NCBI RefSeq assembly: GCF_920984665.1
Contig: NZ_CAKLBP010000001.1
Coordinates: 400,858-464,857, forward strand
Direction: 5' to 3'
Origin: Pedobacter sp. Leaf170
GTDB taxonomy: Bacteria > Bacteroidota > Bacteroidia > Sphingobacteriales > Sphingobacteriaceae
Length of the DNA: 64,000 nucleotides
This document shows positions 1-64,000 of the stretch, one piece after another. The stretch's first letter is position 1. The number at the start of each line of letters is the position of its first letter. The position numbers were made by a program, and so were the translations under genes. The notes beneath the pieces were generated by a model, which was not told the origin of the DNA, ran no database searches, and saw only the letters and a program-made list of their open reading frames with translations.

Positions 1-132
1 TAAGAATTCAGCCATTTCTACCTGGCTTAAATTGTTGGCTTTTCTAAAAGTTCTAAAACGTTCTGCCTCCACGCTCGGGTTGGCTTTAGTTATTACTTTC
101 TTCGAAGTGGCTCGCTTTGATAAATTTTCCAT
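1..132 (-). CDS. XRE-family HTH protein, N-terminal part (runs off left edge)
   Basis: A minus-strand frame opens with ATG at 130-132 and stays open to position 1 (44 codons), so the gene continues outside the window. Residues 24-44 (ERFRTFRKANNLSQVEMAEF) read as the first helices of a Cro/CI-type helix-turn-helix, including the usual LSQ-x-E-M-A core. It overlaps the end of the upstream gene by 47 bases in another frame, as expected for a packed phage operon. It is probably a second DNA-binding regulator transcribed with the repressor at 860-1648. Only the N-terminus is visible, so a C-terminal domain cannot be excluded. Confidence 0.6.
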   Translation of the reverse strand, partial: MENLSKRATSKKVITKANPSVEAERFRTFRKANNLSQVEMAEFL

Positions 133-292
133 CGGTTCTTTTAATAAGGTCTGTTTCCAAATCTTTTTGAGTAAGTGTTATATTTAGGTTAAGCTTAAAC
201 GAGCTTACACCAGTCTTTTCAAAATCATTCTTCACCTCTTCTGGTTCAGCTTCTGTACGATTTTTTGTAATTATTTTTATAGTTCTTTTCAT
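86..292 (-). CDS. Hypothetical small protein of the lysogeny operon
   Basis: A 68-residue protein starting MKRTIKII, rich in Lys, Glu and Asn, with no family I recognise. A longer reading would begin at a TTG at 299-301, but the ATG at 292 lies just after the stop of the upstream gene (295-297) and is the better start. It sits third in the leftward operon, between the exported protein and the partial HTH gene, and overlaps the latter. No signal peptide or membrane segment is visible. A soluble accessory protein is all that can be inferred. Confidence 0.55.
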   Translation of the reverse strand: MKRTIKIITKNRTEAEPEEVKNDFEKTGVSSFKLNLNITLTQKDLETDLIKRTDGKFIKASHFEESNN

Positions 293-294
293 AA

Positions 295-831
295 TTACCA
301 ATCAGATTTTTGGGAGGTTAAAGATTCTGCATACTTTTTCAATCCTTGATTAAAATATTCCTCAATTGATTTTATTGCTTTCTCATCCTTAACTTCACCT
401 CTTTTATTGAAGAAATCACGCATAGTTTTCTCTCTAAAAATGTCGCCGGTATAGGTGCTAATTTTATTGATATTAAAATTGACTTTTACCTTGTCATCTT
501 TAAATTCATAATTAGATGTATGATTAATATCCCAAGATGGATTTAAGTATAGCACCTTCATTTTAACAGCCTGCTTTTCAACACCATTAAGTATTATGCT
601 TTGGTTCTCAATCAACGTCATCACTTCTTTTGGAGAAACGTATAATTTCGAAAAATATAACAATGAAGATTTGTATAAATCTGTTTGTTTTTTGTTCGGC
701 ACATCAATGACAACGTAATTCTTTGTAGTGTCAGCGGCGTTTACAAATCCATTAGGCGTTAATTTGAATGACTGTGAAAAAGCCGAGGTGCAAACTACAG
801 AAAGCATTAAAATTAGAATAGTTTTTTTCAT
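295..831 (-). CDS. Exported DUF4468-like protein, probable lysogenic cargo
   Basis: A 178-residue protein with a clear Sec signal peptide at residues 1-20 (MKKTILILMLSVVCTSAFSQ). The mature part starts with the pattern LTPNGFVNAADTTKNYVVID, which resembles the beginning of the DUF4468 (TBP-like fold) domain of Bacteroidota exported proteins. That assignment is by eye and tentative. No lipobox is present, so the product should be periplasmic or surface-located. It lies directly downstream of the repressor in the same orientation, so it is probably expressed in the lysogen and alters the host envelope rather than serving phage growth. Confidence 0.55.
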   Translation of the reverse strand: MKKTILILMLSVVCTSAFSQSFKLTPNGFVNAADTTKNYVVIDVPNKKQTDLYKSSLLYFSKLYVSPKEVMTLIENQSIILNGVEKQAVKMKVLYLNPSWDINHTSNYEFKDDKVKVNFNINKISTYTGDIFREKTMRDFFNKRGEVKDEKAIKSIEEYFNQGLKKYAESLTSQKSDW

Positions 832-859
832 AGTGTTTTAGGGTTTTAATATCGAGATT

Positions 860-1648
860 CTATCTCCTTTTATCAATTACGGTAAGTACATTAAAGATTT
901 GTGCAATATCATCAAGGTATAAATCTTCATCCGGATATTGTTGCTTATCTGGATTCCATGAATGAATTGTTATAATTCCGTGCTCAACATCATGAGCGAT
1001 TATTTCTTTTATTAGTATACCGTCAGTTTTGTGAACGATGATAAATGCATCATTTGAATGTATATGCAACTTCGATTTCCAAAGATGGCTTGAAACCTCA
1101 CGGCCAATAGCTACTCTTTTAGGAAAAATACTTTTCTCAGCCCATTGTTCACTCATAAGATTCACCATACTATACCCAACGGTTTCAAAACCCAGGTAAG
1201 CACCTCTCGCCTCTTTTTCGACTGGTATTATTTCATATTCAAACGTGTCAAAATACTCAGGGTCAGCAAAGCCACGTAAATAACCAAGTTGCGCTTTTGC
1301 CGGCACTATTTTAACCCTCATCGCAGAAACCCCACCTTCTTCAGAATAAGCAAACTTATCATCATTATCTTTAAAAATTTCAGGGTCAGGCATACCAAAC
1401 CTTGGTATTGCCTCAATCACAGGCGATTTACCAACCCCAGCCTCAATATATGTCCAATCTACATCTTTAAAAGCATTAGAAATTTTTTCTATCATGCTTG
1501 GCGATATGTTACCTTTTATCTTGCCTATAGAACCATTGCTCAAACCTGCAATAATCTCAAATTGCCTAATCGTCAAGTCTTTATTAGATATGTATTCTAG
1601 GAGTCTATCTTTCTTTGTAGAAATTTTTTCTATTTGATTTTCAGGCAT
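860..1648 (-). CDS. Phage repressor: HTH domain plus S24/LexA-like peptidase
   Basis: The 262-residue protein has an N-terminal HTH (about residues 12-65, with RQFEIIAGLSNGSIGKIK as the recognition region) and a C-terminal S24 peptidase fold. The presumed catalytic Ser160 is in GYSM and the Lys214 in GILIKEI. A LexA/CI-type protein keeps lytic promoters off and is destroyed by RecA-stimulated self-cleavage. The usual Ala-Gly cleavage site is not obvious; the equivalent stretch KAQLGYLRGF (118-127) has Leu-Gly. It is transcribed divergently from the early genes, with dyad operators between. It heads the leftward lysogeny operon. Confidence 0.85.
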   Translation of the reverse strand: MPENQIEKISTKKDRLLEYISNKDLTIRQFEIIAGLSNGSIGKIKGNISPSMIEKISNAFKDVDWTYIEAGVGKSPVIEAIPRFGMPDPEIFKDNDDKFAYSEEGGVSAMRVKIVPAKAQLGYLRGFADPEYFDTFEYEIIPVEKEARGAYLGFETVGYSMVNLMSEQWAEKSIFPKRVAIGREVSSHLWKSKLHIHSNDAFIIVHKTDGILIKEIIAHDVEHGIITIHSWNPDKQQYPDEDLYLDDIAQIFNVLTVIDKRR

Positions 1649-1688
1649 TTAGATTAATAAGCTAAATTATTTAGATAAATAATATAAA

Positions 1689-1737
1689 GTATAGAATAAT
1701 CTTCTATACATTTGTATTGTACAACACAACAAAGATA
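1689..1737. promoter_or_regulatory. Lysogeny switch: overlapping divergent promoters with dyad operators
   Basis: A perfect inverted repeat, GTATAGAA (1689-1696) and TTCTATAC (1702-1709), is separated by 5 bases. A second palindrome, TTGTACAA, lies at 1717-1724 inside a 16-base near-perfect dyad. On the plus strand a perfect Bacteroidota -7 box TACATTTG sits at 1707-1714. On the minus strand TATCTTTG covers 1730-1737. The two promoters therefore face each other and their starts fall around the operators, so repressor bound here could block both. The -33 boxes are weak. Operator identity is inferred from position and symmetry. Confidence 0.6.
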
Positions 1738-1777
1738 AATATAAACTATTAATTGCTATACCCCAAAAAAGAACCAA

Positions 1778-2347
1778 ATGTTAAATAGCCGTAATCATAG
1801 TAAGCTCATTGCCGGCCTTGTAGATAAGGGTGTTGAGTTTTTTGTTCACCAGAATGAAATTAAATGCGTTCACGATGGCAAGACTTTCACTTACGAAGAA
1901 TTTCCTCAATGGATTTTTGATAAGATTTCTGATGATATGTTAAGCAACCCAGAAGCATTGAAATCACTTGCTAAATGGGAAAACTTATCTCAAGAAGATT
2001 ATATGAGGCAATACATCTATTGCAGATACGGTGGTTTAGACACTGAACCAGATATTTCAGTTGAAGGTGAGCTATCGTATGCTGAATACTTCGATTGTGG
2101 TTTAAGAGGTACTTGTAATTACGAAGGAAAATTGTGCTGCACTATCAAAGTAGCCAACGGGCACTTGACTAAATCTGAAATTGAAATTCTTAAACGAATC
2201 GATAAATCGTATAAAATAATCGCTGATGAGCTTTTCGTAAGCACAGACACTGTTAGCGGACATATTCAAAACATCATGAAAAAAACAGAGCTAAACAACA
2301 AGGTTGAGCTTGCAATTTTCGCAACAAAGAAGGGGTTCGTGAAATGA
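1778..2347 (+). CDS. LuxR-type HTH regulator, first early gene
   Basis: A 189-residue protein. Its C-terminal 60 residues (LTKSEIEILKRIDKSYKIIA onward, then TDTVSGHIQNIMKKTEL) form a GerE/LuxR-type DNA-binding domain. The N-terminal 120 residues are unfamiliar and contain a Cys cluster (YFDCGLRGTC then LCC) that could bind metal. There is no receiver domain. It is the first gene rightward of the switch and overlaps the next gene by 4 bases. It is a candidate activator of later phage genes, possibly of the repeated promoter module, but this is inference. Confidence 0.7.
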   Translation: MLNSRNHSKLIAGLVDKGVEFFVHQNEIKCVHDGKTFTYEEFPQWIFDKISDDMLSNPEALKSLAKWENLSQEDYMRQYIYCRYGGLDTEPDISVEGELSYAEYFDCGLRGTCNYEGKLCCTIKVANGHLTKSEIEILKRIDKSYKIIADELFVSTDTVSGHIQNIMKKTELNNKVELAIFATKKGFVK

Positions 2348-2592
2348 GCGTCTTAATTATCGAAAAGCAAAAAACTTACCGAGAATCAATTCTCGACCTT
2401 GAGCCAGGCGAAAAGGTTAAAGTGCCCTACGAAAAGCGTGTAACTATTGCGCCAATGATTAGCAAGTTCAAAAAAGAACTTGATTATTTCAAACGCAGGT
2501 ATTCAACAGAAGAGATTTCAGAAGAGGGTCAACACTTACTACTAATAACAAGATTGGAGGATAATAAAGATGAGCCAGAAGCAAGAACTTAA
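2344..2592 (+). CDS. Hypothetical 82-residue early protein
   Basis: Starts in a 4-base ATGA overlap with the LuxR-type gene, so the two are probably translationally coupled. The sequence contains LDLEPGEKVKVPYEKR followed by a charged helical stretch (SKFKKELDYFKRRYS). A short motif of this kind occurs in small phage proteins that bind DNA or partners, but I do not recognise a family. No membrane segment is visible. The 39-codon reading frame that follows starts inside its last codons. Confidence 0.6.
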   Translation: MSVLIIEKQKTYRESILDLEPGEKVKVPYEKRVTIAPMISKFKKELDYFKRRYSTEEISEEGQHLLLITRLEDNKDEPEART

Positions 2593-2689
2593 ATTATTGA
2601 AAGCCAGAATTAAGATTCTGGAAAAACTCTTCTTGGAAGAGGCTATTAAATGTCAACAATTAACAGAGCAATTATCAGCTAAAAAATAA
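2570..2689 (+). CDS. Small 39-residue coiled-coil peptide
   Basis: ATG at 2570 overlaps the end of the previous gene and the frame ends at TAA 2687-2689, touching the next ATG at 2690. The product is almost entirely a charged amphipathic helix (KLLKARIKILEKLFLEEAIK). The tight packing between two neighbours supports it as a real small gene. Function is unknown. Confidence 0.45.
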   Translation: MSQKQELKLLKARIKILEKLFLEEAIKCQQLTEQLSAKK

Positions 2690-2851
2690 ATGTCAAAGTC
2701 GGTTAAATATGAAAAGTACGAACGTTCACAGCTTAATGTTGAGATGATCAAACGCGCTTTTATAATTGCCCACAATGATAAGATAAGAGCAAAAAAGAAG
2801 GCAGATGCTGTCAACACACCTGCCCATCTTAAACTTACCTGTCAACAGTAA
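2690..2851 (+). CDS. Small basic hypothetical protein (53 residues)
   Basis: Begins one base after the previous stop codon and ends at TAA 2849-2851. The product is rich in Lys and Arg, with the helical stretch EMIKRAFIIAHNDKIRAKKK. It fits the run of tiny early genes that phages use as host-takeover or regulatory proteins. No family is recognised, and the call rests on spacing and reading-frame continuity. Confidence 0.45.
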   Translation: MSKSVKYEKYERSQLNVEMIKRAFIIAHNDKIRAKKKADAVNTPAHLKLTCQQ

Positions 2852-2862
2852 ATAAAAGAACC

Positions 2863-3171
2863 ATGTCAAAATTAGAAAAAACAATCAAATTAAGTGAGGC
2901 AACCTATGAGGATGTTGCAAACTTTCTTAACAAAGAGGCTTTTCATGCTCAAAACCCGACTGATAGCCTTCGTAAGTGTGAACATGCAGAATCATTTAAC
3001 AATTGGAAGAATGAAACCATGTTAAACTACCCCGATGCTACATTAATCATCACAAGCGGTGCAGATTGGTTTAATGAGGTGAGAGTAAGCGACCCTGTTT
3101 TTAAAGAAGATAAAGAGACCTTCAATCAAGCAAAATCCACTTTTCTTCAAACTAACTTTTATGGAGGGTAA
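2863..3171 (+). CDS. Hypothetical protein (102 residues)
   Basis: A soluble protein beginning MSKLEKTIKLSEATYEDVAN, preceded by an A-rich leader (ATAAAAGAACC) like those in front of the genes at 1778 and 4521. No catalytic motif or membrane segment is visible. It sits between small basic proteins and the small membrane proteins upstream of recT. Function unknown. Confidence 0.6.
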   Translation: MSKLEKTIKLSEATYEDVANFLNKEAFHAQNPTDSLRKCEHAESFNNWKNETMLNYPDATLIITSGADWFNEVRVSDPVFKEDKETFNQAKSTFLQTNFYGG

Positions 3172-3175
3172 CGTG

Positions 3176-3343
3176 ATGAAAAAGTATTATCAAAACCCAA
3201 CCGGCAAAAACAAATTTAAAGAGCCTCAATTCAGCATTGATTTAAAGATTATAAAAATCATGCTAATCGATTCGCTGAAAGCTTTTGCAATTGCTCTTTT
3301 AACTGGCTTAGCTGTAATCATGTATTTTTTTTCTGGTATATGA
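3176..3343 (+). CDS. Small single-span membrane protein
   Basis: The frame could start at ATG 3161, overlapping the previous gene, but ATG 3176 lies 8 bases after GGAGGG (3163-3168), a good Shine-Dalgarno match, so I prefer it. The product has a basic N-terminus and one hydrophobic segment near its end (SLKAFAIALLTGLAVIMYFF). It overlaps the next tiny membrane gene by 4 bases. The two may work as a pair in the inner membrane, for instance in superinfection exclusion, but there is no direct evidence of function. Confidence 0.5.
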   Translation: MKKYYQNPTGKNKFKEPQFSIDLKIIKIMLIDSLKAFAIALLTGLAVIMYFFSGI

Positions 3344-3429
3344 TTACTCACAAACAATGGGTGTACTTTGACCGAATCGTTTATGCCATCCTTTTCATTG
3401 CCGTAATAATCGGCGCATTAACTTATTAA
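3340..3429 (+). CDS. 29-residue membrane peptide
   Basis: ATG at 3340 overlaps the stop of the preceding gene (ATGA), and the frame ends at TAA 3427-3429. The product is one hydrophobic helix (IVYAILFIAVIIGALTY) after a short polar head. The coupling to another membrane protein argues that it is translated. It would otherwise be taken for spacer. Confidence 0.45.
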   Translation: MITHKQWVYFDRIVYAILFIAVIIGALTY

Positions 3430-3446
3430 AAATCAACTAAAATATT

Positions 3447-4418
3447 ATGTCAAATCAAGTAACAAATGTTATGGCTGTATTGAAAGCAGCTAAACCAATT
3501 GAATTAGTAGAATTAGATTTTGTTAAAGACAAATTCATCGCATTACACAATAGCTTCACCGGTTCTGATAGAGGTGAGCAAGAATACCATGTTCAGGTAT
3601 TTAATTATAAAAAGATGCTTTCAGAAAGCACAACATTAAAAGATTGTAGCCCTCTTTCATTGTATGGAGCTTTCTTAGATGTTAATGTTAATAGGCTCAG
3701 TTTAGAACAGGGCCCGAAACCAGATTGCTACATCACCAGCAAAAACTTTAATGTTGCTCCAAAAGGTCAACCTGCAGTTTGGGAAAAACGCGCACAGTTA
3801 GCTATATCGCCTTATGGTGAATTAAAGATGAGATTGCGTGCTGGTCAGATTAAGCATGCTGATAATCCTGTAATAGTTTACGAAGGTGATTTCTTCGAAG
3901 TTACAACTGATGTTCATGGAAAGTCGGTAGTTCATAAAGCTATTATCCCAAGAAAATCTAAAACTATCGTTGCATCATTCATTCGCCTGGTTAGACCTGA
4001 TGGCTCAGTTGATTTCTCGGTAATGACAATCGAAGATATTGACCGATTGAAGGGTTATTCTAACAGACAAAATAAAGGTGATAATAATAATGATAAAGCA
4101 AATGCTCTTTACACTTCTAATAATGGGCAGATTGATACAGGATTTTTATCGGCTAAAACAATCAAGCACGCATTCAGCACATACCCAAAAGTTAATGTTG
4201 GTCAATTCTCTGCTGTAGAATCAGAAGAGGTTCCCCAACCGGAAGCTATCGATTACGGTATCGACCCAGAGCGACACTCTGCAACAGGTAACACGCAAGA
4301 TATTGAACATGAAGTAGTGAATGATGATTTCACGAACGAACTGAAAGCTCAATCTCAAGAAGAGCCTGAAAAAACACTTGTGATTGCAGGTGATGACGAT
4401 GATGAACCTGAATTTTAA
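3447..4418 (+). CDS. recT: RecT-family single-strand annealing protein
   Basis: A 323-residue protein. The core carries RecT signatures: AFLDVNVNRLSL, then AQLAISPYGELKMRLRAGQI, then VVYEGD-like VIVYEGDFFEV. RecT anneals complementary single strands and works with a 5'-3' exonuclease; such an exonuclease is encoded at 6101-6766. The C-terminus is unusual. After a low-complexity linker it ends GDDDDEPEF, an acidic tail with terminal Phe like the SSB C-terminal tip that docks partner proteins. A strong stem-loop follows the gene. Confidence 0.85.
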   Translation: MSNQVTNVMAVLKAAKPIELVELDFVKDKFIALHNSFTGSDRGEQEYHVQVFNYKKMLSESTTLKDCSPLSLYGAFLDVNVNRLSLEQGPKPDCYITSKNFNVAPKGQPAVWEKRAQLAISPYGELKMRLRAGQIKHADNPVIVYEGDFFEVTTDVHGKSVVHKAIIPRKSKTIVASFIRLVRPDGSVDFSVMTIEDIDRLKGYSNRQNKGDNNNDKANALYTSNNGQIDTGFLSAKTIKHAFSTYPKVNVGQFSAVESEEVPQPEAIDYGIDPERHSATGNTQDIEHEVVNDDFTNELKAQSQEEPEKTLVIAGDDDDEPEF

Positions 4419-4438
4419 TTAACACAATTATAAACCAC

Positions 4439-4484
4439 AGGCGGCCGGATAAAACGGTTTTTTAGTCTACGTGACCGGCTGCCT
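4439..4484 (+). promoter_or_regulatory. Strong stem-loop between recT and the next gene
   Basis: AGGCGGCCGG (4439-4448) pairs with CCGGCTGCCT (4475-4484), giving ten pairs including one G-T, closing a 26-base loop. The loop has a minor AAAA/TTTT hairpin. It is far more GC-rich than its surroundings. No T-run follows, so it is more likely an mRNA processing, stability or binding element than an intrinsic terminator. Confidence 0.5.
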
Positions 4485-4520
4485 TAACCATTAACATTTC
4501 AACTTTAAAATAAAAGAACC

Positions 4521-5741
4521 ATGTCAACAACAACAGAATTAGCGAAAATCGATGTCGACGAGATAGCTGAAATTATGCAGGGAGCATCTGCCGTGCTCAG
4601 TAAAAATGAAAATCTAGCCTTAGCAGCTGAAAAAGGCGGCCAACAATTGCTTGATACTATTGAAGCAGAAGGCATGAATGATGAGCTTGATTCTGCCGCG
4701 AACCAATGGCAAGTAAAAGCAAAAGATGCAGCCGGCATTTTAAATAAGAGAAGGGTACCCATCACCCAGGTGATTGACAAAATGAAAAGCTTCTTCACCG
4801 AACTTGAAGGTAAAATCGACCCTAAAAAACCAAACAGCGTATATTCAAAAATTCAAGCTAAACGGAATGAATGGGCTGGCGAAAAAGCTAAAAAAGCAAA
4901 GGCTGAACAAGACGCCATCATCAAAAAGCAAAACATTGCTAATGAAAAAATAAGTCTGGCTGCTGAAATTGCAACGCAAATTAAGCAGATTTATAACACT
5001 AAGCTATTCACCTTTAAAAAGTTCGTTACCGACACGTACGATAAATTGACCATTGATAATGCCGCTGAAATCAAAGGCAAAATCAATGATGTTAAAATCA
5101 ACTATCCGCTGGAGGCTTTCGATAAAATAGTGCCAACTGTTTTTGCTAAATACTTAAACGATGAACAAGTTGGTGAATTAATAGTTGAGTGCAGAGCCAA
5201 GCTTTACGATGATTGTGCAGCCAATTTCAGAGAGATTATGGAAGCTCATAAAAACGAAACGCTTGACCTGATACCTTCACGTATAAATGAACTTAAGGCA
5301 ATTGCAAAATCTAGCGAAGCCGAAAGAAAACGTTTAGAAGAGCAAGCCGAAGAGCGCAGGCTGCAAAAAGTTAAAGATGAGCAAGAGGCTGCAAAGCAAA
5401 AAGCCCTTGACGATGCGAAGGCGATTGAAGACCAGAAGAAAAAAGAAACTGCTGGCAATTTGTTCGATTCTGCAGCTGCCTTAGCTCAAGTCAAAGAAAG
5501 TACCGGCAAATCTCGTGAAGGTTATACCATCAACGTTCTCGATACAAGTGGTATTGCTGACTTGTTTATGTTCTATTTTGAAAAAGAAGGACGAGGGTTA
5601 ACAGTTGAAAAGTTCTTGAAAAAAGATTTCACCCAAATAAAAGCTTTTGCAGAAAAGTTTGCTCATAAAAATGATGAGAAAATTATCAGTGAGCACCTTC
5701 AATATGAAGAAACTTATAAAGCAATAGCATCTAAAGGATAA
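4521..5741 (+). CDS. Coiled-coil phage protein of the recombination module
   Basis: A 406-residue, highly charged protein with long heptad-rich stretches (about 110-145 and 255-320, the latter rich in Glu, Lys and Arg). The C-terminal 90 residues look globular. Large coiled-coil proteins of unknown function (for example DUF1351-type) often sit between recT and its exonuclease in phage operons, and position is the main clue here. No catalytic residues are visible. It could bridge or organise the recombination proteins. Confidence 0.55.
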   Translation: MSTTTELAKIDVDEIAEIMQGASAVLSKNENLALAAEKGGQQLLDTIEAEGMNDELDSAANQWQVKAKDAAGILNKRRVPITQVIDKMKSFFTELEGKIDPKKPNSVYSKIQAKRNEWAGEKAKKAKAEQDAIIKKQNIANEKISLAAEIATQIKQIYNTKLFTFKKFVTDTYDKLTIDNAAEIKGKINDVKINYPLEAFDKIVPTVFAKYLNDEQVGELIVECRAKLYDDCAANFREIMEAHKNETLDLIPSRINELKAIAKSSEAERKRLEEQAEERRLQKVKDEQEAAKQKALDDAKAIEDQKKKETAGNLFDSAAALAQVKESTGKSREGYTINVLDTSGIADLFMFYFEKEGRGLTVEKFLKKDFTQIKAFAEKFAHKNDEKIISEHLQYEETYKAIASKG

Positions 5742-5745
5742 TAAC

Positions 5746-6099
5746 ATGGGATTAGATACATCACATAACGCATTTCACGGGGCTTATAGTTCTTTCATGC
5801 GATTTAGAATGCAATTACTTGAGCTTGTTAATGGCTCAGATATTAGTGAATTTGAAGGCTATGGTTTAGACGCCACTAAACCAGTTTCAACCTTAAACGA
5901 CGGTGGGTTAGAAATACTTTTTAACCATTCAGATTGTGACGGCGAAATTTCGCCCGAAGACTGTAAGAAGCTAGCCGAAAGTTTAGATGCTTACATTCCC
6001 AAAATGGACACAGAAAGCGAACTGTATAGTCGCTCGGTACAATTCAGAGACGGATGTTTACTGGCTCATTCACTTAATGAAACTTTAGATTTTCATTAG
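5746..6099 (+). CDS. Hypothetical protein (117 residues)
   Basis: Starts 4 bases after the coiled-coil gene and ends 1 base before the exonuclease gene, so it belongs to the same operon. The sequence has an EF-hand-like loop (HSDCDGEISPEDCKKL) and two Cys within it. It resembles small phage proteins of unknown role that travel with recombination genes. No function can be assigned. Confidence 0.6.
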   Translation: MGLDTSHNAFHGAYSSFMRFRMQLLELVNGSDISEFEGYGLDATKPVSTLNDGGLEILFNHSDCDGEISPEDCKKLAESLDAYIPKMDTESELYSRSVQFRDGCLLAHSLNETLDFH

Positions 6100-6100
6100 C

Positions 6101-6766
6101 ATGGCACAAGATCCATATTTCGGCAGACCAGAAGTATCAAATTCTGATTTAAGTAGCTTGCAAGATTTGCTTTACCCTCACGCAGAGTTTGGCGATAAAA
6201 GAAAAGCTTATGCTTTCGGAACGCTATTGGATAATTTAATTACTGAACCAGATAAAGTTGATTTATTCAACCTAACGGTTCAGTATCAAGATTACTCCTA
6301 TACTCAAGAGGATTTTGATTTAGCGCTTAAAATGAAACGTGCTTATATGAAAGACCCTTTTTGTAAAACGATAAACGATGCTGCAGATTTTCAGGCGATA
6401 TCAATTCAACAAGATTGGCCAATCAATTACATGGGCTTTGAATTTAAGCTTGATGTTCGCTGCAAATGGGATTTGTTTGTTCCCGATTGGAAAATGGGCG
6501 GCGATATCAAAAGCACTTTTGCTGAAACTCAAAAGCAGTTTGAGCAAGCATGCGAACACTTTGGGTATTTCAGAAGCCGAGCCTGGTATATGGATATTGG
6601 CGGCACTGATAAAGATATGCTGATTGGTATCAGCAAAAAGAACTGTAAAATATTTAAAATCCCCATCAACAGAGGTGATGATCTATACCAAAAAGGTAAA
6701 GCTGAATATCAAGAGCTTGCTTTTAAATGGTGGATGCTTTTTGATGGACTTAAACTAACTGCATAA
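6101..6766 (+). CDS. RecE/YqaJ-like PD-(D/E)XK exonuclease
   Basis: The 221-residue protein carries the order of motifs expected of RecE/DUF3799-type exonucleases: an N-terminal helix AYAFGTLLDNLITEP, then FKLDVRCKWDLF, then the catalytic D-x-K in GGDIKST, then the downstream helix EHFGYFRSRAWYMD. Such enzymes resect one strand of duplex DNA to load RecT, encoded three genes upstream. The usual G-x-x-x-H of the first motif is GTLLDN here. It overlaps the next gene by one base. Confidence 0.75.
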   Translation: MAQDPYFGRPEVSNSDLSSLQDLLYPHAEFGDKRKAYAFGTLLDNLITEPDKVDLFNLTVQYQDYSYTQEDFDLALKMKRAYMKDPFCKTINDAADFQAISIQQDWPINYMGFEFKLDVRCKWDLFVPDWKMGGDIKSTFAETQKQFEQACEHFGYFRSRAWYMDIGGTDKDMLIGISKKNCKIFKIPINRGDDLYQKGKAEYQELAFKWWMLFDGLKLTA

Positions 6767-7221
6767 TGAACATTACTCAATTAGAAAAATCGCAAAAAAT
6801 ATACAATGATATCAAAACATTGGATGCTGAAATCATTGAACTTGATAAAGTTGCACATATCATCGCAAATGGGAATGCAACTGTGAATTTGTCTATCTCG
6901 GTTATCGATAATACTTTAAAGGAATCTAAAGACAAAGAATCAATTTTAGATGAAGACGGTTCTTTAAAGTCTGATTTTGGAAGTTTGTCTAGCGGCAGAA
7001 TCAGCTTCAATCCATTCGACGAAATAATTAGAAGTGCGACAAGCAGCTGGCCTTCTATGAGCAGCTTCGCTCCCAAGGTTGCCTCAGCAAACAGTACTAA
7101 CCTTGAAACAAAGCTTAACGATAACCTTTCCTTGAACGTACTTGCTATACTTCTTTATGAGAAGCAAGAAAGGCGTAAAAAACTTATCAAACAACTCAAC
7201 CGAATTGGTGTAACCATCTAA
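6766..7221 (+). CDS. Hypothetical protein with helical ends
   Basis: A 151-residue protein overlapping the exonuclease stop (TAATG). The N-terminal 30 residues and the C-terminal 30 (LYEKQERRKKLIKQL) are likely helices, separated by a Ser/Asn-rich middle. Phage recombination operons often have a small accessory protein here, but I recognise no family. Probably an operon partner of the exonuclease. Confidence 0.55.
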   Translation: MNITQLEKSQKIYNDIKTLDAEIIELDKVAHIIANGNATVNLSISVIDNTLKESKDKESILDEDGSLKSDFGSLSSGRISFNPFDEIIRSATSSWPSMSSFAPKVASANSTNLETKLNDNLSLNVLAILLYEKQERRKKLIKQLNRIGVTI

Positions 7222-7231
7222 TCTAAAAACC

Positions 7232-7546
7232 ATGAAAACGATTAAAATTGACGGCATTACTTACAATGTTAATGCTAAAATAAACGGCTTTAAAATCAGC
7301 CAAAAAACTTCAAGCAATGTTGCATTCTTCGGATTAAACAGTGAAACGAATCAACTATTTGTTCAATTCAAAAACGGCTCATCATATATATACTCAGAAC
7401 TTGACAGCAGCACTGTTATTGAAATAATTAACTGCGAGAGCATCGGCAAATTTATAAGCGGCCGAATTGTTAAAGTATTTCCTTCTGAGAAATTAGAAGG
7501 TGAAATGATTAAAATGCATCCGTCAGAAAGCGAAAAAATGTTTTAA
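7232..7546 (+). CDS. KTSC-domain protein
   Basis: A 104-residue protein. Residues 24-75 fit the KTSC domain: SSNVAFFGLNSETNQLFVQF followed by NGSSYIYSELDSSTV and a SIGKFISGRI ending. KTSC domains are small beta-rich folds found in phage and bacterial proteins near nucleic-acid enzymes, with function not settled. It abuts the exonuclease gene at 7547 without a gap, consistent with cotranscription. Confidence 0.7.
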   Translation: MKTIKIDGITYNVNAKINGFKISQKTSSNVAFFGLNSETNQLFVQFKNGSSYIYSELDSSTVIEIINCESIGKFISGRIVKVFPSEKLEGEMIKMHPSESEKMF

Positions 7547-8305
7547 ATGAGACTGCAACTTACACGGCCACTTGCTTTTATTGATATTGAAGGCACTGGC
7601 GTTAACCCTGAAAATGATAGAATAGTTGAACTTTCGGTAACCAAGTTATTCCCTGATGGTTCTCGTGAAAATAAAACCAGAAGATATAATCCTGGTATTG
7701 AGATACCTCAGTCGGCAATCGATATTCATGGGATTACAAATGAGGCTGTAGCCACTGAACACCCATTCTCATACACAGCAAAAGGACTTTTAAAATATCT
7801 TGATGGTTGTGACATTGCTGGCTTTGCTTCAAATCGTTATGACGTACCATTGTTATTTACTGAGTTCAGGCGAGCTGATTTATATTGGGATTATACCAAG
7901 TTTAAAATGGTAGATGCCGGTGTAATTTTTAAAATTCAAGAACCGCGAACACTGGAAGCTGCTGTTCAATATTATTGCGGCAAAAATCTTGAAGGTGCTC
8001 ATGGTGCAGAAGCGGATGTGAACGCAACTGTTGATGTTCTACTAGCCCAAATTGAAAAATATGATACATTACCGGTAACGGTTGACGAGCTTGCTTTATT
8101 CTCTAATTATGATAAGCCGGTTCTTGACCTATCCGGTAAGTTTTCCACTGATGATGCCGGTGATATCATTTTCAATTTTGGCCCACATAAAGGCAAAAAA
8201 GCAACAGAGGATTTATCATTTGTTCAATGGATGCTTAAAAAAGATTTTGCCGAAGATACAATGAGAATCTGTGAGGAAATATTGACTGAAAACAATTTAT
8301 ATTAA
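7547..8305 (+). CDS. DnaQ-like 3'-5' exonuclease (DEDDh)
   Basis: The N-terminal 175 residues form an exonuclease domain: FIDIEGTGVNPENDRIVEL carries the first acidic pair, GFASNRYDVPLLFTEF the second motif, and HGAEADVNATVDVL the His and Asp of the third. The C-terminal 60 residues resemble the small domain often appended to phage and Bacteroidota exonucleases (FNFGPHKGKK). It likely trims 3' ends in replication or recombination. It lies between the KTSC gene and a protein with an acidic tail. Confidence 0.85.
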   Translation: MRLQLTRPLAFIDIEGTGVNPENDRIVELSVTKLFPDGSRENKTRRYNPGIEIPQSAIDIHGITNEAVATEHPFSYTAKGLLKYLDGCDIAGFASNRYDVPLLFTEFRRADLYWDYTKFKMVDAGVIFKIQEPRTLEAAVQYYCGKNLEGAHGAEADVNATVDVLLAQIEKYDTLPVTVDELALFSNYDKPVLDLSGKFSTDDAGDIIFNFGPHKGKKATEDLSFVQWMLKKDFAEDTMRICEEILTENNLY

Positions 8306-8310
8306 TCTAT

Positions 8311-8973
8311 ATGGCACAAACAAAAACAATTTCCAAAGAAGAGTTGGAAGAAAAGAAGGCCGCAGCTGCAGAGTCGTATGAGCTGAAAGCAGGCACGCAA
8401 ATCCGCATTTTAAAAGTTGGCGTAGGAAAAGTTGGATTAAACCTTGAGATTGAAAAGGCGGTTACCAGAATGTTTGCCAATGCCGAAGGTGTCGAAGAAT
8501 TAAGAACCTTTACCAATCTGGCTAAAGAACCAATGGCATTCCTGCCTCACCATGATTTTAATCTAGCATTAGAATTGCTTCGTTCGCATTTAATCATTCT
8601 ATGCGAACAGAAAGAATCGTTCGATATACATGGCAGAGTTTTAAGTCCTCAAGAGCTTGATAACTTTGAAGAGAAAGATAGCCCTTTAGCCAAGGTTAAG
8701 GTTACTGGTTTTGATATCTCAAGTGGTTATGGAATTATCATCACCGGCGCCAAAATAATTCGTGGCAAACAAGTGCTTTCCTTAAGTACCGGCCTCGTTC
8801 ACTTTGAAGGTTTTGACGAAGACTTTTATGAATTTGGTGATGAGCTTTTACACGTCGCCAAACATGCGATGAAAGAGGCTGAACTTTACTACAACGGCAA
8901 ATACATGCCAGATGCTCAGATGAAAATCGGATTCCAAGAAGAGGATCACGAAGACGATAATTCAACATTTTAA
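8311..8973 (+). CDS. Hypothetical protein with SSB-like acidic tail
   Basis: A 220-residue protein that I do not recognise by fold. The middle has beta-rich segments (LAKVKVTGFDISSGYGIIIT) and the C-terminus is EEDHEDDNSTF, an acidic tip ending in Phe like that of single-strand binding proteins. Together with its place among recombination and replication genes, this suggests a DNA-binding or recruitment role. No other SSB gene is evident in the window. The role is inference. Confidence 0.55.
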   Translation: MAQTKTISKEELEEKKAAAAESYELKAGTQIRILKVGVGKVGLNLEIEKAVTRMFANAEGVEELRTFTNLAKEPMAFLPHHDFNLALELLRSHLIILCEQKESFDIHGRVLSPQELDNFEEKDSPLAKVKVTGFDISSGYGIIITGAKIIRGKQVLSLSTGLVHFEGFDEDFYEFGDELLHVAKHAMKEAELYYNGKYMPDAQMKIGFQEEDHEDDNSTF

Positions 8974-8981
8974 AATTTATT

Positions 8982-9001
8982 CCTATCGGTAAAACGATAG
9001 G
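8982..9001 (+). promoter_or_regulatory. Hairpin directly upstream of tRNA-Cys
   Basis: CCTATCG (8982-8988) pairs perfectly with CGATAGG (8995-9001) around a 6-base loop. It lies 9 bases after the stop of the preceding gene and 3 bases before the tRNA. No T-run follows. It may separate the mRNA from the tRNA or guide processing. Confidence 0.4.
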
Positions 9002-9004
9002 CTC

Positions 9005-9076
9005 GGCAAGTTACGCAAGCGGTAAGCGCATAGTCTGCAAAACTATTGTTCATCAGTTCGAATCTGATACTTGCCT
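9005..9076 (+). tRNA. tRNA-Cys (GCA)
   Basis: Acceptor GGCAAGT (9005-9011) pairs with ACTTGCC (9069-9075), and position 73 is U, as expected for Cys. The anticodon stem ATAGT/ACTAT encloses CTGCAAA with anticodon GCA, and the T arm ATCAG-TTCGAAT-CTGAT is perfect. CCA is not encoded, as is common in Bacteroidota. It lies inside the phage early operon, so it is phage-encoded and probably co-transcribed with its neighbours and released by processing. Confidence 0.92.
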
Positions 9077-9097
9077 CAAATTAATCGTAAACAGTAC

Positions 9098-9316
9098 ATG
9101 AGTAATAAAAAAGAACCAATTAAAAAATTTAAAGCCTTATTCGATTACGGAGCTATTAAGGATATCAATCCGAAACGAATTGAGGTTAGAGCTAAGAATC
9201 TTGAACATTCCGTTGAGCAGGCTCAAAACATAATCAACCGAAATAAATTAAACCTGAAAGTAAAGCAAGATGCTGAAATGGCGGCTTACAAAGCTTTCGA
9301 AGTAATTGAACTGTAA
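9098..9316 (+). CDS. Hypothetical protein (72 residues)
   Basis: The reading frame is open from a TTG inside the tRNA, but the credible start is ATG 9098 (MSNKKEPIKKFK), 22 bases after the tRNA. The product is basic and mostly helical, with LEHSVEQAQNIINRNKLN in the middle. It ends in a one-base overlap with the next gene. Function unknown. Confidence 0.6.
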   Translation: MSNKKEPIKKFKALFDYGAIKDINPKRIEVRAKNLEHSVEQAQNIINRNKLNLKVKQDAEMAAYKAFEVIEL

Positions 9317-9540
9317 TGAGATTAGTAACTGAACGTGATTTAAAAGATGAAAACCCATTATTTCCATCTAGCCAATTTTTCAAAGATTTTATTTTATTGA
9401 ACATGTGGCCTGACGGTGTCTGGTTAGTAGACAAGCAACATTCTCTTTTCGAAAAAATGAAAGAAACAGCGTTAGAGGTTGCTAATTCCTTTGGTGATAA
9501 AGAATCAATCGAACGTATAAATAATTTCTGTAATGGCTAG
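9316..9540 (+). CDS. Hypothetical protein (74 residues)
   Basis: Starts on the last base of the previous stop and overlaps the helicase gene by 8 bases, so the three are tightly coupled. The product has an aromatic middle (MWPDGVWLVDKQHSLF) and no motif I know. It could be a small partner of the downstream helicase, judged only by coupling. Confidence 0.55.
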   Translation: MRLVTERDLKDENPLFPSSQFFKDFILLNMWPDGVWLVDKQHSLFEKMKETALEVANSFGDKESIERINNFCNG

Positions 9541-11230
9541 TATTGGAACTGTACAACATGTCGGTAACAACTTCAGGATCGAATTTGCTTACCGACCAGC
9601 TATTACATTAGCTGTTAAAGAATTGCCTGATAGAAAGTGGGTTTATGATGAAAAGGTTTGGCTTGTTCCGGTTAAACACCGTGAAGAGGTCGAACGTTTT
9701 GCTAAAAGACACGGCTTAGATTTTGGTTTCAAATACGAACCTGAACCGGTTGAAAATTTTGCCATTCCTCCAATGCCTGAGCTTACCATTGATATTGCTT
9801 TAAAGCGTGAAATGCGGCCTTATCAGAAAACAGGTGTGGCTTACTCAATGGATAGAAAAAGGCTAATCATTGCAGATGATATGGGATTGGGCAAAACCTT
9901 TCAAGCCATCGCAACCATTGCAGGTTTAGCGCAAACAGGTACCGTTGTTTTTCCTTGCTTAATCATTTGCCCTTCAGCTGTAAAAGAAAACTGGTTGACA
10001 GAAATCAAAATGGCAACAAACTTTAAAGGCATCATTTTAAAAGACAGCATCAAAAATACTTTCATGGAGTTTTTCCGTGTAGGAGTATCACAGTTTTTTG
10101 TCGTGAATTATGAAAGTTTAAAGAAGTACTTTGTTGACAGAATAGATGTTCCAGAAAAAGGAAAGCAGCTGCGCATCAATAACATTCACTTTAAAGAAAA
10201 GTATGTTAACTTTTTTAAAGCAGTTATCATCGATGAAAGCCACAAAGTAAAATCGTTAAAAACGAAGAATACGAAGTTTACCAAAGGCATCTGTACCGGT
10301 AAAGAAACAATTTTGATGCTCACAGGAACGCCAGTTGTAAACAAGCCAAAAGATTTGATTTCCCAGCTTGGTATTCTTGATAGAATGAGTGATTTCGGTG
10401 GCTGGAAGGCATTTAATGAGCGGTACTGTAGTGGGCCAAAAGAAGCAAGTAATTTAAAAGAACTAAACTACAAGCTAAACCTAATCTGCTTTTACCGAAG
10501 AAACAAAACTGACCCTGATATCAAAAAGTATCTTCCGGACAAAATGCGACAGGTTATTCTTTGTGATTTAAATGAACATTCACGTAAAGAGTATCGCCAT
10601 GCTCAGGCTGATTTAGAAAGCTACATGCTCAACATCAAAAAGCAGTCGCAAGAAAGTGTTGACAAATCAATGAAGGGTGAAGTGATGGTTCGGATTGGAA
10701 TATTGAAGAACATTTCTGCCAGAGGTAAACTGAAAGATGCTTTTGAGTTTATAGGTGATATCATTGAGAGTGGGCAAAAGATTGTAGTTTTCGCTTCGTT
10801 GCGTGAAGTTATATCAGCTGTACAAGAAAAATTTTCCCGCTCCGTTCGTGTTACTGGCTCTGAGAACGACCAACAAAAGCAGCAGGCGGTTGATAGGTTT
10901 CAAAACGACCCGAACATCGATGTCATAGTCTTAAACTTGAAAGCTGGCGGTGTAGGCATCAATGGACTTCAAAACGTGGCCACTCAAATTTGCTTTATTG
11001 AATTCGGTTGGCATGCAGCTATAATGGACCAAGCGGAAGACAGACTTTATCGTATGGGTCAGCATTCAAATGTGATGTGTACTTACTTTCTAGGTAAAGA
11101 CACTATTGACGAATGGAATTATAAGCTAATCAATAGCAAGCGTGAAATAGCCAATACCGTAACCGGTGCAGAGGATCAGACTGAAGAGTCGATCATCGAT
11201 GGCGTAATTAATTTATTTACTCAAAAATAG
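9533..11230 (+). CDS. SNF2-family helicase with HARP-like N-terminus
   Basis: The 565-residue protein has a Walker A loop ADDMGLGKT (114-122), a Walker B DESH (234-237), motif III LTGTPVVN near 265, and a C-terminal RecA-like domain with AGGVGINGLQ and QAEDRLYRMGQ. Residues 10-70, with the RPAITLAVKE...WLVPVKHR pattern, resemble the small domain found N-terminal in SMARCAL1/HARP-type remodellers. Such ATPases translocate on duplex DNA and anneal or reverse forks. It precedes a second SNF2-type gene, an unusual pair. Confidence 0.88.
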   Translation: MASIGTVQHVGNNFRIEFAYRPAITLAVKELPDRKWVYDEKVWLVPVKHREEVERFAKRHGLDFGFKYEPEPVENFAIPPMPELTIDIALKREMRPYQKTGVAYSMDRKRLIIADDMGLGKTFQAIATIAGLAQTGTVVFPCLIICPSAVKENWLTEIKMATNFKGIILKDSIKNTFMEFFRVGVSQFFVVNYESLKKYFVDRIDVPEKGKQLRINNIHFKEKYVNFFKAVIIDESHKVKSLKTKNTKFTKGICTGKETILMLTGTPVVNKPKDLISQLGILDRMSDFGGWKAFNERYCSGPKEASNLKELNYKLNLICFYRRNKTDPDIKKYLPDKMRQVILCDLNEHSRKEYRHAQADLESYMLNIKKQSQESVDKSMKGEVMVRIGILKNISARGKLKDAFEFIGDIIESGQKIVVFASLREVISAVQEKFSRSVRVTGSENDQQKQQAVDRFQNDPNIDVIVLNLKAGGVGINGLQNVATQICFIEFGWHAAIMDQAEDRLYRMGQHSNVMCTYFLGKDTIDEWNYKLINSKREIANTVTGAEDQTEESIIDGVINLFTQK

Positions 11231-11252
11231 TCGTAATCGGCGTATAAGATAT

Positions 11253-13778
11253 ATGGAATTTATTAAACAAACATATCAAGATTTCATCGATAGCAAAATA
11301 AGCGAAACGCCCAAATCAGGGTTTGATACTGATGTTATCAGTCAGGTGTTATTCGGTCATCAGGCAGACACAGTAAAGTGGGCTGCTGATGGCGGAAACC
11401 GTGCTATCTTCGCCAGTTTTGGCATGGGCAAAAGTTTAATTCAGCTTGAACTTTGTCTTCAGGCTTTAAAAGCATACCCATGCGGCAAGGTTCTTATCAT
11501 CTGCCCACTAGGTGTGAAGCAAGAATTCAAACATGATGCGGAAGTGCTTTTAAAGCTTCAAGAACGTGGTTTATCGATGGAATACGTGAGAAGCAAGCAA
11601 GAACAAATTGAAAGTGCTGCAAACATTCACATCACAAATTATGAGCGTGTGCGTGATGGTGACTTCATGCTTGATATTTATAAAATGGTAACATTGGATG
11701 AAGCCTCTGCCCTGCGCTCTGTAGCTTCAAAAACTTATATTCAATTCCTGCAGAAGTTCAAAAACGTTAAACATAAGTTTGTTGCTACAGCTACACCTTC
11801 ACCTAACGATTACATTGAACTTTTGAACTACGCAGCGTTCTTAGGTATAATGGATGTTAGCCAGGCTAAAACAAGATTCTTTAAACGTGACTCTAAAAAA
11901 GCCGACCAATTAACAATACTTCCGAATATGGAACAGGAGTTTTGGTTATGGGTTCATAGTTGGGCATTATTTCTTCCAAAACCTTCTTACCTCGGTTATT
12001 CTGATGAAGGTTACGATTTGCCTGAATTAAAAGTTCACTGGCATTGTGTTAAAGTTGAGCAAAAAGATACGCCCATCGATGATCGCGGCCAATTAAAAAT
12101 GATTGCGGACCGTCCAAAAGGATTGGCGCCAGAGTCAGCTGTAAAGCGTGAAAGCATCAATGAACGAATACAGAAAGCGCTTGAGGTTATCGATACAGAA
12201 TCAAATTGGTTAATCTGGCACGGATTGGAGCGTGAACGTGTTGCAATCGAAAGAGCTTTTGATTGTACGACTGTATACGGTAATCAGGATGACGAGCCTA
12301 AAGAAAAGCTTCTTATGGGCTTCGCTAACGGTGAATATAAAATTCTTGCAACCAAAACATCAATTGCAGGCTCAGGGTGTAACTTCCAAAAACATTGTCA
12401 TAAAGCGTTCTTTTTAGGAATTGACCATAAATTTAACGATTTTATTCAAGCGATTCACCGTATTCACAGATTCGGTCAAAAGCATGGAGTTGAAATTCAC
12501 ATTGCTTATACAGAACAGGAAGAGCATATTAAAACCGACCTTTTAAGAAAATGGAAGCAACATGATGATTTGCTTGAAACTTTCAGAGCCATTATCGAGA
12601 AATACGGTTTATCTGCAAAAGATTCAATTGAAGAATTGAAACGCTCAAAAGGTGTTATAAGGCAAGAGGTAATTCAACCGAACTTCACTGCTATCAATAA
12701 TGACAACGTTTTAGAGATTGAGAACCGTCCTGATAACTCAGATGATTTACAAATCACATCGGTACCGTTCAGCACTCAATACGAATATTCAGCAAATTAC
12801 AACGACTTTGGGCATAACAAGGATAACGAGAGTTTTTTTGCTCAAATGGATTTCTTGCTGCCGCATAAACTAAGAGTACTTAAACCTGGTCGAGTATCCG
12901 CGGTTCATGTTAAAGACAGAATTATACCTGGTAATTTCTCAGGCAAAGGAATGTACACCACTTACCGGTTTTCTGATAAAGTGGCCGATGCATACGAAAA
13001 ACATGGCTTTGAGTTTATGGGAAGAATTTGCATCATTACCGATGTTGTAAGTGAAAACAATCAAACTTACCGTTTAGGCTGGTCAAAAAATGCTGTTGAT
13101 GGTACTGGCATGGGTGTAGGTTCAAGCGAATACATTTTGCTATTCCGCAAACTGCCAACAGACACCAGCAATTCTTTTGCGGATGTACCTGTGGCAAAAA
13201 GCAAGGACGAATACACCCGAGCAAGATGGCAAATAGATGCTAACGGATTCTGGCGCGCATCCGGTAATCGATTATTATCTCCAGAAGAAATCAGCAGGCA
13301 CGATTTAAAATATGCTATGCAGCTGATGAAAGGCGAAAGCAGAAACGAAGTATACGACTTTGACCGTCATGTTGCTATTGCTGAGGCTATGGAAAATGCA
13401 GGGAAATTACCCTCAGATTTTGCAGCAGTAGACCCTCAATCATGGAACGATGATGTGTGGACGGATGTTACAAGAATGAGGGGCATGAACACCCTTTTAG
13501 GCCAAGCAGGTAAAGACCAGCACATCTGCCCTCTTCCTTTCGATATCGTTGATAGATTAATCATCCGTTATTCGAACGAAGGCGAAACTGTTTCAGATTA
13601 CTTTGCCGGTGTATTTACCGTGCCGTATCGCTCACTCGTTCTGAACCGTAAAGGTTACGGAGTTGAGCTTAATCCATCTTATTTTCAAATTGGTAAGTCG
13701 TATTGCAACGAGATTGAGTACAAAAAAAATGTACCAACCCTGTTTGATATGTACCCTGAAGTATTGGAGGCTGTATAA
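11253..13778 (+). CDS. SNF2-type helicase fused to a beta-class DNA methyltransferase
   Basis: An 841-residue fusion. The N-terminal half is a helicase: ASFGMGKS Walker A (54-61), LDEASA Walker B (148-153), ATATPSP (178-184), and QAIHRIHRFGQK motif VI. The C-terminal half has methyltransferase motif IV as TSVPF (502-506) followed later by motif I SDYFAGVF (781-788) and the EL near NPSYF, the motif order of the beta class. Motif IV lacks the first Pro of the usual SPP(Y/F). Target base is probably N6-adenine or N4-cytosine. It may protect phage DNA while translocating. Confidence 0.82.
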   Translation: MEFIKQTYQDFIDSKISETPKSGFDTDVISQVLFGHQADTVKWAADGGNRAIFASFGMGKSLIQLELCLQALKAYPCGKVLIICPLGVKQEFKHDAEVLLKLQERGLSMEYVRSKQEQIESAANIHITNYERVRDGDFMLDIYKMVTLDEASALRSVASKTYIQFLQKFKNVKHKFVATATPSPNDYIELLNYAAFLGIMDVSQAKTRFFKRDSKKADQLTILPNMEQEFWLWVHSWALFLPKPSYLGYSDEGYDLPELKVHWHCVKVEQKDTPIDDRGQLKMIADRPKGLAPESAVKRESINERIQKALEVIDTESNWLIWHGLERERVAIERAFDCTTVYGNQDDEPKEKLLMGFANGEYKILATKTSIAGSGCNFQKHCHKAFFLGIDHKFNDFIQAIHRIHRFGQKHGVEIHIAYTEQEEHIKTDLLRKWKQHDDLLETFRAIIEKYGLSAKDSIEELKRSKGVIRQEVIQPNFTAINNDNVLEIENRPDNSDDLQITSVPFSTQYEYSANYNDFGHNKDNESFFAQMDFLLPHKLRVLKPGRVSAVHVKDRIIPGNFSGKGMYTTYRFSDKVADAYEKHGFEFMGRICIITDVVSENNQTYRLGWSKNAVDGTGMGVGSSEYILLFRKLPTDTSNSFADVPVAKSKDEYTRARWQIDANGFWRASGNRLLSPEEISRHDLKYAMQLMKGESRNEVYDFDRHVAIAEAMENAGKLPSDFAAVDPQSWNDDVWTDVTRMRGMNTLLGQAGKDQHICPLPFDIVDRLIIRYSNEGETVSDYFAGVFTVPYRSLVLNRKGYGVELNPSYFQIGKSYCNEIEYKKNVPTLFDMYPEVLEAV

Positions 13779-13996
13779 TGAACGGGATGCAATCAGATTT
13801 ATTTAGAAAACCAAATATTGCTACTGTCCCTGCAATCACACATGGAATTCAAAAACATGGCTTTGATATCAACCAAACTCCAAGTAAAAAAAGGATGGAC
13901 GAAATAAAAGAAGAAACAAGAATGTTAGATGAATTTATGCCCATGTGTGTAGGTTGTAAAGCAATGTCGAGAAATCAATTAAATTTAGAATTGTAA
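13778..13996 (+). CDS. Hypothetical protein with a CxxC pair
   Basis: A 72-residue protein overlapping the methyltransferase stop by one base. It contains DQ-poor, basic sequence and a single CVGC pair at residues 57-60, which alone is not enough for a zinc site unless it dimerises. The coupling suggests a helper of the helicase-methyltransferase, but no family is recognised. Confidence 0.5.
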   Translation: MNGMQSDLFRKPNIATVPAITHGIQKHGFDINQTPSKKRMDEIKEETRMLDEFMPMCVGCKAMSRNQLNLEL

Positions 13997-13998
13997 TT

Positions 13999-14610
13999 AT
14001 GAAAGTAGTTTATATCGCTCACCCAATCGGTGGCAACGTAAAATTTAACATTGAAAAAGTAATTAAGATTGTAGGCGAGTTAAACAGAACCGAGCCTGAT
14101 ATTATTCCTTTTGCACCATATTTAGTAGATTGCATGGCTTTGGATGATAACAAACCCGAAGAAAGGGCTCGTGGCTTTAAAAACAACTTTCATTACTTTA
14201 CATCTGGATTTGTAAAAGAGCTTAGGCTTTACGGCCGAAAAATTAGCAAAGGTATGGCACAAGAAGTTGAATGGGCACAATTAATGAATATCCCAATCAT
14301 TAATTGTATTTCTACCGATGAACCATTCACGGTTGATGAAAATCGAGTATTAAAAGTTGTTTCAGAAGTCACCAACGTACCTATTCAAAGAATTAAATCT
14401 GACAATAGATTGAAAAGTATTTCATTAGCCAGGCATCTTTTTGTTGGAACCTGTTTTCAATGGAATGTTAATGTTACACTAAAGAAAATGGGAGAAATGA
14501 TTAACCGTGACCATTCAACTATTCTTAATAGTAAAAGAGTTTACAATGAGTTATTATTCACTGACAAGCAGTTCGAAAAACTCACCCAGACAATTAACAG
14601 ATTACTATGA
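13999..14610 (+). CDS. DUF4406-like domain fused to DnaA domain IV
   Basis: A 203-residue protein with two parts. Residues 1-105 (VYIAHPIGG... KGMAQEVEWAQ) look like the DUF4406/nucleoside deoxyribosyltransferase-like fold. Residues 116-203 match the DnaA C-terminal double-strand DNA-binding domain: VVSEVTNVPIQRIKSDNR, then SLARHLF, then the signature INRDHSTIL (168-176). It has no AAA+ domain. It could bind DnaA-box-like sites at the phage origin or on the host. It is the last gene before a promoter and a structured RNA. Confidence 0.75.
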   Translation: MKVVYIAHPIGGNVKFNIEKVIKIVGELNRTEPDIIPFAPYLVDCMALDDNKPEERARGFKNNFHYFTSGFVKELRLYGRKISKGMAQEVEWAQLMNIPIINCISTDEPFTVDENRVLKVVSEVTNVPIQRIKSDNRLKSISLARHLFVGTCFQWNVNVTLKKMGEMINRDHSTILNSKRVYNELLFTDKQFEKLTQTINRLL

Positions 14611-14643
14611 TGAGGAACTTTTTTTTAAATCTAATTAATCGTA

Positions 14644-14674
14644 TTTGGTATATTAGTTATATTTTATACATTTG
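14644..14674 (+). promoter_or_regulatory. Phage promoter module, copy a
   Basis: TTTG at 14644-14647 and a perfect -7 box TACATTTG at 14667-14674, separated by 19 bases, match the Bacteroidota sigma factor consensus. The upstream AATCGTA is shared with the copies near 20717 and 29986. Predicted transcription starts near 14679, immediately before the structured RNA and not close to a start codon. Confidence 0.75.
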
Positions 14675-14679
14675 TTTTA

Positions 14680-14791
14680 AGATTGACACCTTAAAGAAAT
14701 TTCAATACTGTTCCCGTAATCGTTCTTCGTGCTTTCAGCACCAGAATAAGGCTGTCAATCTTTTGATTACGGGAACAGTATTACCTTTTTT
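14680..14791 (+). ncRNA. Candidate structured phage RNA
   Basis: Directly after a strong promoter lies a 112-base stretch with no credible coding. An 18-base perfect inverted repeat (14704-14721 with 14765-14782) encloses a hairpin GTGCT/AGCAC (14729-14741). A further pair, GATTGACA (14681-14688) with TGTCAATC (14753-14760), crosses the long stem, so the two either form a pseudoknot or compete as a switch. TTTTTT at 14786-14791 follows the stem, as in an intrinsic terminator. It may be a stand-alone small RNA or an attenuator for the replication genes at 14807. No known RNA family is recognised. Confidence 0.6.
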
Positions 14792-14806
14792 AATTCAACT
14801 ATAGCC

Positions 14807-15607
14807 ATGGCAGAAAACAAAAAATCTTTTGTTCTGTACGCAGACCTTATTTCAACTTTTGAGGAATTAGAAGATGTCGAAGCCGGCTTATTGGTCAAAC
14901 ATTTACTGAGATACGTTAACGATCAAAATCCAGAAGCTCCCAACAGATTAATTAAATTACTCTTCGAACCGATAAAATTACAGCTGAAACGTGACTTGCA
15001 TAAATGGGAAGAAGTTAAAGAGAACAAAAGCCAAGGCGGCCAAATCGGAAACTTAAAACGCTGGAATGTAGACATATACGAGAGATACACAAAAGGCGAA
15101 ATTAGTGTTGATGAAGCTTTAAAAATCGCTGAAAGTCGCAGAGCATCGCATACCGATAAAAATAATCGCATACCGATAGAAAGTGTCGCAGACGGTCGCA
15201 CATCATCGGATATGGTCGCATCAGTCGCTGTTACTGTTAATGATACTGTTAATGAGAATGTAACTGTTACTGTTAATGAGAATGTAATAAAGAAGGATAA
15301 TGGTGGGTCGAAAAGATTTTCTCCCCCTACACATACTCAGGTTTACGATTACTTTATTGAAAAAATAAACGATACGTTTTGGTCAGAATCTGAAGCAAAT
15401 CACCAGGCTGAAAAATTCATGAACTTTTACTCTTCAAAAAATTGGATGGTCGGAAAAAACAAAATGTCAATCTGGAAAAGTGCGGCCGCTAACTGGGTAC
15501 TAACATCAATCGAAAAACAAACCAACAATGGAAAATCAAAAACGAACACCTCAAGCCTTAAATCAAATAATGGCACCGCAGCTCCAAAAGATTTCGGCCA
15601 ATTATGA
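14807..15607 (+). CDS. DUF6291-like phage replication protein
   Basis: The N-terminal 75 residues (LYADLISTFEELEDVEAGLL... HLLRYVNDQNPEAP) fit the DUF6291 pattern found in phage replisome organisers. A low-complexity linker of VTVN/ENV units follows (about 140-165). The C-terminal part (VYDYFIEKIND... WKSAAANWV) resembles the end of DnaD-like or primosomal proteins. It precedes and overlaps a DnaC-like loader by 80 bases, so the pair probably brings the host DnaB helicase to the phage origin. Confidence 0.7.
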   Translation: MAENKKSFVLYADLISTFEELEDVEAGLLVKHLLRYVNDQNPEAPNRLIKLLFEPIKLQLKRDLHKWEEVKENKSQGGQIGNLKRWNVDIYERYTKGEISVDEALKIAESRRASHTDKNNRIPIESVADGRTSSDMVASVAVTVNDTVNENVTVTVNENVIKKDNGGSKRFSPPTHTQVYDYFIEKINDTFWSESEANHQAEKFMNFYSSKNWMVGKNKMSIWKSAAANWVLTSIEKQTNNGKSKTNTSSLKSNNGTAAPKDFGQL

Positions 15608-16391
15608 CCACATAATTCTAACCGAAGAAGAAGAACAATCTGCAATAGCTTTTGGCATTCACCACTTTAAAAAAAATAAAGCTGATGAGATATACAAGCA
15701 ACAGTATTTGAAAAAATTGAGAGAACCAAAAGTTTACAGAAAACTGTCTTGTCAGGAATTAAGGTCTGTTTTATGCAGTAAATACAATATCGCTGATGTA
15801 GCTGACGAACATTTACTGAAAGAATACCGTGATAGAAAAATCAAACCTTTTATTCTCGATGAAAGCAACCGTGATATTTTCAATCTCCTTTGCCAATACT
15901 TTTCTGATGATATCGCTTTTGAAAAAGACGGTCACTCACTTGAAAAAGGAATAATGCTTTTTGGTCCGGTTGGATGTGGCAAAACTTCGCTAATGAAAAT
16001 GTTCGCATTCAACACATCGAAACCATTCGGCGTAATATCATGCAGAACCATTGCTGATAAATATTCAAAAGACGGCTCAAATGCTTTGTTAGAATTTTCA
16101 AACATGCCGGCGTGTTACCCTGAGCAAAACTTTGGACTTACATCGCTTGGACGTTGCTTTGATGATTTAGGCACAGAAGATTCAAAAAAGAACTTCGGAA
16201 ATGAAGTAAATGTGATGCAAGATGTAATTTTTAAGATTTATGATAACGAATTGATAGGAAACTTTCACATCACCACAAACCTGAGCGGCTCTGAAATTGA
16301 GGAAGCCTACGGTTCAAGAATACGCTCTAGGCTTCGTGAAATGATGAATGTGCTCACTTTCGATAAGAATTCTAAAGACAGACGAGCTTAG
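15528..16391 (+). CDS. DnaC-like helicase loader ATPase
   Basis: A 287-residue AAA+ protein with Walker A MLFGPVGCGKTS (about 141-152) and a conserved DDLG acidic motif (about 205-208) followed by sensor-like TTNLSGSEI. The arginine-rich end EAYGSRIRSRLREM is typical of DnaC/IstB-type loaders. A later start at ATG 15570 would shorten the overlap with the upstream gene, but both starts still overlap. It likely loads DnaB with the DUF6291-like protein. Confidence 0.8.
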   Translation: MENQKRTPQALNQIMAPQLQKISANYDHIILTEEEEQSAIAFGIHHFKKNKADEIYKQQYLKKLREPKVYRKLSCQELRSVLCSKYNIADVADEHLLKEYRDRKIKPFILDESNRDIFNLLCQYFSDDIAFEKDGHSLEKGIMLFGPVGCGKTSLMKMFAFNTSKPFGVISCRTIADKYSKDGSNALLEFSNMPACYPEQNFGLTSLGRCFDDLGTEDSKKNFGNEVNVMQDVIFKIYDNELIGNFHITTNLSGSEIEEAYGSRIRSRLREMMNVLTFDKNSKDRRA

Positions 16392-16458
16392 AAAAAGTAA
16401 ACATTTTATACACTAATCACCTAAGAAACAAATTAGTTAACCCTAACCACAAAATAAT

Positions 16459-16647
16459 ATGAAAACGGTAACAGACATACCAAAATTTATTGAGACGGTC
16501 GATAAGATGAGAAACGCTCAAAAAGAGTTTTTTAGAACAAAAGCAACTTCTGCAATCAATGAAGCAAAAAAGCTTGAGAAAGAAGTTGATGCTATGCTTG
16601 ATGAGGGAACTGTTCCTTCACGTAATAATCAATCAAAATTATTTTAA
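16459..16647 (+). CDS. Small helical hypothetical protein
   Basis: A 62-residue protein that is largely helical and charged (MRNAQKEFFRTKATSAINEAKKLEKE). Similar small proteins are common after loader genes in Bacteroidota phages, but I cannot name a family. It ends in SKLF and is followed after two bases by the next gene. Confidence 0.6.
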   Translation: MKTVTDIPKFIETVDKMRNAQKEFFRTKATSAINEAKKLEKEVDAMLDEGTVPSRNNQSKLF

Positions 16648-16649
16648 TT

Positions 16650-17168
16650 ATGAAGTCATTAAAAACAGTACAGTTTAGCCTTCCTTTGGCTGAAACGCAA
16701 GATGAATACGAGACACTTTACATTCACGTAAACCGAAAAGACAGGCTTGTGCCCGTAACATGCTGCTTTAAACTTTCTGCTGAGGAAATAGCAGAGATTA
16801 ACAAAACTGGTAAAATTTATTACCAACAATGTTTGATGGCAGAAACCGATGAGAGTGGCCGTGTCATTGTTGATGGCAATGGCGAAGCTACCCCAGCAAA
16901 TTTGTTTCAGCCAATGTCAATCTACGTTACTAATCCGCTTGATGAACAACCGGTAAATAGCTTAAATGGGCAAAGGCATCATATTGACACGAAAATTGAA
17001 ACCCTGCTGGCTTTGGATGAGCTTGACTTAATCGATATGTTTCCAACCTTTCAAGGAAAGATTAAACAACACCTTCAGGATCGCTTTGACTGCGGCGAAG
17101 TCTATGTTGGTTCGATTGGCTGTTTTGGATTCAATCCTAAAACCGGATGTCCAGGTCACAATAACTAA
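16650..17168 (+). CDS. Hypothetical protein with Cys-rich end
   Basis: A 172-residue protein with no recognised domain. The last 20 residues hold two Cys and a His (GCFGFNPKTGCPGHN), with further Cys at 38-39 and near 146, which could bind metal. Beta-rich segments dominate. It is the last gene before a pair of palindromic sites and the first lipoprotein gene. Confidence 0.55.
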   Translation: MKSLKTVQFSLPLAETQDEYETLYIHVNRKDRLVPVTCCFKLSAEEIAEINKTGKIYYQQCLMAETDESGRVIVDGNGEATPANLFQPMSIYVTNPLDEQPVNSLNGQRHHIDTKIETLLALDELDLIDMFPTFQGKIKQHLQDRFDCGEVYVGSIGCFGFNPKTGCPGHNN

Positions 17169-17180
17169 ACCGAAAACCAA

Positions 17181-17228
17181 TATCGGCTAATCGTCCGATA
17201 ATTCACTATATCGGCTAATTAGGCGATA
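17181..17228. promoter_or_regulatory. Two tandem palindromes upstream of the lipoprotein gene
   Basis: TATCGG (17181-17186) and CCGATA (17195-17200) flank CTAATCGT. Twenty-eight bases on, TATCGGCTAATTAGGCGATA (17209-17228) is a 20-base palindrome with one mismatched pair. The shared TATCGGCTAAT core shows they are two copies of one site, probably bound by a dimeric regulator or alternatively forming mRNA hairpins. Confidence 0.5.
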
Positions 17229-17247
17229 TAACCCAAAAAAAGCAAAC

Positions 17248-17400
17248 ATGAAAAGAAAACCTATCGCCTTTCAATGGCACAAACTAATTATCCTCGCTCT
17301 AGTATTATCATTGAGCGCTTGTGAAAAAAAAGAAGTCAAACCATGCAAAAAGCAAATTGACCCGAAAACAATTAAGGATAAAAAATTAATGAGAAGTTAA
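17248..17400 (+). CDS. Small lipoprotein, first copy
   Basis: A 50-residue product from ATG 17248 to TAA 17398-17400. A basic start and hydrophobic core lead to the lipobox LSAC, with lipid attachment expected at Cys26. The mature part CEKKEVKPCKKQ...DKKLM closely resembles that encoded at 24854-24994. Both copies precede an ASCH-domain gene. The mature peptide is only about 25 residues, similar in size to outer-membrane spanin subunits, although it is far from the lysis genes. Confidence 0.7.
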   Translation: MKRKPIAFQWHKLIILALVLSLSACEKKEVKPCKKQIDPKTIKDKKLMRS

Positions 17401-17951
17401 TGAAAGCCTTAACCATCAAACAACCATGGGCATCTTTGATTGCTCATGGCATAAAAGATATCGAAAACCGCAGCTGGAGAACAAAATACAGAGGCAGAAT
17501 ATTTATACATGCAGCATCAAAACCAGTTGGCAACGACCTTGAAACCATTTTAAACTATAAGCAATACAACAATATTCCTTTGGATAAGCAACTGACGTTC
17601 AATAATGGTATTTGGCAGAACGGTGCCATCATCGGCGAAGTTGATATCGTTGACTGTGTATTAAACAATGAAAGTATTTGGGCAGAGCAAATGGCGTATG
17701 ATGTTTGCCCTGATACCGGCATACATATTCTTCGTAAAGGTCAACCCTACATTTGGAATTGGGTACTGGCAAACGCTGTTATATATGAACAACCAATTTT
17801 AAACGTGAAAGGTGCATTGAGTTTGTGGAATTATGAAAAGCCTTATCAAGTTATTGGAACTGCTGAAATGATTATAAGCCCGTTCGAACCAAGCCCCACT
17901 GATGAACAGAAACAATGGAGCCAAGATTTTAATTCTCAAGACCAATTCTGA
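17400..17951 (+). CDS. ASCH-domain protein, first copy
   Basis: The start codon overlaps the lipoprotein stop (TAATG). The 183-residue protein opens with LTIKQPWASLIAHGIKDIEN followed by RTKYRGRIFIHAAS, the typical start of ASCH (PUA-like) proteins. ASCH domains bind RNA, and some members hydrolyse modified nucleosides such as N4-acetylcytidine. It could act on phage or host RNA or nucleotides. A second ASCH protein lies at 25057. Confidence 0.8.
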   Translation: MKALTIKQPWASLIAHGIKDIENRSWRTKYRGRIFIHAASKPVGNDLETILNYKQYNNIPLDKQLTFNNGIWQNGAIIGEVDIVDCVLNNESIWAEQMAYDVCPDTGIHILRKGQPYIWNWVLANAVIYEQPILNVKGALSLWNYEKPYQVIGTAEMIISPFEPSPTDEQKQWSQDFNSQDQF

Positions 17952-18100
17952 TGAAAAATACTCTGTACATGAAAATGAAAGAGCTACGACTTGCGTGGCT
18001 GAGGCTCTGGCAAAATAAATCATTCAAAATAGTCGTCTTTATCTGGTCTGTTGGAATGATGGTAATTCACCTAATGTTTAACATTATAGAAAAAAGGTAG
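17951..18100 (+). CDS. Small membrane protein (49 residues)
   Basis: ATG 17951 overlaps the ASCH stop (TGATG). The frame ends at TAG 18098-18100, inside the first base of a hairpin. After a basic helix, residues 27-44 are hydrophobic (VVFIWSVGMMVIHLMFNI), consistent with one membrane span. Coupling to the ASCH gene supports translation. Function unknown. Confidence 0.5.
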   Translation: MKNTLYMKMKELRLAWLRLWQNKSFKIVVFIWSVGMMVIHLMFNIIEKR

Positions 18101-18120
18101 CTCCCTTTTGGAAGGGGAGC
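18100..18120 (+). terminator. Hairpin after the ASCH/membrane gene unit
   Basis: GCTCCCTTT pairs with GAAGGGGAGC ends to give a 9-pair stem with one G-T pair and a 3-base loop. No T-run follows, so termination would be weak or the element may protect the 3' end. The 150 bases after it, to 18270, hold no gene I can support. Confidence 0.4.
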
Positions 18121-18270
18121 CAGCCTTATCCAAATTTTTCACGTTGTCGTTGCATGTAGCTATCGTTCGTTACAAAGACTAAAGTTAGGATGCCACCCTA
18201 CAGTAGTGGAATAATTATTCAGCAATTTCTTACCCGTTAATCAATCCGACAATTAAAAATAGTAAAATTT

Positions 18271-18903
18271 ATGACAACACGTGAAATTCATCACTCTGTT
18301 AAAGATTTGTTCATGAACTATGAGCACAAGCTTTTCAATAGCTACTTGTTTGATTGGGAGTCAGATTTCTTCGCCATCAGCAAGTCGGGCTATAGTCTTG
18401 AAGTCGAAGTAAAGTTAACTAGAGCTGATTTTAAAAAAGACTTTACACACAAACCTGAAAAACATAAAATGTTTGCCAACTTTAGAAAAGAAGCTTTGTG
18501 TAAATTTCACTTTGTCGAGCACGATTTTGTACTTAACGAGTTAACAGGAAAACGAGAAAGAGTTGAGAAAAGTTCTTACATAACATTTGTTAAACCAGCT
18601 GACAAACTACCAAATAAATTCTACTTTGCATGTCCTGAAGGTGTTATTCCAGTTGAAGAGGTGCCAGACTATGCCGGTTTGATTTATGTTCAAAACACCG
18701 ACATGATGAGGCCTAAATACCAAATTGTTAAAAAAGCACAATTTCTACACAAACAGGTTAATAACTTCACACCGCAGCTGATGAAGAAATATTTCTGGCG
18801 TAATATAGAGGCTTTGAATATGCTATGGCAATTCAAAAGGAATAACCAACTATCTGAAAACGTAGAAAAGCAGATTAATGATGTTATGAATCGTCTTCGC
18901 TAG
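18271..18903 (+). CDS. MmcB/PD-(D/E)XK-like nuclease
   Basis: A 210-residue protein. Residues 30-60 read FDWESDFFAISKSGYSLEVE then VKLTRADFKKDF: an acidic residue, then E-V-K, then a basic helix, the layout of MmcB-like PD-(D/E)XK enzymes. The second half is helical and lacks further catalytic signatures. It could nick or repair DNA in the accessory region. The end overlaps by 20 bases with an opposing minus-strand gene. Confidence 0.6.
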   Translation: MTTREIHHSVKDLFMNYEHKLFNSYLFDWESDFFAISKSGYSLEVEVKLTRADFKKDFTHKPEKHKMFANFRKEALCKFHFVEHDFVLNELTGKRERVEKSSYITFVKPADKLPNKFYFACPEGVIPVEEVPDYAGLIYVQNTDMMRPKYQIVKKAQFLHKQVNNFTPQLMKKYFWRNIEALNMLWQFKRNNQLSENVEKQINDVMNRLR

Positions 18904-19165
18904 CATCATCGCTACCAAAGCCGCTTACAATATTCGCTTGTATGGCAATAACTCTTTTGTGAATGCCTTGAACCACCTTTTCAGAAAGCTCGTCTCTACC
19001 ACCTCGAGAGGAAAGAATATCAATCTGCAGATTAAGTATAGCTTCCAGTGTGGCACTGTTGGTTATAGATAAATTTAGAATTGCTGCCAGCATTTCTCTA
19101 CTAGTTGGGTCGAACGATCCAAGATTGGTTTCTATGTCTTTTATATCAATGCTTTCAAGGTACAT
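18884..19165 (-). CDS. Hypothetical minus-strand protein
   Basis: A 93-residue frame on the minus strand fills the gap between two plus-strand genes, with 20 bases overlapping the nuclease tail. The product is helical and acidic at its end (GSDDASEDDS) and reads like a real protein. It is an isolated leftward gene among rightward ones, so it may be a lysogen-expressed gene. Start at ATG 19165 faces the gene at 19208. Confidence 0.5.
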   Translation of the reverse strand: MYLESIDIKDIETNLGSFDPTSREMLAAILNLSITNSATLEAILNLQIDILSSRGGRDELSEKVVQGIHKRVIAIQANIVSGFGSDDASEDDS

Positions 19166-19207
19166 GTTTTATGAATAAAATGGAATAATTTTTGTAAATT
19201 GTTGACT

Positions 19208-19567
19208 ATGGAAACAGATGATAAAAAATTCAGGATAAGGAGGATTAGCGGCGATGATATCTATGTTTCTGTTGAAGAATACACATCGCTTAGAAATAAA
19301 ATTAAAGCTAACCTTTCAAAGTTTTATAGTGACGTTGATTTTACCGATGCCAGTACAGAAGAACCGTTAATAGTGTTTTTCATGACAATCTACGGCAAGC
19401 ATGTGATAAAGAAATTTGAAGCAGCTGAATGGATAGATGCAGAGCGAGAAGGAAGATTCAATGAAATGTATACTGAGTTTACCAAAACCAAGAAAGCATC
19501 ATCAGCCAGAGTTTCAGAGTTGGCAGGTAATGGAGATGGTAAGTTCAGAAAGAAGAAAGTACTGTAG
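19208..19567 (+). CDS. Hypothetical protein (119 residues)
   Basis: The frame is open from a TTG at 19199, but ATG 19208 is the likely start (METDDKKFRIRRISG). The product has a basic C-terminus ending FRKKKVL. After its TAG stop the same frame continues in protein-like sequence broken by further stops, suggesting the gene was once longer. Divergent from the minus-strand gene at 19165. No family recognised. Confidence 0.55.
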   Translation: METDDKKFRIRRISGDDIYVSVEEYTSLRNKIKANLSKFYSDVDFTDASTEEPLIVFFMTIYGKHVIKKFEAAEWIDAEREGRFNEMYTEFTKTKKASSARVSELAGNGDGKFRKKKVL

Positions 19568-19830
19568 AGAAACATCAACAGAAGAAAGAACAAAAGCAGC
19601 TGTAAACAGATGATGAGAACCAAATGCAGAAGCTATAGAACAAGCAAGAAGAGAAGGAAAATAAGCAGAAAAACATACAAACAGTAAATACGAGAAGCAA
19701 CGCTTATTAACATTATTGATTAAAATGTTTGCATTTTTCAAATTATAATATTGATTATCAGTTATTTAAAATGTTGATTTCTGATATATAATTTATTTTA
19801 TTTTTTGCCGGCTAGCTAACTATATTTGTA
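19568..19830. other. Gap with decayed coding remnant and AT-rich spacer
   Basis: Bases 19568-19746 continue the frame of the upstream gene as protein-like sequence (RETSTEERTKAAVNR, then EPNAEAIEQARREGK) interrupted by TGATGA and TAA. I read it as a decayed C-terminal extension. From about 19750 to 19820 the sequence is very AT-rich. A -7 box TATATTTG at 19821-19828 begins the candidate RNA unit. No intact gene is seen. Confidence 0.4.
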
Positions 19831-19835
19831 TAGAC

Positions 19836-19866
19836 AAAAAAAAGCCCCGAAGCTGGAACTTCAGGG
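19836..19866 (-). terminator. Minus-strand terminator-like hairpin
   Basis: Read on the minus strand, CCCTGAAG and CTTCGGGG form a stem with one mismatched pair, followed by C and eight T (19836-19843). It could stop leftward transcripts entering from the right. The same bases form the first hairpin of the candidate plus-strand RNA. Confidence 0.45.
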
Positions 19867-19962
19867 TTTACCATTAAACTTGCGGGTTTAATGTTTCTGT
19901 TAGCTGAACTGGAAGCCTTGCAAAGCTTACATTTAGGCACATCTTTCTTGGCAAAGAAAACT

Positions 19963-19986
19963 AAAGCACTTGCAGGTGCTTTTTTT
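19963..19986 (+). terminator. Intrinsic terminator
   Basis: AAAGCAC (19963-19969) pairs with GTGCTTT (19976-19982) around a 6-base loop. The seven T of 19980-19986 complete a standard intrinsic terminator in the plus direction. It marks the 3' end of the candidate RNA at 19831. Confidence 0.65.
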
Positions 19987-20197
19987 ATTAGCTTCCTGTT
20001 GAAACAAATATACGAAGCTTAAACAATACTTTTTTGCGTTTTAGTTATCATCCATGATTAGTACAGTTTATCGGACCTAAGCTAAAAACCTAAAACACTT
20101 AATATCAATAAATTAACAATGTTAGTAAAGTCTAATTGTTGAAAAGTTTTGAACTCCTTAATATTAATTTAACATTAAAAGCCAGAACCACTGACCG

Positions 20198-20713
20198 ATG
20201 AAACCTCAAATTGCTAAAGCCATTTACAAAGAATGTTTGCAAAAAGGCTATGTGGAATATAACAATGTTTTGTACCCACCATCTCAAGTTCCAACCTTAA
20301 ACCTGCCGGTACCGCAAAAAAAGTCAAGAGGAAAGAATCTTATAAAAACAGGTGATGTGAATGATGAAAGAAACATCAGGAACAAGGCTAAGCAACGTGA
20401 TATGTTTATCATGCTGCTTGAAACTGATTTGAAGGTTGATGTTTGGCCAGAGTTCTTTTTTTCAACTGAACGCCAGTACCGATTCGATTATACAATTCCT
20501 AAATTTAAGATTGCTATTGAACAAAACGGCGGTATTTGGGCTAAAGGCAATAGTGGTCACAGTTCAGGTAAAGGCATTCAACGTGATATGGATAAATCAG
20601 CGCTGGCAGCCTCACTTGGTTGGACTGTAATCAGCAGAAGCCCTGAGCAAATGCAAACATCTGAAACGATTAATCTTATTAAATCTGCAATCGAGCATAA
20701 AAAATTGCATTAA
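20198..20713 (+). CDS. Vsr/PD-(D/E)XK-like endonuclease
   Basis: A 171-residue protein. From residue 84 it reads EFFFSTERQYRFDYTIP, then KIAIEQNGGIWAKGNSGHSS, then a helix and LGWTVISRSP. The D of RFDY, the E-x-N of AIEQN, the W and H, and the terminal GWTVI strand are the layout of Vsr-like or phage resolvase-like nucleases. It may resolve branched DNA before packaging. It follows a 200-base spacer and precedes promoter copy b. Confidence 0.65.
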   Translation: MKPQIAKAIYKECLQKGYVEYNNVLYPPSQVPTLNLPVPQKKSRGKNLIKTGDVNDERNIRNKAKQRDMFIMLLETDLKVDVWPEFFFSTERQYRFDYTIPKFKIAIEQNGGIWAKGNSGHSSGKGIQRDMDKSALAASLGWTVISRSPEQMQTSETINLIKSAIEHKKLH

Positions 20714-20723
20714 AATAATCGTA

Positions 20724-20756
20724 TTTGGATTATTGGTAATATTTTATTTAATTTTA
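20724..20756 (+). promoter_or_regulatory. Phage promoter module, copy b
   Basis: AATCGTATTTGG is identical to copies a and d, with TTTG at 20724-20727. The -7 region reads TAATTTTA (20749-20756), a weaker box. The predicted start coincides with the ATG at 20761, so the message would be leaderless or nearly so. Confidence 0.6.
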
Positions 20757-20760
20757 CACT

Positions 20761-21231
20761 ATGCAGTTAAGCGACAAAGCAATTGTTCAAGTTTTGCGAA
20801 AGAGTTATCCAGAGGTAATTGATAAGATTACCAGCGATATTTCAATAGCATTGCCAGAACATCGTTTAACAGATTTAACAAAGCTTGCTTCAATAATTCA
20901 GGTTTTTAATAGGGAAAAGCAAATTAATGCCGAAGACTTTTCTAACCCGAGTTATAAACGCAAAACCAGCCAGAACCGAAAGCTTTTAATGGCGCTTGTA
21001 TTGCTTTTCTACAATCCTGAAAGGCTTTGCAACATTACCAGAAAAGAAACAATTGGCTTAAGCAAGATGGTCAGCGATTTAACAGGCTCACATATCCGCA
21101 GCATTACAGTTTCCGCAAATGATGCGGTTACATTAATCAAAATTTATAAAGACTTCAAGATAGAAGTTTACAGGCTTTACGATTTAATCAATAAAGAATT
21201 TAACTTTTTCAATCATGGCAAAGAAAATTAA
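20761..21231 (+). CDS. Hypothetical protein (156 residues)
   Basis: Mostly helical protein (PERLCNITRKETIGLSKMVS). It begins at the first codon after promoter copy b. No catalytic motif is visible. It overlaps the next gene by 17 bases, so the two form a unit. Phage proteins of this kind are common late in the early region, but I know no family for it. Confidence 0.6.
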   Translation: MQLSDKAIVQVLRKSYPEVIDKITSDISIALPEHRLTDLTKLASIIQVFNREKQINAEDFSNPSYKRKTSQNRKLLMALVLLFYNPERLCNITRKETIGLSKMVSDLTGSHIRSITVSANDAVTLIKIYKDFKIEVYRLYDLINKEFNFFNHGKEN

Positions 21232-21412
21232 ACCTAAATACCCAATCGATAGGGAAAAGACTAGCGAAGCTTATCTTAAAGGTGATGTTCGCACCGGTGT
21301 TACAACTAGCTTACCTGGTATTCAGGTATCAATTGACGGCGTTAATTCACCGGTGATTGTTGCAGATATCCAAAACGCTATTGATGAAGTATTAACTCAC
21401 CACGGACAATAA
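21215..21412 (+). CDS. Hypothetical protein (65 residues)
   Basis: Starts inside the end of the previous gene and is followed without gap by a small membrane gene. The sequence has a basic start (MAKKIKPKYPIDREK) and a short beta-rich middle. Function unknown. Confidence 0.55.
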   Translation: MAKKIKPKYPIDREKTSEAYLKGDVRTGVTTSLPGIQVSIDGVNSPVIVADIQNAIDEVLTHHGQ

Positions 21413-21562
21413 ATGTTTAAGTCACTAATAGTTTTTAGTTTACTGTTTTTTATTTGGATAAAAAGCAAACCAGAAAGCATAACATTTTTTATTGGCTGGA
21501 TATCCTTAACAATCTGGATTGGATATATCGGCATTGAATTGTATAGAAAATACTTGAAATGA
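21413..21562 (+). CDS. Small two-span membrane protein
   Basis: ATG 21413 follows directly after the previous stop, and TGA is at 21560-21562. The 49-residue product has two hydrophobic stretches (SLIVFSLLFFIWI and ITFFIGWISLTIWIGYIG) separated by a basic turn. Its size would suit a small holin-like protein, but it lies far from the lysis genes and next to the minus-strand accessory cassette, so no role is claimed. Confidence 0.5.
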   Translation: MFKSLIVFSLLFFIWIKSKPESITFFIGWISLTIWIGYIGIELYRKYLK

Positions 21563-21574
21563 GGGTTAATTACT

Positions 21575-22405
21575 TCAACCTAAATCTTTAAAAAACTGTA
21601 TACTATTCATCATAATATCTCTATATGGAACTCTAGCAGGATTGATGCCTCTCACATTCAGCTTTCTACGGATGTCAGCATCAATGGCTTCTGTATCTGA
21701 TATTGAATTAATACTTAAGTTATCTTTCAAGTAGGCGGCAATAGCGCTATTTACAACAGTTTTAACTCTTTCTAAAGTATTATCATTTTCAAGCTCCTTT
21801 GCCTTATCTGATGATTGTGTTATAAGTGTTGACACTTGAGAAGTCAATTTCTCTAGCGACGTCTGAACATAATCTGAAAATTGAACGTTTTGAGTTTCTA
21901 AACCTTTTACTTCAAAGGTTCCAAAATCTTTTAAAAACGTCGAGTAACCTGGTTCTTTAGACTTAGCAGCAGTACCGATGATAAGAGCCTTAAGCTTTTC
22001 CTTAAACAATAGAATTTTGCCATGCCTCAAATCTCTTGGATAGATAATGTGCTCAATTGGTGAAGTATCAAAAGAAATCTTTGTTTCGTCATCTACTATC
22101 ACAATTGTTGCCTTATCAAAAGCAAGTCTTAATCCCAACTCAAACATCACGTTCGCATTTTGCATGCTCACATCGCAAATCACCAGGTCATTTTGATAAA
22201 GATTTTGTACTATTCTTTTCTGGATAACTCCGCTGAAATCGGCAGCACTTACAAGGTCGCTAACATACCCGCATTCTTCAGCACACTCAACTATAAGTCC
22301 TTTAACTTCCTTCCAGTGTTCAGATGATAATTCGTCCATGCCAGATATAGGCATAACAATGCCACATTTTGGCTTAGTAGTTGGTTTTTGAGAGTCGGCT
22401 GCCAT
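21575..22405 (-). CDS. Nucleoside deoxyribosyltransferase/TIR-like domain protein
   Basis: A 276-residue protein. Residues 13-130 carry a Rossmann-like domain with GIVMPISGMD at its start and the motif DVSMQNANVMFELGLRLAF (78-96), whose D-V-S-xx-N-x-N-V-xx-E-L-G layout is typical of DRHyd/TIR-like nucleotide-processing domains seen in anti-phage effectors. The C-terminal half is helical and may sense or oligomerise. It is transcribed leftward, opposite to its neighbours, behind its own AT-rich promoter region with a dyad. A defence or exclusion effector is inferred. Confidence 0.65.
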   Translation of the reverse strand: MAADSQKPTTKPKCGIVMPISGMDELSSEHWKEVKGLIVECAEECGYVSDLVSAADFSGVIQKRIVQNLYQNDLVICDVSMQNANVMFELGLRLAFDKATIVIVDDETKISFDTSPIEHIIYPRDLRHGKILLFKEKLKALIIGTAAKSKEPGYSTFLKDFGTFEVKGLETQNVQFSDYVQTSLEKLTSQVSTLITQSSDKAKELENDNTLERVKTVVNSAIAAYLKDNLSINSISDTEAIDADIRRKLNVRGINPARVPYRDIMMNSIQFFKDLG

Positions 22406-22472
22406 TTTAGATTTTTTAGTCTGCTAAAATGTATTTTTTTTCACACAAAAAAAAATATTTGACAACACAATG

Positions 22473-22488
22473 TTAAGTGTAGACTTAA
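22473..22488. promoter_or_regulatory. Dyad upstream of the minus-strand effector gene
   Basis: TTAAGT (22473-22478) and ACTTAA (22483-22488) form a perfect inverted repeat with a 4-base spacer. It lies in the 103-base gap between two leftward genes, upstream of the effector start. It may be an operator, possibly for the small protein encoded at 23218. Confidence 0.4.
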
Positions 22489-22508
22489 GAAACAATTAGA
22501 TAATAATG

Positions 22509-23249
22509 CTACGCCGACATATTATTACCAGGCAAATCAATGTCATGATATTTTTCATAAAAAATAGTAATCCAGTTTTTTTCTAGGCCTTTGCTTTCCA
22601 AACTGGCTTTCGCCATGTTGTATATCGCACTCAATGGAGGTTCCAATTTTAGCAAGAAAAAGAAATACATTTTCTTAAACAAGAAAGCTTTGTTCTTATC
22701 TGGAATTGATGATTCTTTAATTTTTATAAAAATTAAATCGTAAGAAGCTGTCAAATATATAATACTATCAGATTTGGTATCCTTCGCAAACTGTTCGTAA
22801 AGCTCAACTAAGTTAGTTTTGCGATACATATTAGCATATCTCGTTAGAGCTTCATAGCCGTAATAATTCTTTTCAGGTGTTTGACCAAATGGATTAATTG
22901 TTAATCGAAAATTGTTGTACTCAACCTCCATTTGATTAAACATAAGAAATATTATGTCGGTATCATTCTTTTCTCGTTGATCGTTATTGGATTCAGTCTG
23001 TCTATTTAAAGTTATGTAAATTAAATAACCCGAAATTATACCAACAACCGGGCTAGATATGCCTGCTATTATCGTTGCGATTTTGACAATGGAGTCACTA
23101 TTTAAATTGAATTCGGTTCGGAAAGAAGGTAGGCTGAATAGAACAATTAATAATAACGTAATGATAAATACGGCAGCTGCAAAACCGAGAAGCTGAAAGA
23201 TCCAGACATTTTTTATTTTAACTTTCATTGGTTTTAACATTAATTTCAC
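22509..23249 (-). CDS. Two-span membrane protein, possible phage-exclusion protein
   Basis: A 246-residue protein. Starts at Met1, Met4 or Met8 are possible; Met8 (23228) leaves the smallest overlap with the upstream gene. Two membrane spans occupy roughly residues 16-42 and 56-82, followed by a cytosolic helical domain with EYNNF and aromatic pairs. This layout recalls putative abortive-infection membrane proteins (PutAbiC-like), but the match is by architecture only. It shares orientation with the effector gene, and the two may cooperate. Confidence 0.5.
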   Translation of the reverse strand: MKLMLKPMKVKIKNVWIFQLLGFAAAVFIITLLLIVLFSLPSFRTEFNLNSDSIVKIATIIAGISSPVVGIISGYLIYITLNRQTESNNDQREKNDTDIIFLMFNQMEVEYNNFRLTINPFGQTPEKNYYGYEALTRYANMYRKTNLVELYEQFAKDTKSDSIIYLTASYDLIFIKIKESSIPDKNKAFLFKKMYFFFLLKLEPPLSAIYNMAKASLESKGLEKNWITIFYEKYHDIDLPGNNMSA

Positions 23250-23457
23250 TCACTAATTCCTTAAGTATTTTGTTCGCAGCAGCAATATCCTCATCAGTCA
23301 ATCTTTGCTTTCCACTTCCAGCAACATTTTCTTTAAGTTTATTGTGAAGCCTGGTCTTTGCGCTGGCCGGCGTGTTGGTTGGAAACATCTTTGCTGCAAA
23401 AGCAGATGTGTTTATCAAAGGGTTATTTAGTATTACTTTCAAATCTTCTGAATTCAT
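23218..23457 (-). CDS. Small basic protein heading the minus-strand cassette
   Basis: A 79-residue protein with a helical, basic middle (ASAKTRLHNKLKENVAGSGK) and LTDEDIAAANKIL near its end. It overlaps the membrane gene downstream, so the two are cotranscribed. It might be a DNA-binding regulator of the cassette; this is a guess from size and charge. Confidence 0.5.
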   Translation of the reverse strand: MNSEDLKVILNNPLINTSAFAAKMFPTNTPASAKTRLHNKLKENVAGSGKQRLTDEDIAAANKILKELVSEINVKTNES

Positions 23458-23523
23458 AAAAGCAAAAATAAAGAAAAAATAAAACGATATAATACTTTTG
23501 TTATATATGACTATTGCATGACA

Positions 23524-23559
23524 ATTGTATATTACAATCGTTATATATTTGTTCTATAC
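23524..23559. promoter_or_regulatory. Promoter with dyad and repressor-like half-site
   Basis: ATTGTA and TACAAT flank TAT (23524-23538), a -7 box TATATTTG lies at 23544-23551, and TTCTATAC at 23552-23559 is identical to one arm of the dyad at 1689-1709. This suggests the phage repressor also controls the gene at 23577. The rest of the gap (23458-23523) is AT-rich with no gene. Confidence 0.5.
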
Positions 23560-23576
23560 AATTAGCAATTATAATC

Positions 23577-24257
23577 ATGAAAGCAAAAAGACAACCAACC
23601 GAAGCATCTATCGTTAGCAAAACAGTTAAAAAATTATTAACAAGCAACTTTAAAGGTATCAAGTTCTCAGTTAAGAGTGATATTTTTAGTGGCGGCGATA
23701 GCGTTTCTGTAAAATGGTCATTTGGCCCTACAGAAAACGAAGTTAACGCCTTAATAAAAAGGTTTCAGGGTGGTAGCTTTAATAGCTATGAAGATATTTA
23801 TGAATATAACGCGGATAGTTATGAGGTTGATAAAGATGGTAACATCAAAGTTCAGCCTACTGTAAAATACATTTCTACATCACGTAGAACACCGGTTATT
23901 GAAGAAGCGGCAAAATTGATTTGTGAAAAATTCAATGTTGAGTATGAAGGTTATTGGTCAAAAGTTTACGAAAACGATAAGTCTAGTGTTTCAGATTATG
24001 CTTACCGCATTATCAACAAAATGAGCTTTGAAAGTGACGATATTAAAATTATTGCTTGCATTAACAAAGAAAAAGATTGTGGCATGTTTGAAGATATCTA
24101 CACTTTCAGTTATGAAAATTTGAAAGATATTAAACCAGCTCAAGTTGTAGCTAAGAAAATAGTCGATGTTAAAACGGACAAACCAGCAAAACAAATTGAA
24201 GTAACTATAAAGCCGAACATTTTCGGTAAAATAATTTCATGGTTTAAAAAATTCTAA
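23577..24257 (+). CDS. LPD29-like protein
   Basis: A frame opens earlier, but ATG 23577 (MKAKRQPTEASIV) is the start that leaves the promoter free. Residues 41-72 (DSVSVKWSFGPTENEVNALI then FQGGSFNSYEDIYEYN) resemble the LPD29 domain found in polyvalent proteins of phages and conjugative elements. The C-terminus ends in a Lys/Phe-rich helix (IISWFKKF). It probably acts early after infection or on induction on host DNA or proteins. Confidence 0.55.
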   Translation: MKAKRQPTEASIVSKTVKKLLTSNFKGIKFSVKSDIFSGGDSVSVKWSFGPTENEVNALIKRFQGGSFNSYEDIYEYNADSYEVDKDGNIKVQPTVKYISTSRRTPVIEEAAKLICEKFNVEYEGYWSKVYENDKSSVSDYAYRIINKMSFESDDIKIIACINKEKDCGMFEDIYTFSYENLKDIKPAQVVAKKIVDVKTDKPAKQIEVTIKPNIFGKIISWFKKF

Positions 24258-24266
24258 ATTATTACA

Positions 24267-24290
24267 GCCTCGCTTAGAACCAAGCGAGGC
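24267..24290 (+). terminator. GC-rich hairpin, probable terminator
   Basis: GCCTCGCTT (24267-24275) pairs perfectly with AAGCGAGGC (24282-24290) around a 6-base loop. It lies 9 bases after the stop of the LPD29-like gene. Only ATTT follows, so termination may be partial. Confidence 0.6.
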
Positions 24291-24312
24291 ATTTACCATC
24301 ATTCGCAGAATT

Positions 24313-24447
24313 ATGTATTTAAGTGCAAAAGAAATCGAAGACATCAGGCGTGCTTTAGTTATTGCAATGCAAGCCTTAGACGCTACAAACAACCCAAATG
24401 ATAAGATTTTATCAGATAGACTCGAACTAATTGAAAAGAAATTTTAA
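24313..24447 (+). CDS. Small hypothetical protein (44 residues)
   Basis: ATG 24313 to TAA 24445-24447, one base before the next start. The product is a helical peptide (SAKEIEDIRRALVIAMQALD). Its position between a terminator and the next gene supports it. Function unknown. Confidence 0.5.
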   Translation: MYLSAKEIEDIRRALVIAMQALDATNNPNDKILSDRLELIEKKF

Positions 24448-24448
24448 A

Positions 24449-24994
24449 ATGCAAAATCAACTTAACACCGCCATTTACCAGGCTATTTGCAAACACTATG
24501 TTGAGCAAATCGAATTGAACATGTACATGAGCTTCTTTAAATCAGAGCAGCTTGCAAATGAAAAGAAGCTGCATAAACTTAATTATGAGTTTACTCAAGA
24601 AACTAAATGTATCGAAATCGACACGTTTAAATGTTCATTCAAAGATGCATTTGACATTAAAAGAAAATTTGATTCTTTAATGCCTGCAAAAGAGCGTTTC
24701 TTTTACTTTTCGCCAGCAAAGCCCATTGCCCCTATCACAATCAAACCAATCAAAGCTAAAAGAACCTATAAAAAACGAATTAAGCCCCCAGTGGTGAAAT
24801 TACCGTCAATTTCAATCTGGCAGAATATATTGTTAAACTTTAAATCAAAAAACATGAAACAATTCTTATCAATCGCCTTAATTTTATTAATCGGCGTTAC
24901 TGCGTGTGAAAAGCAAAAACCTAAACCTTGTGAAAAAAACAAACCTGGTCTTGTGTTACCGAAAGATAAACGGTTAATGCAAAAGCCAAATTAA
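24449..24994 (+). CDS. Protein ending in a second copy of the small lipoprotein
   Basis: A 181-residue frame from ATG 24449. The first 135 residues are a soluble, basic domain with no signal. From the internal Met (ATG 24854) the sequence is a complete lipoprotein precursor: hydrophobic core LSIALILLIGV, lipobox VTAC, mature CEKQKPKPC...DKRLM, related to the lipoprotein at 17248. The lipoprotein is probably also made from ATG 24854. No in-frame stop separates the parts, so a gene fusion or loss of a stop is likely. Confidence 0.6.
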   Translation: MQNQLNTAIYQAICKHYVEQIELNMYMSFFKSEQLANEKKLHKLNYEFTQETKCIEIDTFKCSFKDAFDIKRKFDSLMPAKERFFYFSPAKPIAPITIKPIKAKRTYKKRIKPPVVKLPSISIWQNILLNFKSKNMKQFLSIALILLIGVTACEKQKPKPCEKNKPGLVLPKDKRLMQKPN

Positions 24995-25015
24995 TTTTGG
25001 CTTAAAATATTAGTA

Positions 25016-25046
25016 TTTGGTATATTGGTAATAAAATTTATATTTT
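25016..25046 (+). promoter_or_regulatory. Phage promoter module, copy c
   Basis: GTATTTGG with TTTG at 25016-25019, then 19 bases to TATATTTT (25039-25046). The stretch GGTATATTGGTAATA is shared with copies b and e. The predicted start is within a few bases of ATG 25057, again giving an almost leaderless message. Confidence 0.6.
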
Positions 25047-25056
25047 TACATTAATT

Positions 25057-25374
25057 ATGCAAGAACCTTTAACGCTCATAATTGAAAAGCAATTCTTTGA
25101 TGAGATAATCGCAGGTAAAAAAACTGAAGAATATCGAAGCTTATCTGAATACTATATCAGTAGGTTTTGCATGTTTAAAGGTGAAGAGTTTACCGGCATG
25201 AAGCCAATCAAAAGCATTCGCCTGGCTGTTGGTTATGCAAAAGATCGCAAATGGGCAATCATTGAAGTTAAGGGCATCTTTATCGATACGTTTGAAAACG
25301 TAATACCCGAAGGTTTTAAGAAGGGTGATGAGTGTTTTACTATCGAGCTAGGCAAAGTTTTAAAGCAAAATTAA
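25057..25374 (+). CDS. ASCH-domain protein, second copy
   Basis: A 105-residue protein. LIIEKQFFDEIIAGKKTEEY followed by RSLSEYY and later GDECFTIELG is the pattern of short ASCH proteins. It follows a lipoprotein gene and promoter copy c, mirroring the arrangement at 17248-17951, although the two ASCH proteins are not close in sequence. RNA binding or nucleoside hydrolysis is the likely activity. Confidence 0.75.
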   Translation: MQEPLTLIIEKQFFDEIIAGKKTEEYRSLSEYYISRFCMFKGEEFTGMKPIKSIRLAVGYAKDRKWAIIEVKGIFIDTFENVIPEGFKKGDECFTIELGKVLKQN

Positions 25375-25405
25375 TTGTTTAATTTTTTACTTAATATTCT
25401 AAATC

Positions 25406-25504
25406 ATGGCAGAAGGTCAAAGAGCAGCCTCTGCACCAGCACCTCGAAGAAATTTTATTCAGAGAGCAGCCGGTGCCGTTAGGAATTTTTTCCGCAGGCG
25501 TTAA
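25406..25504 (+). CDS. Arg-rich 32-residue peptide
   Basis: ATG 25406 to TAA 25502-25504. The product is Ala/Arg-rich with four Arg in the last eight residues (RNFFRRR). Its spacing and codon use look genuine, but short length limits certainty. A GC-rich imperfect hairpin follows at about 25516-25538. Confidence 0.4.
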   Translation: MAEGQRAASAPAPRRNFIQRAAGAVRNFFRRR

Positions 25505-25549
25505 TCATTTAAAAAAGGGGGTTCGCTTAGCGTTCTCCCTTATTTTGTT

Positions 25550-26224
25550 ATGCTTCAAAAAACTATCAATTCAATTCGTAAGATTGCATCGCAAAGCGAT
25601 AATCTGATTTTATTTCATTCTGCAGCTGGTAAAGATTCAATTTGTTTACTTGATTTATGCTACCCACATTTCAAGCAAATCACTTGCGTGTACATGTACA
25701 TCGTTAAAGATTTGATTCACATCAAAAAATATATTGAGTGGGCAAAGGTTAGATACCCGGGTGTAAAGTTTATTGAGTTTCCGCATTATGCACTAAGCAG
25801 CTATATCAAAACTGGCCACATGGGTATTAAGAAAGATGTTAAGCAGAAGTTGCTTTCTCTTTCAGACATAAACGAGCGTGCAAGAATTTATAGCGGATGT
25901 GAGTGGACCATTATGGGCTTCAAACAATCTGACAGTATGAATAGAAGGTTGATGCTTCGAACGTATGAAGATAACATTATCAATTCACCAACTAAAAAGG
26001 CTTATCCCCTATCTGAATGGAAGAATAAAGATGTGCTTAAATACATTCAAGCTAAAAACCTGATTAAACCTATCGCCTACGGCACTGCACAAAGCCAGGG
26101 TACAGCTGTTGAGAATAAAGATTTTGTCTTGTGGTGCTACAAAAACTACCCAGAGGATTACCAGAAAATTATTAAAAAATTTCCCGAAGCCGAGATAATT
26201 GTCTTCGAATACCTAAACCAATAA
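25550..26224 (+). CDS. PAPS reductase/PP-loop ATPase-like protein
   Basis: A 224-residue protein with a PP-loop in the form HSAAGKDS (23-30), where the usual SGGKDS has Ala-Ala, and later DSMNRRLMLR and YPLSEWKNKDVLKYI typical of phosphoadenosine phosphosulfate reductase folds. Two Cys (in SGCEW and LWCYK) could hold a cofactor. Phage members often pair with ParB-like genes near terminase, and DndC of DNA phosphorothioation belongs to the same superfamily. It overlaps the ParB-like gene by one base. Confidence 0.75.
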   Translation: MLQKTINSIRKIASQSDNLILFHSAAGKDSICLLDLCYPHFKQITCVYMYIVKDLIHIKKYIEWAKVRYPGVKFIEFPHYALSSYIKTGHMGIKKDVKQKLLSLSDINERARIYSGCEWTIMGFKQSDSMNRRLMLRTYEDNIINSPTKKAYPLSEWKNKDVLKYIQAKNLIKPIAYGTAQSQGTAVENKDFVLWCYKNYPEDYQKIIKKFPEAEIIVFEYLNQ

Positions 26225-26913
26225 TGGCAGATAAAAAACCTTTATACAAGCAATCTGAAACCGTAACCATAAAACGTTCACAGGTTAATTTTGCCGTTTA
26301 CAACCCAAAGAATCATACGGATGCGCAAAAGGCACAAATTAAGCGTAACATAAAAAGTGTTGGCTTTCTTGGTGGTGTAATCTGGAATAAGGCAACGGGA
26401 AATTTGATTGATGGGCATAAGCGTGTCCAAACATTAGACAGTATTCACCATTATGACGGTACCACAAAAACCGACTACGATTTGAAAGTCGAAATGGTTG
26501 AACTTGACCTCAAAACTGAAAAGGAACAGAACATTTTTCAAACAAAATCAAGAACAGAACTTGATAATGTTCTTTTAGGCAATATGCTCGATGGTATCGA
26601 TTACGACCTCGCAGGATTAGACGAGTTTGACTTAAACATGATTGCAGCTGAGTCACCAGCTTTCGATTTTGGCGGCAATGACGAGGTTAAAGAAGATATC
26701 AAAGAAATGGAACGTCCTTATGAAGAGCGCAAGCAGATGATTAAGGACATGAAAGCTCAGCAAAAAGAAAACACTATCAATAAATTTCAGGGTGACCCTT
26801 TCTTCACTTTGTCATTCGATAGCTTTGAGAACAAAGCCGAATTTCTTGAGCGTTTTGGCTTTAATCCTTCTGAAAAGTTTATTAAAGGTGAAATTTTCGC
26901 AGATAAATTATAA
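26224..26913 (+). CDS. ParB-like nuclease-domain protein
   Basis: A 229-residue protein. Residues 15-75 hold the ParB N-terminal fold with KSVGFLGGVIWNKATGNLID and DGHKR (63-67), the NTP-handling loop. The C-terminal part is charged, with a long helix (EERKQMIKDMKAQQKE). It is coupled to the PAPS reductase-like gene and overlaps TerS by one base, so it may mark or process DNA for packaging. DndB-type proteins share a DGQHR motif, a distant parallel. Confidence 0.75.
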   Translation: MADKKPLYKQSETVTIKRSQVNFAVYNPKNHTDAQKAQIKRNIKSVGFLGGVIWNKATGNLIDGHKRVQTLDSIHHYDGTTKTDYDLKVEMVELDLKTEKEQNIFQTKSRTELDNVLLGNMLDGIDYDLAGLDEFDLNMIAAESPAFDFGGNDEVKEDIKEMERPYEERKQMIKDMKAQQKENTINKFQGDPFFTLSFDSFENKAEFLERFGFNPSEKFIKGEIFADKL

Positions 26914-27338
26914 TGGCCAAGAAACCCACAGTCGATTCTTTCAAGAAAGTTTGTGAAGCTAAAGCCGGTAACATTTCCAGTATAGCAAAGGCATTCGATG
27001 TAGAGCGTAAAACAGTATATGCGTGGATGAAAGGCCCTAAATATAAGCAAGCCTACGATGACGTTAGGGAAAGTCTGCTAGATTTTACCGAGAGTCAGCA
27101 AATGATATTAATTAGAGGCCTAATGAAGAAAGATCCTGAAGGCAACTTTATCGGCTGGATTGAACGCCCCTCAGAAAGTATGATAATCTGGTTTGAGAAG
27201 ACTCGAGGCAAACACCGAGGTTTATCAGACAGCAAAGTCGAGGTTGAAATAAGTGAGAAAGCTGATGTTCCAATTAAAAAATGGCTTGAAGAGAGTCGAA
27301 AAAAACGAGCTGAAAAGAAGAAAGATAATAAAAAGTAA
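26913..27338 (+). CDS. terS: Terminase small subunit
   Basis: A 141-residue protein with an N-terminal HTH (GNISSIAKAFDVERKTVYAW) and a helical middle (SMIIWFEKTRGKHRG), the usual plan of small terminases that recognise the packaging site. The last 20 residues are Lys-rich. It ends 6 bases before the large subunit, confirming the role. Confidence 0.82.
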   Translation: MAKKPTVDSFKKVCEAKAGNISSIAKAFDVERKTVYAWMKGPKYKQAYDDVRESLLDFTESQQMILIRGLMKKDPEGNFIGWIERPSESMIIWFEKTRGKHRGLSDSKVEVEISEKADVPIKKWLEESRKKRAEKKKDNKK

Positions 27339-27344
27339 CAAATT

Positions 27345-28595
27345 GTGATTGACACTCAGGAAGTTTACGACCCTCTTTACGAAACTGAGAAGTTTATAAT
27401 ACTTGTTACAGGTGGTAGAGGTTCGGCCAAATCTTTTAACGTTTCCACGTTTGTTAAAAGGCTTTCCTACGAGGCTAATCACATTATGCTTTACAGTAGG
27501 TACACCATGACCAGTGCAAACTTGTCTGTAATACCAGAGTTCATTGAAAAGATTGAGTTGGAAGATGAGCTGGATAGTTTTAAAGTTACCAAAGATGAAA
27601 TTGTCAATAAAGAATCTGGTTCTGTAATTAAATTCAGAGGTATTAAAACCAGTTCCGGCAACCAAACTGCAAAGCTTAAGTCTATCCAAGGTTTGACAAC
27701 CTTTGTTGGCGATGAAATGGAAGAATGGCAAAGTGAAGTTGATTACGATACGCTTATGCTCTCTATTCGTCAGAAAAACATGCAGAACAGGGTTATTCTA
27801 GTTTTGAATCCGACAGATGCAGAGCATTTTATCTATAAAAAGTACATTGAGAACACTCATAAAATAGTTTATTTTGATGGTATACCAGTACAAATCAGCA
27901 CACATCCAAGCGTTTGCCATATTCACACAACATATTTAGACAACATTGATAACTTAAGCCAGCAATTTCTTGATGAGGTAGCGTTAATCAAATTACAGCA
28001 ACCGACTAAATATGAATATAAAATCATTGGCCGATGGGCGGATGTTCGCGATGGTGCAATATTTGAAAATTGGGAAGAAGGCGAGTTTGATAAATCATTG
28101 TCTTATGTTTATGGTCAAGATTATGGTTTCAAAATTGACCCAGATACGCTTGTAAAAGTAGCCATTGATAAAAAGAGAAAGCTGCTGTATATAGACGAAT
28201 GTTTTTATGGAGTTGGTAAGTCAAACAGTACCGATGATTTATATGAACTGAACAAAGCACACATTGATAATTACACAGACTTAATCGTTGCCGACTCAGC
28301 GGAAGCACGTTTAATAAGCGACTTAAATTTAAAAGGCCTAAACATCATCGAATGTGATAAAGGACCAGGTAGCGTTTCTGGTGGAATTACAGCTATGTTA
28401 GGCTTTAAGCTGATTGTAACACCACGCAGCACAAACGTTAAAAAGGAACTTAAGAATTACGTATGGAATGATAAGAAAGCTGGAATACCTATTGATGATT
28501 ATAACCATACTATTGACCCTACGAGATATGCGCTTCGCTTTCTTTTGGGTGATGATTTTACCAATGCAAGCAAAGAAAGCTTAGGATTTTTATAG
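27345..28595 (+). CDS. terL: Terminase large subunit
   Basis: A 416-residue protein starting at GTG 27345. ATPase domain: Walker A GGRGSAKS (23-30), Walker B TTFVGDEMEE (118-127). Nuclease domain: acidic residues in GQDYGF (Asp259) and VADSAE (Asp317). It resembles the PBSX/SPP1 type. The enzyme cuts and pumps DNA into proheads, working with TerS and the portal immediately downstream. Confidence 0.9.
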   Translation: MIDTQEVYDPLYETEKFIILVTGGRGSAKSFNVSTFVKRLSYEANHIMLYSRYTMTSANLSVIPEFIEKIELEDELDSFKVTKDEIVNKESGSVIKFRGIKTSSGNQTAKLKSIQGLTTFVGDEMEEWQSEVDYDTLMLSIRQKNMQNRVILVLNPTDAEHFIYKKYIENTHKIVYFDGIPVQISTHPSVCHIHTTYLDNIDNLSQQFLDEVALIKLQQPTKYEYKIIGRWADVRDGAIFENWEEGEFDKSLSYVYGQDYGFKIDPDTLVKVAIDKKRKLLYIDECFYGVGKSNSTDDLYELNKAHIDNYTDLIVADSAEARLISDLNLKGLNIIECDKGPGSVSGGITAMLGFKLIVTPRSTNVKKELKNYVWNDKKAGIPIDDYNHTIDPTRYALRFLLGDDFTNASKESLGFL

Positions 28596-28604
28596 ATAAA
28601 TAAA

Positions 28605-29984
28605 ATGGAAGAAAAAGAAACTACTCTCGAGGATCTAATCACCTCAAAAGAAATTGATAAAGCAAAAGGACTTTTCAGCGAGAATGGCAAACGTATCACA
28701 GCTGCCCGTGAGCAGTATGATAAGTCTAAACACGCTATTATGAAGCGTGTAGATAAGGTAATAATCAAAGGCGAGGGTGAAACCGCTACCCGTGAAACAA
28801 TTAAACAATGGAAGCTGCCAATCACCTACCAGAAGAAGATTGTTCAAGCTGCAGTTGCATTCTTGGTTGGCAAGCCTATCAAAATTGTTCAAGACAGTGA
28901 TGAAACTACGGATGATGTATATAAAACATTGATTGACCTTCGTGAAGAAATGAGAATGAAAGCGAAAGACCAGAAGTGTGCTGAGATAATGTTTTCTGAG
29001 ACTGAGTGCGTTAAACTTTTCGTTCCATTTACCGATGAAGATAAAACCACAACTAAAATAAAATGCTTGCTGCTTTCTGCATCAAAAGGTGATGAGCTTT
29101 ATAGTTATTTTGATGAGTATGGAACTTTAAAAGCGTTTGCCAGAGGTTATGAAACCAAAAAAAGCAATATAACTGTTAGCCATTTTGATATTTATACTGC
29201 TGAAAGCAATCATGCCTGCAAACGGGAAGGAACCACAGCTTGGGATGTAGAAACTAAGCCAAATGCACTTAAAAAAATCCCGGTTGTAATCTATAATCAG
29301 GATGCCCCAGAATGGGCGGATGTTCAAGAGCTAATTGAACGTAGAGAGTGGCTAACTTCTAAACGTGCTGATACGAACGATTATTCAGCAGATCCAGTTT
29401 TAGTGCTTACAGCTGACGCTTTGCCTACGTTGCCAGATAAACAAGCGGTTGGCAAAGTGGTTCATCTAAAAGGTCAAGGCGCAAAAGCAGAATATCTATT
29501 TCCGCAGATGTCAGTTGATATGGTGGCTAATGAGAAAGAAGATTTAAAAGAGCTTATTCATTATTTAACTGATACTCCCGATTTGACACAGGATAAAATG
29601 TCTTCTTTAGGCTTAACTTCTGGTAAAGCTATTGAAATGGCTTTCTATGGTTCGATTCTTAAGGCAATGTCTAAGCAAGGGTATTTTGAAGAGATGATTG
29701 ATAGAGAAATCAGCATCTTGAAAGCGTACATTAAAAATGTAATGAAGGCAAGTGATATAAGTGGAAAGTTTACAAAGAATATTGATGCCCTTGAAACCTC
29801 GATAGTATTCGGTAATCCGTTGCCAGATGACTATTTAGATACCATTACTTTATTATCAACTGCTGTTGGAGGAAAAGCTATCATGAGTGTTGAATCTGCT
29901 GTATCTAAAAACCCGCTTGTGACTGACCCTACAGAGGAAATGAATAGACTCAAGGTCGATAATATTGATGAGACTGAGATTTAA
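28605..29984 (+). CDS. Portal protein
   Basis: A 459-residue protein of the SPP1 gp6-like kind: early KSKHAIMKRVDKV and KLPITYQKKIVQAAVAFLVG, and later TDTPDLTQDKMSSLGLTSGK near 320-345, typical of phage portal crowns and wings. It follows TerL by 9 bases. A dodecameric ring at one vertex is the known role of the family. Promoter copy d begins right after its stop. Confidence 0.85.
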   Translation: MEEKETTLEDLITSKEIDKAKGLFSENGKRITAAREQYDKSKHAIMKRVDKVIIKGEGETATRETIKQWKLPITYQKKIVQAAVAFLVGKPIKIVQDSDETTDDVYKTLIDLREEMRMKAKDQKCAEIMFSETECVKLFVPFTDEDKTTTKIKCLLLSASKGDELYSYFDEYGTLKAFARGYETKKSNITVSHFDIYTAESNHACKREGTTAWDVETKPNALKKIPVVIYNQDAPEWADVQELIERREWLTSKRADTNDYSADPVLVLTADALPTLPDKQAVGKVVHLKGQGAKAEYLFPQMSVDMVANEKEDLKELIHYLTDTPDLTQDKMSSLGLTSGKAIEMAFYGSILKAMSKQGYFEEMIDREISILKAYIKNVMKASDISGKFTKNIDALETSIVFGNPLPDDYLDTITLLSTAVGGKAIMSVESAVSKNPLVTDPTEEMNRLKVDNIDETEI

Positions 29985-29992
29985 TAATCGTA

Positions 29993-30023
29993 TTTGGTAC
30001 ATAAGAAATAAAATGTACATTTG
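29993..30023 (+). promoter_or_regulatory. Phage promoter module, copy d (tRNA-Met)
   Basis: TTTG (29993-29996), 19 bases, then a perfect TACATTTG (30016-30023), preceded by AATCGTA. The start expected a few bases downstream coincides with the mature 5' end of the tRNA at 30027, so little or no RNase P processing may be needed. Confidence 0.75.
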
Positions 30024-30026
30024 TGT

Positions 30027-30099
30027 TGCGGAGTGGTAGCAGTTGGTAGCTCGTTGGGCTCATATCCCAGAGGTCGCAAGTTCGAGTCTTGCCTCCGCA
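30027..30099 (+). tRNA. tRNA-Met (CAT)
   Basis: Acceptor TGCGGAG (30027-30033) pairs with CTCCGCA (30093-30099). The anticodon loop CTCATAT in a TTGGG/CCCAG stem gives anticodon CAT, and the T arm GCAAG-TTCGAGT-CTTGC is perfect. CCA is not encoded. The body resembles elongator tRNA-Met; an Ile (lysidine) identity cannot be ruled out by eye. It has its own promoter and terminator. Confidence 0.9.
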
Positions 30100-30138
30100 T
30101 CTACTTTTCATAGTTTAGTTGAAGGTTTAGGTTGATTT

Positions 30139-30169
30139 AGCAGGGGTTGTGGTTCACCCCTGCTTTTTT
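30139..30169 (+). terminator. Intrinsic terminator of the tRNA-Met unit
   Basis: AGCAGGGGT (30139-30147) pairs perfectly with ACCCCTGCT (30156-30164), followed by TTTTTT. This closes a 140-base transcription unit containing only the tRNA, embedded between the portal and head genes. Confidence 0.8.
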
Positions 30170-30222
30170 ATACAACAATCTTGCTTTTTCAATTCCAACT
30201 TTTAACCTTTTTTTATTCTGGT

Positions 30223-30456
30223 ATGGACTTAAACGAAAAATACGAAGCAAAGCACCTGGCTAACATTCGTAAACTTCAAAAAAAAGTTTCTAAGCATTAT
30301 CGAAACACAATTGATAAGATTTACAAAAAAGCCTTTGGTTTAAAACTTAAAAATGGTGATTTCAAAATTTCGGACTACCCTATTCTTTCAAACCATATTG
30401 ATGAGGTTCTTATAAATTTTCGTGAAGAGCTTAATCTTATGCTTGTTAATGGGTAA
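30223..30456 (+). CDS. Minor head protein, N-terminal fragment (frameshifted)
   Basis: Start ATG 30223 (MDLNEKYEAKHLANIRK); an earlier TTG at 30181 overlaps the terminator and is not credible. The 77-residue product is the helical N-terminus expected of SPP1 gp7/Mu gpF-like minor head proteins and stops at TAA 30454-30456. The -1 frame is open from 30450 and continues the same kind of protein without a start codon. Adding one G to GGG at 30451-30453 would rejoin them as VNGVKYEWDES. Confidence 0.65.
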   Translation: MDLNEKYEAKHLANIRKLQKKVSKHYRNTIDKIYKKAFGLKLKNGDFKISDYPILSNHIDEVLINFREELNLMLVNG

Positions 30457-30524
30457 AGTATGAATGGGATGAATCTGTTAATAAAAATGGTTCTATTATA
30501 CTGGAAACATACACTGCATCCAAT

Positions 30525-31265
30525 GTGTCAGCTGCTGTAACAAATATCATATTTGACCCACAAGAAAAGGCTCTAGAATCTTTCTTAACCCGAAAAACAA
30601 AAGGTCTAGGACTCTCGGATAGAGTATGGAGATATACAAATCAGTTTCGTTCAGAAATAGAGCAAAATCTTTATGCTGGTGTTTCCGAGGGTAAGCCTGC
30701 AGCTGCTATGGCTCGTGACCAGAAGCAATATCTACAGGAACCGGATAAGCTGTTCAGGCGTGTAAAAATTATTGACAAAGAAGGCAATGCAAAGCTTGTT
30801 TTATCAAAAGCTGCAAAAGAGTATCATACAGGTCAGGGTGTATATCGGTCGAGTTTTAAAAATGCTTTTAGATTAACAAGAAATGTTGTTAATGATGCAT
30901 ATAGGGAATCTGATATAATTAAGTACCAATCATTGCCATTTGTTACGGGTTTTCAGGTAAGGCTAGCCGACAATCACCCTAAGTACGATATATGCGATTT
31001 ATTAAAGGGTGAATATCCTAAAAGTTTTATATGGCGCAAGTGGCATGTTAACTGCATCTGTTTCTGTGTACCCAAGCTTCCATCAAAAGCTGAATATGAT
31101 AAATACGAAGATGCTATCTTAAATGGAACAAATAAAAGTTTTAAATTCTCTGAACCGGTTACAGAAATCAACCCAGCGATTAAAAATTATATAAAAGACA
31201 ATCGAAAAATGCTGAACAGGCTAAAAAGAAAACCCGATTGGATGACAGATAATAATCTTAAATAA
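30525..31265 (+). CDS. Minor head (morphogenesis) protein, C-terminal fragment
   Basis: Listed from GTG 30525, but the frame is open back to 30450 and has no ATG, so it is most likely the rest of the gene begun at 30223. It contains the gp7/gpF-like core (RNVVNDAYRESDIIKYQSLP) and ends with a Cys-rich segment (KWHVNCICFCVPK) common in this family. The protein joins portal and capsid in assembly. A real mutation would be expected to make the prophage defective. Confidence 0.7.
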   Translation: MSAAVTNIIFDPQEKALESFLTRKTKGLGLSDRVWRYTNQFRSEIEQNLYAGVSEGKPAAAMARDQKQYLQEPDKLFRRVKIIDKEGNAKLVLSKAAKEYHTGQGVYRSSFKNAFRLTRNVVNDAYRESDIIKYQSLPFVTGFQVRLADNHPKYDICDLLKGEYPKSFIWRKWHVNCICFCVPKLPSKAEYDKYEDAILNGTNKSFKFSEPVTEINPAIKNYIKDNRKMLNRLKRKPDWMTDNNLK

Positions 31266-31346
31266 ACCCAAATTGTGTTAATCAATCTGTTAGCACCTTT
31301 TTAAAATTAATCGCAATTAGTGTATTGGTAATTTTATGACCTAATC

Positions 31347-31393
31347 CGAGGCATACACTCAACAGTAGGCATACTAACGAGGCTATCACTCAA
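31347..31393 (+). repeat. Short direct repeats upstream of the scaffold gene
   Basis: CGAGGCATACACTCAA (31347-31362) recurs as CGAGGCTATCACTCAA (31378-31393), 31 bases apart, with a partial copy TAGGCATACTAAC between. They lie in the leader of the capsid operon, just downstream of the degenerate promoter copy at 31308. Likely protein-binding or RNA sites. Confidence 0.4.
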
Positions 31394-31410
31394 AACCAAG
31401 CTGAAAATTC

Positions 31411-32082
31411 ATGGCATTTAAAAAAGAAATCATTGTAGCACTTAAAGCTGAAAATAAAGCAAAAGGCCTACGATTATCGAATACACGTATCGAGACAATC
31501 GCAACCGTATTGGATGAAGAAGTTGTTGAAGAAACCGACATTGACGGCGCAATCAAAACGTTTGATAAATATAATCCTTTAGCGGAAATCGCAAAAACGG
31601 ATGATAAACTTAGAACGCTATCTACTAAAAAAGATGGCGAAAAGACTCAAGCTGAGATTGATGCTGAAAAAGCGGAAGCTGAGAGAAAAGCTAAGGCAGA
31701 AGAATTGCCAGATGATGTTCCTCCTTACATAAAAGCAATTTTAGATGGTCAAAAATTACTGACCGATAAACTTGCTGCATTTGAAGGAACTAAAGTGGTA
31801 TCTGACCGTAAAGCAATCGCATCAGAAAAATTTAAAGATGCTAACGATGCTTTCAAAGCAGACTTATTAGCCGATTTAGAAGAAATAACTTTTAAAGATG
31901 ATGACCATTTTAATAGCTATTTAGAACGTAAAGAAAAAACGTTCGGTGATTTGAAGCAAGCTGAGGTGATTGAAAATCTATCTGACGGTAAAGTTAGACA
32001 AGGAGTAATTACAGCGGCAGATGCAAAAAAGCAGGCTACGAAAGAGGAGCTTGATACAGTAATGTCAAATCTAAAAGTATAA
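31411..32082 (+). CDS. Head scaffolding protein
   Basis: A 223-residue, highly charged helical protein (EAERKAKAEELPDDVPPYIK in the middle) located just before the decoration and capsid genes. Both composition and position are those of phage scaffolds, which shape the prohead and leave before packaging. No protease gene is seen nearby. Confidence 0.65.
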   Translation: MAFKKEIIVALKAENKAKGLRLSNTRIETIATVLDEEVVEETDIDGAIKTFDKYNPLAEIAKTDDKLRTLSTKKDGEKTQAEIDAEKAEAERKAKAEELPDDVPPYIKAILDGQKLLTDKLAAFEGTKVVSDRKAIASEKFKDANDAFKADLLADLEEITFKDDDHFNSYLERKEKTFGDLKQAEVIENLSDGKVRQGVITAADAKKQATKEELDTVMSNLKV

Positions 32083-32084
32083 AA

Positions 32085-32480
32085 ATGTACGCAAACCTTA
32101 ACAACACCGGCACATCGGTCATTAATGCTAATGATTCGATTGTCATTGTCGACAACTTTCAGTCGATTCGTGGAGGTTCAACTTTGGATGTAACAAATTT
32201 CGGCCCAGACACAATCAAAGCCGGTCATGTCATCATCAAAGAAACGTCTACAGGTAATTACAAACCAATGCCGTTAGCAACTAACGATACGGTTTATGAT
32301 ACTTTGCCAGTGGGTCACACCTACGCAGGTATATTAATTGCCTCAATTTTAAAAGCTAAGCCTTTTGCTGGAATTCTAGTAAGAGGAACCGTAAATCATT
32401 TGGCAACGCCATTCTCTATGACAGCGATTTTATCTGCTGTAAAGACTGCATTGCCATTAATCGACTTTAGAGCAGATTAA
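32085..32480 (+). CDS. Head decoration-like protein
   Basis: A 131-residue beta-rich protein (VIVDNFQSIRGGSTLDVTNF, later AGILVRGTVN) between scaffold and major capsid, the usual place of decoration proteins. The ATAGILI and RGTVN patterns recall phage capsid-stabilising proteins. It ends two bases before the capsid gene. Confidence 0.6.
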   Translation: MYANLNNTGTSVINANDSIVIVDNFQSIRGGSTLDVTNFGPDTIKAGHVIIKETSTGNYKPMPLATNDTVYDTLPVGHTYAGILIASILKAKPFAGILVRGTVNHLATPFSMTAILSAVKTALPLIDFRAD

Positions 32481-32482
32481 TC

Positions 32483-33559
32483 ATGGAAGAATCATTATTT
32501 ATAAAATGGGTTCAAAAGTTTTTCCCTGGCATTACTGTTCGGGTTGTAGAAACGTTAAACGGTGAGGACCGTCAAGCATCATATTTACACCGCACCATGC
32601 TTCGTAAAGAAGAAAGTGTTGACGGTAAATGGAATAGCTTGTTATCAGACAACGTAACTGTTGCTGCTGATATCGTGGCAATGGATTCAAGCTTGCCATT
32701 AAAAACCAGACCAGCATTAAGTTCAGCAAACGGTGATATACCTAAAATGGGTATGGAATTGAAGCTGAATGAAAATCAATTAACAGCATTAGATACCTTA
32801 GTTGCTAAACAAGCAACTGATGCGCAGATTATCGCGAAATTATTCGCAGATACTCCACGTTGCATTACCGGTATTTATGAGCAAAACGAGGCGACATTCT
32901 TGCAAGGTTTGTCAACTGGTGTAGTGTTAGTTGACAGCAACAACGTTGGCACAGGCGTTCGTTTAGATTATGGTTATCTATCATCAAATAAGTTTGGAGC
33001 TTCAGTTGTTTGGACTGGTTCGCCAACACCGGTTTCAGATGCGCAAAGAGTAATTTCGGCAGCTTCTGATAAAGGGAACGTAATCAACTACGTTATGATG
33101 AACAGAGCATCATTTAATCAAATGCGAAACTCTGTAGAGGGTAAAGCTTTACACGCTACTTCGATTGGAAACTTTGGTACAACACAAACTATCCCGACCG
33201 CAGCTCAATTCAGTTCAGCTTTCAAAGATGAAACTGGTGCGGACATTATCATTGTTGAGCGTTCTGTTAACTTCGAGAAAAACGGAGTAAAAACAAATGT
33301 AAAACCTTGGTCTGCTGGTAAAGTAGTTTTCTTGACTTCTTTGGAAGTTGGTTCGTTAATCTGGGCAACTTTAGCAGAGACTAATCACCCTGCTAAAAAT
33401 GTTACTTATAGTTTGGTTGATGACTTTATTTTGGTTTCAAAATACGTATTAAACAAACCATCTGTAGCAGAGTTTACAAGCTCACAAGCTCGTGTTGTTC
33501 CAGTTATTCACAATGTTGACCAAATCTATTTATTAGATACTTTGGTTGTTCAAGCTTAA
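32483..33559 (+). CDS. Major capsid protein
   Basis: A 358-residue protein with the features of gpE-like or HK97-like capsids: AMDSSLPLKTRPALSSANGD early, PRCITGIYEQNEATFLQGLS centrally and a long E-loop-like region. Position after scaffold and decoration genes supports the call. It forms the shell and should be the most abundant late protein. Confidence 0.8.
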   Translation: MEESLFIKWVQKFFPGITVRVVETLNGEDRQASYLHRTMLRKEESVDGKWNSLLSDNVTVAADIVAMDSSLPLKTRPALSSANGDIPKMGMELKLNENQLTALDTLVAKQATDAQIIAKLFADTPRCITGIYEQNEATFLQGLSTGVVLVDSNNVGTGVRLDYGYLSSNKFGASVVWTGSPTPVSDAQRVISAASDKGNVINYVMMNRASFNQMRNSVEGKALHATSIGNFGTTQTIPTAAQFSSAFKDETGADIIIVERSVNFEKNGVKTNVKPWSAGKVVFLTSLEVGSLIWATLAETNHPAKNVTYSLVDDFILVSKYVLNKPSVAEFTSSQARVVPVIHNVDQIYLLDTLVVQA

Positions 33560-33565
33560 TCGATC

Positions 33566-33889
33566 ATGGCAAAATTACATCATACAAAAGTTAAATCCGC
33601 TGTTGCAAAATATAGCGGATTGCACGCTGAAGGCAAGACTTCCGATGAAGTTAAAACAGCGATTGCGGCTGACGAGAATGGATACGATGCAGAAGGTGTC
33701 GAGGAAATTTATAACGCTATCATAACCCCTGCACCTGAAAAGCCAGAGGCCAATGTGTTCACCGTTATTAAGGAATTCCGAGATATCAGCAACTTCGATA
33801 AAATTCACAAAGTTGGCGCTGATGTTTCTGATTTCGATACTGAACGTTTGGCGGCATTAGTTGCTAACGGACACGTTGAAAAAGCGTAA
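33566..33889 (+). CDS. Hypothetical protein downstream of the capsid gene
   Basis: A 107-residue protein with repeated acidic stretches (ADENGYDAEGVEEIYNAI) and an end like FDIEHLAAL-type motifs seen in small phage head proteins (DTERLAALVANGHVEK). It may be a head-tail joining accessory or stabiliser. No firm family. Confidence 0.55.
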   Translation: MAKLHHTKVKSAVAKYSGLHAEGKTSDEVKTAIAADENGYDAEGVEEIYNAIITPAPEKPEANVFTVIKEFRDISNFDKIHKVGADVSDFDTERLAALVANGHVEKA

Positions 33890-33894
33890 TTGAA

Positions 33895-34206
33895 ATGACA
33901 ATAAAAGCAGCTCTTAAAAGCACTGTTGACTATCCGCTTCCTGATAACAGGATTGAGAAGGCGTTAATTGACGCTGGTTTAAATGGCGATACTATTTATA
34001 CCCAACAAAACGAAAAGGATGTTGACGTTTGCATGATAGGGCTTCTTTTAACTGTTTGCACATCCGGAAGCATTTCTGAAGGTGGTTACAGCATCTCTAA
34101 CAGTGATAAGGATAATTTATTGCGAATCCGTTCTTTGCTATTGTCTAAATGGAAAATGGTAGACACGATGGGTAGCTCAATTAATGATGCAACTTATCTA
34201 CACTAA
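33895..34206 (+). CDS. Head-tail connector-like protein
   Basis: A 103-residue protein (DYPLPDNRIEKALIDAGLN and RIRSLLLSKW near the end) similar in layout to DUF6706/gp6-like connector proteins of Bacteroidota phages. Its location between capsid and tail genes fits the adaptor that joins portal to tail. Confidence 0.6.
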   Translation: MTIKAALKSTVDYPLPDNRIEKALIDAGLNGDTIYTQQNEKDVDVCMIGLLLTVCTSGSISEGGYSISNSDKDNLLRIRSLLLSKWKMVDTMGSSINDATYLH

Positions 34207-34208
34207 TT

Positions 34209-34538
34209 ATGGTAGTTCAATATCCAAACGATTTAAAGTATAGTTCTTCATCTGCTGAATCGGTTTATGACCAAGAATCAGGAACATGGAGTGCTGCTTC
34301 GCCTGGTGTAGAACAACCATTCATAAAGTGCAGAGCCGAAATGAACGACAAAGGCAGATTAGTTGCCAGTAACGATGGTACCCAGCTGGAATACAGCTAT
34401 ACCGTTTACATGACAAAGGATTGCCCCGTTTTTAATTTTGGTCAGATTGTCGAAGTTCATAATTCTGACGGATTGCTTATCAAGTCTTCTGTAAAGAAAT
34501 TTAGCAGAGGTCAATTGAATGCTCGACTATGGGTGTAA
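34209..34538 (+). CDS. Probable head closure protein
   Basis: A 109-residue beta-rich protein with LEYSYTVYMTKDCPVF in the middle, of the size and place of head-closure (gp16-like) proteins. It overlaps the next gene by 10 bases. The call is by position. Confidence 0.55.
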   Translation: MVVQYPNDLKYSSSSAESVYDQESGTWSAASPGVEQPFIKCRAEMNDKGRLVASNDGTQLEYSYTVYMTKDCPVFNFGQIVEVHNSDGLLIKSSVKKFSRGQLNARLWV

Positions 34539-34990
34539 AAGCCAAATTTTCGAAAGCCGACATAAAAAACGTTGGTGCTGACTTGCTTAAAAGAATTGAG
34601 CTGGCTGTTGTAAGTCGTTTCCAGTATATCGGGGAAACGTTTGTAACTAATGCCAGACTTAAAACCAAAAAGCAAGGTGGCTTCGGGAATATAACTGGTA
34701 ACCTACGTTCATCTATCGGCTATATCATTTTAAACAATGGTAAAACCGTTCAAGACAACTATGAAGTTAGCGGAACTGGAACAAAAGGCGTTCAAGAGGC
34801 AAAAGCACTTATAAGAGAGTTAAAATCAAAATTTAACACCGGTTACGTATTAATCGTTGTTGCTGGTATGAACTACGCAGCAGCTGTTGAAAGTCGTGGC
34901 CTTGATGTTATAACTGGTTCAAGCAAAATAGCGGAAGAAGATTTAAAAGATGCTATTGAAGGTTTAGCTAAAAAATTGGCAAAGCGATGA
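34529..34990 (+). CDS. HK97 gp10-like tail connection protein
   Basis: A 153-residue protein with TNARLKTKKQGGFGNITGNL then RSSIGYII, followed by a NYAAAVESRG-like segment, the signature of gp10-type tail proteins. It overlaps both neighbours by a few bases. It likely acts at the head-tail interface. Confidence 0.7.
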   Translation: MGVKAKFSKADIKNVGADLLKRIELAVVSRFQYIGETFVTNARLKTKKQGGFGNITGNLRSSIGYIILNNGKTVQDNYEVSGTGTKGVQEAKALIRELKSKFNTGYVLIVVAGMNYAAAVESRGLDVITGSSKIAEEDLKDAIEGLAKKLAKR

Positions 34991-35421
34991 GCGTGACTAC
35001 AGCTGGAGCAATTAACATATTATTTGAATATCTGAAGAACAGTGAAGTTCTAAGTGATGAAAAAAAGGTCAACGGCCATCTTTACAAGATGCAGCGGCCT
35101 TTGAACTCTTCAAAAGAGGATGTTGTTATCAACGCTATCACAATGGGAAGAGAATCTGTTCAAAATGGTATTTTGAATGTTAACGCTTACTGTAAAAATC
35201 AAACATTGACTTTACCAGGTGCTTTGAGTGATAATTCTCAACCCGATTACACTAGGCTAGATGAGATATCAAATCTTTTAAATAAGGCATTAGGCGAAGG
35301 AAGAGAGATTTATTTAAACAACGGTTCATATTGCTTCAAAGTGCAACAAGATGTGATCATACCGGATGAAAACGAGCAACATTACGTCAATTTCAGAATA
35401 GAATTTTATTCACCACAATAA
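34987..35421 (+). CDS. Tail terminator-like protein
   Basis: A 144-residue protein between the gp10-like gene and the tail tube, with EYLKNSEVL and later HYVNFRIEFYSP. Order and size match tail completion/terminator proteins that cap the tube. No unique motif is visible. Confidence 0.6.
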   Translation: MSVTTAGAINILFEYLKNSEVLSDEKKVNGHLYKMQRPLNSSKEDVVINAITMGRESVQNGILNVNAYCKNQTLTLPGALSDNSQPDYTRLDEISNLLNKALGEGREIYLNNGSYCFKVQQDVIIPDENEQHYVNFRIEFYSPQ

Positions 35422-35431
35422 TTAAATAAAA

Positions 35432-36199
35432 ATGGCCAAAAAGGTATACGCTTTAAAAAGCATAATCATGGGCGACGTTCATTCCGATGGTGGTATGGGT
35501 CAAACACTTACCGAGGTATTCGGTGAGACAGTATTAGGTTCAGCAACTTTAACAGTTGATAAACCAACAAAAACGGGAGTAAAAACCGAAGAAAAGAAAA
35601 ACTCAATCTTCTTTATCGATGGTGAAGACCCGGATTTTACACTAAACGCTAGTACGTACAACATCAGTGCTAAAACAATGAAGAAACTCTTCGGGGGCAC
35701 AATTTCTGGTCCTAACGGAGTTCAGACATTGGGCACTATCGTTGGTGGTACGGGATATGCAAATGGAGTTTACAAAAACGTACCACTTTCGGGCGGTACA
35801 GGCTTTGGCGCTTCTGCTGACATCACAGTTTCTGGTGGCGTTGTTACTGCAATCACAATTCTAGGGAAAGGTGTTGATTACACTGCAGCTGATACATTGA
35901 GCGCACCAGCTGCTTTACTAGGCGGCACGGGTTCAGGATTTACAGTTCCTGTTAGTGCACTGTACGCAGGTGCAGAATCCTGGTCAGCTCCTATCGGCGG
36001 TGTAAAAGCCACTTTAGAACAATCAGTAATTGCAGAAAGTCAAACTGGTATCAAGTTCAAATTTGTTAAAATGGATATTTCTTCTGGTTTAGCGGTGAGC
36101 TTTGATAAAACCAAACTTGGTCAGATTGACTATACTGGTTTATTAATGGAGCCAGATAAAGCCAATACTCCTGCTTGGGGCATTGACTGGCCGGCATAA
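35432..36199 (+). CDS. Major tail tube protein with inserted Gly-rich domain
   Basis: A 255-residue protein. N- and C-terminal parts (IFFIDGEDPDFTLNASTYN and SGLAVSFDKTKLGQIDYTGL) form the tube fold. Residues about 99-178 are an insertion rich in Gly, Val and Thr (SGGTGFGASADITVSGGVVT), a pattern usually seen in neck or fibre proteins of large phages, so it probably decorates the tail surface. A terminator-like hairpin follows the gene. Confidence 0.75.
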   Translation: MAKKVYALKSIIMGDVHSDGGMGQTLTEVFGETVLGSATLTVDKPTKTGVKTEEKKNSIFFIDGEDPDFTLNASTYNISAKTMKKLFGGTISGPNGVQTLGTIVGGTGYANGVYKNVPLSGGTGFGASADITVSGGVVTAITILGKGVDYTAADTLSAPAALLGGTGSGFTVPVSALYAGAESWSAPIGGVKATLEQSVIAESQTGIKFKFVKMDISSGLAVSFDKTKLGQIDYTGLLMEPDKANTPAWGIDWPA

Positions 36200-36206
36200 A
36201 TCTTAC

Positions 36207-36233
36207 AGCTCCCTATTCTGTAGGGAGCTTTTA
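36207..36233 (+). terminator. Hairpin after the tail tube gene
   Basis: AGCTCCCTA (36207-36215) pairs perfectly with TAGGGAGCT (36221-36229) around 5 bases and is followed by TTTT-like sequence. A partial terminator here would make more tube protein than the downstream tape measure. Confidence 0.65.
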
Positions 36234-36243
36234 AAAATCAACA

Positions 36244-36735
36244 ATGACCAATCAAGAAACTGTAGAAGAAACTCTTTCGAAAACTGGCGACATAATTACG
36301 CAGCGCACACAATATTATACCGTTTATCCTCACTACAAAAGTTGGTTTAAGCGATTTTTTATTCTTATTCGGTGCATGAGTAATAAGGTTGTTTTAGCTA
36401 TCCGCCCGATTAATGTCGGGAACATGTTTAGAATATCATCAAAAGTATTATTGATACCAGATGATATCACAAATAAAGATGTTAGAGAAGCGTTGTTTTC
36501 TGGTAGTGCCGAGCATTTGAGTAAGATAATCTACATCATTGCTTGTGCTATTCAAAATGATGAAAATGAGCCTTCAGAAGAATTAAAAAAATTCATAACC
36601 TACCAAATGGACTACGAGATGATATCAGAAATATTGGATATCATTTTTACTCAGGTTGGCGCTAAGGGTTTTATGAAATCTATCATCTTAATGAAAGGCC
36701 TAAATGTGGTAAGTGCACCGGAAGAGGCTGCATAG
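36244..36735 (+). CDS. Tail assembly chaperone (gpG-like)
   Basis: A 163-residue helical protein between tail tube and tape measure, the standard site of the tail chaperone. The codons for Gly142-Phe143 form the heptamer G-GGT-TTT (36666-36672) in the right phase for -1 frameshifting. Ribosomes that do not slip end at TAG 36733. Chaperones coat the tape measure during tail assembly. Confidence 0.75.
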   Translation: MTNQETVEETLSKTGDIITQRTQYYTVYPHYKSWFKRFFILIRCMSNKVVLAIRPINVGNMFRISSKVLLIPDDITNKDVREALFSGSAEHLSKIIYIIACAIQNDENEPSEELKKFITYQMDYEMISEILDIIFTQVGAKGFMKSIILMKGLNVVSAPEEAA

Positions 36736-36986
36736 AATGCAACCACACTGGATTTGCAAAAGATGAGCCTAAAAGCAAGGGAGATAATAGCCCTTGGCGT
36801 ATGACTGGCGCATACCGAAAGTACTTTAAAGCGAGCCGAAGTGAACTGTTGTGGCAAACCAGCTGGTTGAACTACAGTCTGGATATGGCAAGTATTCCTA
36901 GCTACGAAAGCAAAAAATCAGATGAGACTTCAATTGTAAGTCCTGAGAATGAAGAACGTGAATTAAGAGAATTATTAGAATCATAA
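36672..36986 (+). CDS. Frameshift extension of the tail chaperone (gpGT-like)
   Basis: The -1 frame opens right after a TAA at 36663 with GGG-TTT at the slippery site and runs to the stop at 36984-36986. The fusion would have 143 residues of gpG plus 104 more. The extension contains CGKCTGRGCIECNHTGF, a CxxC-x-G-x-G-C-xx-C zinc-ribbon-like motif, then WRMTGAYRKYFKASRSELLW. An internal ATG at 36801 exists, but starting there would lose the Cys motif. Confidence 0.75.
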   Translation, partial: YEIYHLNERPKCGKCTGRGCIECNHTGFAKDEPKSKGDNSPWRMTGAYRKYFKASRSELLWQTSWLNYSLDMASIPSYESKKSDETSIVSPENEERELRELLES

Positions 36987-36987
36987 T

Positions 36988-39900
36988 ATGTCGGTTAATG
37001 TTGCAGGTGGAGATTTACAATGGAATGCTGGAATTGATCTTTCTCAGTTCAACCAGGATATTCAGTCTATTCGTAATGGCCTTAATTCATTAACAGATAA
37101 TCAAAAAAAGCAAGGTGCTGACTTAGAAGACTTCGCTAAAAAAGCAGCAGCAGCGGCAGCCGGATATTTCTCTATACAAGCAGCAAAAGACTTTGTTGTT
37201 TCAATGGTTCAGGTACGTGGCGAGTTTCAGCAAATTGAAGTTGCTTACCGCACCATGCTTGGAAGTAAAGAAAAGGCTGATAAGTTAATGGCTGAGAGCG
37301 TGAAGCTTGCTGCCGTTACACCTTTCGGCCTTCAAGATGTTGCTTCAGGGTCAAAACAATTATTAGCTTACGGTTTCGCAGCTCAGGATATCACTAAGAA
37401 TCTTGAAATGCTTGGAAACATCGCTTCTGGTGTTGGCTCACAACTAAATGATGTTGTTTATCTATATGGTACACTTAAGGCTTCTGGCCGAGTTACTCAA
37501 ATGGATATTAATCAGTTTGCTGGTAGAGGTATTCCAATTTATCAAGCTCTTGCTGATACGATGAAGATTAACGTTGAACAGGTAAGAGAGTATGTTTCAG
37601 CTGGTAAAGTCGGCTTCCCACAAGTCGAGGCAGCATTCAATAAATTAACCGGTGCAGGTGGTCAGTTCTTCAATTTAATGCAAGAACAATCGAAAACGTT
37701 AACTGGCCAGTTGAGTAATTTGGAAGATGCTTGGGCGGTTATGTTGAATGACCTTGGTAAACAAAATGAAGGTGTTTTTGCTAGTGCTATTGGCGGCGCA
37801 ATTACTCTAATTGAAAATTATCAAGAGGTTATTGATATTCTTGCTTCCGTTGTAGCTGGTTATGGTGCATATCGTGCCGCATTGCTTGTGACAGCTGCAA
37901 CAACCTCTATTGCAACTTATGCAACAACAGGATTCACAGCTGCTGAAATTCTGCAATACTATTGGACTACTACGCTTACTAAAGCTCAAAAGTTACTAAA
38001 TGCAACAATGCTTGCAAATCCTTACGTTGCGGTAGCAGCTGCGCTCGCTGCATTAGGTACATACCTTTACCTAACAAGTGAAAATGCTCTAAAACTTAAA
38101 ACTGCATCGGAATTGACAACCGAAGCTATGGCAAGGCAGGGTGACGCTGTTGAGACAGCTGAGAGCAAACTTAGGGTTTACATTGAAATGCTAAGAAATA
38201 CTAACCTTTCAGAAACTGAACGGGTTAATATCTATAATAAAATAAAATCAATCGATCCTTCTATCGTTCGCGGAATCGATGAAAAAACAATTTCATACGG
38301 TAAGCTTAAAACCAGTGTCGATGCATATATAGTTTCATTGAGACAGAAATTTGCCGCAGAAGCGAATGAAGGTGCTATAAAATCAAGTATTGAACAGGAG
38401 AATGCATTACGTAAGGCAATTGAAGAAAGAGAGCGAATCACAAACGCATATCTATCACAAGGGCTAACTAGAAAAGACATTACCGATAAATCACCTGCAA
38501 TTCAACGTGATATCCTTAAGCAAGAAAATGATGCTCGTAACCTCTTGTTAAAACAGCAGATTGAAACAAATAAGCTTATTGGTAAGTCTGTTCAAACTGG
38601 TTCTAAGGAACAGATTGCGGCAGCTGAAAAAGATTTACAAATTATTCAATCTCAAAAGAAACTATATGCTAAAGGCACAATAGAATTTTTAACAATACAA
38701 CAACAAGCTGTTGAAAAACAGGAAGAAATTAACGAGCTACGTAAGCTTAAACAAAAAGCAGATAATCCAGTTGCAGAGGTTCAAAAAACATCGAAGAACA
38801 AAGCTTATTATGAGGCTATTGTTAAAGATAACACCGAAAAGCTTGAAGCTTTAGATAAAGGAGAAAAAGACTTTTCTTCAAAAGCAGCACCATTAAAGAA
38901 ACGTATACTTGATGCACAAAAAGAGCTTTTAAGTTTCAGCACTAATGAAAAAGCCGCCAAAAAAGCAAATGATGAAATGTTTCAATGGAGTGAAAAGCGC
39001 ATTGAAATTTTAGATAAAATAAGTGAAGCTTATAATAAAGCAAATTCATCTGCAAAAACACAAAACCAGCAAGAAATTGAAGCTAACCAGGCTAAATACA
39101 AATCTTTGAGGGATGAGCTTGCTAAATATAATCGAGAAGCTAAAAAATCAGGTCGTCCACAGTTAGGTAACGAAACTGCCCAGATGATTAATAATGCCGA
39201 ACTAAAAGAGGATTATTCAATCAAATATAAGCAAGACACTGAAAAGCAAAGTATTGAATTCGAAAAGCAGAAAAATCTATACGAGGATTTTGAGAACTAC
39301 AAAACCACATTTGGTAAAGTTGCCGCTGAAAAGCGCTATGGCACTGAGTTGAGATCATATGATGATTTACTTAATGGTTTGAAAGCGAGCTACAGTAAAC
39401 TAGCCATTAAATCTGTTGGTCCTTTAGGTTTGACAGGTGGAGAGAAGGAACGTTTGGATAATGAAGAGAAACAAATCAAATCTCTTCAAGAAATCGAAGC
39501 CAGCCGCTATGCTGCTGCATACGAATCGGCCTTGACCTATAATCAAAATATTGAGCGTATAAATGCAGAGTATCGTGATAAAGCTAAAAAACTAGAAGGA
39601 AAAATCACAGATGAGCAAAAGCAAGTTTTGTTGAAGAAACGTGATGATGCCATTAGTGCAGCGAGTGACGAAGCCATAGCAAAAACAGATATCTACAAAA
39701 GATTAGCTGAGCAGACTTTGGATATTACCCAAGCTCAAGTTAAAGAGCAGGCTAAAGCTTTAAAAGAATTATTAAAAGACGACACCCTATCTGACGACTT
39801 AAAATCAAGAATCCAAGGTCAATTAGATAAGGTTGAGTTCACGCTAAAGATTGGCGTTAATCAATCGAACCTTGATGCATTGAAGCTAAGGCTTCATTTG

Positions 39901-41442
39901 CTAAAAGATTCATTAGAACCTTCAAAAAATGGTGGAATAATAATTTCACCTGATGAAACTAAAAGAACATTACGTGAGCTTACTGAGATTCAGGCAAAAA
40001 TTGACAAAATAATAAATCCTTCGACTGGTAAAGCAAATTCATCATTTACTCAAGGGTTAAAATCTCAGTACGACACATCTAGCAAAGTTGCAGACAAAGT
40101 ATCAAAAGATTTGGGTCAGTTATCCGGTGGATTCAGCGAATTATCAAGTGCTTTAGGCGGAGTTGACACAAAAGCCGGCTATGCTCTAGATACTGTTGCT
40201 AAACTTGCTCAGGTTGGTTCTGATGCTGCTGGAGCTTTTTCAAGTTTCGCTAGTGGTGATATTATTGGCGGTATAACCAAAACAATAAGTGCAGTTGCCG
40301 GCCTTTTCTCTATTGGTAAAAAAGTTAAGGAGATGAATGCAGCTGCCCGGAAAGAAGTTGCTGACTTCTACGCTAGTGCGATATCTGGTGAACGTGAGTA
40401 TCAGGATATGTTAAAGCAGCGTGAGCTACAAACTATCCGTAATAATAAAATAGCTCTACAGGGTATTCGTGACGAATTAGCCTTAAGGCGTGCTCAAAAT
40501 GCTGAGTATGCGAAAGAGAGTGCAGAGATTATGGCAAAGCTGCAAGGCCAGTCTTATATTTCTGCTGAAACGTACACTCATGGAACCTGGTTCCGAAAAG
40601 CTTCAGTTGATAAAACCTACAGTAGCTTGAGAGGTATGAGCTTTGAGCAGTTAAGCTCTCTTTTAGCCCAGGGCAAACTTGAAGGTGATGCCAAGGCTTT
40701 AGTTGAACGATTAAAGGAACTTGAGCAAAAAGGTTATGATGCCACAGCCGCAATGGCTGATTTAGCAAAGGAAACTCAAGAGATTTTCACGGGTACAACC
40801 GCTGATAGTCTTACTGATTCTTTGCTTGATATGTTTAAAGCTGGTAAAACGGGAGTTACCGACCTTGCTGAATTCTTTAAAAGCACAATGGATGATGCTG
40901 CCTTATCAATCTTTAAGAACAAAGTTCTTGCGGAGATGATGAGTAAGTTTTATGATGAATTTTCAACTAAAGCGCAAAGTGGTGATGAGTTGACTGATAG
41001 TGAAATCAAAAGCTTGCAAACATTATTTACATCACTTACAGATGATGCGAAAGCAAAGTTTGAAGCTCTTAAAAAAGTAACGGGTTCAAATCTATCGGAT
41101 GGACCTAGCAAGGCTATTACCGGAATAATTGCTTCTGCTGGATTAACAGAAGATTCAGCCAATAAAGCGATGGGAATTTGGAGGGGTCAATACGACTTAA
41201 CAAAAACACTCGTGAAATTATCAAACGATTCTGTTGCGCATTTGATGAGCATTAGCAAGTATTTAATGGATATGTACAACATTTCTGTAAACACCTTCAA
41301 TCTTTCATTGGAGATAAGGGATAACACCTTAAGAACCGCTAACAACACAGACAATCTGAATGCAATTCTTTTAAAGATTGAAAAGAACACAAGTGGAGGT
41401 AGCGGCTACCAAAACCTAATAAATAACGGTGTAAAAATTTAA
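36988..41442 (+). CDS. Tail tape measure protein
   Basis: A 1484-residue protein. Residues about 55-270 match the tape-measure domain (QVRGEFQQIEVAYRTML, then VTPFGLQDVASGSKQLLAYG, then GRGIPIYQALAD). Hydrophobic segments occur near 290-360, followed by long coiled coils (about 450-900) and a Gly/Ala region near 1085-1130. The length suggests a tail of roughly 200 nm by the usual rule of one residue per 1.5 angstrom. It defines a long non-contractile tail together with absent sheath genes. Confidence 0.9.
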   Translation: MSVNVAGGDLQWNAGIDLSQFNQDIQSIRNGLNSLTDNQKKQGADLEDFAKKAAAAAAGYFSIQAAKDFVVSMVQVRGEFQQIEVAYRTMLGSKEKADKLMAESVKLAAVTPFGLQDVASGSKQLLAYGFAAQDITKNLEMLGNIASGVGSQLNDVVYLYGTLKASGRVTQMDINQFAGRGIPIYQALADTMKINVEQVREYVSAGKVGFPQVEAAFNKLTGAGGQFFNLMQEQSKTLTGQLSNLEDAWAVMLNDLGKQNEGVFASAIGGAITLIENYQEVIDILASVVAGYGAYRAALLVTAATTSIATYATTGFTAAEILQYYWTTTLTKAQKLLNATMLANPYVAVAAALAALGTYLYLTSENALKLKTASELTTEAMARQGDAVETAESKLRVYIEMLRNTNLSETERVNIYNKIKSIDPSIVRGIDEKTISYGKLKTSVDAYIVSLRQKFAAEANEGAIKSSIEQENALRKAIEERERITNAYLSQGLTRKDITDKSPAIQRDILKQENDARNLLLKQQIETNKLIGKSVQTGSKEQIAAAEKDLQIIQSQKKLYAKGTIEFLTIQQQAVEKQEEINELRKLKQKADNPVAEVQKTSKNKAYYEAIVKDNTEKLEALDKGEKDFSSKAAPLKKRILDAQKELLSFSTNEKAAKKANDEMFQWSEKRIEILDKISEAYNKANSSAKTQNQQEIEANQAKYKSLRDELAKYNREAKKSGRPQLGNETAQMINNAELKEDYSIKYKQDTEKQSIEFEKQKNLYEDFENYKTTFGKVAAEKRYGTELRSYDDLLNGLKASYSKLAIKSVGPLGLTGGEKERLDNEEKQIKSLQEIEASRYAAAYESALTYNQNIERINAEYRDKAKKLEGKITDEQKQVLLKKRDDAISAASDEAIAKTDIYKRLAEQTLDITQAQVKEQAKALKELLKDDTLSDDLKSRIQGQLDKVEFTLKIGVNQSNLDALKLRLHLLKDSLEPSKNGGIIISPDETKRTLRELTEIQAKIDKIINPSTGKANSSFTQGLKSQYDTSSKVADKVSKDLGQLSGGFSELSSALGGVDTKAGYALDTVAKLAQVGSDAAGAFSSFASGDIIGGITKTISAVAGLFSIGKKVKEMNAAARKEVADFYASAISGEREYQDMLKQRELQTIRNNKIALQGIRDELALRRAQNAEYAKESAEIMAKLQGQSYISAETYTHGTWFRKASVDKTYSSLRGMSFEQLSSLLAQGKLEGDAKALVERLKELEQKGYDATAAMADLAKETQEIFTGTTADSLTDSLLDMFKAGKTGVTDLAEFFKSTMDDAALSIFKNKVLAEMMSKFYDEFSTKAQSGDELTDSEIKSLQTLFTSLTDDAKAKFEALKKVTGSNLSDGPSKAITGIIASAGLTEDSANKAMGIWRGQYDLTKTLVKLSNDSVAHLMSISKYLMDMYNISVNTFNLSLEIRDNTLRTANNTDNLNAILLKIEKNTSGGSGYQNLINNGVKI

Positions 41443-42377
41443 TGAAATTAACAATAATCATATTGACGATGTATAGCCTTTCTTTAGCTGATTTATCAAA
41501 CTTCGGTTTTCATGGAGGAAAGCAGGCAAATAGCGATATCGCTTTATCTGGTTTTTTGGATATGCCGGCAAGGCTTGGAAAAACATTTCATTCATGGGCA
41601 GAAGAAGATTCAATAGAACCTTATGTTAATGCTAATGAAATTTTCTTTAGTGGCCGATCAATTAATCTCACTGGATATATTCAGGGATCTGATATTGAGG
41701 ATTGCAGCACGAAGGCAAAGCAGCTGTATAATTATATTGATGGATTCACTGGATTAGTTCCTTTAACATCAAATTGGGGCACTTACTCAGTTTATGTTGA
41801 CAATGCCATTGTCGGTGAGAGGTTGTCTAGTCGCCTATTGAAAATCACTATTCCAATGCGTGAGCCGTTAGTAAACATATCGGGCGCAACTTTACCAGTG
41901 ACGAATGCTAAGTATGGAATAGATGGTATTTCCTTTAAGGATATGGGTGCATTTAGCTTAGAACTTTCGGGCGACAGGTTCAATCGACCAGCTCCTAGAA
42001 ACGAAAGCATAACCTCATACGCAAAAGAGTCGTTTGTTATCGCTAAAAAAGATCCTCCAGTTTTAACGCTTAAGCTGGCAATCCTTGACCCTACCTTTTC
42101 CGGCTTGAAAGACAAAGTGCAAAGCTTAATGGCATTATTAGCTAAACCAGGCTTAAGAACACTGAACTATAACAATGATTTCTTAAGAAGTTTTTTTGTA
42201 AAAGACGGTTTCACGGTTTCTGGCATCAGGACAATGGGCGCTTCCAAACTATGCTTCATTGACATCAAGATAACTGAAATAATCAATTCATCAACCGTAG
42301 ACCTAATCGATTTATTGGATAACGAATCATATCGAATACTTGACAGTGAGGGTAATACTTTAAAATTATTCATCTAA
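41442..42377 (+). CDS. Distal tail protein-like
   Basis: A 311-residue protein coupled to the tape measure (TAATG). The pattern SGRSINLTGYIQGSDIEDCS and later FSLELSGDRF suggests a Dit-like baseplate hub that links tube and tip. The first 17 residues are hydrophobic, but Met10 is an alternative start. Position after the tape measure is the best support. Confidence 0.6.
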   Translation: MKLTIIILTMYSLSLADLSNFGFHGGKQANSDIALSGFLDMPARLGKTFHSWAEEDSIEPYVNANEIFFSGRSINLTGYIQGSDIEDCSTKAKQLYNYIDGFTGLVPLTSNWGTYSVYVDNAIVGERLSSRLLKITIPMREPLVNISGATLPVTNAKYGIDGISFKDMGAFSLELSGDRFNRPAPRNESITSYAKESFVIAKKDPPVLTLKLAILDPTFSGLKDKVQSLMALLAKPGLRTLNYNNDFLRSFFVKDGFTVSGIRTMGASKLCFIDIKITEIINSSTVDLIDLLDNESYRILDSEGNTLKLFI

Positions 42378-43702
42378 TGGGAGATAAACAATTTCCGACC
42401 GATTATATCAGGCTTACACCAGTTGTGGGCACAGAAAAGATTATGGCTGCTCGCCTTAATGACGGTAAGATGTTCTGGGTGCTACTATCTGATATAACCG
42501 CAGGTTTTCAGCCTGCCTTGGCGAGTGGCACAACAATAAAAACCATTAATGGCCAAAGTATCTTAGGTGGAGGGAACATTACAATCTCTGGCGGTGGTAG
42601 TCCTACCACTGATGCTGGTGCTTTGACCTCTGGAACATTAGCTGATGCTAGACTATCTACTAATGTTGCTAAACTAGAAACAATCGGAACAGAAAAAGTC
42701 ATTGCAAAAAATAATTTACGTGCTGTCGTTCTTGGTCCAGGTGTAAAAGAGTATACAGATACCAATAGTGAGAGCAGTATTCAAATTGATACTGCATGGC
42801 TTGATTCCTATGCAAGCTCTAAAGGTTGGGGTTCTGGTGGTGGAAATACTACTCCCGCACCCCCCACTTTAACAGCTAATGATTCAACTGATACACTTAC
42901 CGCATCCCATGCTTTAGGTACAACTGAAATTGTGATGAGTGTTAATGATGCCGCTTACATTCCGTATTCACCTATTTCAGTTGGAAATGTAGCACGTGCA
43001 GCTGGTTACTGGAAATTTAAAATTAAATCTGCAACTGGCAGAAATGAAAGTTCAGTTGTTAGCAGTCCTGCTTTTACAGTAGCAAGCGGAGGTGGAGCTT
43101 TTACACCTAAAACAATCTTTATAAACCTGTGTAGCGAATATGCTGATGGAAGTGTTACTAATCCGCCAAACGCTAATGTTCTAAACGCAACAAATACTCA
43201 ATTAGGAACGATAAACGGTTTCACTTCTCCTAATTTAAAAGATATAACTGGCATCTTAACTGGTATCACATTAACAAATAGCGGTGCGTTTTCAGGTGGT
43301 AATTCTCAGATATCAACAGCACAAGATTCAGCTGGCAATACAGGAGTATATGAAAATGCTGCAGTAAATACAGGTTGGTCAATAAATGGTGGAACATCAG
43401 CCAAAATAAATTTCTTAGGGCTTACAGCGGGTAAGTATTATCAATTATACTTCTTGATGCCTATGGATAATGCCGTTGTGCGAGGTGTAACCATTAACGG
43501 AACTACAAAAAACAGAACTTCCACAAGTTCGGCTGCCTCGTTTGGTGCTGCTGCTAATGGACTGAATGATCCTGAGTTTATAGTTTTCAATAATCTTACA
43601 AGTGTGACGAGCATTGAAGCCGCCATTAACAGGGTGAGCGGTGACTACGGTGCGACACTAGCATTAATTGTACTTCAAGAATCTGATACAGCAAAACCAT
43701 AA
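42377..43702 (+). CDS. Tail fibre-like protein
   Basis: A 441-residue protein with a fibre-type motif TIKTINGQSILGGGNITISG at residues about 54-73, a Ser/Thr-rich fibronectin-like middle (170-235) and a C-terminal beta domain. Such INGQSILG segments occur in tail fibres of many phages. It overlaps both neighbours by one base and is likely part of the host-contact structure. Confidence 0.65.
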   Translation: MGDKQFPTDYIRLTPVVGTEKIMAARLNDGKMFWVLLSDITAGFQPALASGTTIKTINGQSILGGGNITISGGGSPTTDAGALTSGTLADARLSTNVAKLETIGTEKVIAKNNLRAVVLGPGVKEYTDTNSESSIQIDTAWLDSYASSKGWGSGGGNTTPAPPTLTANDSTDTLTASHALGTTEIVMSVNDAAYIPYSPISVGNVARAAGYWKFKIKSATGRNESSVVSSPAFTVASGGGAFTPKTIFINLCSEYADGSVTNPPNANVLNATNTQLGTINGFTSPNLKDITGILTGITLTNSGAFSGGNSQISTAQDSAGNTGVYENAAVNTGWSINGGTSAKINFLGLTAGKYYQLYFLMPMDNAVVRGVTINGTTKNRTSTSSAASFGAAANGLNDPEFIVFNNLTSVTSIEAAINRVSGDYGATLALIVLQESDTAKP

Positions 43703-44745
43703 TGTTAACAGCTAAAAAATATATTACCGGAACGGCAGTGTTTGACAAGCTCATTGCGACCATTACTTTTAGTAGTGCCCCAAGCGATTTAGTTGTATCA
43801 ATACCTCCTTTAAAATACAACAAAAAGAATTGGTTCAGTTTTGAAATGGATGACCACAGTTCGTCTATTCCATTTGCCCTCAGTGTGCTTGCGAATAAGT
43901 TCTACACCGATGGTTGCGGCAATAACAAACCGTATACAATGGCTGCTTCTGTGAATGGCGCTCAGGAAATGACCGGAGAGGAGTATGACTTTAGTAATGA
44001 AGTTGGTGATAGATTAAGAGGTGTGATAGCTGCTGATGGCGATTTATCCGATCATGGATATTATCATGACCCGGTTGGTTTTGGGGCAGACATGACTCCT
44101 TTGCAAAGCACAATCGCAATGCAGGATTTTATACGAAGAAAATTTAATGGCTTTCAAACTCGCAGCAAAATTGTGCCGACAAACTATGCAGGGCATGCCC
44201 AAGCAGCATTTGACCAAGGTTATTTATATTCAACTTCTCAAAGTCAGTCAGACGGATTTACCGCTGAATGGCAATATTCTCCACCAGGTAACAACGGTAT
44301 AGTAGGACCCTTTGCAGCACTACGAAGGGATTTTACAGACCAATGGGCTAACGATTTAAACTTCATTAAAGGTAGTATAACCAATCTTGTTGCGGCCAAC
44401 GATAAATTTTACAGGATTGGTTCACACACTATTGATAATCAACCTGCTTTTCAATCATTTTTCGATTTTGTACAATCATCATCAAACGACCAGCTTTGGG
44501 TTACTACTACCCGTGAGGTGTTCGAATACAAAGAAGTTAAAGCTTTGCCAATTACTCAAAGTCTGGTTGGTAATACATTAACCCTCGAAGTTGACTTAAG
44601 CACATTGTCAGCTAAGAACATGTGGAAGGATTTGTCTTTCCTGCTCAATACGACCGCAAACATTCAATCGGTCACTACAAACGCAAATAGCTATTCATTT
44701 AATAATTCATCAAAACTGGTAAACATTTTTAAAAAAACATCATGA
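43702..44745 (+). CDS. NodB-like polysaccharide deacetylase on the tail
   Basis: A 347-residue protein. Metal-binding features of the NodB fold are visible: FEMDDHSS (48-54, Asp50-Asp51) and DHGYYHD (117-123, His118 and His122), with a later RIGSH that may serve as the catalytic base region. There is no signal peptide. The enzyme would deacetylate surface polysaccharide during adsorption. It lies within the tail gene cluster and overlaps the next gene by 4 bases. Confidence 0.65.
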   Translation: MLTAKKYITGTAVFDKLIATITFSSAPSDLVVSIPPLKYNKKNWFSFEMDDHSSSIPFALSVLANKFYTDGCGNNKPYTMAASVNGAQEMTGEEYDFSNEVGDRLRGVIAADGDLSDHGYYHDPVGFGADMTPLQSTIAMQDFIRRKFNGFQTRSKIVPTNYAGHAQAAFDQGYLYSTSQSQSDGFTAEWQYSPPGNNGIVGPFAALRRDFTDQWANDLNFIKGSITNLVAANDKFYRIGSHTIDNQPAFQSFFDFVQSSSNDQLWVTTTREVFEYKEVKALPITQSLVGNTLTLEVDLSTLSAKNMWKDLSFLLNTTANIQSVTTNANSYSFNNSSKLVNIFKKTS

Positions 44746-46133
44746 AAATCAAACTCACACTTCTAGCCTTATTAATTGCTATTGGCTCTATGGCGCAAAC
44801 AACGACTGCCATAGATGGCGTAAAATATACCTATAAAAAAGAAGAGAAAAAACTTACAAAAGTGACATTCTCAAACGGTGTTGTGTTAGATATTGAAGGA
44901 AGCAATTCTGTATCAGCTGTCACATTAGCTTTGAAGAAGTATCTTGAAAAAGCACAAGTTCCACCGGTACAAAATACGCCAACTAATCCGACACCGGTAC
45001 CATCGTCTGGAACGAAACCAACATTTGTATTGCCATCCGGAAATTACACAGAAGTTGCATTAATCAGTGGAAAAACTTTGGACTTGTCCGGTTACTCTAA
45101 TCAAAAAATTAAACTAAAGCCCGGTAACTATAGTAGTATTTACATTACCGGCAATAAGCTTAAAAATATCATCATTGATGCTAATGGAGTAAATCTTGAA
45201 AAATCCGGAATTGAATTGGGTTCTGGCGATTTCGTTGAAATATATGGAATCAAAATGTCAAACAACAACTCGAGAGTTTTACGCTTCGATTTTGCCCTGA
45301 ATAATTTTCATGTTTACAATTCAACCTTCATCAACTGTGGTGATTATGCTTTCTATTGCAATCGAGCAAAAGAGGTAGACTATAATGGTAAAGTTGAAAC
45401 TGCAAACATAGGTCTTAAAATAATCAATAACGTTTTTGATAATTTCGGCAACATCCAGATGGAAGGAAAGCTGGATAAAAATTTAAATGCAGACAAAGGT
45501 TTATTCAAGAATCCGGAGGTTGCGTATAACACATTCAAAAACTCGCCTTGGCTTGGTTCTGCGGTGGTATTTGAAAATGTCGAAAACTTCAATTTCCATC
45601 ATAATATCGTTGATAATGTAAACACTCAAAATACCAATCACAATGGTGTTTTCTTCGCTCAAGGAAGTGGAAAGTTTCATAATAATAAACTCACTAACTA
45701 CCAGGGTAATGCAATAAGAATGTGGCTCTACTCTCGAGGCTCTACCCCTTACACCAGTGAGATTTATAACAATATATGTTTCAATACAAGTAAGTACGGA
45801 GCATTCGAGCTACAGGGATTTGACAGATACATAATTTCTGGCAAAACAACATTCGCCAATGCAAAAGTATATAACAACACAGTTGGCAGAATGAACACTT
45901 CCAAAGATTGGGAGGGTCAAATCCTTGATTTATACAATTATGGCGGTTCACTTGAATTTTATAACAACTTAGGCTTCGAATTGAATTACTCAGGAAGGCC
46001 AATCGGAAACATGATTAATAACATGAGCGATGTGGTCATTAAGGAATCTGGCAACATTTATAAATCATCCCTTAACGATGTGGTTGACGCTGCATTCAAT
46101 TCAAAATTTACCGGTATCGGAGCTTCACTATAA
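44742..46133 (+). CDS. Beta-helix protein with Sec signal peptide
   Basis: A 463-residue protein beginning with a signal peptide (MKIKLTLLALLIAIGSMAQ). A Pro/Thr linker follows (near 77-90), then a right-handed beta-helix with many short N/G-rich turns (EIYGIKMSNNNSRVL, VYNSTFINCGDYAFYC) as in pectate-lyase-like enzymes. A Sec signal on a gene inside a tail operon is odd: the product would be exported by the host cell rather than assembled in the cytoplasm. Confidence 0.65.
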   Translation: MKIKLTLLALLIAIGSMAQTTTAIDGVKYTYKKEEKKLTKVTFSNGVVLDIEGSNSVSAVTLALKKYLEKAQVPPVQNTPTNPTPVPSSGTKPTFVLPSGNYTEVALISGKTLDLSGYSNQKIKLKPGNYSSIYITGNKLKNIIIDANGVNLEKSGIELGSGDFVEIYGIKMSNNNSRVLRFDFALNNFHVYNSTFINCGDYAFYCNRAKEVDYNGKVETANIGLKIINNVFDNFGNIQMEGKLDKNLNADKGLFKNPEVAYNTFKNSPWLGSAVVFENVENFNFHHNIVDNVNTQNTNHNGVFFAQGSGKFHNNKLTNYQGNAIRMWLYSRGSTPYTSEIYNNICFNTSKYGAFELQGFDRYIISGKTTFANAKVYNNTVGRMNTSKDWEGQILDLYNYGGSLEFYNNLGFELNYSGRPIGNMINNMSDVVIKESGNIYKSSLNDVVDAAFNSKFTGIGASL

Positions 46134-46136
46134 TTT

Positions 46137-49100
46137 ATGATTAACTCTTTAGCAATTTTCAGGGCAGGCAATATAATTGCCAATATTGATATCGATGAAA
46201 ACACGGTATTCAATGCAAAGTTACCAGGCACAGAACTCATTACGTGTCCGGTAACTACTTTGACTGTACTCAAACTTGAGGAAGAGGATTATATTATTTG
46301 GAAGAACGCTCCTTATAAAATCAGAGTAAAACCACAGGTTGGGAAAAACAGCGAGAACCTTGCTAAAACTTATAACATCAATTTTCTTGCAAGATTTTAC
46401 GACCTGCTTGATACTTATGTACAAGATGAGGGCGCTCATGTTTTTCCATATTTCGGTACAGCTGCTGAGCATCTGGCTTTATTGTTAGCAAGCGCGAATA
46501 TTGATGACACTGATTGGATTGCTGGACAAGTCGATAACACTGAGCCTTTACTTTTAAATTACGACTGGACTTTCATCAGGCCAGCACTTGATATGATTGC
46601 TGAAGCATTCAAGTTAGAATGGAGTGCTAATGGTACCACGATAAATCTTGTTGCTACAGTTGGAAGCGATACTGGTTTAACTTTTGAACAAGGCCGAAGC
46701 AAAGGCCTTCATCAGATTGAAATCAATTCAGATACCAGCAAAGAGAAAATTAACAGGGTTTATGGTATTGGAGGCACAAGAAATATCGATTCTAAGTATA
46801 GAAATGGCGAAGAAACAAATCTTGTGTTCGAAGAACGCTATGTTGAAACGCCTGGTGTTACTGCCGGATCTGAAAGAGTTCGAGAAGGTAAGTATGAAAA
46901 CCTTGAATTATATCCTCGATTTCAGGGAGTCGTAGGAGCTGTTAATTTCATTAGCGAAAACGGAAAAATAACATCAGCAACAATTCAGGACACCGAAATC
47001 GACTTTAACCTACTGAATCAATTGCAAGAAGGTGTCAAACCTAAAGTCAGCTTTCTTACTGGTCCTGTAACAGGCATAGATTTTGAAATAAGCGATTTTA
47101 ATTTCTCTACCAAAACCGTTACGTTAATTCCTTTTACCGATACCACCGGCTATTATTATCCGAGTGCAACGAGTAAACCTGAATCTGGTGATAAGTTCAC
47201 TTTCATCGATGTGAGAATGCCCGCATCTTATGTAGCAACTTGGGAAAACAAATTAAAAGCCGAAACAACTGCATTTTTAAACCAGAACAAAGGCCAAAGA
47301 ATAATCTACTCTGTTAAACCGGATGCAAAACATCTTCGGGATAATAACATTCAACTTAATATTGGTGATAGGGTAACATTAATAGATAGCGAATTTGAAA
47401 TAAATGAAATCGTACGTTTTACAGAAATCAGTTATCCTTTAGTAGATGAATTCGATGTTACTGGTATTATCGGAAATGAAATTGTTTATGATAAGGTGTC
47501 GAAAATTTTCGCTACTGTTTTAAACAACACAAAACAGATTGCAGAAATTACAGCTCGTGGAATCATTCAATACAAAAGAGCGGCTCAAGCCTTGCGCCAA
47601 TTAGAATCGAGTGTTTTTGATACTGATGGTAATTTCGATACGGATAAATTTAATGTAGGAGTTCTTACAGCCGCAATTGGAATTTTCGGCGTAAAGTCTC
47701 AAAACTTTGTGCTTAGTGCCGTTCGATTAACTGATAATATTGGTGGTGATGCTAATGCGGTAAATATATCAGGCGGTCAGCTTATCCACTTGGAAATTTC
47801 AAATATCGGCACAAATGGTGACACCTGGACAATCACTCCATTAAGCCAGAGCGGTCTGAATCCTTTAAGTCTTTATTACATCTATGTTAAGTGTAGCAAA
47901 ACTTCTCAGGTTGGGAGCTGGGTTGTTACTACCGACAAAATCAAACCTGAAGATGTTGCAGGATTTTACCACTTCCTTGCAGGCAGAATTTATCCGGTGA
48001 ACAATGGCTTTAGAGATTCTGAATTTACTTACGGTATAACAGATATCACAGGAAACAGAATTAAAACCGGTACAATTACCGGAAGAAATAATGCGCTTGA
48101 AATAAACCTTGAGACAGGAACCATTAAAGGTGATGTGACTTTTGTTGGCAACTCATTATCGGCAATAAATAATATTTCAAACAATGCCAGTTCCGCTTTA
48201 AATAATGCGGCAACAGCTCAAGGCGTTGCCAATACTGCAATTTCAAATGCAGGCTCAGCTTTGACCGCTGCGAATAACGCACAGAATTCTGCAAATCTTG
48301 CCAATCAGGTAATCGCCAATATAGCGAACGATAATATTCTTGCTGCTTCTGAAAAACCAGATGTATTAAAAGAATATAACATCATTATTGGAGAGCGGCC
48401 AATCATCGTTGCTCAGGCTGGGCAATATTCAGTTAGTGCAACTAATTACGACAATAATTATTCTGCTTTAATCAATTATCTAAACCCCTTGCTTTCTGCA
48501 ATGGGTTCGGATGACGTTATCAATGGAACTACTTTCAGGCAGTATTTTACCAACTACTACAATGAGAAAGTTAGTTTATTAGGTGCTATTGCCATCAAAG
48601 CAAAGCAATTGGCTGATAACGCTCAATCCACAGCAAACACCGCAATCAGCAATGCTGCAATCGTTCAAAATAACTTAACCAATATTCAGAATGCATTAGG
48701 TGGCTTGGCTTACCAATCGGCAGTAGAGTTGGCTCAACTGGGTAGTACCATAATTCAAGGTGGATATATTAAGACATCTTTAATTGAAACCAATGCGTTA
48801 ATTATATCCGGTGGATTGGCAACGCAAAGCTTTGCTCAATCTGCGGCTAATAATGCTGGCACAGATGCTTTAAGTAATGCAACAACTTTAGTTAATAACC
48901 TACAAATCGGTGCTGTCAATAATTTAAACAACAGCAATTTTGCTTTAGGTTTAACAGGATGGGTTTTAAACGGCGGGGTGGCGACCCCGGTAACAGTTGA
49001 TGGTCGAAGTGCTGTTTTTATTGGATCAACTGCTTATAGCCATGGAATATATACAAACAGTATTATTAAATCAAAAGCAAATACCTGGTACACAATTTCA

Positions 49101-51035
49101 TTTGACATCAAGGGCTCATATTATGATATTTTAGACTTGCTAGTTGGTTATAGTGGTATATATAGTCAAATAACCGTTCCAAATTCTGCTGTATGGCAAA
49201 GAGTTTCTTATACTACGAACTCAAATAACGTTAGTGGAAGTGATGCTTTCATTGTATACGGAACTGGCTACAGCCAACAATTTTATATAACCAACATAAA
49301 AGTTGAAGAAGGCCAAAAAGCCACAGGGTGGACACCTTCTGTTTATGATGTGTCAAATAACGCACAAGCTTTAGCAAACACAGCACAAACAAATGCTACT
49401 AATTTAGCTTTAGGTTATGCAAATGCAGCTCAAGCAGCTGCTCAAAATTATGCTACTTCACAAAGTGCATTTGAACGGGAAGTAGCTAAAAGTTATGCGG
49501 ATGGAAAAATAAGCGCCGAAGAATTAGCAAGAATAAATCAAGCCGCTACAAATTTAGCAGATGCAAAAGCAGATAGCCAAGCTAAATTTTTAACAGCTGT
49601 TACAAATGCAAATGGTTATACCGATACTAAAACAATTGCGGCAATTTCCGCTGCTCAAACTTACGCAGATAGTGTTTCAACAACCAAAGCAAATGCCGCG
49701 GTTTTATCTGCAACTTCAGCCGCTTCGAGTGATGCGACAGCAAAAGCAAATGCGGCACAGTCGGCTGCCGTTTTGGCTTCGCAACAGCTTTTAAATGATT
49801 TATCAATCGGTGCTGTCAATAATTTAAACAACAGCAATTTTGCTTTAGGTTTAACAAATTGGGGTATAAATGGCGGTAACGTAATTGCGGCTAACGTTGA
49901 TGGTCGAAGTGCTGTTTTTATTGGATCAACTGCTTACGGAAATGGTATATACACTGGCAGTATTGTACATGTTAAAACAAATACCTGGTACACAATTTCA
50001 TTTGATATTAAAGGGTCGTATTATGATAATTTAAACTTGTTAATTGGTTACTCTGAAATTTATAATCAAATTTCTGTATCAAACTCAACTGCATGGCAAA
50101 GGGTAAGTTATACAACTAATTCAAATTCATTTAGTGGTTATTCGCCTTTTATTGTTTATGGTTCAGGTGCAAGCCAACAATTTTATATAACCAACATAAA
50201 AGTTGAAGAAGGACAAAAGGCCACAGGATGGACACCATCTGTTTATGATGTGTCAACAACCATACAAGCCGCCCAAACAGCTGCGAATAACGCAATCACT
50301 GCATACAACAATTTAACATCCGCATTGAAGGGCATGGCCTATCAGGATGTTGTGGAATATTCAAAATTAGGTTCGACAATAATTGAAGGTGGCATGATTA
50401 GAACTAACCTAATCGACGCAGATTATATTAAAACGAATTTCATTACCGCGAGCTACATTCAAGGTTTGGATATCGTTGGTAAAAGCATTCGCACACCGGG
50501 CACTGATAAGTTTTTCGAAGTAAGTGCAGCACTTAACAATTTTAGACTTTACTCAGGTGGAAATGTCTTACTTGAAGGTGATGACGACTCTGCAGTTGAA
50601 AGCATCACAATACAAGCAAATGATTTTCCGCTACCTCCAACGATTACCATTACTTATGGCCCTGGCTTTAGAGTGGGCGACTTTGCAACCTCGGATGGAG
50701 CATCAAGTATTGGAAGAAAAGGTTTTATAACCAACGGTTTCTACAAAAAAATAAATCAGGTTTCTGGAGCCACTGAATTCGAGGTGTCGCCAGAGGGAGT
50801 TGTAAAAGCTAATACCGGTTTAAACATAACAGGAAATACAGTTCTTGATACCGTAAAGGTTAAAGATGGAAACACCGAATTAAGCGGATGGACTGGCTAT
50901 GTGTTTCAAGTGGCCGGCGGTAGCTCAAATCAAGTTCGTATCCATCAAACGCCATCTATTCCACCTGGCGCAACTTGGGTTAAAACAACTTATAAAAACG
51001 GAATCGTCGTCAATGTTGAAGGCGGTCAAAATTAA
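46137..51035 (+). CDS. Tail tip protein with duplicated carbohydrate-binding-like modules
   Basis: A 1632-residue protein. The first ~430 residues resemble a Tal-like tail endopeptidase/hub (ITCPVTTLTVLKLEEEDYII). Long Ala-rich coiled stretches follow. Two near-identical modules begin at about residues 924 and 1224 (NLNNSNFALGLTGW, later WYTISFDIKG), likely CBM-type sugar binders. The C-terminus is beta-rich. It ends the tail gene cluster and is the probable receptor-binding tip. Confidence 0.75.
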   Translation: MINSLAIFRAGNIIANIDIDENTVFNAKLPGTELITCPVTTLTVLKLEEEDYIIWKNAPYKIRVKPQVGKNSENLAKTYNINFLARFYDLLDTYVQDEGAHVFPYFGTAAEHLALLLASANIDDTDWIAGQVDNTEPLLLNYDWTFIRPALDMIAEAFKLEWSANGTTINLVATVGSDTGLTFEQGRSKGLHQIEINSDTSKEKINRVYGIGGTRNIDSKYRNGEETNLVFEERYVETPGVTAGSERVREGKYENLELYPRFQGVVGAVNFISENGKITSATIQDTEIDFNLLNQLQEGVKPKVSFLTGPVTGIDFEISDFNFSTKTVTLIPFTDTTGYYYPSATSKPESGDKFTFIDVRMPASYVATWENKLKAETTAFLNQNKGQRIIYSVKPDAKHLRDNNIQLNIGDRVTLIDSEFEINEIVRFTEISYPLVDEFDVTGIIGNEIVYDKVSKIFATVLNNTKQIAEITARGIIQYKRAAQALRQLESSVFDTDGNFDTDKFNVGVLTAAIGIFGVKSQNFVLSAVRLTDNIGGDANAVNISGGQLIHLEISNIGTNGDTWTITPLSQSGLNPLSLYYIYVKCSKTSQVGSWVVTTDKIKPEDVAGFYHFLAGRIYPVNNGFRDSEFTYGITDITGNRIKTGTITGRNNALEINLETGTIKGDVTFVGNSLSAINNISNNASSALNNAATAQGVANTAISNAGSALTAANNAQNSANLANQVIANIANDNILAASEKPDVLKEYNIIIGERPIIVAQAGQYSVSATNYDNNYSALINYLNPLLSAMGSDDVINGTTFRQYFTNYYNEKVSLLGAIAIKAKQLADNAQSTANTAISNAAIVQNNLTNIQNALGGLAYQSAVELAQLGSTIIQGGYIKTSLIETNALIISGGLATQSFAQSAANNAGTDALSNATTLVNNLQIGAVNNLNNSNFALGLTGWVLNGGVATPVTVDGRSAVFIGSTAYSHGIYTNSIIKSKANTWYTISFDIKGSYYDILDLLVGYSGIYSQITVPNSAVWQRVSYTTNSNNVSGSDAFIVYGTGYSQQFYITNIKVEEGQKATGWTPSVYDVSNNAQALANTAQTNATNLALGYANAAQAAAQNYATSQSAFEREVAKSYADGKISAEELARINQAATNLADAKADSQAKFLTAVTNANGYTDTKTIAAISAAQTYADSVSTTKANAAVLSATSAASSDATAKANAAQSAAVLASQQLLNDLSIGAVNNLNNSNFALGLTNWGINGGNVIAANVDGRSAVFIGSTAYGNGIYTGSIVHVKTNTWYTISFDIKGSYYDNLNLLIGYSEIYNQISVSNSTAWQRVSYTTNSNSFSGYSPFIVYGSGASQQFYITNIKVEEGQKATGWTPSVYDVSTTIQAAQTAANNAITAYNNLTSALKGMAYQDVVEYSKLGSTIIEGGMIRTNLIDADYIKTNFITASYIQGLDIVGKSIRTPGTDKFFEVSAALNNFRLYSGGNVLLEGDDDSAVESITIQANDFPLPPTITITYGPGFRVGDFATSDGASSIGRKGFITNGFYKKINQVSGATEFEVSPEGVVKANTGLNITGNTVLDTVKVKDGNTELSGWTGYVFQVAGGSSNQVRIHQTPSIPPGATWVKTTYKNGIVVNVEGGQN
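48906..50255 (+). repeat. Two direct repeats, exactly 900 bases apart
   Basis: Bases 48906-49355 recur at 49806-50255 with the same spacing of 900 bases (300 codons) throughout. Long identical blocks, such as the one around 49274-49311 and 50174-50211, alternate with diverged ones. The pattern indicates a duplication followed by selection or gene conversion. The blocks encode the paired binding modules of the tail tip protein. Confidence 0.8.
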
Positions 51036-51055
51036 ATATCATAAAATATATCAAA

Positions 51056-51331
51056 ATGGAAATTACAGCAACAACAACAAAATCGTACGGTTCAGCAAAA
51101 GTTGGCAAATGGGATTTAAAGTACGAGTGGGAATCTCAAAATGGGGCTAAACCTACAGGCGTGAAGATTACCGGAAATGACGGTAAGAGTGGATTTATCA
51201 ATTGCGATTTTTCTGAGAATAACAAGAACATCAGTTTCGGTGGTGCAGCCGAATTTGATTTAGATGTTGCGGCCAGCATCGTAGAAAGTGTAGCAAATAT
51301 TAATAATTCGTTTGAAACAACTCAAGATTAA
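51056..51331 (+). CDS. Hypothetical protein (91 residues)
   Basis: A small beta-rich acidic protein (KYEWESQNGAKPTGVKITGN) between the tail tip gene and the hydrolase. It could be a minor tail or lysis-timing protein. No family recognised. It is followed after 3 bases by the hydrolase start. Confidence 0.55.
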   Translation: MEITATTTKSYGSAKVGKWDLKYEWESQNGAKPTGVKITGNDGKSGFINCDFSENNKNISFGGAAEFDLDVAASIVESVANINNSFETTQD

Positions 51332-51334
51332 CCC

Positions 51335-51889
51335 ATGGGGAAACTGTTTACAGGTATTGACGCTTGGCTAAATACCGAACCAAATCTTCCCAAAGAACTT
51401 CAAGAGGCCATTAGACATAATGGCCTACTTGAAACGAAGGGAAAAGAAAACACTGTAGACATCATGAGATGGGCGACCATCTTAGGTGTTATTGGCTGGT
51501 ACCCAAATGATGAAGTTCCATGGTGTGGATTATTTAAAGCTATTTGTGCTTTTAGAGCAAATTGGCTAAAACTCCCCGCTCCCATGTTACTCTCTGCTGC
51601 TTGGTGGAGAAATTGGGGTGTTGAAATCGCCATAAAAGATGCTTGTGTTGGTGATACAGCTATTAAAAACAGAGTTGGTGGCGCTCATGTAACCTATATC
51701 ATTGGAGAGAATGATAAGTATTTTAGATGCTACGGTGGTAATCAGTCTAACTCGGTTTGTCCGACATGGATTCCAAAATCTGAAATTACAGATGTAAGAC
51801 GTGCCCCTTTTACTGTTAAGCCTCTAGGTGTTAAGAAAAAGTATTACAAGAATCTTGACGGAACTCCGGCAAAAGTTAGCGAATCATAG
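51335..51889 (+). CDS. Cell-wall hydrolase (TIGR02594-like), probable endolysin
   Basis: A 184-residue protein matching the TIGR02594/CHAP-like plan: catalytic Cys in DEVPWCGLF, His in GGAHVTYIIG and an Asn in GGNQSN. No signal peptide is present, so release would depend on a holin or similar. The neighbours are tail tip on the left and membrane proteins on the right, the usual lysis order. Confidence 0.75.
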   Translation: MGKLFTGIDAWLNTEPNLPKELQEAIRHNGLLETKGKENTVDIMRWATILGVIGWYPNDEVPWCGLFKAICAFRANWLKLPAPMLLSAAWWRNWGVEIAIKDACVGDTAIKNRVGGAHVTYIIGENDKYFRCYGGNQSNSVCPTWIPKSEITDVRRAPFTVKPLGVKKKYYKNLDGTPAKVSES

Positions 51890-51995
51890 AAAGTTATAGC
51901 TACCAATCGATTAACATAATACTCTATAGGCTATTGACTTAACAATAGAAACTTATGGTGCAATTTTGGCATTATACCACAAATGATTAAAGAGA

Positions 51996-52313
51996 ATGAG
52001 CATACAAAAAGAGAAGCCCAAAGATTGGGCAAACTTTCCTTGGCAGAAGGCTGTAATTATGCTGCTTACTGCTGTAAGTGTTTTGTTTGGCATAATCATT
52101 CAATCGTATAGAGAAAAGGATAAATCTCATGATGAACGCATTAATTATCTGAGGCTTTACATAACTAAAAAAGAAGAGGAAACTAAAACCTTAACACAAC
52201 AACTATATAACTGTAAAGATGAAAGTGCTCGATATTTCAGAACACAAGACAGCACAAACAGGTCTGTTCTGGATGGGCCAGCTAAAGAGTTGCTTAAACA
52301 ATTAAAACGATGA
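51996..52313 (+). CDS. Single-span lysis-region membrane protein
   Basis: A 105-residue protein with one membrane span (AVIMLLTAVSVLFGIIIQ, about 19-36) followed by a periplasmic coiled-coil (KKEEETKTLTQQLYN). The layout fits an inner-membrane spanin subunit or a small holin. It overlaps the next gene by 4 bases. The preceding gap (51890-51995) holds only a weak 6-base hairpin at 51931-51948. Confidence 0.6.
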   Translation: MSIQKEKPKDWANFPWQKAVIMLLTAVSVLFGIIIQSYREKDKSHDERINYLRLYITKKEEETKTLTQQLYNCKDESARYFRTQDSTNRSVLDGPAKELLKQLKR

Positions 52314-53080
52314 AAAAATACATTCCTTATTTGATAATAGTGGCATTAGTTTGTGTAATCGGCTGGTTATTGTTAAAACCTACTCCGGTTAACTTAAATG
52401 TAAAAGATATCATTGAGAAAGAAAGTCCGCAAAAGGTTCGAGAATATGTCGATTCACAAGGAAATACCCATACCGAATACGATATCACAAACAGTGTGGT
52501 TTCTAGGGCAGATGTGAGAAACCCAAACATTCCACTAGGCATAGTTGACACCTCGGCCATGCTATTGAAAATTGCAAGAACCCAACTCGTTCAGGTAACT
52601 AGAATAGCGTCCATGACTCGTGATAGTTTAATGCAGGCAAGATTTGAAAAAAATGCATTGCAAAAAAGGATTGCAAGATACGATGACAAGTTTGTCCAAC
52701 TTTCCTACACCCCTAATGAAGACACAACCAAAGCCGGTATATTTAGCTTTGCTTATAATAACGAAGTGACAGTTTCTCAATACAGGAAGCGAAAATGGTT
52801 TTTAGGTGCAAAGAAGAGTTATATAGACATAACTAGCAATGACCCCCGTACAAAAATTAACGGATTAAAATCACTAATTATTGAGCAAAAACAGCCAGAC
52901 TTTGGTCTCAGAATTCAGGCAGCATCAAACTATAACCCGCAAACTGGCTCTATTGGATTTGGCCCAGCTGCCCGAATTGATTTAGGAAGGTTTTCAATAC
53001 AGGGTAACTACACATACTATCCCGAAAGCACACGGTGGCGACCGTCTGTCAATATGAATTACGATATAATAAGATTTTAA
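52310..53080 (+). CDS. Inner-membrane anchored protein with outer-membrane-like beta end
   Basis: A 256-residue protein. Residues 5-22 are a membrane span, and the middle is helical (about 95-135). The C-terminal 70 residues alternate polar and hydrophobic beta strands (GSIGFGPAARIDLGRF, then SIQGNYTYY) and end NYDIIRF, with the terminal Phe typical of outer-membrane beta proteins. A single protein spanning both membranes would be a spanin-like lysis factor of an unusual type. The role is inference. Confidence 0.6.
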   Translation: MKKYIPYLIIVALVCVIGWLLLKPTPVNLNVKDIIEKESPQKVREYVDSQGNTHTEYDITNSVVSRADVRNPNIPLGIVDTSAMLLKIARTQLVQVTRIASMTRDSLMQARFEKNALQKRIARYDDKFVQLSYTPNEDTTKAGIFSFAYNNEVTVSQYRKRKWFLGAKKSYIDITSNDPRTKINGLKSLIIEQKQPDFGLRIQAASNYNPQTGSIGFGPAARIDLGRFSIQGNYTYYPESTRWRPSVNMNYDIIRF

Positions 53081-53625
53081 TATTTTAATTCAACCTCTAA
53101 TTCAGGAAATTTAGTACTTCTAAATTTCCTGTTTTTTATACTTTCAATAAAATCTTGCATATAATCAATCAAACTTAATAGGTAGCGGTACGCTGCTTCT
53201 CTCGCTTGTGAGTCCTCAAATGCTCGGTAACCCTTCATATAATTGTGAACCATTGCATTACGCTTCTCCACCATTTCAACAAACTTACTTTTAAACTCCG
53301 CAACATCGTATAAGCTGCAAAAATCATTAACTATCAGGCCCAATGTGGCTTTCTCGTCATAGTGTTTTTTGAGCTTAATATTCCAGCGAATATTTGCTAA
53401 TCTTATTTCATTAAATTTGCCTGGTAATGCACCCATTTTATAATCGTGGTGAACTTTAATTAGAAAAACTAATTTCTCATCAATGGGAATGAATAGAAAT
53501 ACAATCATTCCATAGACACTGTAAATTTCTTTGAGCTGCTTTACCTCATCAAGCTCGGAAAACTCTTGGGTGGTTAGCAGTGGTATATCTGGCATATAGA
53601 TATTTTTTCGAACAAACTTAATCAT
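53077..53625 (-). CDS. HEPN-like protein, probable lysogen-expressed toxin or defence gene
   Basis: A 182-residue minus-strand gene whose end overlaps the lysis gene by 4 bases. It is helical and contains RNAMVH (122-127), the R-x4-H motif of HEPN ribonucleases, placed after a helix as usual. Met11 (53595) is an alternative start. Lone HEPN genes at prophage ends often serve in defence. No antitoxin gene is adjacent, so regulation is unknown. Confidence 0.6.
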   Translation of the reverse strand: MIKFVRKNIYMPDIPLLTTQEFSELDEVKQLKEIYSVYGMIVFLFIPIDEKLVFLIKVHHDYKMGALPGKFNEIRLANIRWNIKLKKHYDEKATLGLIVNDFCSLYDVAEFKSKFVEMVEKRNAMVHNYMKGYRAFEDSQAREAAYRYLLSLIDYMQDFIESIKNRKFRSTKFPELEVELKY

Positions 53626-53685
53626 TATTTATTATTTGTAATTACTAATTTATTTAGCAATATTTACGATCCTTTTAGAGGTTAA

Positions 53686-53919
53686 ATGAAGAATGTGGAA
53701 ATAGTTTTTTGCGCAGCTTTTGGTGATGAAATGAGAATAGTTAGGATTAAAAATGTATCTGGCGCAGGCAACTTGTTTCATATTCTGATTGATGATTACT
53801 ATAATGGTGCATTGAATTTGAATGGTGAAGTTTGGCGATGGTTGAATATGCCTAGTGATTTCACCAGTTCCGATAGAGATTTATTAATCTCAAGATTTCA
53901 AACTAAATTGGATAAATAA
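53686..53919 (+). CDS. Small paralogous protein, copy 1 of 3
   Basis: A 77-residue protein. The stretch NLFHILIDDYYNGALNLNGE followed by VWRW resembles the cores of the next two proteins (FYVSIDDDFKGSMKI and PYYFYSKTTLIGSIEKIDG). These look like one small beta-rich family in tandem. Function unknown; expression from the lysogen is likely because the run is at the cargo end. Confidence 0.5.
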   Translation: MKNVEIVFCAAFGDEMRIVRIKNVSGAGNLFHILIDDYYNGALNLNGEVWRWLNMPSDFTSSDRDLLISRFQTKLDK

Positions 53920-53932
53920 AGGTTTTTGAATT

Positions 53933-54382
53933 ATGAATACTACAGAATTTGAGATGTACATCAATGATATTAGAAGACCATCTAAAATTAGGATAGAAGA
54001 AAAAGATGAACTTTTCTATGTTTCTATAGATGACGATTTTAAGGGTTCTATGAAAATTGATAAAAGTACTGAATCTGGTTTTGTAACCGATGATGCAGAA
54101 CTTCAGCAACATTTATACTCAATAGCTTCACATTTGGATGCTGATAGGAAAATTAGTGAATTACCTGAAAAACTTCTTGAAAGGTATGGTGATAACCTAG
54201 TTAGCTTTAGATTTATTGAAAATGATACTTTAGAGCTTACAGCGCACGAAGATACGGACATTGAAGAATTTGGGAATGTAGTGGAAGACCTTATTTATGA
54301 TGATGTAGAATTTGAGAAAAAGCTAACTGTTATTGTGAGAAAAGAAAATGATGAATATACTTATACTTTTGATATCAACTAA
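53933..54382 (+). CDS. Small paralogous protein, copy 2 of 3
   Basis: A 149-residue protein. The first 70 residues share the core seen in the preceding gene (LFYVSIDDDFKGSMKIDKS). The second half is an acidic domain (TAHEDTDIEEFGNVVEDLIY) absent from the other copies. It overlaps copy 3 by one base. No catalytic motif. Confidence 0.5.
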   Translation: MNTTEFEMYINDIRRPSKIRIEEKDELFYVSIDDDFKGSMKIDKSTESGFVTDDAELQQHLYSIASHLDADRKISELPEKLLERYGDNLVSFRFIENDTLELTAHEDTDIEEFGNVVEDLIYDDVEFEKKLTVIVRKENDEYTYTFDIN

Positions 54383-54594
54383 TGCTTCAATTATTCTATA
54401 AATACATTAACCATCCAGATTACCCTTATACTATTGTACAGCACAATATTGGTCAGCCTTATTACTTTTATTCTAAAACTACTCTGATTGGTTCTATAGA
54501 AAAAATAGATGGAGTTTGGAAACAGGTATCTGGCCGGCAAACACTTGATGAGGTAGTTGCTGGGATGGGTGCATATATTGAGCAAAATTCTTAA
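54382..54594 (+). CDS. Small paralogous protein, copy 3 of 3
   Basis: A 70-residue protein with PYYFYSKTTLIGSIEKIDGV and a helical end (LDEVVAGMGAYIEQN). It keeps the G-S-I and D-G-x-W features of the family. Coupled to copy 2 by TAATG. Function unknown. Confidence 0.5.
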   Translation: MLQLFYKYINHPDYPYTIVQHNIGQPYYFYSKTTLIGSIEKIDGVWKQVSGRQTLDEVVAGMGAYIEQNS

Positions 54595-54603
54595 CTTAGA
54601 TAA

Positions 54604-55347
54604 ATGTGCTATACAGCTACACAAGTTACTAAAGCTTATGATTTGCAGAGCCACTTCCCTGCAAAGGCAGTAGATCCTACGGTTGAAGTCAATCTGTATA
54701 AAGCATCAGGGTTTGACCATCCATCTTTATTGGTTCTACTCAACGATAATGGGGAAGACATCATTGACCTCTATCAATGGGGACTAATGCCGACTTGGAA
54801 TAAACCCCTAACTGATATGCTTGCATTAGCTAAGAGAACGCTTAACGCCAGAAGTGAGGATATCAGAACGACCACTTCTTTTAAAAATGCTATCAAAAAA
54901 CAGCGCTGCATCATCCCGGTAAATTCTTTCTTTGAGTATAAGCACATTTTTAATGAGAAAGGAAAGAAAATCGATACGCTTCCATATCTGATTCATCCAA
55001 AAGAGCAACCTTACTTTTACCTTGCTGGTTTGTATAGTTATTATAAAGAGACAGTTTCAAATGAATGGTATAAAACATTTACGATTGTTACTGAGCCTGC
55101 TAATATTTTTATGGCGGATATCCACAACTCCGCTAAACGAATGCCTTTGATGCTAAGCAAAACCCTTATCGATGACTGGATAAATCCTGATAGTCCTATT
55201 GGATTGATTGATGATATTATGCAATTTGCCTGTTCTGACGATGACCTCGCTGCTTATCGCGTAGTCAGGGAATTGAAGAGCGCTCCAAACGACAAAAATG
55301 TATTGCGTGAAGTGAGTGACAACACACAAAGTGATTTATTTAGTTAG
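54604..55347 (+). CDS. SRAP (HMCES/YedK-like) protein
   Basis: A 247-residue protein that begins Met-Cys, so Cys2 is free as the catalytic residue after Met removal. Typical SRAP blocks follow: YQWGLMPTWNKP, TLNARSEDI, IPVNSFFEYKH and AKRMPLML. These proteins form covalent links to abasic sites in single-stranded DNA. Phage copies may protect replication forks. It follows the three-gene cluster and precedes a small gene. Confidence 0.85.
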   Translation: MCYTATQVTKAYDLQSHFPAKAVDPTVEVNLYKASGFDHPSLLVLLNDNGEDIIDLYQWGLMPTWNKPLTDMLALAKRTLNARSEDIRTTTSFKNAIKKQRCIIPVNSFFEYKHIFNEKGKKIDTLPYLIHPKEQPYFYLAGLYSYYKETVSNEWYKTFTIVTEPANIFMADIHNSAKRMPLMLSKTLIDDWINPDSPIGLIDDIMQFACSDDDLAAYRVVRELKSAPNDKNVLREVSDNTQSDLFS

Positions 55348-55349
55348 AT

Positions 55350-55868
55350 ATGGAAAACTCACAAGGCCAAATTAGAGGTGGTGCCAATCTATACGGCGTG
55401 ACTTTAGCAGATAACATTAACAAAGCTTTTCCTCAGGTTAACTGTATATACGGTGGTGGAAACTTACATCTTTATCTACCTGATAGTCCGGGCTATAGCG
55501 AACGTAGCAAAGGGTTGCTGTATACCATGTTAGATGGTTTGCCTGAGATAGATGCACCACTACAAAGATTGCAGGTGATTGTCTATGTTAATGAATCAAT
55601 TCAATGCGTTACTATTATAAATCCATCAAAATTTGATGTAACTGCTTTGGATAATGCAAAAGAAAATGGATTAAGCTTTTCACAACCACCACCATCTCTA
55701 GAACAGTTAGAGCCTTTGCCACTTGACCATCCTTATTACACCGATAAGGATTATTTCAGAAAACAATCAAAGAAAAAGAAAGATGCGGTAACATTTGACG
55801 ATATCAAGAATCTACCAAACGTAAAGCCAATATTGGAAGAAATGAGAAGAGACGGCATTAAAATTTAA
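55350..55868 (+). CDS. Hypothetical protein next to the integrase
   Basis: A 172-residue protein with a beta-rich N-terminal half (CIYGGGNLHLYLPDSPGYSE) and a basic tail (FRKQSKKKKDAV). It ends 4 bases into the convergent integrase gene. No family recognised; a DNA-binding helper is possible given the basic stretch. Confidence 0.55.
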   Translation: MENSQGQIRGGANLYGVTLADNINKAFPQVNCIYGGGNLHLYLPDSPGYSERSKGLLYTMLDGLPEIDAPLQRLQVIVYVNESIQCVTIINPSKFDVTALDNAKENGLSFSQPPPSLEQLEPLPLDHPYYTDKDYFRKQSKKKKDAVTFDDIKNLPNVKPILEEMRRDGIKI

Positions 55869-57037
55869 AACTGCCGGCCTTTATTAAATTCTGTTTTATC
55901 CACATTTATTCCTAGGTCACGCATGTAAATCATTGTCATGTTTAGATTACTATGCCTGAATAATTTCATGATTTTATAAAGCTCTTCACCATCCTCGCCA
56001 AGGTGCACCGCTCTTGTGTGTTTATAGCAATATATTCCGTCACGTTCGGAAAGCTTCAGAATCTTTTTGTATGGCTTAAATAATCTTGAGAAATAATCAA
56101 GTCCTACTCTTTTTTCTCCGCCTAAAAAAGCACCCATCCTATTTCTCGCAAACACGAACCATTCGGGCGGCATTTCTGGTATTTTAAGTTCATAGAGTAG
56201 TTCTAAAAAATCAGGGTACAAAGGAATATATTCAGTTTTTCTATTCTTGGCAGTGCCGCTCTCAATTTTTAATGTCTTTTGCTTGAAGTTAAAATCCCCT
56301 ACTTTAATAAAGTTAGCTTCTGAAACATTACGCAAAGCGGCATAGTATATAAAGCTGCAGAATGTGAACAGTAGCTTATCATCATTCGCCAGCATCAATT
56401 CCTTTAGCTTTTTAAACTGGTAATCATTGAATGCTGAGTTACCAGGCTTTTCGATTGGCGCACGTTTAAGTTTTAACGTCGGAACTTTTTCAAGATAATC
56501 ATCGTAGTTATTGTAGAAATAATTGAAAAAAGTCGTGATATCTGTTAAGTAATGATTGTAGGTTTTACCTTTCCAATTTCGCTTTTCTTTATAGTGAGTT
56601 AAGAACTCGACAACGACACCTTTTCTAATATCCCGAAGTAAAACATCACCGTAACCATGTTCCTTTAGATAGTTTTTGAATAAATTAAGTTCAAGGGAAT
56701 ATTTGTGATAGGTGTTTGGTCTAACGTTCAATTCAGAAAGAAATTTATCAATGCAGAGAGAAACAGTTTTCTGTTTATCAAGCAGGTTTTGCATGACATT
56801 ATATTCTGCAAAAGGAGTGAAACCATCCTTTAACAAATCGGTTATAGCTTGAACAAAATCCTTTCCATAGTCTCTTCGTTCTTGCTTTGTCTTCAATTTG
56901 TTAAAACCAGTATTATACCTGAATCGGATATACTTGCCTGTGACCGGATGCTGGTATTTAATCCACACAAACCAATCTTTGGTCATGTCACCACCAGCTG
57001 GTTCATAAAGAAAAGGACCTTCCCACTTAGTTTTCAC
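55865..57037 (-). CDS. int: Tyrosine integrase
   Basis: A 390-residue recombinase. The catalytic set is visible: Arg236 in YYAALRNVSEA, Lys in TAKNRKT, His340 and Arg342 in CYKHTRA, His362 in FRHSNLN and Tyr371 in MIYMRD. The N-terminal 190 residues are the SAM-like core-binding and arm domains. It sits 81 bases from ssrA, which is therefore the attachment gene. The second box has RH instead of the usual GH. Confidence 0.92.
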   Translation of the reverse strand: MKTKWEGPFLYEPAGGDMTKDWFVWIKYQHPVTGKYIRFRYNTGFNKLKTKQERRDYGKDFVQAITDLLKDGFTPFAEYNVMQNLLDKQKTVSLCIDKFLSELNVRPNTYHKYSLELNLFKNYLKEHGYGDVLLRDIRKGVVVEFLTHYKEKRNWKGKTYNHYLTDITTFFNYFYNNYDDYLEKVPTLKLKRAPIEKPGNSAFNDYQFKKLKELMLANDDKLLFTFCSFIYYAALRNVSEANFIKVGDFNFKQKTLKIESGTAKNRKTEYIPLYPDFLELLYELKIPEMPPEWFVFARNRMGAFLGGEKRVGLDYFSRLFKPYKKILKLSERDGIYCYKHTRAVHLGEDGEELYKIMKLFRHSNLNMTMIYMRDLGINVDKTEFNKGRQF

Positions 57038-57074
57038 AGAATTGCTTTGATTGTTATTGTCGTCAGCTGAATGG

Positions 57075-57099
57075 TCAGCCGCATCATAAATGCGGCTGA
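57075..57099 (-). terminator. Hairpin downstream of ssrA
   Basis: TCAGCCGCAT (57075-57084) and ATGCGGCTGA (57090-57099) form a perfect 10-base stem with 5 bases between. It lies between the tmRNA 3' end and the integrase start. No T-run is present, so it may be an att-region binding site as much as a terminator. Confidence 0.45.
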
Positions 57100-57117
57100 T
57101 AATCAGGCTTTTAAATG

Positions 57118-57147
57118 TGGAGCCGAAGGGAGTCGAACCCTTGTCCA
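57118..57147. other. Putative attachment core in the ssrA 3' end
   Basis: Phages of this kind recombine within the T-arm and acceptor part of tmRNA. The conserved stretch around 57118-57147 is the likely core. The other copy would be on the left, outside the window, so the exact crossover cannot be read here. Confidence 0.45.
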
Positions 57148-57483
57148 GTTGTGAGATAACCTATACCTTCTACATGCTTATTTTTCAATTAATTTTCGAG
57201 AAATAAACGGGCTGAAAACCGACCTTGTTTAAATCCTTAGATACTTTATCTCACCTTAAGCCATACCTTCTTAAGGCCAGCACTGTTATATCGATGCTCC
57301 GGATTCTAACCTAACAATGCAGCAGTTAGAGGAACAAAAGCTATGCTAATTCTAAATTAGGCAGCTAAGGCGTAGTTATTTTCGCCAACTATTGTTTTGA
57401 ACGTTCTCTTTAAAGTGCTCTCCGTACAACGCACTGCATGCTAACATAACCTTCGCCACCCTGTCAAATCCAAGAACGGCCCC
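57118..57483 (-). ncRNA. ssrA: tmRNA, attachment gene of the prophage
   Basis: The 5' end GGGGCCG (57477-57483) pairs with the 3' end GGCTCC (57119-57124), with TTCGACTCCC as T-loop. The tag frame (57386 back to 57357) encodes GENNYALAA followed by TAA, and adding CCA completes the molecule. A T-run-free 3' flank leads into the prophage. Integration at the 3' end keeps the gene functional. tmRNA rescues stalled ribosomes and tags their products for proteolysis. Confidence 0.95.
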
Positions 57484-57521
57484 AAATTTTAGTTTTTTAC
57501 TTGAGAAGCAAAACAGGACAA

Positions 57522-57529
57522 CAAAGATA
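57522..57529 (-). promoter_or_regulatory. -7 box of ssrA
   Basis: On the minus strand TATCTTTG fits TAnnTTTG. It lies about 40 bases upstream of the mature 5' end, allowing a short leader to be removed. A matching -33 box is not obvious. Confidence 0.5.
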
Positions 57530-57579
57530 CAATAAATATTGTTTTTTAAATATGTATCTATAGCTACTTTTTAAAAACC

Positions 57580-58353
57580 TTAAAAATCAGAATAATCTGT
57601 AGGGTATAAAAACAGTGTTACATTTTTTGATACATTATGCTGGTATTGCGGCAAACCGCTAATCTTTTTATACTCCAGACCAAAATCTGCCCAATGTTTA
57701 TCTCTATCAGCTTTATTATTAAATGTAGTTAAATACATTAAATTAGGCATTTTGCTGCCCGATATTACTTGTCCGTAAAAAACGGCATTAAAATTAAGCT
57801 TTGTAAAAATATCAACCTCGGCATCGTTAAACATTCCAATCTTATTTAGCGAAAGGTTTTCTGTTGCAGCTTCGTAACTTCTTAGTTCGTAAACGCGTTC
57901 GCTTTTAGCCGTATTTAGTTTAGGTAATGCATATTCAGGCATAGCCGAAAATGCTTTAAGAATTATCGATTCTACCCTTGTGTAAGGAGCATCATTATAT
58001 GATGCATTTAAGTAAGTTTTTCCAGCTTCAAGGTATTGCTTATCTTTTGCAATAAGTTCGTCAACCTTATCTAAACCTGTAAGTTTTTTAAGTGGGATAA
58101 AGACATAAACAAGCTGCTCAGCAGTATCAATCGCAATTGTTTTAAATACACCTATATGCTTTACCCCTGCTGCATGCATCGCCGGTATATAGGCATCTTT
58201 CAAGTATGCATCAATAACAGTTTCCTGCGCTTTAGTTTTTAAATGATAAATTTTAATCTGGTAATAATAAGATGGTTTGGCCGCAAAACTATTTGCTGTT
58301 AATGCGATTAAAACAACTAATGAAAGAAGTGATTTGGTTAGGAATGTTTTCAC
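57580..58353 (-). CDS. Exported NIPSNAP-family protein
   Basis: A 257-residue protein with a signal peptide (MKTFLTKSLLSLVVLIALTA then NSFA). Two ferredoxin-like halves follow, the second marked by VYELRSYEA and HWADFGLEYKK, as in NIPSNAP proteins. Function in bacteria is unclear. It is the first host gene beyond ssrA and is transcribed leftward, downstream of the DUF4159 gene. Confidence 0.75.
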   Translation of the reverse strand: MKTFLTKSLLSLVVLIALTANSFAAKPSYYYQIKIYHLKTKAQETVIDAYLKDAYIPAMHAAGVKHIGVFKTIAIDTAEQLVYVFIPLKKLTGLDKVDELIAKDKQYLEAGKTYLNASYNDAPYTRVESIILKAFSAMPEYALPKLNTAKSERVYELRSYEAATENLSLNKIGMFNDAEVDIFTKLNFNAVFYGQVISGSKMPNLMYLTTFNNKADRDKHWADFGLEYKKISGLPQYQHNVSKNVTLFLYPTDYSDF

Positions 58354-58375
58354 AATATATTTGATTTAAATTGAA

Positions 58376-59005
58376 TTAACTATTTACGCCCATGGCGTAT
58401 AAAATAATGTTGACACCAAATTTAGTATTATCTTCGGCTAAAAAACGTTTATTTCTAAAATCATAATCCCATTCACAACCATAATCTTTATTACTGTATA
58501 AAACGCCAATCCGGTTATTAATGGTAATAGCTTTTAAATAATCATGTACCAAATCATCTCCCCAACCATTAAGCTCGAAAGATGTTGTTGGTGGGCCTTT
58601 CTCAAACTTAAAAAACGAATTATAAATTGGATGGTTATTTGGAATTTTCTTCAATGCTGAAGCGCCAAATAAATTAGTCATCTGTGTTTCAAAAGAACGA
58701 GCAAATAAACCATCAATATCATGGTTGCAATCATCAACAAAAATAAAACCACCGTTTTTAACGTATGCTTTAAAATTTGCCGCTTCTTGCTGGTTAAACT
58801 GAACCAATTTATGCCCGCTCATATAGCAAAATGGATATTTAAATAAATCCATACTGCCCAGTTCAACAATTTTTTCTTCCTCTTCTAACGGAATTGTAGT
58901 ATACTCTAATAATGAATTTAATATATTTGATGGCATACGCTGGTCAGTGTCCCAATCTCCGGAATTATATTTCAACCTCGCAAATGTAAATTTAGATCTT
59001 TGCAT
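58376..59005 (-). CDS. DUF4159-domain protein
   Basis: A 209-residue protein. FTFARLKYNSGDWDTDQRMP and NGGFIFVDDCNH, then EFDYDFRNK-like WDYDFRNKRF, match DUF4159. These often lie near MoxR/DUF58/BatA operons and may be linked to them; here such an operon begins divergently at 59108. No signal peptide is seen. Confidence 0.8.
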   Translation of the reverse strand: MQRSKFTFARLKYNSGDWDTDQRMPSNILNSLLEYTTIPLEEEEKIVELGSMDLFKYPFCYMSGHKLVQFNQQEAANFKAYVKNGGFIFVDDCNHDIDGLFARSFETQMTNLFGASALKKIPNNHPIYNSFFKFEKGPPTTSFELNGWGDDLVHDYLKAITINNRIGVLYSNKDYGCEWDYDFRNKRFLAEDNTKFGVNIILYAMGVNS

Positions 59006-59107
59006 CGCCCTAAATTAGCTTCAATTTTCTTTAATTCAGGTTTTTGGGCAGATAATCTTGTAAATTTTTTGATATTCTTTTGGTAAGGATTAAAATTATG
59101 TGCCATA

Positions 59108-60154
59108 ATGCGCTATATTGACGCTCATTATTCACGCAGACTAAAAAAAATCGTTTTGGACCGTTCAGAAACTAACTTAAAATTATTGATTGGCAAAATC
59201 TCTCAATTAAAAAGCGAAATACAAAAAATAATTGTTGGTCAGGATGTAATTATCGAAGAAATGCTTATTGCATTAATGGCCGGCGGACACTGCCTTTTAG
59301 AAGGCGTACCAGGCTTGGCTAAAACTTTAATGGTTAAAACCATGTCCCAAGCACTCGATTTATCCTTTAGAAGAATACAGTTTACACCCGATTTAATGCC
59401 CACAGATATTGTTGGAACTGAAATTTTAGAGGAAGACCATGTTACAGGGAAACGTTTTTTTAAGTTTAACAAGGGACCATTATTTGCCAATATTGTTTTA
59501 GCAGATGAAGTAAACAGAACACCACCAAAAACCCAATCGGCGCTTTTAGAAGCAATGCAAGAATTTGAAGTTACTTACGGCGGACAAACTTATCCTTTAG
59601 ATAGACCATTTTTTATACTTGCAACGCAAAACCCTATCGAACAAGCGGGAACATACCCGCTTCCGGAGGCGCAATTGGATAGATTTTTACTTTACATTAA
59701 AATAGGTTACCCAACCGCAACAGAAGAAGCAAAAATTTTAAGCAGCACTACGGGTGCTAAAAAAGTAACCATTAACCCTATTATTGGTGCTGAAGAAATT
59801 AAAGAATTGCAGGCAATTACCCGAGAAGTAAGTATCAGCGATGATTTAATAACGTATGTGAGTGATATTATTCGTGCCACCAGACCAGATACAACTACAG
59901 TTCCTTTTGTTAAAGAATGGGTACGTTGGGGTGCCGGGCCACGTGCCGGGCAAGCATTAATTTTAACGGCAAAGGCCAGAGCCTTATTTTATGGTCGCTA
60001 TGCGGTAATAACCGAAGATTTGCAAACCATGGCTTACCCGGTTTTACGCCACAGAATTTTAATGAATTTTAAAGCAGAAGCCGAAAATGTTTCATCAGAT
60101 AAGGTAACAGACGAATTATTAAAAGCAATCTCTAAGCCGAAAGCAAATATTTAA
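59108..60154 (+). CDS. MoxR-type AAA+ ATPase
   Basis: A 348-residue protein with Walker A LLEGVPGLAKTL, Walker B VLADEVNRTPPK and sensor region TQNPIEQAGTYPLPEAQLD, all diagnostic of MoxR. MoxR proteins act as chaperones for complex assembly with von Willebrand-type partners, which follow here. It overlaps the DUF58 gene by one base. Confidence 0.92.
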   Translation: MRYIDAHYSRRLKKIVLDRSETNLKLLIGKISQLKSEIQKIIVGQDVIIEEMLIALMAGGHCLLEGVPGLAKTLMVKTMSQALDLSFRRIQFTPDLMPTDIVGTEILEEDHVTGKRFFKFNKGPLFANIVLADEVNRTPPKTQSALLEAMQEFEVTYGGQTYPLDRPFFILATQNPIEQAGTYPLPEAQLDRFLLYIKIGYPTATEEAKILSSTTGAKKVTINPIIGAEEIKELQAITREVSISDDLITYVSDIIRATRPDTTTVPFVKEWVRWGAGPRAGQALILTAKARALFYGRYAVITEDLQTMAYPVLRHRILMNFKAEAENVSSDKVTDELLKAISKPKANI

Positions 60155-61041
60155 TGAGCAGACTTTTAAATCCGAAAGTATTAATGGCAATTAAGGACCT
60201 GAATTTGTCGGCAAAAATGACGATTGATGGTTTTATGAGCGGCATTAATAAAAGTACTGTGAAAGGTGCCGGACTAGAGTTTAGCCAATATAGAAGTTAC
60301 CAACCGGGTGATGATTTACGCTCGTTGGATTGGAAAATGTTTGCCCGTTCGGATAGATATTACATTCGCGAATCGGAAGTTGAAACTAATATTTCTGTGA
60401 GAATATTGATTGATGCCAGCGCTTCGATGAACCATAGTGACGGCGACTTCACTAAAATTGAATATGCCCGATATCTTGGCGCTTCCTTGGCCTATCTGTC
60501 AAATCTGCAAGGCGATGCAATTGGCTTGTATGTTTTTAAAGACTCGGGAATTTATTCGATGACGCCAAAGCAGGATTATCAACATTTGGCAAGATTATTT
60601 TATCAGCTCGAAAGCATAAATCCGGCAGGGAATTTCACCAAGCCGATTCATTACAAGGAACTTTTTGCCGGCACACAAAAGCGTGAATTGTTAATTTTTG
60701 TAACCGATTTCTATCAGGCTGATGGTGAAATTTTAAACCTTTTAGAAACGCTGAATACACTTAGGCACGAAATTGTGGTTTTCCATCTTTTAGCAAAAAA
60801 TGAAATTGACTTAGATTTTAAAGGTTATACAACTTTTGAAGATTTAGAAACCGGGCAAACCATACAAATTGATCAGGCAAAAGCCAGGCAGGAATATAGA
60901 ACTAAACTTAATGCACACCTCGAAGACATCAGAATTAAAATGCTTGATAGAAGAATTTCTTACAGAACGTTATCTACTGAAGAACCCTTAGATGAAGCTT
61001 TGAGAGATTTTTTAAAACAAAGAAGTAAACTAAAAATTTAA
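60154..61041 (+). CDS. DUF58-domain protein
   Basis: A 295-residue protein with GLEFSQYRSYQPGDDLRSLD and WKMFARSD then ILIDASASMNHS, the DUF58/vWA-like signature with a metal-site motif D-A-S-x-S. It works with MoxR in the Bat-type operon. It abuts the next gene directly. Confidence 0.9.
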   Translation: MSRLLNPKVLMAIKDLNLSAKMTIDGFMSGINKSTVKGAGLEFSQYRSYQPGDDLRSLDWKMFARSDRYYIRESEVETNISVRILIDASASMNHSDGDFTKIEYARYLGASLAYLSNLQGDAIGLYVFKDSGIYSMTPKQDYQHLARLFYQLESINPAGNFTKPIHYKELFAGTQKRELLIFVTDFYQADGEILNLLETLNTLRHEIVVFHLLAKNEIDLDFKGYTTFEDLETGQTIQIDQAKARQEYRTKLNAHLEDIRIKMLDRRISYRTLSTEEPLDEALRDFLKQRSKLKI

Positions 61042-62412
61042 GTGCAGTTATTTTATCCCATCGGTTTATTGGCGCTTGCAGGTTTAATTATCCCGCTTAT
61101 TATTCATTTGTGGAATATTAAACAAGGTAAAACATTAAAAATCGGCAGCATTTCTCTCCTTGGAGAAAGCTCTCGGGCAAGTTCAAAAAGCTTTAAAATA
61201 ACAGATTGGCTATTATTTTTACTTCGATGCTTGCTTATCATATTAATTAGCTTTTGCATTGCGCAACCTTACATCACCAGGAAAGTTAATACAAAAGAAA
61301 AAGGCGGTTGGATTTTGATAGATAAAGCAAATTTTAAATCTGTATATCAATCCAATAGAAAAACTATAGATTCTTTATTAAAAATCAGATATGAGATTCA
61401 CGATTTTAATTTTGGCTTTATACCTTTATCCGTAAAAGATACGGCTAATACCGAAAAAGCTAATGTAGAAAGCTTAAACTTTACAAGCCTTTTTAACCTG
61501 TTAACCACGATTTTACCTTCAGGTACAAATATCTATATCTATCAAAATACAAAGCAAAATAACTTCGGTGATAATTTACCAGAAACAAAATTTAACATTA
61601 ACTGGAATGTTTTGAATGATGGAGATTCAGTTAAAACATGGATAACAGATTTTGCAGGCAAAAAACTTAGAGCTACTTCAACCCCAAAACAAACCATATA
61701 CGAAGCTGTAAATAATCAAAATTTAGCACCTATATATGTTGCCATTTATGAGGATAAAAGCATTAACGACAGCAAATATTTAGTTGCAGCATTAAATGCA
61801 ATTGCCCAATTTACTAAGCGGAAAATTATCATAAATACAGGCGAAAAAGCAAATCAGATTGGCTTTTGGCTCTCAGAAAAATCTGTTTCAAGTGATTTCA
61901 AATCATCAATAATAAAGGACGGAGTACTATTCAAATATGCTGCAAGCAAAGCTGTAAATCATCATTCTTTTATCAATATTGAAGGAAAACAAATTCCACT
62001 GTCAAAATATATCGACTCTAAAAATCAATTTGAAAACTTATGGACAGATGGTTTTGGCAATCCGATTTTGTCAAAAGAAGAACATAAAAATCTTAAGGTA
62101 TTACATTTTTACAGTCGATTTAATCCGCAATGGAATGATTTGGTTTGGAATGAAGCCTATGTAAAAGCTTTAATGCCAATCGTTCTGCAAAATGAAAAAC
62201 CCGAAAATTTTGGTTTTGAAGCTAATGCCAACGACCAAAGAACTCTGCAAGCAAATCAATTAAATACAAAAAATAATAATTTTAAAGCAAGCGAATCTTC
62301 ACTTAACATAAACGAATCCGTTTTGAAATATTTTTGGATTGCAGCTTTATTGATTTTTATTGTAGAGAGAATTTTATCATTCAGAAATAAAACAGATTAT
62401 GCAAAAAACTGA
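61042..62412 (+). CDS. BatA-type membrane protein
   Basis: A 456-residue protein starting at GTG 61042. LFYPIGLLALAGLIIPLIIH opens the BatA N-terminal domain, followed by a second span (LLFLLRCLLIILISF). The large middle is probably periplasmic or cytosolic, with a final span near 440. It overlaps the following gene by 14 bases. Confidence 0.8.
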   Translation: MQLFYPIGLLALAGLIIPLIIHLWNIKQGKTLKIGSISLLGESSRASSKSFKITDWLLFLLRCLLIILISFCIAQPYITRKVNTKEKGGWILIDKANFKSVYQSNRKTIDSLLKIRYEIHDFNFGFIPLSVKDTANTEKANVESLNFTSLFNLLTTILPSGTNIYIYQNTKQNNFGDNLPETKFNINWNVLNDGDSVKTWITDFAGKKLRATSTPKQTIYEAVNNQNLAPIYVAIYEDKSINDSKYLVAALNAIAQFTKRKIIINTGEKANQIGFWLSEKSVSSDFKSSIIKDGVLFKYAASKAVNHHSFINIEGKQIPLSKYIDSKNQFENLWTDGFGNPILSKEEHKNLKVLHFYSRFNPQWNDLVWNEAYVKALMPIVLQNEKPENFGFEANANDQRTLQANQLNTKNNNFKASESSLNINESVLKYFWIAALLIFIVERILSFRNKTDYAKN

Positions 62413-64000
62413 AGGATTAAATTGGCTTCATAACCTCAGAACAAAGTGGATAATGTACCGCCTGCTCCACATTATTGCAATTTCCCTGGCGATTACATTG
62501 GTACTAAGTGCCATTGCTGTAAATATTTTGAATTTTTCAATCTGGTCGGCAGCCTTAATATTTCTTTTGATAGGAACTGTGATTTTATTACTAAATCCCG
62601 TTTGGAAGAAAAGCGATGATGACATCGCTAGATTTGTAAATTATAAGTATCCAGAAGTTGAAGAAAGCGCAGAATTACTGCTATTAGATGCTAAAGAATT
62701 ACCAATGCTTCAAAAATTCCAAAGAGATAAGATTGAAGCAATAATACCGTGCCTGGAAAACCCAAAAGAAATCCAGGGCAAAATTTATATTTCAGGCTTA
62801 ATCCTATTCATCGCATTATTTATCAGCTATGGTATTAGCAAAATCCCGGCAATAAAACATAACAAAAACCAGCCTACTGAAGCGCAAAACCTAATACCAG
62901 CTATTAAAGAGAACATTTTACCAGAAATTGCCGATTTTAACTTAACCATCTTGCCTCCTGCTTACACGCAAAAAGCTTCGAGAAAACAGAAAATTTTTTC
63001 GATTAAATTAGAAGATGGCGCAAAAGTAAACTGGCAAATTGAAACCAATGTTGCGGCAAAAAAATTGAGTTTTATTTTTAATGATAAAGAAATCATCAAT
63101 CTTAAACCTAAAAACAATGCAAAGAGGGATTGGGAATTTTCTAAAACAATCAATAAAGCAGGTTTTTACCAGGTAGTTGTGGATGGAAAAAAATCAGACC
63201 TATATCAGATAGAATTAATAGCCGATTTACCGGTTTCAATAAAAATTACCCAACCAAAACAACACACAACAATTGACATTGGCCAACCGCAAAAATTCAC
63301 TTTAAAGGCAAATTTAAATGATGATTATGGCATAAAGGACGCATTTATTTCGGCAACAATGGCAAGTGGCAAGGGTGAAGGTGTAAGTTTTACGGAGAAA
63401 AGACTTTCGTTCGATACAAATTTTGGTAACCGGAAAAATGTTTCGCTAACTAAACTTTTTGATTTAAAATCTTTGGGTATGAAACCCGGTGATGAACTTT
63501 ATTTTTTCATCAAAGCAATGGATAATCATGGTCAATCTAGCCGATCGGATGTTTATTTTGTTTCTATTGTGGATACCACAGAATTAATGAGCCTTTCTGG
63601 AATGACGAATGGCGTTAACCTTGTGCCAGAATATTTTAGAAGTCAGCGGCAGATTATTATTGACACCGAAAAGCTACTTAAAGAACAATCTTCTATTCCT
63701 GCTGAAGCGTTTAAAACCAGAGCAAATAATTTAGGTATCGACCAAAAACTATTGCGTTTACGATACGGGCAATTTTTAGGGGAAGAAAATGAAACCGAAA
63801 TTGGTGGCGACCATGACGACCACGATGAGCATGTGGAACACAAAGGCGAAGAAGAAAAATTTGGCGATGTAACGGCCATAATGGACAAATATGCACATAA
63901 ACATGATATTGCAGAAGATGCAACATTTTTCGAACCTGAAATGAAGGCACAACTAAAAGCCGTTTTAACCGAAATGTGGAATTCAGAATTGCGCTTGCGG
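62399..64000 (+). CDS. DUF4175-like membrane protein (runs off right edge)
   Basis: The frame starts at ATG 62399 inside the end of the previous gene and is open to the last base (534 codons). Two membrane spans at the start (about 19-65) are followed by another near 133-155 and a large outside domain with an Asp/His-rich patch (about 475-500). This fits DUF4175 proteins that end Bat-type operons in Bacteroidota. The C-terminus is outside the window. Confidence 0.75.
   Translation, partial: MQKTEGLNWLHNLRTKWIMYRLLHIIAISLAITLVLSAIAVNILNFSIWSAALIFLLIGTVILLLNPVWKKSDDDIARFVNYKYPEVEESAELLLLDAKELPMLQKFQRDKIEAIIPCLENPKEIQGKIYISGLILFIALFISYGISKIPAIKHNKNQPTEAQNLIPAIKENILPEIADFNLTILPPAYTQKASRKQKIFSIKLEDGAKVNWQIETNVAAKKLSFIFNDKEIINLKPKNNAKRDWEFSKTINKAGFYQVVVDGKKSDLYQIELIADLPVSIKITQPKQHTTIDIGQPQKFTLKANLNDDYGIKDAFISATMASGKGEGVSFTEKRLSFDTNFGNRKNVSLTKLFDLKSLGMKPGDELYFFIKAMDNHGQSSRSDVYFVSIVDTTELMSLSGMTNGVNLVPEYFRSQRQIIIDTEKLLKEQSSIPAEAFKTRANNLGIDQKLLRLRYGQFLGEENETEIGGDHDDHDEHVEHKGEEEKFGDVTAIMDKYAHKHDIAEDATFFEPEMKAQLKAVLTEMWNSELRLR

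Follow-up and report, generated by a model that had tools for sequence, protein, structure and literature searches.

Matching loops in a predicted leader RNA module before the replication genes of a Pedobacter prophage and before early genes of other phages

The window analysed here, a 64,000-nt stretch of the Pedobacter sp. Leaf170 genome, carries prophage genes for terminase, portal, major head and tape-measure proteins, together with an integrase gene (55865-57037). The integrase gene adjoins the tmRNA gene (57117-57483, minus strand), and the prophage therefore probably sits at the tmRNA gene. By its sequence setting, the region described below belongs to this prophage. A candidate transcriptional regulator lies at 860-1648 (PHROG match, phrog_8), two tRNA genes (Cys, Met) lie within the prophage at 9005-9077 and 30027-30101, and a gene at 11253-13778 encodes an SNF2-like helicase fused to an N6/N4 DNA methylase. 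On the plus strand, the gene at 13999-14610 encodes DUF7768 fused to the C-terminal (domain IV) HTH of DnaA (Pfam), a protein without a relative found in IMG/VR; its DUF7768 part weakly matches nucleoside deoxyribosyltransferase (phrog_355). Next on the same strand come a DUF6291 gene (14807-15607; Pfam, 4.5e-19), which is named 'replication protein' in some Flavobacterium phage records, and a gene for a DnaC-like helicase loader (15528-16391; phrog_50, 6.4e-15; AAA by Pfam).

Between the DnaA-fusion gene and the DUF6291 gene lies a predicted leader whose elements are all read on the plus strand. The original prediction had placed a strong promoter at 14644-14674, and this reading holds: a -33 box TTTG (14644-14647) and a -7 box TACATTTG (14667-14674) are set 19 nt apart (TTTG-N19-TACATTTG), in agreement with the Bacteroidetes sigma-A type consensus of Flavobacterium johnsoniae, TTTG at -33 and TANNTTTG at -7, as given in the available text of PMC6847099. 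In that text TANNTTTG covers -12 to -5, and taking the G of the -7 box as -5 puts the predicted +1 at 14679. The 5' strand of a crossing, or kissing, helix begins at this very position (K5, AAGATTGACA, 14679-14688), so that K5 would be the extreme 5' end of the RNA. A possible hairpin A (TTTTAAG/CTTAAAG, 14675-14696) was picked up by folding and by the scanner described below; because most of its 5' strand precedes the predicted +1, the window's RNA may lack this hairpin. After a short A/T-rich spacer (14697-14703) comes the terminator-like hairpin B, with its 5' arm at 14704-14721, an additional inner hairpin inside the loop (14722-14747, seen in folds), the 3' strand of the crossing helix within loop B (K3, TGTCAATCTT, 14753-14762) and the 3' arm at 14765-14782. 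A T6 tract follows at 14786-14791, after a gap of 2-3 nt that may weaken termination, and the DUF6291 start codon lies 15 nt past this tract.

Most of the structure that had been proposed from the letters is borne out. The long stem pairs over 18 bp at 100%; in 200 dinucleotide shuffles of 14600-14830, perfect inverted repeats reached 10 at most. The inner hairpin and the T6 tract are likewise present. A second helix does cross the long stem, with a length of 10 perfect base pairs (K5 being 100% complementary to K3) instead of the 8 proposed, and can be extended to 14 bp, reaching 14748, around one bulged base. The statement that the region holds no credible gene needs the correction that a 65-aa open frame (14607-14804) runs through it. 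Folding of 14675-14800 gave z = -6.66, with none of 200 shuffles equally stable. In a prefix fold of 14679-14764 (and also to 14763), K5 is paired with K3 at -21.4 kcal/mol, inner hairpin included, while the fold of the full leader favours hairpin B at -34.9 kcal/mol. A simple terminator scan restricted to loops of 3-8 listed no terminator in this leader.

By direct similarity the element appears singular. DNA searches returned only the element itself in its own genome, only short matches besides its own copy among 198 relatives (lowest E 4.6e-4 over 31 nt) and only six short matches in phage records, and an exact-pattern search of IMG/VR gave no match. Rfam recovered only the tmRNA and two tRNAs at gathering scores over the whole window and nothing in 10 related loci; permissive settings on 14600-14830 added nine matches far below gathering scores, none of them c4. 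The earlier remark that no known family is recognizable thus stands against Rfam 15 for the module of the window and the 10 related loci. A covariance model built from 16 modules captured hairpin B alone and gave one weak match in 198 related genomes, with no convincing module there; as it missed the window's own copy, this model cannot show absence. For DUF6291 itself, 5 genomes out of 145 in the genus and 8 out of 395 in the class gave a match, the Leaf170 genome being counted in both. One relative from the genus (L115) showed no module ahead of its DUF6291 start, and the N-terminal motif located no start in three further loci (L112, L113, L116). Nothing equatable with the module was found in the available text on a set of 104 motifs (PMC2864571) or in that on a human-microbiome motif set (PMC8040213), the latter comparison covering motifs other than HMP_4078, a palindromic candidate that the same text places near Bacteroidetes phage genes. 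Among the titles and abstract beginnings listed by searches of open-access literature, none described such a module in print.

As judged from sequence, the exact letters of the window element are unique and its architecture is not. In regions 5' of DUF6291 genes on IMG/VR contigs, which were the source of the class, and before other early genes in many phages, we found the same order: a TAnnTTTG promoter box, hairpin A, often an A-rich spacer, hairpin B, a U-tract and an open frame. A stretch in the loop of the terminator-like hairpin B is complementary to loop A, with letters unrelated between phages. A scanner for this order, applied to 241 loci (counts include some contigs present twice), returned 72 hits on the matching strand, 3 on the opposite strand and 1 in reversed sequence at scores below -34, and 45, 0 and 0 at scores below -38. 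Its background consists of lone matches of -33 to -35 in genes, on the opposite strand or in reversed controls, for example at 8661 in the window and at -34 in the reversed records of the phages 6H and B124-14. From 52 non-redundant modules listed, 50 were kept; the two dropped (L123_279 and L153_10271) were weak and had no open frame within 50 nt. Scores of the kept modules lie below -38 for 28, from -38 to -34 for 19 and weaker for 3, and given the scanner background a small number of the weakest could be chance matches. Parsed A hairpins start -3 to 25 nt past the box, 22 of the 50 at 4-7 nt, which is at or just past the predicted +1, and 12 of the 50 before it. Several modules that are otherwise unrelated have an A-rich spacer like AAAAACATTAT linking hairpin A to hairpin B (e.g., L187 5563-5579), a recurrence suggestive of groove contacts or of a site for a protein. 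In six loci (L213, L215, L090, L098, L228, L244) from different module groups, the lower and inner stems of B are separated by an asymmetric internal loop, AGTA(A)/GAA(A), possibly a motif of the UAA/GAN type. Three elemo loci (L253, L254, L258) have a tRNA gene (1793-1866) immediately upstream of the kissing module.

The position of the modules relative to genes is regular. In all 50 kept modules, an ATG frame of at least 40 aa begins 5-50 nt (median 17) 3' of hairpin B, as against 971 of 4000 positions drawn at random from the same loci; the frame is DUF6291-like in 22 of the 50. Seven other following frames were scanned against Pfam: two had no match and five matched, namely HNH, two helicases (one of them methylase-fused), MUG113/T5orf172 and ATPase/GNAT. 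A gene of the same make-up as the helicase-methylase gene of the window also comes after a module in L040 (960-3176). This positioning fits the replication-control role that the original prediction had offered as one possibility. The other role it offered was that of an anti-host small RNA, and a free-standing RNA acting on messages of the host or of other phages would indeed share the anatomy of a small RNA gene, with a promoter, about 110 nt and a terminator. An independent gene, however, has no need of a site 5-50 nt before an open frame, and the kissing strands give 42 different strings (some overlapping) over the 50 modules, so that we regard this role as very improbable. The paired loops vary widely among phages yet stay complementary, which leaves the anti-host part of the earlier reading unsupported; its other part, a structured, promoter-driven RNA with two crossing helices near replication genes, is supported by sequence. 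The same diversity of kissing strings, together with an alignment of 16 modules from different groups in which invariant columns fall nearly all in the promoter box and no conserved ligand-binding sequence appears, led us to reject a metabolite riboswitch. A CRISPR or retron RNA was rejected as well, no such gene being present among ten neighbouring proteins scanned.

Complementarity to loop B was also evaluated in a sample in which it had played no part in selection. From 160 DUF6291-like starts, located by an N-terminal motif with no profile check, we obtained 102 non-redundant upstream regions, of which 33 had a promoter and a terminator picked by energy alone, the loop match not being used; the other 69 lay outside the criteria of the script, and some of them (L078, L120) have a hairpin pair without a promoter box. 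Each of the 33 regions has, ahead of hairpin B, a stretch complementary to loop B with an energy of -10 kcal/mol or better; this stretch was free to lie outside a hairpin loop. One of the 33 is the window's own copy, and 12 belong to a single related group. The match reached p<=0.05 against 200 shuffles of loop B in 32 of the 33, and the median pairing energy was -14.3 kcal/mol, versus -7.6 kcal/mol after loops were swapped between loci.

Compensatory changes in related phages, which had been named beforehand as the check on the fold, are present, the crossing helix included. In an alignment of 12 related modules (A2), 98.5% of cells are paired, and the covariation score of 0.283 exceeds all 500 shuffles (0.126) and every slid control (0.035-0.067); at the centre of the kissing helix, 7 modules have AU, 3 CG and 2 GC. 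Of five measures on this alignment, two were unexceptional: 25 of 500 shuffles were as high for pairs changed on both sides, and 216 of 500 for further pair types. Related modules were also compared in 13 disjoint pairs; some of these share a group, and all modules had been pre-selected for the kissing helix and thus lean toward intact ones. Among the 90 base pairs of that helix, 12 changes are compensated, 1 is one-sided and none is broken. Stem B, over 153 pairs, has 13 compensated, 11 one-sided and 6 broken changes (Fisher p=0.003 for kissing helix versus stem B), and hairpin A, over 70 pairs, has 8, 5 and 8, being less well kept than the other helices. From these comparisons, the kissing pairs appear to remain strictly complementary. 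The idea that the loops evolve faster than the stems is unsupported, with 13% compensated pairs in the kissing helix and 8.5% in stem B (p=0.28). G-U pairs in stem B point to an RNA. Together with the promoter and U-tract, the orientation on one strand, the occurrence of two modules in some phages and the placement of modules before helicase, HNH and methylase genes, these G-U intermediates speak against a function as DNA, for example as an origin hairpin or an inverted repeat bound by protein, which the long perfect inverted repeat beside replication genes might otherwise suggest and which we consider the least probable explanation of all. That the modules form one structure class is, on these sequence comparisons, very probable.

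Strict pairing of the kissing helix would also be expected if the module were a plain terminator with a stabilizing pseudoknot, in which the kissing contact folds, protects or strengthens the structure without any switch. The spacers are often A-rich, and in a crude length model they are long enough in 42 of the 50 modules for both helices to coexist in a stacked line; exclusion of one helix by the other is accordingly not forced, and the notion that geometry imposes it finds no support in this model. A plain terminator placed right after a promoter and right before a gene would presumably silence that gene, however, and an unregulated terminator should not need variable matched loops, which together make this explanation unlikely. 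The reading we prefer, and hold to be somewhat probable, is that the leader of the window is a transcription attenuator that would decide read-through into the replication genes. Two attenuator traits are at hand: by sequence, a promoter-proximal intrinsic terminator lies between the promoter and the first gene, and by prediction from the folds of the window, an alternative structure can precede the terminator.

In such an attenuator, transcription would start at about 14679 and the crossing helix would form first, since both of its strands are transcribed earlier than the 3' arm of the terminator; closure of the terminator would then require this helix to give way or to be accommodated. While held, the crossing helix would delay or strain the terminator, and read-through would be favoured. 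Capture of the 5' strand or of the loop by another partner would instead let the terminator close and release a leader of about 110 nt. The likeliest capturing partner would be the loop of an already terminated sister leader, for the loops match their own partner and a released leader is thus a natural candidate. The result would be a loop-specific negative feedback on the replication genes, like P4 CI or pT181 control. We put forward this last part, feedback in trans by the terminated leader on sister transcripts, as a tentative proposal by analogy with known systems.

Ten named phage records were scanned (50 of 61 kb for elemoC and 20 of 72 kb for phi13:2). Six of them (elemoC, 11b, Harreka_1, tooticki6-1, hemulen6-1 and phi13:2) had been picked for having DUF6291; the first five contain a module by scan, and phi13:2 passes the 33-region complementarity test and fails the scanner. 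Among the other four, a module was found only in P12002L, before a 'primosomal protein' gene with an HTH_36 domain, and the scan accepted none in 6H, P12024S or B124-14. A match in B124-14 at 2970 (-33) was judged to be chance, being on the strand opposite to nearly all genes of that phage; the matches in tooticki6-1 at 11590 (-33) and in P12002L (-36) were accepted for their position and form no less than for their score. Two modules are present in tooticki6-1, and the two in hemulen6-1 are identical to them. Among close isolates, elemoA_1-9A, elemoA_2-5C and elemoE_6-9C have near-identical DNA further upstream and differ in the module, with the matched loop words TGAGAGC, GTGAGATG and GTGGAGG, respectively. 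The corresponding words are GTGAGACG in tooticki, GTGAGAAG in morran and GTGGAACG in mumin and snusmum, the last two phages having a helicase gene after the module instead. Between tooticki and mumin the terminator stem is kept, and GTGAGACG is replaced by GTGGAACG along with its partner.

These replacements are what would be expected if the main product were a small terminated RNA acting in trans as a self-specific repressor, for superinfection immunity or copy-number control, with the loops as specificity tags. Loop pairs are compensated and differ in close isolates, as in the elemo set and between tooticki and mumin, and where one phage has two modules (five phage groups and also tooticki) these carry different loops, though this is expected as well if loops vary randomly. 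Further copies of whole loop words number 0-2 in five phage records (0.0-0.7 expected), so that a sister leader would be the obvious partner; the highest counts are for one word each in elemoC and hemulen (2 further copies, 0.4 expected). The additional exact copies, which are possible second targets, lie at 26774 and 44073 on the minus strand in elemoC (L242) and at 4702 and 19523 in hemulen (L246). Against a self-specific repressor, the prophage of the window has a candidate protein regulator (the phrog_8 gene at 860-1648), and phages of the Flavobacterium hosts LMO6 and LMO9 often have one common module: of 46 matching records from these hosts, RefSeq copies included, 28 carry one practically identical module, which is no help to a specificity role. 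We consider such a repressor as the main product possible and doubtful.

Attenuation as we favour it has parallels among known control systems. The C4 RNA of P1/P7 is of the same kind as P4 CI immunity, and the pT181 attenuator is located before a replication gene. RNAI and RNAII of ColE1 are two separate RNAs from opposite strands that meet in loop-loop contacts of ~7 bp, with the loops serving as incompatibility tags and the contact involving no terminator. For P4 CI RNA (seqA-seqC), the available text of PMC4825925 describes a short RNA from the leader of the replication operon and premature termination of the replication genes. Complementary segments within one replication-operon leader are a feature that the module shares with P4 CI and C4. 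The module differs from them in that the terminator-like hairpin itself bears the matching loop, in having no Rfam match, c4 included, and in that some phages have two modules. In pT181-type control, a kissing contact of a hairpin with a leader hairpin sets transcription attenuation (available text of PMC3753616), whereas the partner loop of the module is on the same strand and in the same leader; a search for an antisense promoter on the opposite strand, covering boxes of the TAnnTTTG type, found none within 14679-14806. The module also resembles IsrK of the Salmonella prophage Gifsy-1, for which PMC4825925, in its available text, describes a promoter, a short RNA reaching to a rho-independent terminator and read-through into phage genes: both have a prophage promoter, a short leader with a terminator and phage genes downstream. 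Pairing of a 5' hairpin with a terminator loop is not described for IsrK in that text. As far as its sequence can tell, what is new in the module is that a 5' loop and a terminator loop match each other and that the sequence turns over from phage to phage; its working would be like that of known attenuators.

A class of RNAs diverse in sequence, conserved in architecture and placed before replication genes in many phages would, if true, represent a general control point of phage replication, and the named cases are phages of flavobacteria, a group whose phage biology is little known. More speculatively, Bacteroidetes phages may share an RNA-only incompatibility system in which replication operons, and other early ones, begin with a kissing-loop leader that, once terminated, silences every sister transcript with the same loop. 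If so, the loop sequence, and not a protein, would define copy-control or superinfection groups, and related phages would switch group through compensated loop changes. The natural sets of matched, differing loop attenuators would open RNA-based immunity or copy control to direct tests in isolated phages, and such loop-attenuator pairs could serve as orthogonal control parts.
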